The notes under the pieces: generated by a model
Seen by the model: the letters and a program-made list of their open reading frames with translations, nothing else
What the model was told of the DNA's origin: nothing
The model's database searches: none
Virus record (IMG/VR): IMGVR_UViG_3300028392_000265
Coordinates: 1 to 25,945 of that record
DNA from: a virus
DNA length: 25,945 nt
Reading direction: 5' to 3' (one strand)
Made by a program: the position numbers and the translations under genes
Part shown: piece after piece, positions 1-25,945 of the stretch
How the letters are laid out: each line of letters begins with the position of its first letter
Numbering within the stretch: the first letter of the stretch is position 1

Positions 1-40
1 ATGTAGAGTCTGTAGTTGCTATCCAAGTTTTAATTGCCAT
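1..40 (-). CDS. Tail-region protein, N-terminus only (cut by window edge)
   Basis: Only 13 codons are visible, reading MAIKTWIATTDST, and the frame stays open to the edge. The start ATG overlaps the TAA of the upstream 83-residue gene by one base (TAATG), the same tight coupling used elsewhere here. Starts of the type M-A-x-x-T-W-x-x-x-x-D/S are common in long beta-structured phage fibre or surface proteins, and the gene follows a run of tail-fibre-like genes. A fibre or receptor-binding component is therefore plausible, but this is inferred from position and a very short sequence. Confidence 0.5.
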   Translation of the reverse strand, partial: MAIKTWIATTDST

Positions 41-291
41 TATACTATAGCTTCAGTAAGGTTTAATTGTTGAAGTACATAATTCTGTACTACTGTATCA
101 TCTACTCCCCAAACATCAATAATAGATTGAGGAAGAATTATACTACCTTCTTTACTTACACTAACTCCACTTACTTTCCAAAACACACTTATAGATGTAG
201 GGAATAAAGGGAAAGGTTGCACTATAATTTCAAGTGTATCAGCAGTTCCATCTAATGGAAGTTGCACAAAATCTGTTGGGGTAATTTGCAT
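40..291 (-). CDS. Small tail-region protein of unknown function (83 aa)
   Basis: The protein is a soluble, probably beta-rich chain of 83 residues with no signal peptide or membrane segment. Its sequence alternates short hydrophobic strands with turns (for example FWKVSGVSVSKEGSIILP) and ends in a short helical stretch, QNYVLQQLNL. It starts 2 bases after the stop of the 189-residue fibre-like gene and overlaps the next gene by one base. It is thus translated within the tail-fibre group and probably belongs to the virion or to fibre assembly. I do not recognise a named family; role is inferred from context. Confidence 0.65.
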   Translation of the reverse strand: MQITPTDFVQLPLDGTADTLEIIVQPFPLFPTSISVFWKVSGVSVSKEGSIILPQSIIDVWGVDDTVVQNYVLQQLNLTEAIV

Positions 292-293
292 AA

Positions 294-863
294 TTATTTA
301 TAATAAATGTTAATAATAAGATCGTTAAGACCAACTGCTGTAGTACCTGCATCTGTAAGATCAGTCACTGTACTAATTGCTATACCTGTAGAAAAATCTA
401 TACCATCAGGGAAACTTACGTTAGCTGCAGCAAGTCCAGGAATAACAATAGCAGAAACAACACCACTTCCTGCAGTTGGTGTACCTGCTGTATTATGAAA
501 AGCCACCTTTCTAGCAGAAGCATTTGAATTATATATATACCATCCTGTAACTTTACCAGCAGATGCTTTTATATTAGTTAAGTTAGTTGTTGCTGCAGAA
601 ACTAAGTGAAATGTAGTATCTCCACCTGTAGCAGATGATACTATTGATACAGGTTGTGTTGCTTGGTAGAAAGTTCCTGTTACAGCTACAGAAGAAGCAA
701 TACTTACAGGTTGTGTAGTTTGCCAAAATGTACCACTTACAGGTTGAGTAGTTTGGTAAAAAGTTCCTGTAACAGCTAAAGACGATTGATTTGATGCAAT
801 AGCTACTGGTAAAGAACCAGACATTGTTGTTTGCCCTAAAGCAGGTTGTGCATTGTATGCCAT
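294..863 (-). CDS. Fibre/decoration-like virion protein with YQ-TQPVS repeats (189 aa)
   Basis: The N-terminal third carries three degenerate repeats at residues 31-43 (VTGTFYQTTQPVS), 44-54 (GTFWQTTQPVS) and 61-73 (VTGTFYQATQPVS). They are preceded by a SLPVAIASNQS segment that is very common at the start of phage fibre and head-decoration proteins. The rest (residues 80-189) is Ala/Thr/Gly-rich and beta-predicted, ending NDLIINIYYK, with no signal peptide or membrane helix. The start is supported by a TTTAAAA tract just upstream of ATG. It sits directly downstream of the 454-residue fibre gene. A virion surface protein is likely; whether it is head fibre or tail fibre cannot be told from sequence alone. 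Confidence 0.7.
   Translation of the reverse strand: MAYNAQPALGQTTMSGSLPVAIASNQSSLAVTGTFYQTTQPVSGTFWQTTQPVSIASSVAVTGTFYQATQPVSIVSSATGGDTTFHLVSAATTNLTNIKASAGKVTGWYIYNSNASARKVAFHNTAGTPTAGSGVVSAIVIPGLAAANVSFPDGIDFSTGIAISTVTDLTDAGTTAVGLNDLIINIYYK
645..773 (-). repeat. Three in-frame VTGTFYQ-TQPVS coding repeats
   Basis: This stretch encodes residues 31-73 of the 189-residue protein. Three copies of a 11-13 residue unit built on G-T-F-[YW]-Q-[TA]-T-Q-P-V-S are visible, the first two adjacent and the third after a 6-residue spacer. The repeats differ at several third-codon positions, so they are not very recent duplications. Confidence 0.8.
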
Positions 864-867
864 AGTT

Positions 868-2232
868 TTAAATTATATTCCAATTAGTTCCATCAGATAT
901 AAGATCTAATGATACATATTGTACGTTAATAGTTATTGGTGATGAACTTCCATCTATAGTTTGACTAGACGTAGTTGCTATAGATACAGTATTTGTTCCG
1001 ACTCTTTTTATAGTGTATAAATTAGTATTTCCTGCTGCTGCTGGAAGTGTAATAGTTGTTGTTCCTGATACAAGATAGACGTAGTCTGTATTAGCTGTAG
1101 ATCCAGCTGCTGTATTTGAATTTACTGAAGATACAACTCTTGTAAAACCAGTTACAGTGCCCCATGTTGGAGCACTAGTTCCATTTGATATAAGAACTTG
1201 ACCTGATGTACCTGCTGCTGTAGATGCTAATGCAGATGTAGAAGATCCATACATTATACCACCTTGAACAAAAGGTGATGATTGACCTGTACCACCTCTA
1301 TTATATGCAACAGTTGTACCATTCCATTGTGCAGAAGTTATTGAGCCACCATAATTAAATGTATTAGTAGACCAAGATACATTACTTGGTGCTTGATCAT
1401 GATAGTCCCAACTACCAGCTGCAATAGCATTATCTAATAATGTAACTGTTGTGTATGCCCCTGAAGGTATTGATACTATTAATGTATTACTATTATTATT
1501 AACAGTAATAGCCCCACTAGTTTGATTATTATTAAATGAAAAAGATGTTCCTTTTGCTAGTGTAGTTGCATCAGGTAATTTAAATGTTTGTCCACCTGAT
1601 CCTGTTATTACATAATCTGGAACAGAAGCTTTTGTTAATACAATTTGAGTTCCTGATGCAGCAGTATTTAAAAAACCTGTAATTAATGAATTAGCTGTAA
1701 TATTATTATCATCATCTAATGTTGCACCTGAGTTTTGTATAAGTTTACCTGTAGTGGTATCAAATCTTACAATAGCATTATCTGTAGCTGAAGATGGTCC
1801 AACTACATCTCCTACACTCCAAGTTCTATTAGCTGTAAGATCTTGTGTTGTACCATTAATTGTTAATGTTCTAGCATTTGTTACTGGTGTATACCCAAGA
1901 GCTGTTGTAACATCAAATGATGTTATACTTGTAAGGTATGAATTTGTATCTAAAGCAAATGTACCAGCAGCTGTCATCTTTACAAATGGTGTACCACTTA
2001 CCCATGTAGGATAGTTTAAAGCACCCCATGTACCACCACCTGCAGATTTCCAAGCTGTACCATCCCAAAAATATGGAGAAAACAAATCTGTATCATAAAC
2101 CATATACCCCTTACTAATACTAGATAGAGTGGTACCAAGAGCCACTCTATCTGCAGTACTAATATTATGAAGTCTACTGTTTAATAGCTGATTAGCTACT
2201 AAGTCAATATTACGGTAATACTTTTGTCCCAA
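868..2232 (-). CDS. Tail fibre protein (454 aa)
   Basis: The protein is built from segments typical of phage tail fibres. Residues 1-65 (MGQKYYRNIDLVANQLLNSR, then a YDT...YFWDGTAWKSAGGG segment) match the N-terminal attachment region seen in many crAss-like and related fibres. The middle contains NAIVRFDTTTGKLIQNSGAT and a GGTGQSS...GGIMYGSSTSALAS...GTSGQVL block, common in trimeric fibre shafts. The C-terminal 90 residues contain a TITLPAAAGNTNLYTIKRVG segment and end in DLISDGTNWNII, a known beta-structured fibre tip form. There is no chaperone-like tail or obvious enzyme motif. It is followed after 4 bases by the 189-residue repeat protein. It is likely to contact the host surface; the receptor is unknown. 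Confidence 0.8.
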   Translation of the reverse strand: MGQKYYRNIDLVANQLLNSRLHNISTADRVALGTTLSSISKGYMVYDTDLFSPYFWDGTAWKSAGGGTWGALNYPTWVSGTPFVKMTAAGTFALDTNSYLTSITSFDVTTALGYTPVTNARTLTINGTTQDLTANRTWSVGDVVGPSSATDNAIVRFDTTTGKLIQNSGATLDDDNNITANSLITGFLNTAASGTQIVLTKASVPDYVITGSGGQTFKLPDATTLAKGTSFSFNNNQTSGAITVNNNSNTLIVSIPSGAYTTVTLLDNAIAAGSWDYHDQAPSNVSWSTNTFNYGGSITSAQWNGTTVAYNRGGTGQSSPFVQGGIMYGSSTSALASTAAGTSGQVLISNGTSAPTWGTVTGFTRVVSSVNSNTAAGSTANTDYVYLVSGTTTITLPAAAGNTNLYTIKRVGTNTVSIATTSSQTIDGSSSPITINVQYVSLDLISDGTNWNII

Positions 2233-2247
2233 TCTTTAAACATTTGT

Positions 2248-2718
2248 TTATGATAAATAAGCCCATCCGGTAACAGGAGATGAAAATGTAACAGATATTG
2301 TATTCTGATTAACATATGTAACAGAACCAAATATCTCTTGACCATTATTATCTGTAGTAGTAATATTAGGATTAAATCCTAAATTATGATTAAAAACCCA
2401 AACACTAGAAGCAACAGTAACATTATATTGTTTAGCTACACCTATGTTTGTTATACTATTAATATTGATATAACATAAATCATCACATGTATTAATATTA
2501 ATAGGCATCCAATCTTTATAAGCTATTTTTAATTGAGATATTGTAGAAAAATCTTCAGAACTTTGCCATGCTGATAATTCATATCTCATACCAATAAGAT
2601 AAGGATCTGTAAGTCCTTTAGGTGAAGCAATACCAAATTTTAGTTGTTTGTATTTCTTAACCATTAGATTTGCAAAATCGTTAAAATACTTATCTTTATG
2701 ATTTAAATAACTTTTCAT
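2248..2718 (-). CDS. Tail-associated structural protein with C-terminal fibre-type domain (156 aa)
   Basis: The first 95 residues are largely helical with basic patches (KYFNDFANLMVKKYKQLKFG) and a Cys/Asn-rich segment near residue 80. The last 55 residues form a recognisable small beta domain: VWVFNHNLGFNPNITTTDNN, then GSVTYVNQNTISVTF, then SSPVTGWAYLS. The W-x-F-x-H-N-L-G-x-x-P signature is a widespread C-terminal module of phage tail and fibre proteins. The start overlaps the stop of the zinc-ribbon gene by one base, and the fibre gene follows after 15 bases. A tail adaptor or fibre-attachment protein is the best guess; the N-terminal part has no family I recognise. Confidence 0.7.
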   Translation of the reverse strand: MKSYLNHKDKYFNDFANLMVKKYKQLKFGIASPKGLTDPYLIGMRYELSAWQSSEDFSTISQLKIAYKDWMPININTCDDLCYININSITNIGVAKQYNVTVASSVWVFNHNLGFNPNITTTDNNGQEIFGSVTYVNQNTISVTFSSPVTGWAYLS

Positions 2719-2885
2719 TATACATTATTATAAGAGGTATTGTTGCTATTATTAGCATTTTGTCTTTGTATTTGTAAGTTATGTTCATAAGCTTGAATAC
2801 AACTTGAACATACTTGAGCACCATTAGATGCTGTTCTTTGTTGACAGCCACAACTTAGTGCTGTACTACAGTTTGGACATTTCAT
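2718..2885 (-). CDS. Small zinc-ribbon-like protein (55 aa)
   Basis: The translation begins MKCPNCSTALSCGCQ and continues to QVCSSCIQAYEH. It therefore has two CxxC knuckles (residues 3-6 and 26-29) with an extra C-G-C between them, the pattern of a treble-clef or zinc-ribbon fold. The C-terminal 20 residues are Asn/Ser/Gln-rich and probably disordered. The start is supported by an AAACCAAA leader motif ending 4 bases before ATG, and the stop overlaps the next start (TAATG). Small zinc ribbons at this position, between structural genes, occur in crAss-like phages as I recall them. Its partner and role are unknown. Confidence 0.7.
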   Translation of the reverse strand: MKCPNCSTALSCGCQQRTASNGAQVCSSCIQAYEHNLQIQRQNANNSNNTSYNNV

Positions 2886-2906
2886 AATTTTTGGTTTTTT
2901 TATTGT

Positions 2907-3455
2907 TTAGCAAATATCATTACTTAATTTCATAAGTCTTTGTTGTGCATACAATAGTAAATTCATACCTTCTACATCATCATGACAGTCTTCCACTTTC
3001 ACTTTAGCTGCATCTATAAAAGATTTTATAAGTCTTAGTTCTTCTAATTGTTCCTTTACGTCAGCTGAAGGTTCACATGCATGCAATTCTAAATCACACA
3101 ATAGTTGATTATATTTTCCAATAAACTGTGTCACTCTTAAATGATGATATTCAACAAACACCTTATCATTAGGGCTCACTGAATAGTTTACTACATAAAT
3201 ACCATCAGGTAGTATATAAGCATTGTCTGTACAGTTTTGTGTTTGTAATCCTAAATTACAAGCTGTTAAAACTAAACTAAAATGTGTAGTTGTAACAGGC
3301 ACACTTACAGGTTCATTAAATCCTGGAGGAGTCACTTGTAATTGTTGACAATCAACATCCATGGTAGCATCATATATAGATACATCTACAATCCTAAATA
3401 TTCTAGGATTGCTTGTGTAAGGTATATCTAAACTTAATTGGTGTTTAATAGACAT
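2907..3455 (-). CDS. Conserved virion structural protein, tail/ring region (182 aa)
   Basis: The first 120 residues look like a beta sandwich. They include PDGIYVVNYSVSPNDKVFVE, a segment resembling a conserved structural protein of crAss-like phages. Residues 120-182 are helical (KEQLEELRLIKSFIDAAKV, then LLYAQQRLMKLSNDIC), likely a coiled or packed helical tail. Six or more Cys residues are present without a clear metal-site pattern. The gene lies just downstream of the only strong intrinsic terminator in the window and has its own leader with a TCCTTAAATTTTA element, so it probably starts a new transcription unit leading into zinc ribbon and fibre genes. The assignment to a head-tail or tail ring component is inferred from neighbours. 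Confidence 0.65.
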   Translation of the reverse strand: MSIKHQLSLDIPYTSNPRIFRIVDVSIYDATMDVDCQQLQVTPPGFNEPVSVPVTTTHFSLVLTACNLGLQTQNCTDNAYILPDGIYVVNYSVSPNDKVFVEYHHLRVTQFIGKYNQLLCDLELHACEPSADVKEQLEELRLIKSFIDAAKVKVEDCHDDVEGMNLLLYAQQRLMKLSNDIC

Positions 3456-3479
3456 ATATAAACTTTGTAAAGTTATGTA

Positions 3480-3490
3480 AAATTTAAGGA
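3480..3490 (-). promoter_or_regulatory. CCTTAAATTT leader element, copy 1
   Basis: On the minus strand this reads TCCTTAAATTT, 24 bases before the ATG of the 182-residue gene. The same core lies before the 663-residue structural gene and the capsid gene. Further upstream is TTG, then 23 bases, then TAACTTTA, a fair but imperfect match to the Bacteroidetes promoter pattern (TTTG at about -33, TAnnTTTG at about -7). It could be a promoter part or a translation enhancer. Confidence 0.4.
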
Positions 3491-3531
3491 GATTTCCTCA
3501 ATAATAATATACTATTTTTTAAGCAAATTTC

Positions 3532-3571
3532 CAAAATAAAAAAGGGAGGGACAAACTGTCCACTCCCTTTC
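3532..3571 (-). terminator. Rho-independent terminator after the 663-aa structural gene
   Basis: On the minus strand an AAAGGGAG arm, one unpaired base, a GGACA/TGTCC inner stem with a 3-base loop, and a CTCCCTTT arm form a 13-bp hairpin (3541-3570). It is followed by TTTTATTTT. The hairpin begins about 20 bases beyond the stop of the 663-residue gene, and the next gene starts 80 bases further on. This is the textbook arrangement for an intrinsic terminator and is G+C-rich against a very A+T-rich background. Confidence 0.85.
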
Positions 3572-3590
3572 TATTATAAAGTTGCAATTA

Positions 3591-5582
3591 TTAATATTGC
3601 TCGAAAGTACCACCTGCAGAGTTAACAGGAATGTTATTACCAGAAGCAGCTGCAGCAGTAACTAAATAGTTAGTTAAAGATGAAGTTGAAGTACCAGTAG
3701 GAACGTTAAACACTAACAAGTATTGATCATTATCAAACATACCACTTGGGTTATTAAATCTAGGAACACTATGTAAAACCATAACTTGATCATACAAAGA
3801 AGTTCTAGAAATACTAGCCAAAGCTGGGTTTTGCTCAATTTCTCTCATCCTTAAGCTTTCTACACGATTGCTATCAGGGTAAGCTAATTGTAAGTAACGA
3901 TCAGAAAGAATCATATCACGTAGTACAGTTTCACCACTTCCTGAAGCTTGTATTGGAAGTTGAATCACTGTATTATCATTAGCTGATGTATTTGATCCTG
4001 TATTAGCATTTGTAGTAGTAAAGCAGAAAGAAGAACAAGGATCACCAGACTCATCAACAATTGATGTGTACATTAACAATGGTTCCAAGTCATATTTATC
4101 TGTTGGAGTGAACGTACAGATACCAAACTTAGTTTCAATATAAGCAGCACTTAATTCAATATGTGGAGCCTCTGTGTAAGTAAATGAAGCAGCATCAGCA
4201 GCAGCAGAATAAAGTAAAGCACCACTAGCTGAAGCAGCTATTGTAGCACCTGTAGCAGTACCAGCAGAAACTACAGCAGATCCACCAACACCAGATTCTG
4301 TTCCTGTACCTGGAATAACTGTAGCAGTACCTATTTGAGGTGTGCCAATTGCACCAGAATAAAGATCACTATATGCTTTAACACTCACTGTAGCAGCAAT
4401 TGTAGGAGCAGTTTGTTGAGTTGGATAAGTAACAGTAATACCTGTAGTAGATGTCAAACCAGTAATAAAAGCATTAGCAGGAATACCTGTACCAACAACT
4501 TTCATACCCACTAACATACTTGTATTAGTAACAGTAAGACCCACTGTAGAAGTTGTAGCAGCACTACCAATTGCTGTAGCAGCAGTAGTAATAACATGCT
4601 TGTAAACTCTAGCTTGAACCATTGTATTAAAAATAGGACTCAAGTTAATTTGATCAGCCCAGTTTAACAATGTAGCAACTGGATCTTTAACCAAAGTAGG
4701 ATCTACAGTGTTGCAACAACCTGTATAAGAATCTAATGTTCTATACATGTTATGAGATAAGAAACGTAAAGCTGGAGAACCTTTAACATCTACACGTAAT
4801 CTAAAAGTAGTATCACAAGGCAATCCACAAGTTACAGGAATGTTAACAACCATCTGACGAGCTTGTTTAGCAACTACCTTAATTACACGTGAAATGTACT
4901 TAGGGTTAATCATCTTAGTCTTAACAGATTCTTTGTAACCACCAAGAGCAGGACTAATCTTATCACTGTTAAAGTAAGAACCTTGAGCAATCATGAAAGG
5001 TTTAGCACTAGCTGCTTGAACAGCAACACCATCTGGAGAGAAGAAACCAACTTGACCAGCTGTTAAAGATGCAGATGAACCAGTAGATAATAAAGGAACA
5101 GAAAGACCAAAAACAATTGAAGCAGTTGTAGAAATTGTAGCAGTTACAGAACTAGACAAAGTAACTAAAGTAGCACTAACAGCAGTAACTGTTGTACCAG
5201 CAGGAATACTTGTACCAGTTACAGACATACCAACTGAAACACCAGTAGTAGCAGCAAACTGTAATACGTTTGGAGCATTAAAAGAAGCACTTGGTGTAGT
5301 AACCAACGGAGTTGTTGGAACACCAATTGTTAATGATGTAGTACCACTTACTAAAAGAGCAGTGATAGGCAATGATAATGTTACAGTTGTACTTGCAACA
5401 CTAACAATTGTAGTACCTGCTTGAATACCAGCACCAGAAATAGATTGACCAGCTACAACACCAGTTGCACTAGTTAACGTTATTACGGTACCCACTGTGG
5501 TACCTAATGTAGCTGTAGCTAATGTAGTAGCAGCCACTGAAGAAGGAAGAAAGCTCTTCCTAAAGGCATGAGGAAAATACAT
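3591..5582 (-). CDS. Large virion structural protein with three inserted beta-repeat modules (663 aa)
   Basis: A conserved core begins MYFPHAFRKSFLP, resumes at about residue 172 (LTAGQVGFFSPDG) and continues through KGSPALRFLSHNMYRTLDSY (residues 268-287, followed by TGCC) to a C-terminal part with DMILSDRYLQLAYPDSNRVE. I recall this core from crAss-like and aquatic Bacteroidetes phages as an abundant virion protein, perhaps tail tube or capsid-associated. It is interrupted by Thr/Val/Ala-rich modules at about residues 21-90, 104-160 and 334-402, each with a V-G-M-x-V-x-G-T-x-I-P-A-G-T-T type motif. The gene has the CCCTTAAATTT leader element, as the capsid gene does, and ends in a strong terminator, which fits high expression. 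No enzyme motif is visible. The exact virion position is not known from sequence. Confidence 0.7.
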   Translation of the reverse strand: MYFPHAFRKSFLPSSVAATTLATATLGTTVGTVITLTSATGVVAGQSISGAGIQAGTTIVSVASTTVTLSLPITALLVSGTTSLTIGVPTTPLVTTPSASFNAPNVLQFAATTGVSVGMSVTGTSIPAGTTVTAVSATLVTLSSSVTATISTTASIVFGLSVPLLSTGSSASLTAGQVGFFSPDGVAVQAASAKPFMIAQGSYFNSDKISPALGGYKESVKTKMINPKYISRVIKVVAKQARQMVVNIPVTCGLPCDTTFRLRVDVKGSPALRFLSHNMYRTLDSYTGCCNTVDPTLVKDPVATLLNWADQINLSPIFNTMVQARVYKHVITTAATAIGSAATTSTVGLTVTNTSMLVGMKVVGTGIPANAFITGLTSTTGITVTYPTQQTAPTIAATVSVKAYSDLYSGAIGTPQIGTATVIPGTGTESGVGGSAVVSAGTATGATIAASASGALLYSAAADAASFTYTEAPHIELSAAYIETKFGICTFTPTDKYDLEPLLMYTSIVDESGDPCSSFCFTTTNANTGSNTSANDNTVIQLPIQASGSGETVLRDMILSDRYLQLAYPDSNRVESLRMREIEQNPALASISRTSLYDQVMVLHSVPRFNNPSGMFDNDQYLLVFNVPTGTSTSSLTNYLVTAAAASGNNIPVNSAGGTFEQY
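4377..5522 (-). repeat. Three diverged Ig-like/beta repeat modules inside the 663-aa protein
   Basis: Modules at about 5313-5522, 5103-5273 and 4377-4583 encode similar units. Cores are VAGQSISGAGIQAGTTIVSV, VGMSVTGTSIPAGTTVTAVS and VGMKVVGTGIPANAFITGL. Units of this kind are frequent on phage virion surfaces and often vary in copy number between relatives. Two copies sit in the N-terminal region and one in the middle of the core. Confidence 0.65.
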
Positions 5583-5589
5583 AGTTTTT

Positions 5590-5600
5590 AAATTTAAGGG
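5590..5600 (-). promoter_or_regulatory. CCTTAAATTT leader element, copy 2
   Basis: The minus strand reads TAACCCTTAAATTTAAAAACT directly before the ATG of the 663-residue gene, with 7 bases between the CCCTTAAATTT core and the ATG. It is nearly identical to the capsid-gene leader at 12823-12833, where the gap is 8 bases. The core contains the palindrome TTAAATTTAA. Confidence 0.5.
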
Positions 5601-5649
5601 TTATAAATAAATAAATAATTTTGTTGTGTTTATAATATAATATACGTAA

Positions 5650-6111
5650 TTATTTTAAAAATAACAATTTATATTTTGTAGAATCTATAAGACTCTTTAC
5701 TTCATCTAATTGATTAACAATCTCACTATGAGGCATAATAGATTGTAAAGCTGCAGTTTTATCTTTTAAAGTTCTAAGATAGTCAATTGTTTCTTCCACT
5801 GAATTTAATTCTGTAGGAGCTGTATTAGGCATTTCTAAAAGCTTCTCTTCAGCACCTTGAAATTGTTCTACAATAGAATCAGCATGATCACCAATTTCAT
5901 CATAAAATTCATTAAGAGCTTTATGAGCTGCAAATGAACCTAAGCCTGTAACTTTTAAATGAATCTTATGAATACTAGTTACAGCATTTAATAAGTCTTG
6001 TGCTAAAGCTGCTGTTTGAATACACACTCCACAAGTTTCAGCTTGAGGCATCATTGCTGCCATACTTGGTCCACTCATTGAAAATATTCCTGGTTTTTGT
6101 AAAGCTCTCAT
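5650..6111 (-). CDS. Dps/ferritin-like helical protein (153 aa; DUF5856-type)
   Basis: Residues 36-92 form two helices with a Dps-like pattern: HKIHLKVTGLGSFAAHKALN, then EFYDEIGDHADSIVEQFQG. Dps-family ferroxidase ligands follow a fixed spacing, in E. coli Dps H51, H63, D67, D78 and E82. Here H51, H63, D78 and E82 are at the same spacing, while position 67 is Asn (followed by E68). After a Pro/Thr turn, residues 104-153 are again helical, giving a plausible four-helix bundle. The N-terminal 30 residues are Met/Ser-rich with a CGVC motif. I recall a phage family, DUF5856, with this look. Iron binding, DNA binding or a purely structural role are all possible. The gene lies between ring-protein and structural genes, suggesting a virion or assembly role. 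Confidence 0.6.
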   Translation of the reverse strand: MRALQKPGIFSMSGPSMAAMMPQAETCGVCIQTAALAQDLLNAVTSIHKIHLKVTGLGSFAAHKALNEFYDEIGDHADSIVEQFQGAEEKLLEMPNTAPTELNSVEETIDYLRTLKDKTAALQSIMPHSEIVNQLDEVKSLIDSTKYKLLFLK

Positions 6112-6116
6112 ATTAT

Positions 6117-6818
6117 TTAACTATTTGATTGTACATTTTGTTGTTGTCTTTGATATTGAGTTACTGATTCAATATCTCCGGCTAATATCATTGCTGCATT
6201 ATCAGCTATCACTTCAGCTACATCATCATTAAACTCACATTCTTGATTTGCTGTAAAAGGAAATCCTGTTTTTATATCTATACAATCAGTAAACTGTACT
6301 TCTGTAGGTTTTCTATAATATACAAGATAACATTTAGAAATTTCAAATTCACCATTGGTATATACTCTCAAAGAGTTATCTATTCTTGTTGCTACAGTTT
6401 CGGCCCATTCAAAGTTTGGTTGCCTATTCTTATCATTTAGAATAATAGATATGTTAGCTTCTTCCACTTCATATACAGTTAGTCTACGTTCTGGGCAACA
6501 TGTTTGTTGAGCAAATACATCTGTACGTACATAGTGAAGATAGTCAGTTGGTAATGCATCTGCTTTATAATAGATTTGTTTATCTATCATAGTAAGTAAT
6601 TCTACCTTCATTAATTTCTGTAGATCATCCACCAAACCACTACTTTGTTCAACACCCTCTTTACGAATATTAATACCATACATTTGTCTTCTAGTCCATT
6701 CTAATTGAGCTTTATTAAAAGCCTCAGCTATTTGCCAACACTCAAGATTATCATAATCCAGGGAGGCTAGCTTATTAAGCCTTTGTTTTATTTTAATCTG
6801 TAATAGGTTATTGTTCAT
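6117..6818 (-). CDS. Head-tail ring/adaptor-like structural protein (233 aa)
   Basis: The protein is mostly helical at the N-terminus (residues 1-70, including AFNKAQLEWTRRQMYGINIR). A beta-rich middle follows with the segment LPTDYLHYVRTDVFAQQTCC, and the C-terminal helical part reads CEFNDDVAEVIADNAAMILA, then GDIESVTQYQRQQQ. That C-terminal signature is familiar from a conserved crAss-like structural protein lying between capsid and tail genes, which I take to be a portal-proximal ring or tail-stopper protein. It has no signal peptide or membrane segment. It starts one base after the stop of the 82-residue basic protein and is followed 5 bases later by the Dps-like gene. The family match is by memory; the ring role is an inference. 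Confidence 0.65.
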   Translation of the reverse strand: MNNNLLQIKIKQRLNKLASLDYDNLECWQIAEAFNKAQLEWTRRQMYGINIRKEGVEQSSGLVDDLQKLMKVELLTMIDKQIYYKADALPTDYLHYVRTDVFAQQTCCPERRLTVYEVEEANISIILNDKNRQPNFEWAETVATRIDNSLRVYTNGEFEISKCYLVYYRKPTEVQFTDCIDIKTGFPFTANQECEFNDDVAEVIADNAAMILAGDIESVTQYQRQQQNVQSNS

Positions 6819-7067
6819 TTAGCATTTCCATTTTCTCAGTGACTTATTAATTCTACTATCAGGATCTCTAGCTGTCTTAGCAGATGTAAGTTTAGCTTTC
6901 ATTCCTTTCATTCTAGCACAGAATGATTTCTTTCTAGGACCACCTTCAGGCTGAGGTGCTTTAAGATTACCACCAGTAGCTTTATTGTAAGAAGCTCTTC
7001 CTTTAGCATTTAAACCACCACTTGGTGATTTACCTTCTTTTCTGGTCCAAGCAGGAGTCTTTGCCAT
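6819..7067 (-). CDS. Small basic conserved phage protein, DUF6321-like (82 aa)
   Basis: The sequence starts AKTPAWTRKEGKSPSGGLNA, passes through SYNKATGGNLKAPQPEGG and SFCARMKGMKAKLTSAKTA, and ends DPDSRINKSLRKWKC. This is a near-complete match to a short family I know as DUF6321, widespread in aquatic phages. It is strongly basic, lacks a hydrophobic core large enough for a normal globular fold, and has two conserved Cys (residues 50 and 82). It follows another basic protein by 2 bases and abuts the ring-protein gene. A DNA-associated or virion-cargo role is a guess from charge and context. Its function has not been established as far as I know. Confidence 0.75.
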   Translation of the reverse strand: MAKTPAWTRKEGKSPSGGLNAKGRASYNKATGGNLKAPQPEGGPRKKSFCARMKGMKAKLTSAKTARDPDSRINKSLRKWKC

Positions 7068-7069
7068 AA

Positions 7070-7423
7070 TTACTTCTTTTTAGACTTAACCATTCCACCT
7101 TTTTTCATAGTAGCTCCTGCTATTTTATCAGCATATGTTGCTTTATCATAAGGTTTAGCAAGTGCTTTAAAAGGAGTAGATCCACCTTTAGCCATCTTAG
7201 GTTTTTTAGACTTTCCTACAGATCCACCTTTTTTATATCCAGGTGCAGGATTTGTCAAAGTAGGTTTTCCAGGATTAGGGTTAGGTCCTATTGGTCCATA
7301 ATAATTAGGATCAACAGAACTTCTACTAACAGGAGGAGCATCATTTTTAACTGGTCTAGAATCAGCTGTTCCACCTGGACCATATTTTTTCATAGACTTA
7401 GAAGAACCAATTTTGTTTTTCAT
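7070..7423 (-). CDS. Lys/Gly/Pro-rich low-complexity protein (117 aa)
   Basis: The protein is disordered-looking. The first half is Pro/Asn/Gly-rich (NYYGPIGPNPNPGKPTLTNP) and the second half contains Lys-Gly repeats such as KKGGSVGKSKKPKMAKGGS and a C-terminal MKKGGMVKSKKK. KGG-M/S-V-K units recur three times. Such KKGGMVK-type proteins are common small members of structural clusters in Bacteroidetes phages. It lies among four other Lys-rich small genes, with 1-2 base spacing on both sides. It may be a nucleic-acid-neutralising virion component, but this is only an inference from composition. Confidence 0.65.
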   Translation of the reverse strand: MKNKIGSSKSMKKYGPGGTADSRPVKNDAPPVSRSSVDPNYYGPIGPNPNPGKPTLTNPAPGYKKGGSVGKSKKPKMAKGGSTPFKALAKPYDKATYADKIAGATMKKGGMVKSKKK

Positions 7424-7424
7424 G

Positions 7425-7571
7425 TTATTTCTTTTTAGACTTTATTTTCTTTTCTTGTTTTAACATTTCAGGAGTGGGTTTTTTACCACTACCTTTAGCA
7501 GCTCTGATATTATCCCACAATCCACGTTGAGATGTAGAACCATCTTTACGTTTAATCATTTGCTTTGCCAT
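7425..7571 (-). CDS. Small basic conserved phage protein, QRGLWDNIRA type (48 aa)
   Basis: The 48-residue product reads MAKQMIKRKDGSTSQRGLWD, continues NIRAAKGSGKKPTPEMLKQE, and ends in a Lys run. The order K-R-x-D-G-S-x-S-x-R-G-L-W-D-N-I-R-x-x-x-G-S-G-K-K-P-T-x-E-M-L-K-Q-E is a motif I recall from many small phage proteins. The start lies one base after the TAG of the carbonic-anhydrase-like gene and its stop is one base before the next ATG, so it is well placed in the operon. It has 16 Lys/Arg against 5 acidic residues. Function unknown; virion or DNA association is possible. Confidence 0.75.
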   Translation of the reverse strand: MAKQMIKRKDGSTSQRGLWDNIRAAKGSGKKPTPEMLKQEKKIKSKKK

Positions 7572-7572
7572 A

Positions 7573-8547
7573 CTATTTAGGTAATCCTGCTTTAAATGTT
7601 GTTGTTAAATCTACCCAAGTTGTAGTGCCCTTTGGTAGTTTTTGAAAACTTACTACATCTATATATGCTTCATATCCATCATCAACATTTATAAATGTAC
7701 CACTCATAAAAAATGCATCTCTTGTACTTCCATTAATTGCATTTGTTCCAGCTGCTGATCTTATACCTGTAGCACCTAACAAAAATGTTTGTCCAGCAGC
7801 TCTTAATATTTCTGTAGCTATTACCATTTGAGCAGCTGTAGCTGAACCAGTTAATGGTGCCAAAGCTGCTCTATTAGTTGTTGATGCTAGTATATTAGTT
7901 AAAAAGAACTGTTGGTAATCATCAACAAAATTTGATTGTACAGGAAGTCCAGCATTATTAATAGCCCAATTTATAGCTGCTTGTACAGCACCACAAGAAG
8001 TGTTTTGACTAGTTTGTCCTTTTCTAAGTATAGATCCCACTGTACCATTGCTAGATATACCAATGTGTGGCATATTCATTACAAACAAATTACCTGTATC
8101 TGTAACGTGACTTGCATAAGCACCCAAGCCAGTAATACCTGTATGTGGGTAACCAGCTAAACCACCAGACATAAATGGTCCTAAATACTCATTTAATGAT
8201 AAAGGATGTTGTCCTAAATTATCTTCATCTAGAAACATAGGTGCATTAATATCATCAGAACAAACTGATAAAGACATCAATGTATTACCTGCAGCATATC
8301 CTAAATTCTTTAAAAATAATTTATTATACTCTCCAAATGCTTGTGCTGACACAGCATTAGGGTAGGTAACCCTAACTGTTTTAGTATATGAAGATGGATT
8401 TCTAAAATCTGTATTTTCATTAATCACTTCAATCCATTCTCCTGGTTTAGGATTTTTAAATGCAAAAGTTAATGAACCAGCAGCTATATCACCAGCTGGT
8501 TTACGAAGAACAAAAGGTTTTTTAGGCTTAATGTTATAACTTCTCAT
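7573..8547 (-). CDS. LCIB/LCIC-type beta-carbonic anhydrase domain protein (324 aa)
   Basis: The middle carries the ordered motifs of the limiting-CO2-inducible protein B/C family of beta-carbonic anhydrases: SLSVCSDDIN (C96, D98/D99), GGLAGYPHTGITGLGAYASH (residues 128-147), MPHIGISSNGTVGSILRKGQ (residues 159-178, with H161 and R175) and TSCGAVQAA (C185). A Cys-His-Cys zinc site with a nearby Asp/Arg pair is the known catalytic layout of beta-type enzymes; C96, H161 and C185 fit it. The reaction would be CO2 hydration to bicarbonate. The length suits one catalytic domain plus a C-terminal beta extension (GYEAYIDVVSFQKLPKGTTT). No signal peptide is seen. It is embedded between a lipoprotein gene (2 bases upstream) and small virion-like genes. 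Activity cannot be judged; it may have been recruited as a virion protein. It ends in TAG. Confidence 0.7.
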   Translation of the reverse strand: MRSYNIKPKKPFVLRKPAGDIAAGSLTFAFKNPKPGEWIEVINENTDFRNPSSYTKTVRVTYPNAVSAQAFGEYNKLFLKNLGYAAGNTLMSLSVCSDDINAPMFLDEDNLGQHPLSLNEYLGPFMSGGLAGYPHTGITGLGAYASHVTDTGNLFVMNMPHIGISSNGTVGSILRKGQTSQNTSCGAVQAAINWAINNAGLPVQSNFVDDYQQFFLTNILASTTNRAALAPLTGSATAAQMVIATEILRAAGQTFLLGATGIRSAAGTNAINGSTRDAFFMSGTFINVDDGYEAYIDVVSFQKLPKGTTTWVDLTTTFKAGLPK

Positions 8548-8549
8548 AG

Positions 8550-8684
8550 TTATTTAGATTTTACAGAGTCAACAATTTTAACTGTATCTACTTTTACACA
8601 TGTAGAATCAGAACTAACTTCTTTTGTAGTAGCTGATTTACAAGATGCTAACACTACCAATCCTACAAATAATAATTTTTTCAT
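8550..8684 (-). CDS. Tiny lipoprotein (44 aa)
   Basis: The product starts MKKLLFVGLVVLASCKSATT, a classic lipoprotein signal peptide: two Lys, a short hydrophobic stretch, and a lipobox L-A-S-C with C15 as the lipidated residue. The mature part is only 30 residues, polar and Val/Asp/Lys-rich (KVDTVKIVDSVKSK), with one more Cys (C29). It ends 2 bases before the carbonic-anhydrase-like start and lies two genes after a holin-like gene. Small phage lipoproteins of this kind serve as outer-membrane spanin partners or block superinfection. Either role is possible here, or a membrane anchor for a neighbour. The call as a lipoprotein is firm; the role is not. Confidence 0.75.
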   Translation of the reverse strand: MKKLLFVGLVVLASCKSATTKEVSSDSTCVKVDTVKIVDSVKSK

Positions 8685-8692
8685 TTTATATT

Positions 8693-8833
8693 TTATTTTT
8701 TCTTAGCCATTTTTTTTAATGTCATAGCAAGAGCTTTTCTTTTAGGAGTACAAGTAGCTTTAGTCATAGGAGTACAATAACCCTTATGTGCTGGGTTAAT
8801 TGCTTTCTGTATCCATTTTTTATCTTTTGCCAT
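8693..8833 (-). CDS. Small basic protein with paired C-T-P motifs (46 aa)
   Basis: The 46-residue product reads MAKDKKWIQKAINPAHKGYC, then TPMTKATCTPKRKALAMTLK, and ends KMAKKK. The W-I-Q-K-A-I start, H-K-G-x-C-T-P-M-T-K-x-T-C-T-P core and Lys-rich tail form a recognisable small family found in aquatic and gut phages. It has 16 Lys/Arg and one acidic residue. The two Cys (20 and 28) could form a disulfide or bind metal together with H17. It sits between the holin-like and lipoprotein genes, 8-17 bases from each. A virion or DNA-associated role is inferred from charge and from similar small neighbours; function is unknown. Confidence 0.7.
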   Translation of the reverse strand: MAKDKKWIQKAINPAHKGYCTPMTKATCTPKRKALAMTLKKMAKKK

Positions 8834-8850
8834 TATTTAACTTTTAAAAA

Positions 8851-9114
8851 TTAAGCAATAGTTTTTTCAGCTTTGATACGTCCAATAACACCTATTACTA
8901 ATCCTATAAGTGTAATCACTTGACCTAAGATTAAACCTACATTACCTTGAGCAGCTTTAATAGCTTCAATAGCAGCTTGAGTTTGATCAACTGTAGCATC
9001 TACAGGAAGATTAACACCAGGAACTTGTAATACATTTGTAATAACAACTCCTAAAGTAGCTACTATAATTCCCCAAATTGTTTTTGATAAATACCATTTT
9101 TTTGTCTGTGTCAT
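8851..9114 (-). CDS. Holin-like membrane protein (87 aa)
   Basis: Two hydrophobic segments are clear: residues 12-31 (TIWGIIVATLGVVITNVLQV) and 58-79 (NVGLILGQVITLIGLVIGVI). They are separated by a polar loop with Asp, Gln and Glu. The N-terminus (MTQTKKWYLSK) and the C-terminus (GRIKAEKTIA) are positively charged. Size, two-helix layout and charged ends match class II phage holins, which make inner-membrane lesions at lysis. A tiny lipoprotein two genes downstream could act in the outer membrane. No endolysin is visible nearby, so the lysis assignment is not proven; a virion membrane-channel component is an alternative. The start follows an AAATTTAAAATA leader. Confidence 0.65.
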   Translation of the reverse strand: MTQTKKWYLSKTIWGIIVATLGVVITNVLQVPGVNLPVDATVDQTQAAIEAIKAAQGNVGLILGQVITLIGLVIGVIGRIKAEKTIA

Positions 9115-9137
9115 AATTTTATTTTAAATTTTTATAA

Positions 9138-10154
9138 TTATTGATTCCAATGTTTCTCTACTTTTTTAGTAAGATCTATAAGAAGCTCTTCATTTAATGG
9201 ATTTCTTAAATATTCAAATACATCTGTTAAGTTACGACCCATCATTGTTGTAGTAGACATATGATAGATAAATCCATCAGCTTTAGTAGCAATATACTTG
9301 TAGTAGTTTGATTCTTTTATAATAGCTTTAATCTTTAATGTTTCCATATCAAAATTAGCTGCTTCAAGAAATTTTTCTGCTGTTTTCTTTTTGTTCTTAT
9401 CTACAGATTCTCCGTTAATATATTTATCCATGTTGTCATAGATAATATCATTAGGTGTAGACTTTTTATACTGAGCACCATTTATATCTAACACTTTAGC
9501 TACATACAATAATTTATTCTGATTCTTATCAAATAACTTCTGAAGTTCTGATAAAGCTTTATTTCTAAGTTTTTTAATTTCTGTATTAACTGATGCACTT
9601 TCTTCAAGTTTATCAAGATAAAACTTAGGAGGTGTTGGCATAGTACGAGCTTCTTCTAAAGACTTAGCTACCATTGAAAACCCACCAGCTTCTATTGCCA
9701 ATAATCTAATCAAATCATAAGGATCTGTAACTGGCTCTAAATGCACTGGTTCATTACCACATCTAATTTTAATCTTATCCCAAAACTCACCATTGTTTTG
9801 TTTAAGTAAAACAATCTTATTCCAAAAATCTTTATCTTCAGGATCTACAACATTAGCTGCAAGTTCTTTTTCTAACTGAGCAACTACAATACGTATTTGT
9901 TTAATCTTAGCTTCTTGTTCTTCTAAAGGAAGAGCTTTAACTTCTGGAGCAAATTCATTTAGTCCAGTGACATAACGTTTGATTCCATTGATTTCTAAAC
10001 ATGCAACTGTTTCTTCATGAAATGCTCCATCAAAAAGACTAAGTCCATACTTTTGAAGTCCCATATTATCTACTTGTGAATCAAAATAAGGACGTATTGC
10101 AATACTAGATTTTTTGTTCTGTGGGTATTTCTCCACAATTGTTACATTACTCAT
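9138..10154 (-). CDS. Hypothetical helical protein, probably virion-associated (338 aa)
   Basis: The protein is mostly alpha-helical and highly charged, with no signal peptide, membrane segment or recognised catalytic motif. A conserved-looking stretch is DPYDLIRLLAIEAGGFSMVA (residues 155-174), followed by a Lys-rich helical region (residues 189-260) and a C-terminal helical segment ending LTKKVEKHWNQ. The layout resembles conserved cargo or internal virion proteins in aquatic Bacteroidetes phages, but I cannot name a family. Two AAACCAAA leader motifs lie immediately before the ATG. The gene stands between a beta-rich virion protein and the holin-like gene. Its role is inferred from neighbours only. 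Confidence 0.65.
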   Translation of the reverse strand: MSNVTIVEKYPQNKKSSIAIRPYFDSQVDNMGLQKYGLSLFDGAFHEETVACLEINGIKRYVTGLNEFAPEVKALPLEEQEAKIKQIRIVVAQLEKELAANVVDPEDKDFWNKIVLLKQNNGEFWDKIKIRCGNEPVHLEPVTDPYDLIRLLAIEAGGFSMVAKSLEEARTMPTPPKFYLDKLEESASVNTEIKKLRNKALSELQKLFDKNQNKLLYVAKVLDINGAQYKKSTPNDIIYDNMDKYINGESVDKNKKKTAEKFLEAANFDMETLKIKAIIKESNYYKYIATKADGFIYHMSTTTMMGRNLTDVFEYLRNPLNEELLIDLTKKVEKHWNQ

Positions 10155-10155
10155 G

Positions 10156-10172
10156 TTTGGTTTTTTTGGTTT
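10156..10172 (-). promoter_or_regulatory. Double AAACCAAA leader motif before the 338-aa gene
   Basis: The minus strand carries two AAACCAAA copies, 10165-10172 and 10156-10163, the second one base from the ATG. Single copies lie before the zinc-ribbon gene (2890-2897), the scaffold-like gene (14130-14137), the coiled-coil gene (25132-25138, one base shorter) and the 96-residue gene (25576-25583). Confidence 0.4.
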
Positions 10173-10186
10173 ATTTTATATGAATC

Positions 10187-10203
10187 ATCGGAATTATTCC
10201 GAT
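10187..10203 (-). other. Intergenic hairpin after the 155-aa gene
   Basis: A perfect 7-bp inverted repeat, ATCGGAA-TTA-TTCCGAT, lies 22 bases after the stop of the 155-residue gene. It has no T-tract after it on the minus strand, so it is not a standard terminator. It may protect or process mRNA 3' ends. Confidence 0.5.
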
Positions 10204-10224
10204 AAAGTATTCTAATTCTTACAA

Positions 10225-10692
10225 TTAATCTCCTATTTTAACTATCTCATAGTTAAGATATATAGTACCCCAAGTTGTTGAAGTAGGTTGAGCAATAGCA
10301 ATATTCATAATTCCTTCTCCTATTGCAGAAGTCATTGGAATTATTCTTGATGTATATATAACATTAGTAGCACTAGCTAAAGATGTTTGTACAAAAAACT
10401 TTTCAGCATCTACAGAAGCAAATTCAGCATTAGTAAGACTAATTGTTAATAAAGCACTAGTAGCACTACTTGTAACTTTGATTATACCTTTTTTAGTAGT
10501 AACAGGTACAGTAGCTGCTGATGTAGCACCACAAGCACCTGTATATGCAATTTGATCATTAATATCTCTAGATAAAGCATTTGTATCTGTAAGTCTAGCA
10601 AAGGTAGCTTGTTTATATCTATTTGCTCCTGCAAGTTTAATGTCTTTATCAGGAGAATTTGGGTTTTGAACTAATCTTTTGAAGATTGCCAT
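10225..10692 (-). CDS. Beta-rich virion protein, possible decoration protein (155 aa)
   Basis: The N-terminal 40 residues are charged and helical (MAIFKRLVQNPNSPDKDIKL). Residues 50-155 are Ala/Thr/Ser-rich and beta-predicted, with segments such as GIIKVTSSATSALLTISLTN and GTIYLNYEIVKIGD. No catalytic motif, signal peptide or membrane helix is seen. The gene lies between the capsid gene and the 338-residue protein, with hairpins on both sides and an AAAAATTTAAAATA leader before its ATG. Small beta-rich proteins just after the capsid gene are often decoration, head-fibre or head-completion proteins. That assignment is by position and composition. Confidence 0.6.
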   Translation of the reverse strand: MAIFKRLVQNPNSPDKDIKLAGANRYKQATFARLTDTNALSRDINDQIAYTGACGATSAATVPVTTKKGIIKVTSSATSALLTISLTNAEFASVDAEKFFVQTSLASATNVIYTSRIIPMTSAIGEGIMNIAIAQPTSTTWGTIYLNYEIVKIGD

Positions 10693-10782
10693 AATTATAT
10701 ATTTTAAATTTTTAAGTAATTGAACCTAATAAGGGTTGCAAATCCTTCACATGATCAGTGTGGTATGCATACTATAGGTGAT

Positions 10783-10801
10783 CTAAAGATACTATCTTTA
10801 G
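10783..10801 (-). other. Perfect 9-bp palindrome with 1-base centre
   Basis: The sequence CTAAAGATA-C-TATCTTTAG is a perfect inverted repeat, beginning 7 bases after the stop of the 22-codon frame. It could be a strong small hairpin (loop of at least 3 after opening the central pair) or a protein-binding operator. No T-tract follows on the minus strand. Confidence 0.55.
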
Positions 10802-10807
10802 AGGGGG

Positions 10808-10876
10808 TTATTTTCTGGGTTTAGCAGGCTTATCATTACTATCTTGTTTACAGATAATGGTTGACTTGTTTTTCAT
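10808..10876 (-). CDS. Possible 22-codon basic peptide
   Basis: An ATG follows the hairpin after the 59-residue gene and opens a frame reading MKNKSTIICKQDSNDKPAKP, then RK and TAA. It is Lys-rich like neighbouring small proteins, and A/T-rich sequence precedes the start. It fills part of an otherwise empty 240-base gap bounded by hairpins. The length is too short for confident calling, and no family is recognised. Confidence 0.35.
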   Translation of the reverse strand: MKNKSTIICKQDSNDKPAKPRK

Positions 10877-10892
10877 AGAAAATAGTTTTATT

Positions 10893-10927
10893 AAATAATG
10901 GAGAAGTTACGGCTCCTCCATTTATTT
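10893..10927 (-). other. Hairpin after the 59-aa gene
   Basis: Arms AAATAATGGAG and CTCCATTTATTT pair over 11 bp with one bulged T, around a 12-base loop. It begins 6 bases after the stop of the 59-residue gene. On the minus strand the stem is followed by AATAAAAC, so termination would be weak at best. Confidence 0.55.
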
Positions 10928-10933
10928 AAAAGT

Positions 10934-11113
10934 TTAGCATTTTTTACCTTTCATACTACCACCATATTTCATTTTAGTCATTGCTGACTTAGGAGCAGTA
11001 GAAGAAACAACACCTTTACCAGCATTTTTACCTACCATTACACCTTTAGTAGATGCACCTGGACGGCCTGATTTAGGAGCTACAGACTTTGAAGTTTTTG
11101 GATTACCAGCCAT
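10934..11113 (-). CDS. Small Lys/Gly-rich basic protein downstream of capsid gene (59 aa)
   Basis: The product reads MAGNPKTSKSVAPKSGRPGA, continues STKGVMVGKNAGKGVVSST, and ends KMKYGGSMKGKKC. It has 14 Lys/Arg and no acidic residue, with high Gly, Ser and Ala, and a single C-terminal Cys. It looks disordered and nucleic-acid-binding or like a capsid-interior peptide. A TTTAAAATATATA leader precedes the ATG, and hairpins flank it on both sides. The position straight after the major capsid gene suggests co-expression with the capsid. No known family is recognised beyond similarity in style to the other small basic proteins of this cluster. Confidence 0.65.
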   Translation of the reverse strand: MAGNPKTSKSVAPKSGRPGASTKGVMVGKNAGKGVVSSTAPKSAMTKMKYGGSMKGKKC

Positions 11114-11146
11114 TGTATATATATTTTAAATTGTGACTTTATAATG

Positions 11147-11180
11147 ACCTGCTAGCAGTTCTTATGGTATGCTAGCAGGT
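11147..11180 (-). other. Strong hairpin immediately after the capsid gene
   Basis: A perfect 11-bp inverted repeat (ACCTGCTAGCA and TGCTAGCAGGT) flanks a 12-base loop, starting 14 bases after the capsid stop codon. The stem is G+C-rich for this genome. No T-tract follows on the minus strand, so partial termination, mRNA stabilisation or processing are all possible. Confidence 0.65.
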
Positions 11181-11194
11181 ACTGTTATAATATA

Positions 11195-12814
11195 TTAGAA
11201 TGATCCACCAGTTACAGGGTTTCTCATAACAATCTTCAATACTTTCGTAGGGTCTTTCACCCAAATAGCAGGCATTGTCTGTGTCATGAATACACGATAT
11301 CCGTTAAAGTTTCCAGAAGACTGGAATCCTTGTGTACGTCCCATGTAATCCATAGTACCATTTTGATAGAACCATTTCAATTGATTATCCCAAGACAACT
11401 TCAACAAATAGATATTATCATTTGTGTTATCTGTGATATCAAAGATAATGAAATTATATGAACTTAATGGGAAACCATCAATAATTGGATTCTCAATATC
11501 ATTTGTATGAACATTATCAAAAGCTGGGTTCAACACAAACTTAACGTTAGCTAAGAATGGAATTACATAACTAGTGTAAGCAAATCCAAAGTTCAAGTCC
11601 ATTCCAGTACCAGTTACAGCACCAAGCTCATGAGCATTAAGAACTAAACCAGAGTTAACTGCTTCTTTCTTAATTGCTTCGTTTACAAGCTTCATACCAC
11701 CCATACCTGTTTGAACGATCAAAGAACGTTGAGGATCTGGACCTTTAAATTCAACTTTACCGTTGAAGAAGTTAAAGATTTCAGATTTAAACAAATCTAA
11801 GTTAAATGAACCTCTATTATAGATTCTCTTATAAGAGTTATCTAATTGCTTCCAAAGACCAACTGATAAACGAATATCATCTGGACCATCTTGTCTAACT
11901 TTACCACCTTGTCCCCACATTAAGTAAGTCTCAATGTCATTAGCAATCTTAGTCAAATGAGCTGCTTCTAAAGTAGTTAAGAAAGAACGAGTTAATTGAC
12001 CATTTGCATAAGCCTTCTTAACGTAATCCTTACCCATCTTCTCAGCCATTGTTTCTAAGTTAGTAACTGAAGGATCTACATTCTTATCAAAGTTTCTCCA
12101 CATTTCAATTACTGGAACTGTACCATCAGCTTTCATACCACCTTTCATCATCAAGTCAGCACGACTAGAAATAGAATAATGTACGTGAGCTTCTGCTCCT
12201 CCTACGTAGTTGTAGAATTCACGGAAACCAGCTGAAACGTTTCCAAGATCAGAGAATCTTTCTCCATACTCTCCACGTGCAGAACCTTTACGGAACACCT
12301 TAGTACCAACTTTTAAATACTTGTTATCCAAATACTTAGTGTTGTCATTGTTTACTAACTGAACAGTGTAAATAAAACCATCTCCTGCTGGGATGATATC
12401 ATCCACAGTGATGTACATTTCCACACCATTGTACTTATCATAAGTGATAATATCACCATGACCAAAGTAACGTTTGTTAATTTTGATTTTGAAGGTTTGA
12501 CCATCAATACCTTTAGTAGCATTAGATGATTCAATATCTTCAATAATGTAAGGAAGATCCTGAGCTACAGGAATCTGCCACTTGTACTCACCACGGTTAT
12601 TATCTACTGAAATAACGTTCTTACCACCAAAAGATGACATTTGATACAAAGGCATTTCTACTTTTTGTGCCATTGCCCAAAGATCCACTGGACCTAAATC
12701 TGTAGGCTCAGCTGATTTAAGGAGGTTAGAAAGGTGGTACGAATCTACGTGTGAACTAGTCGTGTAGTTATTGTCACGTAGGAATATACCATTGTTTAAA
12801 ACTGGGGTTGCCAT
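11195..12814 (-). CDS. Major capsid protein (539 aa)
   Basis: The gene follows terminase, portal and a scaffold-like gene in the standard head-module order, and its product has the length and look of crAss-like HK97-fold capsid proteins. The N-terminal part contains EPTDLGPVDLWAMAQKVEMP and then RGEYKWQIPVAQDLPYIIED; residues 120-190 contain a likely surface or insertion domain. The C-terminal half has LIVQTGMGGMKLVNEAIKKE and SSYNFIIFDITDNTNDNIYL. There is no membrane segment. High expression is suggested by the CCCTTAAATTT leader shared with another structural gene, and by the strong hairpin just after the stop. The HK97 fold is known for the family and inferred here. Confidence 0.75.
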   Translation of the reverse strand: MATPVLNNGIFLRDNNYTTSSHVDSYHLSNLLKSAEPTDLGPVDLWAMAQKVEMPLYQMSSFGGKNVISVDNNRGEYKWQIPVAQDLPYIIEDIESSNATKGIDGQTFKIKINKRYFGHGDIITYDKYNGVEMYITVDDIIPAGDGFIYTVQLVNNDNTKYLDNKYLKVGTKVFRKGSARGEYGERFSDLGNVSAGFREFYNYVGGAEAHVHYSISSRADLMMKGGMKADGTVPVIEMWRNFDKNVDPSVTNLETMAEKMGKDYVKKAYANGQLTRSFLTTLEAAHLTKIANDIETYLMWGQGGKVRQDGPDDIRLSVGLWKQLDNSYKRIYNRGSFNLDLFKSEIFNFFNGKVEFKGPDPQRSLIVQTGMGGMKLVNEAIKKEAVNSGLVLNAHELGAVTGTGMDLNFGFAYTSYVIPFLANVKFVLNPAFDNVHTNDIENPIIDGFPLSSYNFIIFDITDNTNDNIYLLKLSWDNQLKWFYQNGTMDYMGRTQGFQSSGNFNGYRVFMTQTMPAIWVKDPTKVLKIVMRNPVTGGSF

Positions 12815-12822
12815 AGGGCTTA

Positions 12823-12833
12823 AAATTTAAGGG
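12823..12833 (-). promoter_or_regulatory. CCTTAAATTT leader element, copy 3 (capsid gene)
   Basis: The minus strand reads TTAACCCTTAAATTTTAAGC before the capsid ATG, with the CCCTTAAATTT core 8 bases from the start. It matches the leader of the 663-residue virion gene over about 14 bases, including the preceding TAA. The two genes are unrelated in sequence, so the match is not due to gene duplication. Confidence 0.5.
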
Positions 12834-12840
12834 TTAATAA

Positions 12841-14124
12841 TTATCGTTTAAAAATATTTTGAGGTCTAGCTATTTTTCTAGGTTTAGTTTCTTCTTCCTC
12901 TTGGAAAGTAGAAATGTTTTTACGAGACTGTTCTGTTTTTAATTGTCTCACTGTTTGTTCTACAGCTTGATTCTTTCCTTCTTTAGTTAATGTACTTCTA
13001 TATCCTTCAGGATCAGAAAGTAACCAAAGAGCTTCAGCAATCAAAGGATAATTAGGTTCTACAAACTGATACTTTTCTAAAAGATGGCCCAACTGGTTAG
13101 TTGGTCTACCTGATATAGAAGGATATTGAGGTTGTACTAATCCACTATATAACTGAGCTTGTGTTTTTTTATCTAATTTAAGACCATTAATTTCTGCCGG
13201 TCTTAAAGCTTCAAACACATTTTGTTGATATGCCTGAGCTGCATGTTCTTGTTGTTGTTTACGTTGTTCTTGTTCTGCAAGCTGAACTTGAACTATTTGC
13301 TCTTGCATCTGATCCAACTTAGGCTTAAACTGTTTAGCTTTCTTTTCTAAAGTTCCTAAGTCTTTCCAAGTTGTTAATTCTTCTTGAATTTCATCAGCAT
13401 CACCAAAGTTAGTAGCTTGTAAATATTGACGAACAATAAACTCTTGATCATTCTCATCTCTTGGATCCATTTCTCTTACAGCTTCCACTTGTGCTAATGC
13501 AGCAAATAAACCTTTAAGATCCTGTCCCCCATCTGCTACATACTTAGCAGCATATTGTAATTCTTCTGGTAAACTTTCAAAAAACTCAGTTGGAGTGTTA
13601 GAAGCCACTTCTTGTTTAATATTAGAAACATTAGCTTGCCAAAGTTCTTCTACATCTTTCTCAGCTAGTCCACCTAAGTATTCATCAAGAGATTGTTTCT
13701 TTTCATCATAGTCATCAAAAGCAAACATTTCATTACTTTCAATTCTCTTCTTTAAAAATTCAATCAACCCAGACTTTTCTGTTTTAGGTCTTCCTGCTTT
13801 TGACTTAGTATCTTCTTCTAAAGAAGAGGAATCAATAACATCTTCATCAAGAATACTTTTTAATTCAGCTTTTGCTTCAGCAGATGGTTTATTACTTTTT
13901 TCATTATTAGTAGAGTTAAATGTTTTAGTATCATCAGTTTCATCTTCTTTATCTAAAAAAGTTAAATCCACTTGTTTTTTACTAAACATGTTTGGTTTAA
14001 TCTCTGTAGGTTCACCACTTTGAGTGACAATACTGTCTGCACCAGGTGCCCCATCGAATAAACTATCTAAATCTAAATCTACTTGTTGTACAGAAGTCTG
14101 TACATTTGTTTGAATATCAGCCAT
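12841..14124 (-). CDS. Probable scaffolding/head-assembly protein (427 aa from preferred start)
   Basis: The frame opens at 14169, but I prefer the internal Met at 14124 (MADIQTNVQTSVQQVDLDLD), because an AAACCAAA leader lies 5 bases before it and the extra 15 residues look non-coding. The N-terminal 130 residues are acidic, Ser/Thr-rich and likely disordered, including DLDSLFDGAPGADS and FSKKQVDLTFLDKEDETDD. Residues 150-260 are helical and acidic. A Gln-rich coiled coil (DQMQEQIVQVQLAEQEQRKQ) follows, and the C-terminus is basic (KPRKIARPQNIFKR). Acidic, coiled-coil proteins between portal and capsid genes with a basic C-terminus are typical scaffolds. No protease motif is obvious. The capsid gene follows after 26 bases. 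Confidence 0.65.
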   Translation of the reverse strand: MADIQTNVQTSVQQVDLDLDSLFDGAPGADSIVTQSGEPTEIKPNMFSKKQVDLTFLDKEDETDDTKTFNSTNNEKSNKPSAEAKAELKSILDEDVIDSSSLEEDTKSKAGRPKTEKSGLIEFLKKRIESNEMFAFDDYDEKKQSLDEYLGGLAEKDVEELWQANVSNIKQEVASNTPTEFFESLPEELQYAAKYVADGGQDLKGLFAALAQVEAVREMDPRDENDQEFIVRQYLQATNFGDADEIQEELTTWKDLGTLEKKAKQFKPKLDQMQEQIVQVQLAEQEQRKQQQEHAAQAYQQNVFEALRPAEINGLKLDKKTQAQLYSGLVQPQYPSISGRPTNQLGHLLEKYQFVEPNYPLIAEALWLLSDPEGYRSTLTKEGKNQAVEQTVRQLKTEQSRKNISTFQEEEETKPRKIARPQNIFKR

Positions 14125-14129
14125 ATTTG

Positions 14130-14137
14130 TTTGGTTT
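14130..14137 (-). promoter_or_regulatory. AAACCAAA leader motif of scaffold-like gene
   Basis: AAACCAAA then CAAAT then ATG on the minus strand. The spacing (5 bases) matches the zinc-ribbon gene (4 bases) and the coiled-coil gene (4 bases), and the motif decides between two possible starts of this gene. Confidence 0.4.
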
Positions 14138-14238
14138 TTTATGTGTATGTCTACATTATTAATATACAACTTAAACTCTAAAAATTTACAGAATATTTAA
14201 AAACGATACCCGATGTATGGATTATAGAGCTATAATTT

Positions 14239-16989
14239 TTATTTCTTCTTTTCAGATTTATCTTTTACATCATACTTGTTTTTATTAGTACGTGCAATTT
14301 CAAGTTGTTTCTCAGCTATTTCCTTTTGAGTTTGTAACTTTTCTCTATCAATACTATGCTTATCACTCGTTTGCATGTTCTTATTTACTTCTTGCTCACG
14401 TTTGAAATTCATAGTTTCTTGATAGTTCTGTTCTTTTTTAATACCAGCCATGGCATCCATATAATCATTTTGTTGATTTTGATTAATATCAACCATAGAT
14501 CCCATACCAGCTGATCTAATTTCAGCTTCAGTAATTCTAGCTTGTCTATCTTTAGCAGACTCCTCAGCTTTAAACTGTTGAGCCATTTGAAGTTGTTTCT
14601 CTTGAGCTTGTAACTGTTCTTGTTGCATTTGTTGTTGATGCTGTTGCTCTTGTTGTTTCTGAGCATTAACTTTTTCTTCAGCAGATTTAAGAACACCAGT
14701 TAATTCACCTATAGATTCAGATTTAATGATATTACCAAGATCATAAACAGATGCTCCAGTGGTATTATTATTAATAGCCAATTGTTTAAGTTGTTCCATT
14801 ACAGAACGAGAATTAGTCTTAGTGGTACAAAATATATTAAGATCCCTCATTAAAAGATCTGTACCATTCATTTGGAAATTAACCTTTTCATCAGTTCCTG
14901 TAATGTATTGTAAACGTACACTAGGTTTCTTAGAATGATAATACTGTGCTAAGTCAGTTCTCATCCCGTGTACACGAGGCATCAAGTTATCACTATGTTG
15001 TATGAAGTATTGTTCTGTCTGTGCATAGGAAGCATTTTGAGCCTGTTCTACAGCCGTTGCTGTTTGTTGCTGAGCAATCTGCATACCCATACGTTGATCA
15101 TTCAATCCTATAACAGCAAATGCTTCTTGTTTAAAATACTTAGCAAGATTAATCCTAGAAAGCAAACGGTTAGTTTGTTCTAGATTTAACACTTGATAAT
15201 GTTGAAAGTTAAGAGCATTCTCAGTGTTAGTGATAGACGTATCCAATGGTAACATTTGAAAGTTCTTCATTGCCACATATGCCTTAGACAAATTGTTCTT
15301 TCCCCAGTCTTCTCCCAATGAGTGACGTGGTAGAGCATTCTGATCTAACATAATAACTGTACCAAGCTCATCTACTAATATATCAGCTATCTGGTTGTTT
15401 ACAATGTTATATCCAATCTGAAATGGCTTCATTAAATCTACAAGACTCACTGATCTAGTATTTCTATCTCCAAATACAGCTCCTTCTACAGGAAGCTTAC
15501 AACCATACAATGTAGAATCCCCTTTAAATTGAAAAGGCACTCTACCTGGTTTACCTCCATTAAGCCCAAGATATATAGGATTGATACCACCTGGATTATT
15601 CATACCCCAGAAAGCCGGTCTATTAGGACCAATCTTTACACCACCCCACACTTCATTAATCCATATCCAATCTATATGTTCTCCAAATACTACGTTATCT
15701 TTAGTTTTTTGTTTATACACTGAAGTGTCGTATTCTGGTTTATCAGTCACTTTATATTCTTCAGATATAATATCTTGTATAATTTCTCCTTCTGATGTTA
15801 TTTTAGTAAGGTGACCCACCTTTCTTTGACTCTTCCAATAGATTGTAGAGACACGTAACATGTATGACTTACCAAAGTCTTGGAGATCTTCAGAGTCTGA
15901 TAATATCCATTGTACAATATCTCCAAATTGAGATCCGGCATCATACAAACTAGTAAATTGTCTATAAGCCAAAGAAGGCATTTGAGTATTCCACTCGTGA
16001 GATCTAGTTGGGTCATAATAAGTTCCGTCATTTTGATATCCCTGTATGGCATACCCAGCTGAACGGGCAGGATATATAGCTTCCAAAGCTTCTAATTGAT
16101 CTTCATTCATCATCCAACCATACTTGTCTACAACGTCTGATATAGACATCATATCCATTTTACCCACCCAGTTACCCTGGGATATGTAACGTACATCTGG
16201 AGATTTGTGATAAAATGTAAGTAGGGGATTCCATAATTCTAACTCATAATCATCCTCCATCATATTAAAATGCCAGAACTCTCTATCTGTAATAAGCATA
16301 TCACGAAAAGCTCTTTCTTCTAATTCTTGTAATTTAAATCTTTCTTCATCCACATTCATCTGATGAGTGGCCCATTCTTCAATCATTGATCTATAATCTT
16401 TTTTGAAGAACTGTTCTATTTCTGGAAGAGATTTAAGTTTTTCAGGAGATAATTCTTGTTGAGCTTCTTCACTATCAGGCTCCAACCCCATTTGCATTAT
16501 CTTCATCATTTGTTTTTGTTGAGCTTCTGCTAACAAAACATCCTCAATCATTTGTCTTTTAACTTCTAACATTTCATTATATGAAATATCATCTATTGCT
16601 CTAAACATTATTCTTGAACTCCTTTTAGAGAATTCATTAGTGAGAACATTAATTACATTGGGAATGATAGGATAGAACTTAAGCTCAAATGCTGATACAT
16701 CTTCTTTAGTAAGAGTGTCTATAAGATCTGCCATCTCATTATCCTCCTCCACTATATAATCTTGTTTGTCTATAATACCTTTAGCCAACTTATAATTTTT
16801 CATCAAACGTCTAGCATTACGTCTAAGTTGTTTCATACCTTGAAACTCTAACCAGTCAAGGTTCCAACCTCTCCACTGATCATCCTTTTCTTTTTCAGAA
16901 ACAAACTGAAAAGGTTGAACCAGAGTACCCATTTTATTGTACTCAACTTTAGCTCCCTTCTTTACCTGTAAGGCATTATATATTTGCAT
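14239..16989 (-). CDS. Portal protein (916 aa)
   Basis: Size, position directly after the large terminase, and sequence style match crAss-like portal proteins, which form the dodecameric DNA entry ring at one capsid vertex. Recognisable parts are RRLMKNYKLAKGIIDKQDYI (residues 38-57), PIIPNVINVLTNEFSKRSSR, a long middle with many Trp/Tyr (IDWIWINEVWGGVKIGPNRP), and LYGCKLPVEGAVFGDRNTRS. The C-terminal 150 residues form a long Gln-rich coiled coil (about residues 770-805) and a Lys-rich tail ending KDKSEKKK, probably the barrel region. It is longer than most portals. It starts 2 bases after the stop of a 39-codon frame; the scaffold-like gene follows after 114 bases. Confidence 0.8.
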   Translation of the reverse strand: MQIYNALQVKKGAKVEYNKMGTLVQPFQFVSEKEKDDQWRGWNLDWLEFQGMKQLRRNARRLMKNYKLAKGIIDKQDYIVEEDNEMADLIDTLTKEDVSAFELKFYPIIPNVINVLTNEFSKRSSRIMFRAIDDISYNEMLEVKRQMIEDVLLAEAQQKQMMKIMQMGLEPDSEEAQQELSPEKLKSLPEIEQFFKKDYRSMIEEWATHQMNVDEERFKLQELEERAFRDMLITDREFWHFNMMEDDYELELWNPLLTFYHKSPDVRYISQGNWVGKMDMMSISDVVDKYGWMMNEDQLEALEAIYPARSAGYAIQGYQNDGTYYDPTRSHEWNTQMPSLAYRQFTSLYDAGSQFGDIVQWILSDSEDLQDFGKSYMLRVSTIYWKSQRKVGHLTKITSEGEIIQDIISEEYKVTDKPEYDTSVYKQKTKDNVVFGEHIDWIWINEVWGGVKIGPNRPAFWGMNNPGGINPIYLGLNGGKPGRVPFQFKGDSTLYGCKLPVEGAVFGDRNTRSVSLVDLMKPFQIGYNIVNNQIADILVDELGTVIMLDQNALPRHSLGEDWGKNNLSKAYVAMKNFQMLPLDTSITNTENALNFQHYQVLNLEQTNRLLSRINLAKYFKQEAFAVIGLNDQRMGMQIAQQQTATAVEQAQNASYAQTEQYFIQHSDNLMPRVHGMRTDLAQYYHSKKPSVRLQYITGTDEKVNFQMNGTDLLMRDLNIFCTTKTNSRSVMEQLKQLAINNNTTGASVYDLGNIIKSESIGELTGVLKSAEEKVNAQKQQEQQHQQQMQQEQLQAQEKQLQMAQQFKAEESAKDRQARITEAEIRSAGMGSMVDINQNQQNDYMDAMAGIKKEQNYQETMNFKREQEVNKNMQTSDKHSIDREKLQTQKEIAEKQLEIARTNKNKYDVKDKSEKKK

Positions 16990-16991
16990 GA

Positions 16992-17111
16992 TTATAAATT
17001 AGTTAGTGTAACATTTTCAGTTACAATATATGTAACATCAGTGGGCCCCGTTGTATTTGTAAAAATAAAAGTTCCAGCATTTAAGTCTGAAATTGTAACT
17101 GTTGTTTCCAT
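16992..17111 (-). CDS. Small Thr/Val-rich protein between terminase and portal (39 aa)
   Basis: The frame reads METTVTISDLNAGTFIFTNT, then TGPTDVTYIVTENVTLTNL. It begins 5 bases after the terminase stop and ends 2 bases before the portal start, fitting the gap exactly and keeping operon-like spacing. The sequence alternates polar and hydrophobic residues and looks like a few beta strands; it has no Lys and no Arg, in contrast to other tiny genes here. A-rich sequence precedes the ATG. No family is recognised. It may be a small virion protein or a translated linker, but the tight fit argues that it is real. Confidence 0.55.
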   Translation of the reverse strand: METTVTISDLNAGTFIFTNTTGPTDVTYIVTENVTLTNL

Positions 17112-17116
17112 ATTAT

Positions 17117-19315
17117 TTATTTTATATTTCTGAAAGCACTACGTGAAGGTTTCATCATAGACCCTCCTTTATTATTTCCAATATGCCTAAAGGGACTATA
17201 ATTTAATTTACTAAATTTTTGTGAGTTATCCAAGTTTTTGTTTGTAACTTCTACACGTTTAGATATACCTCTGTTAGATTGCTGCACCCTAGCAAAAGCT
17301 ACAAGAGAACAGAATGCTACAAGTCTATCCACGTTTAGTCCATCTCTGTATGCTTGCATTTCTCTAAGTAACATAATATCTGGTATTCTTTCCACTCCAT
17401 ATATTATTTTAGTTATTGTTCCATCAGTTTCTGTTTCTGTATCTAATTCCTCTAATAAAAACTCTATACCATAACTTAGAATATTACCTTTAAACAATGT
17501 TCCTACGTTCTTCCAACCATACTCTTGGAATACATTACGATTAGCTCCTATATCTTTTAAGAACAATATCATATCTTTAGGAACCAAGTATCTTTGTTTT
17601 TTTCTAGACATCATATACTGTATAAACAAAGCTACGTTATTCTCCACTAATGTCCAGGCATTATACCATTCTATTAGTATTTCTAGACGTTCATGGGTTT
17701 TTTTAAGATCATCAAATCTTCCACACCAAGAAGCCACTATTTTATCTCTTTCTAAAACTGATGTAATTCTTCCTCCTCCATCATCTGTAATAACTTCCAC
17801 TGGATTTTTATAGACATATATAGAACATAATGATTCTGATGTAGTTGTCTTACCTTCTCCTACAGGATCCACAGAAGCATAGTACATGCCGAATGTTGGA
17901 TTTTTACAAGGACGTTCATAAATACATATCACTCCCTCTTTATCTTCTGTCTTCTTAGATATGGGAAATTCCATTATAGGAGTTTTCCTAGAAGGTTTAT
18001 CTATAATCTTACCTTCTGCATCTCTAGAAAGTTCTAAATATTCTATTGGATATTGTTTATCAGCTATCTTTTGCATCTGTTTAGATACTAAATGAGGAGG
18101 AAATATACTAACTTTTCTAGTAGCAAAAGCTTCTTCTATAGTACGTGGATGCTGAGATATTGTAAGCTGATAAGCAGCCGGGTCCATATTTTTCTTAGAC
18201 TTTTCAAACTCTGCATCTAATGCAGCAAGAGCTTCCTCCACTTTAGAATTACCATATCCATCTATATATGGAGGCATTGACCATTGCTCTGGTATAAATA
18301 AACCAGTGATTCCTAATGTACCATCTTTATCTATAAGATTAGAAGCTACACCATAAAAACCATTTTCTTCTGGGTGAAGTATATATTCTTTAAGAGGTTC
18401 ACATTGATCAAGATCACCCACAGATCCAGCAGCTATAAACTGTCCTGTGATGATATGGCCTGATTTAAGGGCTGGTTTCATGAAGCCATATGTATCATCC
18501 ATCTTAGGAGCAATACCACCCTCCTCATGAAAGAAATAAGTTACAGGGCCACCGACACCATTAGTTGGATCTTTTTCAAATGAATAAGAATTTATAGTTG
18601 ATTTATTTCCTCTGTAAGTATCACGATTATTAATTCTCACTTTAATCTGCTGTTGCCATGCTCCCACCTTATCTGGTTCTGATGGTCTATACCAAGCAGT
18701 GTGTTCATTTAAGAAGTTCTTATATTCATTTAAAAACTTCCAAGAACCTTTTTCATTTATATAATCTTTTAAACTAGCTCCTATCTTTAACACAGCACCC
18801 TCTTCAAACCAATACTGATTAATGAGTTTAGCCATATGAAAATAGGAGGAAGCTATCTGACGTTTTTTAAGAATAATGGCATGTTTGTAATGCATCTCTC
18901 CTAATATCTCATATAAAGCCATATGATACTGAGCATCTCTTACCTTAGCAAAATCAAAACGTTTTTCTTCTTTGTCATAAATGGGTAGGAAGTTAAGCCA
19001 CATGTAATAATCCCTAGATAGATACCAAGTGTCTGTATCACTATGTACAATAATACCTACACGACACTTGTGTTTTTGGTCATTCCAATAATGGATAAAG
19101 TCTTTAGTTTTTATAGGTGCCGAACAATAATATCCTTGTTTTTGAAACTTACGTCCTTCAACATTAAATGTTAAACTTGCATCATCAAAATTATATTGCC
19201 CAGGTTCTTTAAATAACGGTAATAAAAAGTTTTTGAAATCATCTCTAGTGACAAATTCAGTGGTAGACCATTGTCCATTTTTATAAGTAGGTATGGATAT
19301 ATAGTTATTCTGCAC
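17117..19315 (-). CDS. terL: Terminase large subunit (732 aa)
   Basis: This is the ATP-driven DNA packaging motor and nuclease. The N-terminal ATPase half has WYLSRDYYMWLNFLPIYDKE (residues 97-116), a Walker A-like KKRQIASSYFH (150-160), Walker B TYFFHEEGG (259-267) and a coupling-motif candidate GQFIAAGSVGD (291-301). The C-terminal RNase H-like nuclease half has YYASVDPVGEGKTTTSES, with D483 as the first acidic residue, E558 in TLVENN, and a third candidate D663 in NVDRLVAFCS. The set of motifs and the length match crAss-like terminases. No frameshift or intron is seen. Its start overlaps the end of the upstream 104-residue gene by 11 bases. No small terminase subunit is recognised, but one of the small upstream genes could serve. 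Confidence 0.85.
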   Translation of the reverse strand: MQNNYISIPTYKNGQWSTTEFVTRDDFKNFLLPLFKEPGQYNFDDASLTFNVEGRKFQKQGYYCSAPIKTKDFIHYWNDQKHKCRVGIIVHSDTDTWYLSRDYYMWLNFLPIYDKEEKRFDFAKVRDAQYHMALYEILGEMHYKHAIILKKRQIASSYFHMAKLINQYWFEEGAVLKIGASLKDYINEKGSWKFLNEYKNFLNEHTAWYRPSEPDKVGAWQQQIKVRINNRDTYRGNKSTINSYSFEKDPTNGVGGPVTYFFHEEGGIAPKMDDTYGFMKPALKSGHIITGQFIAAGSVGDLDQCEPLKEYILHPEENGFYGVASNLIDKDGTLGITGLFIPEQWSMPPYIDGYGNSKVEEALAALDAEFEKSKKNMDPAAYQLTISQHPRTIEEAFATRKVSIFPPHLVSKQMQKIADKQYPIEYLELSRDAEGKIIDKPSRKTPIMEFPISKKTEDKEGVICIYERPCKNPTFGMYYASVDPVGEGKTTTSESLCSIYVYKNPVEVITDDGGGRITSVLERDKIVASWCGRFDDLKKTHERLEILIEWYNAWTLVENNVALFIQYMMSRKKQRYLVPKDMILFLKDIGANRNVFQEYGWKNVGTLFKGNILSYGIEFLLEELDTETETDGTITKIIYGVERIPDIMLLREMQAYRDGLNVDRLVAFCSLVAFARVQQSNRGISKRVEVTNKNLDNSQKFSKLNYSPFRHIGNNKGGSMMKPSRSAFRNIK

Positions 19316-19619
19316 CTTCTCCGTTTATAATATGTTCTATTTTATCAATGTTACCTTTAGATTTATGTAATAACTCTAATAATGTACTAATGTTTTTACT
19401 TCTAATAACACTTGAATGTTTGTAATCATTCCAATATTCATTATATGTTTCACGTGGAACAGCTGCCCAGTTTCCTGTAAAAGAGTTAAAATGAAATATC
19501 CAATCATTTAAATAATTTAAATCTTGGTTATACAATGGTTCTACATCTTGATATACTTCTTGTTTAGGCATAGGTTTTAGTTTTAATATTGTTTTTTTTA
19601 AGCCAGTTAGGAACTGCAT
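19305..19619 (-). CDS. Conserved small phage protein upstream of terminase (104 aa)
   Basis: The core contains LNDWIFHFNSFTGNWAAVPR, then ETYNEYWNDYKHSSVIRSKN, and ends with a helix, LLELLHKSKGNIDKIEH. I recall this W-x-F-H-[YF]-N ... W-A-A-[IV]-P-R ... Y-N-E-Y-W pattern from crAss-like and aquatic phage genomes, beside the terminase, with unknown function. The first 16 residues are basic and may not be translated: an alternative Met at residue 17 (MPKQEVYQDV) would reduce overlap with the upstream gene from 56 to 8 bases. A role in packaging, perhaps as a small terminase partner, is a guess from position. Confidence 0.65.
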   Translation of the reverse strand: MQFLTGLKKTILKLKPMPKQEVYQDVEPLYNQDLNYLNDWIFHFNSFTGNWAAVPRETYNEYWNDYKHSSVIRSKNISTLLELLHKSKGNIDKIEHIINGEGAE

Positions 19620-20172
19620 CGTTATAATATTTTATATGGTTATAGTTAGCTATTTTTTTATATTCAGAAATACCATAAAAGTTTCCTTTGGTAGCCGTTA
19701 TGTTTTCATCAACACCATCTCTTGTACTAAAGTTTCTTAATACATCTGGTGTATATATTCCAGGAATGTAACAAGTCATTTCACCATCATCATTCTTTTC
19801 TACAAATACAAGTATTTCACATTTGATTGCTGCCCTTGATACTTTGTGATATTTGTCTTCATTCTTATTTATAAGAAGTGCTTTAACTCCTACATGTGGG
19901 CATCCTGCATTTGTTAAATCTCCATGATCATAGTTAGAAGAATCACCCACTGAATAGTCTATAAAGTTTATATTAAACATTTTCTCCACTGCTCGTTCAG
20001 CATAAAGTCCATAAATATGTCTAAAGTAAATACCTTCTCCATCATTAGTATATCCTGATTCTGATTTTTTTGCCTCTTCAATTTTTAAAGCCAGCTCTTC
20101 TAAAGGTTTCATTTCTTTTTTAGAAAGATGCACACTGTTATATTTTTCAATCATATAAAAATAATTAAGCAA
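19564..20172 (-). CDS. Possible PD-(D/E)XK-type nuclease (202 aa)
   Basis: The protein has a pattern that resembles restriction-like nuclease folds: an early Glu in LYAERAVEKMF (helix), a segment DYSVGDSSNYDHGDLTNAG with several Asp, then HVGVKALLINK, in which the G-V-K-A strand could supply the catalytic Lys. A later beta-rich section reads CEILVFVEKNDDGEMTCYIP. The usual E-x-K is replaced by G-V-K, so activity is uncertain; a degenerate or DNA-binding-only member is possible. There are two possible starts, M1 (overlapping the upstream stop by 8 bases) and M7 (MIEKYNSVHL). It lies two genes upstream of terminase. Confidence 0.5.
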   Translation of the reverse strand: MLNYFYMIEKYNSVHLSKKEMKPLEELALKIEEAKKSESGYTNDGEGIYFRHIYGLYAERAVEKMFNINFIDYSVGDSSNYDHGDLTNAGCPHVGVKALLINKNEDKYHKVSRAAIKCEILVFVEKNDDGEMTCYIPGIYTPDVLRNFSTRDGVDENITATKGNFYGISEYKKIANYNHIKYYNDAVPNWLKKNNIKTKTYA

Positions 20173-20506
20173 GATTAAATCCTTCTACATCTCTTCTTTG
20201 TCTATCTCTTGTTCTAGCTTCCTGCCAATTAATAGCTTCTTGAAGTTTAATAATAGTTTGTTCATTTTCTTTACAAGGAAAGTCTGAATTTAAACTTTCA
20301 AATAAACACTTTGCATATTTAATAATATCTAAAGCTTGTACACCATTCACTCCTACAGATTTAACAGGAGAAGATTGAATAGTAAATTTAACCATTGGAG
20401 AATCTACACTATCTTCTTCAATGTTTTCCAGTTGAATATATCCTGTTGGAATTTCTGGATAGAGTTCTACATTATATTTAAATAATGCTTTTTCTAAATG
20501 TGTCAT
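20165..20506 (-). CDS. Small protein with C-terminal helical hairpin, Acb2/Tad1-like (113 aa)
   Basis: Residues 1-50 are beta-rich with PEIPTGYIQLENIEEDS. Residues 53-113 form a helical hairpin: GVNGVQALDIIKYAKCLFES, LNSDFPCKENEQTIIKLQEA, INWQEARTRDRQRRDVEGFN. The F-P-C-x-E-N-x-x-T-I-x-K-L-x-E-A ... W-x-x-x-R-T-x-D-R-x-x-R-x-V-E-G signature is common in small phage proteins, and I associate it, with moderate memory confidence, with the Acb2/Tad1 hairpin group that sequesters cyclic nucleotide signals in CBASS or Thoeris defence. That function is not shown here and the match may be only to a general hairpin. The gene has an AAATTTAAAATAC leader and lies between two conserved genes upstream of terminase. 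Confidence 0.5.
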   Translation of the reverse strand: MTHLEKALFKYNVELYPEIPTGYIQLENIEEDSVDSPMVKFTIQSSPVKSVGVNGVQALDIIKYAKCLFESLNSDFPCKENEQTIIKLQEAINWQEARTRDRQRRDVEGFNLA

Positions 20507-20518
20507 AGTATTTTAAAT

Positions 20519-21031
20519 TTATTGATCGTAAGCTAAATTTTGTCCACCACGTACAGATGATTGTTGTTCTTCCATTAAATCTTTATACACTCCTTTAAAA
20601 GACTGACGTACACCATCATACTTTTCAGCCATTCTAAGAAGAGCTGGACTTGATCCATCTCTACCAAATGTTAATGCTTCTGTTGCCATACTCCTAGCCA
20701 TATTATCTAAGAATATTTTAATACCTTGATATGCTCTATATGTAGGAGTTTGATACATTTGTTCACATCTCTTCAATCCATTTGCAATTAACTCATCATC
20801 TAAACTAAAATCAGCATCTATTTCATTTAGTATAATACTTTCTTTATCTGTTTCTGGTATATCAAAGAATGGATTTAAATCTGGATTGGGGCAAGTCATG
20901 TAAAATAAGTAGGCATATATAGTAAGATGATCATCAGGGTAGGCATCCATAATATCCTTAAGAAACTTAAGAGTGTAGCAATGTTCTGTAGGAATTACTT
21001 TTTTATTACTTATATCAAATAATCTTATCAT
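20519..21031 (-). CDS. Conserved crAss-like phage protein upstream of terminase (170 aa)
   Basis: The sequence contains TEHCYTLKFLKDIMDAYPDD, then YAYLFYMTCPNPDLNPFFDI, and ends SFKGVYKDLMEEQQSSVRGG, then QNLAYDQ. I recall the same ordered segments from many crAss-like and allied phage genomes, always near the terminase. The protein is mainly helical and has two Cys, no membrane segment and no catalytic motif. It overlaps the stop of the upstream gene by 4 bases (ATGA), showing translational coupling. Function is unknown; a packaging or head-assembly factor is a position-based guess. Confidence 0.7.
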   Translation of the reverse strand: MIRLFDISNKKVIPTEHCYTLKFLKDIMDAYPDDHLTIYAYLFYMTCPNPDLNPFFDIPETDKESIILNEIDADFSLDDELIANGLKRCEQMYQTPTYRAYQGIKIFLDNMARSMATEALTFGRDGSSPALLRMAEKYDGVRQSFKGVYKDLMEEQQSSVRGGQNLAYDQ

Positions 21032-21330
21032 TGTTTATCTCCTTTTAAAAAATCCATATTAAATTTAGCCCCTTTGGACCATTTACTTTTTTTTGGTTTC
21101 CAATCTTCTGGAATTGGTGGGGTGAGGTTTTCTCCTGTTGTAGGATTACCATACACTATTAAATCATTTTGATCTACAGTACGTATAAGTCCTGAATGAT
21201 ATATACGTACAACAAACTGAGGATTGGATGTAACACTTCCTCCAATCATAAACATTACAAGACAATCTCCAAGTTCTTTTGCATAAGCATCAAATGGATT
21301 ATGTATTTCATGTATTGTTTGAGTAATCAT
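21028..21330 (-). CDS. Small conserved phage protein (100 aa)
   Basis: The product starts MITQTIHEIHNPFDAYAKEL and contains a beta-rich part (CLVMFMIGGSVTSNPQFVVR, then IYHSGLIRTVDQNDLIVYGN), then a Pro/Lys-rich basic tail (PPIPEDWKPKKSKWSKGAKF). The H-N-P-F-D-x-Y-A-K-E-L start occurs in relatives as I recall. The single hydrophobic stretch is too short and strand-like to call a membrane helix. It overlaps the upstream and downstream genes by 4 bases each (ATGA junctions), so it is translated with them. Function unknown. Confidence 0.65.
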   Translation of the reverse strand: MITQTIHEIHNPFDAYAKELGDCLVMFMIGGSVTSNPQFVVRIYHSGLIRTVDQNDLIVYGNPTTGENLTPPIPEDWKPKKSKWSKGAKFNMDFLKGDKQ

Positions 21331-21560
21331 AGTTTTTCTTTTGTTTGCCTTAATAAATCTCTATTGGCACTCTTACCCATTTTTCTAAGAAGAGAATGTC
21401 CTCTAAGTTCATGATCATGTATCCATGTAATAGTTCCTTTAGCTTGATGTTGTTGTGTTAAATAAACTTTTCTAGCTTCATTTTCTGGAACTAAATCTCC
21501 ATTTTCAAATTGGTCTAACACCTCTTCTAAAAGAGGAATTTTATTTTCCTGAGTATTCAT
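21327..21560 (-). CDS. Hypothetical small helical protein (77 aa)
   Basis: This charged, mostly helical protein reads LLEEVLDQFENGDLVPENEA, then RKVYLTQQHQAKGTITWIHD, with a basic C-terminal helix RKMGKSANRDLLRQTKEKL. There is no Cys, signal peptide or membrane segment. It overlaps the PhoH-like gene upstream by 20 bases and the 100-residue gene downstream by 4 bases, so it is embedded in one translational series. No family is recognised. Its basic C-terminus allows DNA or RNA contact, but that is speculative. Confidence 0.55.
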   Translation of the reverse strand: MNTQENKIPLLEEVLDQFENGDLVPENEARKVYLTQQHQAKGTITWIHDHELRGHSLLRKMGKSANRDLLRQTKEKL

Positions 21561-22197
21561 ATTCTAATATTTTACCTACAAGATCAGATCTGTGGTTATG
21601 TTTAAGTTTAATATATTTAATTTCTGAAATCTTCTTAGAAAGTTCTATAACATATCTAAGTCCATTGTCTCCAGCATTCCTAATGTCTGTCTGTTCAAGA
21701 TCACCATTAATTATAATCCTACCATTCTTCCCAAGCCTTGTAAGAATTGCAAGCATTTCTGCCTTAGTCAAATTTTGGGCTTCTTCCACCACAAGTACAT
21801 CATCAACAGTTTTGCCACGTATAAATTGTACAGGTAGTGCATTAACTTTTTCATCTTTAATAAGTTCTTCTATTTTTAATTTATTATAACACTTAATTAA
21901 GTTTTCTTGAAATGCTTCTAGATAGGGATCAAACTTTTCATTAAGAGAACCAGGTAGAAAACCTAATGAATGACCCACTTCTACAGCAGCTCTAGTGACT
22001 AATATCTTATCACACTCTTTTTTAAATAAAAAGTCAAGAGCACATTGTGCACTTACAAGACTCTTACCACAACCAGCCCTACCAGTGATGATCACAACTT
22101 GATTCTCAAGGACAAGTCTTTTAGCTTCTTTCTGTTCATCATTAAGAGTGATATTATACTTAATCTCATTCTTTAAAACCTTTTTTTTCTGTTCCAT
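21541..22197 (-). CDS. PhoH-like P-loop ATPase (218 aa)
   Basis: Motifs are clear and in the order known for PhoH-family ATPases, which are related to RNA helicases and frequent in phages: Walker A GRAGCGKS (residues 39-46), TRAAVEVGHSLGFLPGSLNE (68-87), Walker B VLVVEEAQN (134-142), GDLEQTD (165-171) and a C-terminal HNHRSDLVGK with a candidate arginine finger. The Asp usually found in Walker B (DEAQN) is Glu here. The length matches a single-domain PhoH. The role in phages is not settled; RNA processing and phosphate-starvation links have been proposed for the family. It overlaps the upstream 107-residue gene by 32 bases. Confidence 0.8.
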   Translation of the reverse strand: MEQKKKVLKNEIKYNITLNDEQKEAKRLVLENQVVIITGRAGCGKSLVSAQCALDFLFKKECDKILVTRAAVEVGHSLGFLPGSLNEKFDPYLEAFQENLIKCYNKLKIEELIKDEKVNALPVQFIRGKTVDDVLVVEEAQNLTKAEMLAILTRLGKNGRIIINGDLEQTDIRNAGDNGLRYVIELSKKISEIKYIKLKHNHRSDLVGKILEYEYSGK

Positions 22198-22489
22198 ATT
22201 TTACTTTTACAGTGTTTTTATATTCAGGTTTATTTACCAACTCTTTAAAGTTATTATTTATTGCATCAACAAAAGGATATTCCTTGTTTATACTTTTAAC
22301 ATAATCATCTACAGTATAATCATGATCTATTTGTAGTATTCTATTTTCTTTAGTATCTTGTTTAAATGATTTAAAAAATCCCATCCATGATATTTTTTTA
22401 CAAGGCTGAGGATCTGTAAGAGTACATAGAAACTTTTCTATACTTTCTTTTTCTTCTTTTTTAGCTAAGAATTTTTTAAATAAATTCAT
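22166..22489 (-). CDS. Hypothetical basic protein (107 aa)
   Basis: The product starts with a basic helix MNLFKKFLAKKEEKESIEKF and contains CTLTDPQPCKKISWMGFFKS, with two Cys 8 residues apart and aromatic residues between charged segments. The rest is helical with alternating Asp/Lys (DYTVDDYVKSINKEYPF) and a Lys-rich tail. No family or catalytic motif is recognised. Its start shares one base with the stop of the nuclease gene, and its end overlaps the PhoH-like gene by 32 bases, so it belongs to the same operon. A nuclease or ATPase partner is possible but unsupported by motif. Confidence 0.55.
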   Translation of the reverse strand: MNLFKKFLAKKEEKESIEKFLCTLTDPQPCKKISWMGFFKSFKQDTKENRILQIDHDYTVDDYVKSINKEYPFVDAINNNFKELVNKPEYKNTVKVKYGTEKKGFKE

Positions 22490-23319
22490 TATGATTTAGC
22501 TTTTAGTTTATGTCTATTATCTTCTAACCAATGTATTACACTTATAGCTTCTTGTTTTAAATAAGGTAGATCATATTGTACTACATCAGTGACAATAGGA
22601 TCACCATTAGTATCACGAGCACATATAGGATTGTCAAACCTATCCCGTCCTGCTTCTTCAAACAATATGTGATGAATTGTAAGAGTACCAGGCTTAAGCT
22701 TAGGATTGTGTTTAAGAATAATAAAAAGATACATACTAAGCTGAAGAGCATAGTGATTAAGGTGGCAGTCATCAAGATGAGCCACAGGAGCAGACATTTT
22801 TTGAGATATGCCTTCCCAATTAGTAAATCCTTCAACTTTAATTTCTTTATTGGTTTTATAATCTGTTATGTGTACAGTGCCATCTACCACTTCTACTAAA
22901 TCAGATTGACCACATATGCCGGCAGACTTAAGATATACTAAGTGTTCTGGATAAATACCGTTAGCAAGTTTTTGTTCTGGAGAATGTTTAATACCATCCA
23001 CCTCTATAGGTTTAAACACTGGAATTGTAACACCATGTCTTTCCATATTTTCTATACCACATATATCAGATTCACGTTGGTTATGATACCATGTACCTAA
23101 GTCTGTTGCTCTTTTAGCTTCATTCTTCCAAGCTTCTTTAATATCTTCTGGTGTCATGCCGTACCATTTGCTCTTCTTGCTTTTAGATGTTTTAACTGCT
23201 ATCTTATCAGCATCAAATGGTTGTTTAAATTGTGATATCAAACTAGTAACACTTAACCAATCTATACCATCCTCACTTGTATACTTGTGATTATGGGGTG
23301 TAAATTTTAATCCACTCAT
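22489..23319 (-). CDS. PD-(D/E)XK nuclease, Cas4/RecB-like (276 aa)
   Basis: The active-site pattern of the RecB/Cas4-like exonuclease group is visible: a helix with DLGTWYHN (H79), YPEHLVYLKSAGICGQSDLV (E125 and D140), ITDYKTNK (D153 and K155) and QLSMYLFIL (Q193 and Y197, the Q-x-x-x-Y motif). The N-terminal HKYTSEDGIDWLSVTSLISQ is also typical of such phage nucleases. There is no four-Cys iron-sulfur set, so it is not a full Cas4. It probably works in DNA recombination, repair or genome processing. It overlaps the upstream Cys-rich gene by 4 bases and the next gene by one base. The domain call is firm; substrate is inferred. Confidence 0.8.
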   Translation of the reverse strand: MSGLKFTPHNHKYTSEDGIDWLSVTSLISQFKQPFDADKIAVKTSKSKKSKWYGMTPEDIKEAWKNEAKRATDLGTWYHNQRESDICGIENMERHGVTIPVFKPIEVDGIKHSPEQKLANGIYPEHLVYLKSAGICGQSDLVEVVDGTVHITDYKTNKEIKVEGFTNWEGISQKMSAPVAHLDDCHLNHYALQLSMYLFIILKHNPKLKPGTLTIHHILFEEAGRDRFDNPICARDTNGDPIVTDVVQYDLPYLKQEAISVIHWLEDNRHKLKAKS

Positions 23320-23645
23320 AGTCCTAATTTTTGGTTTAATTTATCTTCCTCTTCTTGTGTAAGAACAGCTTTCCATTTACCAAGAGGACAATCAGAAGAC
23401 AAGCTTCTTATTTTAAATTTTAATGAACATCCACATCCTCCTTTAAGTTGATTACAACAAGGGGTTGTTCCTGCCACCATACATCCTGCATCATCTTCTG
23501 TATAAAGATCACACTGAGAACATATAATCATTCTTTCTGCAGCCACTTCTTCTACATCTTCTTTTTTAAATATACTATTAGTGATGCCTTCTAGTATTTG
23601 TCCTTTACTTTTCCAAATCTTTATTATGTTTTCTCTTAGACTCAT
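23316..23645 (-). CDS. Cys-rich, probably zinc-binding protein (109 aa)
   Basis: Cysteines occur as C-S-Q-C (residues 42-45), then GCMVAGTTPCC, GGCGCSLKF and SSDCP, about 9 in the central 50 residues. They are flanked by an amphipathic N-terminal helix and a Glu-rich C-terminal helix. The order E-R-M-x-I-C-x-x-C ... P-C-C ... G-G-C-G-C-S-L ... C-P-x-x-x-W is known to me from crAss-like phages. It probably binds one or two zinc ions. The gene lies between the HU/IHF-like gene (41-base overlap) and the nuclease (4-base overlap), so a role with DNA is plausible, though no function has been shown. Confidence 0.65.
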   Translation of the reverse strand: MSLRENIIKIWKSKGQILEGITNSIFKKEDVEEVAAERMIICSQCDLYTEDDAGCMVAGTTPCCNQLKGGCGCSLKFKIRSLSSDCPLGKWKAVLTQEEEDKLNQKLGL

Positions 23646-24003
23646 TCTTATGCAATTTAATAAAATCTTTACGTTGTTTTTCTTCGTTTACAATCTTTTT
23701 AATATTCTTAAGATCAAACAATGTTTCAGCTGTTTTAAATCTAGCAGTGATTTGTTGTAGTCCTTTTTGTTTATTGTTCTCTTCCCACTTTTCTAGTCGT
23801 TCTATTTTATCATCTATCTTCCAATGTTTTGTTACAAAATCTCCAAGATTTGTAACATGAATTCTATTATGTTTTAGTGATGTCAAAGACTTTCTCACTT
23901 CTTGCCAATAGTAGGAAATGACATCTTCCACAAAAGACTGTGGTAAAGATAATTCTTTCACAACATCTGGTATAAACTCTTTAGCTTTCTTTGGGTTCAA
24001 CAC
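23605..24003 (-). CDS. HU/IHF-like DNA-binding protein (132 aa)
   Basis: The first 65 residues follow the HU/IHF pattern: helices with FIPDVVKELSLPQSFVEDVI and YYWQEVRKSLTSL, then the short beta turn RIHVTNLGDFVTKHWKI, where the G-x-F strand pair is typical. The usual DNA-bending beta arm is short, and in place of it lies a Lys/Glu-rich helical extension (residues 66-132) ending KRKHNKDLEK. IHF-like genes are a known feature of crAss-like genomes. It probably bends or organises phage DNA, perhaps in packaging or replication. It overlaps the winged-helix-like gene by 23 bases and the Cys-rich gene by 41 bases. Confidence 0.65.
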   Translation of the reverse strand: MLNPKKAKEFIPDVVKELSLPQSFVEDVISYYWQEVRKSLTSLKHNRIHVTNLGDFVTKHWKIDDKIERLEKWEENNKQKGLQQITARFKTAETLFDLKNIKKIVNEEKQRKDFIKLHKNESKRKHNKDLEK

Positions 24004-24352
24004 TTAAAAATTTAAAGTCAAGAAGAATACTTCCTTTAGAAAATACTTTTAATTCTGGATTAATAAAAATTCTTTTCTTGTTTTTACCTTCTTTCTTAAT
24101 AAGGTTTTTCTTTTCAGCTTTAGTAAGACAGTTACGTACACTCTGTATAGAAGAAAAAATATCTTTAACGTGAGCCTTTACACAAAAGTTTGTTAGTTCT
24201 TGGTCTCCTTCAAGAGCAAGATATGTAAGACAATTTAAGTCTGCTTCACTTACAGATATTTTATTTAGATAGCAGTGTGTAAGGATTTGGTATTTTACTA
24301 TACCCCATTTATCCATTCTCACTCTCTTATCCACTTGATTTACTATTGCCAT
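23981..24352 (-). CDS. Winged-helix DNA-binding protein (123 aa)
   Basis: Residues 13-100 look like a winged helix: helices around WGIVKYQILTHCYLNKISVS and EADLNCLTYLALEG, a recognition-helix candidate SSIQSVRNCLTKAEKKNLIK, then a wing KEGKNKKRIFINPELKV. The C-terminus reads SKGSILLDFKFL. The Q-S-V-R-N-x-L ... L-I-x-K-x-G-K-x-K-K-x-I-x-I-N-P order is familiar from crAss-like phages, where similar proteins are annotated as RepL-like or unknown. It could control transcription of this operon or take part in replication. It overlaps the GNAT gene by one base and the HU/IHF-like gene by 23. Confidence 0.6.
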   Translation of the reverse strand: MAIVNQVDKRVRMDKWGIVKYQILTHCYLNKISVSEADLNCLTYLALEGDQELTNFCVKAHVKDIFSSIQSVRNCLTKAEKKNLIKKEGKNKKRIFINPELKVFSKGSILLDFKFLSVEPKES

Positions 24353-24786
24353 TATAATTCTATTTTAAAGCTTATATATTCTTCTTTTGTACCACCCCAG
24401 TCTTTGTATGTAAGAATCTGGGTGGCACCAAAGTTTTCAAATATTTTCCAGCTTGCACCTTTACGTGCTTCCCCTGTAATATATTTATATCCTGATTCTG
24501 TAGCCCAATTTATGCCCAGCTTTATTAGATCGTGTCCATGTCCTTGTCCTCTATGGGTTGAAGATACAGTAAAACTATCTATATAAACTACATTACTAGA
24601 CTCCCATGATATAATTATTTCTCCTATAATTTCTGTTTTATCTTTAAGCCATATGCCTTGACAGTTATCATTCTCTTGTAACATGTACAGTTTATACTTA
24701 TCATCCCAACGTAATTCTTTAGGATGTTCTCTCTCAAACTTAAAAGTTTCTTTATAGTCTCTTAACTTATATAAAGGGGTTGTCAT
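24352..24786 (-). CDS. GNAT-family N-acetyltransferase (144 aa)
   Basis: A single GNAT domain is visible. Motif A spans VYIDSFTVSSTHRGQGHGHD (residues 68-87), with the R-G-Q-G-H-G acetyl-CoA pyrophosphate loop (79-84) after the central beta strand, followed by a helix LIKLGINWATESGYKYITGE. Motif B is near FENFGATQILTYKDWGG. The enzyme would move an acetyl group from acetyl-CoA to an amine; the substrate is unknown. In phages, such enzymes may modify host proteins, toxins or nucleic acids. The gene lies 2 bases after the coiled-coil gene and overlaps the winged-helix gene by one base. Confidence 0.8.
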   Translation of the reverse strand: MTTPLYKLRDYKETFKFEREHPKELRWDDKYKLYMLQENDNCQGIWLKDKTEIIGEIIISWESSNVVYIDSFTVSSTHRGQGHGHDLIKLGINWATESGYKYITGEARKGASWKIFENFGATQILTYKDWGGTKEEYISFKIEL

Positions 24787-24788
24787 TT

Positions 24789-25127
24789 CTACTTCTTCTT
24801 TAATGATCTTTGTTTAGCTGCTTGTTCTTTAGGAATTAACACTTCATCCCCTACACTAAATCCTTGGTCAACAAGTTCTGGATTCTCATCCATATCTTGC
24901 TGTGTAAGGTTGTGCTTCACAGCATCAGCTGGTGGCTGGGGGTTAGTCATCTGTGCAATGAACTGAAGAGCCTTAAGTTCTTCTGCTCTACCTACAGCTA
25001 GCTTAGTGTTAAGCTCTTGAAGTTTAAGCTGTGCTTCTTTAACTTCCATTTGTTCTTTTAAGAAGATAATCACTTCTTCTTTACTTGGACCTTTAGCCTT
25101 GTCCGTAATTTGTTCTTGTTCTGACAT
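24789..25127 (-). CDS. Coiled-coil conserved phage protein (112 aa)
   Basis: Residues 12-65 form a long amphipathic helix (SKEEVIIFLKEQMEVKEAQL, then KLQELNTKLAVGRAEELKAL), probably an oligomeric coiled coil. A Pro/Asn-rich linker (TNPQPPADAV) and a short domain with NPELVDQGFSVGDEVLIPKE follow, and the tail is basic (RSLKKK). I recall similar proteins from crAss-like phages near terminase or structural genes, without function. The start has an AAACCAA leader 4 bases upstream. A scaffold or assembly role is possible, as for other charged coiled-coil phage proteins, but nothing more can be said. Confidence 0.6.
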   Translation of the reverse strand: MSEQEQITDKAKGPSKEEVIIFLKEQMEVKEAQLKLQELNTKLAVGRAEELKALQFIAQMTNPQPPADAVKHNLTQQDMDENPELVDQGFSVGDEVLIPKEQAAKQRSLKKK

Positions 25128-25148
25128 AGTGTTGGTTTATTTTAATTG

Positions 25149-25271
25149 TTATATAATACCGTTTCTTTTAGCAATAGGATGACCCATATTTTCTATTCCT
25201 TTTTTAATAGACTTGCATATAGCTTTCTTAATCTTCTTTAATAACTTTTTTTTTATTTTCTTCTTAAGCAT
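25149..25271 (-). CDS. Cationic amphipathic peptide (40 aa)
   Basis: The frame reads MLKKKIKKKLLKKIKKAICK, then SIKKGIENMGHPIAKRNGII. It has 14 Lys, 1 Arg and 1 Glu. Hydrophobic residues fall at 2, 6, 10, 14, 18, 22 and 26, an exact every-fourth pattern that makes a hydrophobic stripe on a Lys-covered helix. The start is one base after the stop of the 96-residue gene, so it is well placed for translation. Such a peptide could bind DNA or RNA, or disturb membranes. It has no signal peptide. No family is recognised, and it is short, but start position and spacing support a real gene. Confidence 0.6.
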   Translation of the reverse strand: MLKKKIKKKLLKKIKKAICKSIKKGIENMGHPIAKRNGII

Positions 25272-25272
25272 A

Positions 25273-25563
25273 TTATAAGTTTAAGTCGTCTAGGTTAGCA
25301 TCTGTAATGTCATCATAATAACTTTTAAGTAAAGAAAAGAACTCTTTACAAGGAGTGTCTATAATATAAGCTTCCCCATGTTTAGTGAATATAGTGGTAC
25401 ATCCATATGTAGACATATCCTCTTCATCTGATGTAAGCTTAGCAGCTTCCACCATTTCCATGTCAAATATGAAAGGCATCCACTTACCACCATCTTCCAA
25501 TCCTAGATCACTCATCTTAGTGGGATCTATAGTGTGACAATTTAAATTACATTCGTGTAACAT
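25273..25563 (-). CDS. Hypothetical acidic protein (96 aa)
   Basis: The product begins MLHECNLNCHTIDPTKMSDL, contains KWMPFIFDMEMVEAAKLTSD, then YGCTTIFTKHGEAYIIDTPC, and ends in an acidic helix (LLKSYYDDITDANLDDLNL). The central beta hairpin (T-T-I-F-T-K-H-G-E-A-Y-I-I-D-T-P) resembles short two- to four-strand domains seen in several phage small proteins. Cys residues at 5, 9, 55 and 72 could bind metal, with no firm pattern. An AAACCAAA leader lies 12 bases before ATG, and the start overlaps the stop of the upstream gene by one base. No function is known to me. Confidence 0.6.
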   Translation of the reverse strand: MLHECNLNCHTIDPTKMSDLGLEDGGKWMPFIFDMEMVEAAKLTSDEEDMSTYGCTTIFTKHGEAYIIDTPCKEFFSLLKSYYDDITDANLDDLNL

Positions 25564-25766
25564 TATATTTGGGTTTTTGGTTTATGTGATCTATGATATT
25601 CTGTATACGTAATATACTTACTTCTATTAGTAGCTTTAATCATACTCATTGCTACTAGCCTTTCAGTTATGCCATCTCTGACATCAACCACTGGCACTTG
25701 AATTGTTTGGCCATACTTGTTGGTTGTTTCTCTGTAATGAGACTTTACATGTGGTGTTACACTCAT
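25563..25766 (-). CDS. Hypothetical basic protein, first gene of the leftward series (67 aa)
   Basis: The product contains HVKSHYRETTNKYGQTIQVP, then VVDVRDGITERLVAMSMIKA, then TNRSKYITYTEYHRSHKPKT. The V-[KR]-x-H-Y-R ... G-x-x-[VI]-x-V opening resembles a short motif seen in other phage proteins of unknown function. It is basic (Arg/Lys/His-rich) and probably a small alpha/beta domain. It is the rightmost gene in the window, and the only gene here with a clear TAnnTTTG promoter-like sequence upstream (25798-25805). It may be the first gene of the long minus-strand transcript. Confidence 0.6.
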   Translation of the reverse strand: MSVTPHVKSHYRETTNKYGQTIQVPVVDVRDGITERLVAMSMIKATNRSKYITYTEYHRSHKPKTQI

Positions 25767-25797
25767 AATATAATATACTTTAAATGTTTAAACTTTA

Positions 25798-25805
25798 CAA
25801 ATTTA
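25798..25805 (-). promoter_or_regulatory. Possible Bacteroidetes-type -7 element (TAAATTTG)
   Basis: TAAATTTG on the minus strand is an exact match to the TAnnTTTG -7 motif known for Bacteroidetes housekeeping promoters, 31 bases before the ATG of the first gene. A good TTTG -33 box is not seen at the expected distance; the sequence there is T-rich. The surrounding A/T content makes chance matches easy. Confidence 0.35.
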
Positions 25806-25856
25806 ATATTTTATTATCTATATAAAATTTTTAATTTTTCCACAGTGTGTTAATAT

Positions 25857-25945
25857 CCCCCCCCTTCTATATATCCCCCCTACCTTATATATACATTCTG
25901 TGTTGCACAATGTAGTGGGGTACTACCCATCTGCTCCCCTCCTTA
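25857..25945. promoter_or_regulatory. G/C-run and palindrome region upstream of the gene series
   Basis: The 179 bases from 25767 to the window edge lack a normal gene. Within it are C8 (25857-25864) and C6 (25875-25880), each preceded by ATAT, two overlapping palindromes (GTAGT-GGGGT-ACTAC at 25912-25926 and GGGTA-C-TACCC at 25918-25928) and a CCCC tract at 25936-25939. On the minus strand TAAGGAGG (25938-25945) lies 7 bases before an ATG of a 16-codon frame (25880-25930). In an A+T-rich genome such G-tracts are exceptional. A regulatory, replication or packaging site is possible. Confidence 0.4.

Follow-up and report, generated by a model that had tools for sequence, protein, structure and literature searches.

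Why would a phage carry a gene for a carbonic anhydrase among the genes for its particle? The question is raised by a gene of the LCIB type in the window, i.e. the whole stretch of 25,945 nucleotides of viral DNA analyzed here. A first-pass annotation of the sequence had described this gene as an LCIB/LCIC-like beta-carbonic anhydrase gene in a virion module.

Identity and genomic setting of the LCIB gene

The open reading frame was present at the annotated position, though on the minus strand (the plus strand across 7573-8547 is full of stops). The motifs quoted in the first-pass annotation were all found in this minus-strand frame, and its numbering of C96, D98, D99, H161, R175 and C185 was correct. 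The assignment to the LCIB/LCIC family, for which profile and structure comparisons had been proposed as checks, was borne out by both. Pfam PF18599 (LCIB_C_CA) matched residues 69-247 with high significance (122.8 bits, cut-off 25; E = 1.7e-35), and phmmer matched the solved proteins 6kfs (E = 7e-21) and PtLCIB4 (5b5y; E = 1.2e-17). An AlphaFold (AF2) model of the 324-aa protein, built from an alignment of 81 rows, reached a pLDDT of 87.7 and a pTM of 0.83. The predicted fold superposed on PtLCIB4 over 239 residues at 2.4 Å; for PtLCIB4 as for 6kfs the Z score was 26.4, over 239-242 residues, compared with 21-26 for LCIB/LCIC-family structures overall and at most 12.4 for ordinary beta-carbonic anhydrases. 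Judged by family and modelled fold, the product of 7573-8547 is a genuine LCIB-family beta-carbonic anhydrase.

Table 1. Positions of the genes, modules and residues of the window that are discussed in the text.
Feature	Position	Strand	Remarks
Tail ring-like protein	6117-6818	-	phrog_29507 'virion structural protein', E = 2e-8
DUF6321 small Lys/Arg-rich protein	6819-7067	-	in cluster recurring beside crAss-like LCIB genes
Small Lys-rich ORF	7070-7423	-	between LCIB and DUF6321 genes
LCIB-type beta-carbonic anhydrase gene	7573-8547	-	324 aa, ATG start; assigned by Pfam, phmmer, fold
LCIB_C_CA domain, residues 54-320	7588-8388	-	Pfam and AlphaFold model
C185, predicted zinc ligand	7993-7995	-	aligned to PtLCIB4 C125
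R175, predicted dyad Arg	8023-8025	-	aligned to PtLCIB4 R115
H161, predicted zinc ligand	8065-8067	-	aligned to PtLCIB4 H101
H147, invariant His	8107-8109	-	aligned to PtLCIB4 H88
D98, predicted catalytic-dyad Asp	8254-8256	-	aligned to PtLCIB4 D48
C96, predicted zinc ligand	8260-8262	-	aligned to PtLCIB4 C46
N-terminal anchor module, residues 1-53	8389-8547	-	small beta structure, then hinge
87-aa ORF	8851-9114		between gp33-like and LCIB genes
gp33-like protein (crAss001 gp33 homologue)	9138-10154	-	upstream of LCIB gene
crAss-type major capsid protein	11195-12814	-	PF23898 Crass_capsid, E = 1e-32
Portal, P22-type	14239-16989	-	phrog_6547, E = 2.5e-93

By the sequence of its crAss-type capsid, portal and ring-like genes, the window is from a crAss-like phage, and homologues of crAss001 gp20 and gp32 were detected in it. 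Lbo-JY46, Cellulophaga phage phi4:1 and PhicrAss001 have homologues of the head-module genes with their order unchanged; those of the portal, the major capsid protein (MCP) and the ring protein are annotated in phi4:1 as virion proteins verified by MS/MS. With MCP, portal and ring-like genes around it, the LCIB gene is indeed set in a virion module. In the window and its crAss-like kin it lies between the gp33-like and ring genes, and the homologues of these two flanking genes abut in the Leptolyngbya phage Lbo-JY46. In T4-like and related contigs, the LCIB gene follows the capsid gene (contig L022) or the portal gene (L018), and in L072 it precedes a head-tail adaptor gene. In several large T4-like contigs a long distance separates it from the MCP gene.

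Three further genes of the window were observed. Positions 5650-6111 (minus strand) encode a DUF5856 protein (E = 6.8e-17) that resembles Dps by eye and gave a weak ferritin-like match; its gene is found repeatedly in the structural module of crAss-like contigs that carry LCIB. DUF6321 is an 80-aa Lys/Arg-rich module with which, according to PHROGs, many large phage proteins end; in the window it is free-standing, and it is recurrent beside LCIB. A putative PhoH-like ATPase at 21541-22197 (minus strand) was noted for its resemblance to the PhoH protein of L072 (4387-5148).

Conservation of the predicted active site

Residue numbers of PtLCIB4 were counted from the alignment and anchored on the mutants S47R and H88A. 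The three zinc ligands proposed by the first-pass annotation, C96, H161 and C185, hold as candidates, being invariant, like D98, H147 and R175, in all 128 sequences compared (74 from phages, 51 from bacteria and the 3 solved ones), despite identities to the window protein of as little as 36-40% among phage members. Of the residues proposed for the catalytic dyad, D98 and R175 stand, whereas D99 varies and is replaced by E in 28 of the 51 bacterial members. We take R175 to be the arginine that completes the dyad, from the alignment and general knowledge. PtLCIB4 R52, six residues after the position of C96, was considered as the dyad arginine and rejected because R175 is conserved, while R52 is conserved in neither bacterial nor phage members. 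Among close relatives of the LCIB protein dN/dS was 0.20-0.36, and the protein is therefore under purifying selection.

The phage proteins thus have the whole domain fold, the zinc ligands and D98, H147 and R175 in common with the LCIB/LCIC family (PtLCIB4 5b5y, 6kfs, Chlamydomonas 5k5w, 5b5x). Unlike the solved members, they have phage-specific N-terminal modules, a virion gene setting, an insertion with an invariant G112 that is missing from 51 of 51 cellular members, and A or G at position 102, which is R in the three solved sequences and variable among bacterial members too. Position 135 is H in 53 of the 74 phage proteins, compared with F in all cellular members. Some close relatives differ in a patchy manner: between L002 and L007 the identity is 97-100% for residues 1-180 and 50-63% thereafter, and the window protein is 97% identical to the protein of L004 at residues 271-300 and 50% at 211-240. 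This mosaic among the window, L002, L004 and L007 reflects either recombination or assembly chimeras.

Distribution and N-terminal modules of phage LCIB proteins

A single-query search of IMG/VR gave 32 LCIB loci. The alignment search gave 117 stretches, 80 of which were kept, yielding 74 distinct proteins with the window included; IMG/VR thus holds at least 74 distinct phage LCIB proteins, in crAss-like and T4-like contigs. Where the first-pass annotation saw a single gene, there is in fact a phage-wide family with modular anchors. Among 42 carrier contigs tested for capsid type, 15 had a crAss capsid, 12 a T4-like capsid (phrog_138) and none both; the others had neither type, and many of them are fragments. 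In a maximum-likelihood tree with the 51 bacterial and 3 solved sequences, the phage LCIB domains formed one clade (100/100). No cultured carrier was found among 50,697 GenBank phage records, in which tblastn with full-length and domain queries gave no matches or chance matches only. The LCIB profile gave only chance scores on the cultured relatives Lbo-JY46, phi4:1 and crAss001, and a structure search of BFVD gave no LCIB-like viral entry with E<=0.001.

On the cellular side, PF18599 was present in 31 of 296 sampled genomes from the phylum of Flavobacterium caeni. The chromosomal LCIB proteins of Bacteroidota (L110-L125) share with the phage proteins the CSDD, FLGPF, GG-GYP and C-terminal IN-D motifs at about 30% identity, but are mostly 244-272 aa long, lack an N-terminal module and fall outside the phage clade. 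In the CSDD-type bacterial clade a gene for a bestrophin-family channel directly adjoins LCIB (Pfam E about 1e-44, three genomes); such a neighbor was counted at 13 of 53 loci under a strict limit of 400 nt, which missed three more adjacent cases. In L111-L125, e.g. L116 (6970-8723), the channel gene comes directly before the LCIB gene. PMC11142338 and PMC6708349 describe bestrophins as Cl-/HCO3- transporters in the algal CO2-concentrating mechanism, in which LCIB also works. The gene pair is a possible bacterial bicarbonate module.

In most phage proteins 48-135 residues precede the LCIB domain, and the bacterial relatives are without them. In the AlphaFold model of the window protein, residues 10-40 fold into a small beta element of their own (pLDDT about 90), joined to the LCIB domain by a low-confidence hinge at residues 41-50 or, more narrowly, 44-46. 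The N-terminal modules fall into nine groups with no detectable similarity among them, corresponding to nine or more changes along the LCIB tree. Group 0 comprises 38 proteins, including that of the window, and is always crAss-type where a capsid was assigned; the other groups accompany T4-like capsids or come from fragments of unassigned capsid type. The modules of groups 0, 2 and 3 recur at the start of other, non-LCIB proteins encoded by the same contigs. Group 0 is shared with Thr-rich and other proteins of 80-414 aa (profile E 1e-10 to 1e-15), and the anchor of the window protein has homologues at the N-termini of fibre-like proteins from related crAss-like contigs. The mates of group 2 are 67-776 aa long (E down to 1.8e-29), the longest having YadA-head-like repeats and similarity to a Flavobacterium phage 'tail spike'. 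Those of group 3 are proteins with Pro/Thr linkers, one of which matches a 'baseplate wedge tail fiber protein connector'. The N-terminal 55 residues were shared within the locus for 17 of 74 LCIB genes and 22 of 653 control genes, several of the latter being anchor mates themselves; the associated probability (Fisher p = 2e-8) is a guide only, because the rows are phylogenetically non-independent. The anchor of the window had no partner within the 26-kb fragment, and its group has partners elsewhere. No copy of the anchor was detected in Lbo-JY46, phi4:1 or crAss001. PHROGs and Pfam searches with isolated anchors gave no clear family, apart from a weak match of one T4-like anchor group to phrog_22781.

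Two further architectures were observed. Tandem LCIB genes occur in T4-like or unassigned contigs L012 (9617-11683), L013 (9614-11738) and L019 (9779-11817), and also in L024 (9953-12015), L027 (9767-11817) and L075 (7659-9714); in these pairs the first copy has an N-terminal module and the second has none. In L061 and L063 (7638-9968) the LCIB domain is internal to 776-aa proteins, preceded by an extension of 123 aa and followed by one of 400 aa.

Possible roles of the phage LCIB protein

The best reading of these data, to which we give about even weight, is that the gene product is attached to the virion as a fibre-like stalk bearing a carbonic anhydrase, which is probably a dimer and probably active. 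Its parts differ in strength. Attachment to the virion is likely, judging from gene order and shared modules: the N-terminal module (about 50 aa, folded and followed by the hinge) would tie the protein to the particle, and a head fibre or some other surface fibre is its most likely form there. The suggestion of packaging into particles made in the first-pass annotation is strengthened by the N-terminal modules shared with fibre-like neighbors. Catalytic activity of the domain as a carbonic anhydrase is rather probable, the C-terminal 270 aa being predicted to form an LCIB-type beta-carbonic anhydrase with a full zinc and dyad site. Since LCIB is fused to anchors that fibre-like proteins share, these viruses probably carry a CO2-converting domain on their particles. 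The displayed unit is probably dimeric, because the active sites of beta-carbonic anhydrases form between two subunits. The phages probably acquired the LCIB domain once, from a family also found in Bacteroidota chromosomes, and among crAss-like and T4-like phages it would since have been joined to nine or more different N-terminal modules. Interconversion of CO2 and bicarbonate would most likely persist at the particle surface; a benefit, which is speculative, might be a local shift in pH or bicarbonate next to the host envelope while the phage adsorbs or its genome enters. That two unrelated capsid lineages, crAss-like and T4-like, both display an active carbonic anhydrase, as one mobile domain swapped between anchors, is a more tentative proposition.

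A similar plan is known from PhicrAss001, in which the head fibres use N-terminal residues 1-38 (gp21) or 1-58 (gp29) to bind the hexon pockets of the capsid and leave their C-terminal domain exposed; uncharacterized proteins of other crassviruses are expected by the authors to act as head fibres (PMC10172136). The trimeric gp21 and the dimeric gp29 share with the phage LCIB proteins a short N-terminal segment followed by a C-terminal domain. Their exposed domain, however, is Ig-like or phi29 gp8.5-like and not an enzyme, and the LCIB anchor had no detectable homology to gp21 or gp29 (hhalign probability about 1%, for short and diverged sequences).

The enzymes known from virions are for the most part ones that cut polymers or lyse walls. 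If the reading of a particle-borne carbonic anhydrase is right, CO2/bicarbonate chemistry at the cell surface would take part in phage attachment or genome entry, and a new kind of virion enzyme would stand beside depolymerases and lysins; a small-molecule enzyme for gas and bicarbonate, carried as a swappable part of fibres, would mean that phages alter the chemistry around the infected cell. The literature consulted gave no link between LCIB-type proteins and phages, and an LCIB carbonic anhydrase domain on exchangeable phage anchors appears not to have been described before. The large, diverse and natural set of phage proteins, with its fully conserved site, would also be an experimental handle on a family of disputed activity.

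The strongest alternative is a binding domain without catalysis, in which the LCIB fold would be reused as a receptor- or glycan-binding head group or as a decoration, with the zinc site holding fold and dimer together. The anchors and the gene position fit it too, and the part of the protein after residue 185 is mosaic, as expected of an exposed, diversifying surface. Moreover, Chlamydomonas LCIB and LCIC, recombinant or native, alone or complexed, show no carbonic anhydrase activity (PMC8825250), and because they retain the fold and the zinc site, conservation is no proof of activity. However, D98, H147 and R175, which are not ligands, are as invariant as the ligands in 74 of 74 phage proteins, where a scaffold should have lost some, and the bestrophin-adjacent bacterial relatives suggest a CO2/bicarbonate role for the family. 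We regard a purely binding function as rather unlikely. Some enzymes of the beta-carbonic anhydrase fold hydrolyse CS2 or COS, and related zinc lyase or hydrolase chemistry on a substrate other than CO2 might be read from the A or G at position 102 and from H135; given the variation of position 102 in bacteria and the unchanged zinc site, D98, H147 and R175, such chemistry is very improbable.

An ordinary auxiliary metabolic gene would instead supply a late soluble carbonic anhydrase to the host cytoplasm, acting on pH, on bicarbonate for carboxylases or on CO2 handling. This agrees with the intact predicted site, with the lack of an N-terminal module in the second tandem copies of large contigs, and with a position in the structural block, which would give late expression only. 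Giant viruses provide a precedent, in that their carbonic anhydrase genes have been considered as auxiliary metabolic genes (PMC13037468); those of the Karenia-associated vOTU6 and of Pandoravirus celtis in BFVD are likewise virus-encoded, but belong to eukaryotic viruses. A cytoplasmic enzyme is made less likely by the anchors, which are phage-specific, lineage-dependent, common to fibre-like proteins and absent from bacterial relatives, and psbA was found in 0 of 24 records searched. We consider this alternative improbable, and the analysis gave no support to an intracellular tuning of host pH or of carbon metabolism, as first suggested.

Among cultured phages, Leptolyngbya phage Lbo-JY46 (L164, PP438436.1) is the nearest relative by MCP, portal and terminase, and for this reason a cyanobacterial host was considered. 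The absence of psbA from the 24 records and the missing Shine-Dalgarno sites of the genes agree with Bacteroidota as hosts, but Lbo-JY46 has few such sites as well. Lbo-JY46 itself combines a crAss-related head module with a host that is said to be a cyanobacterium.
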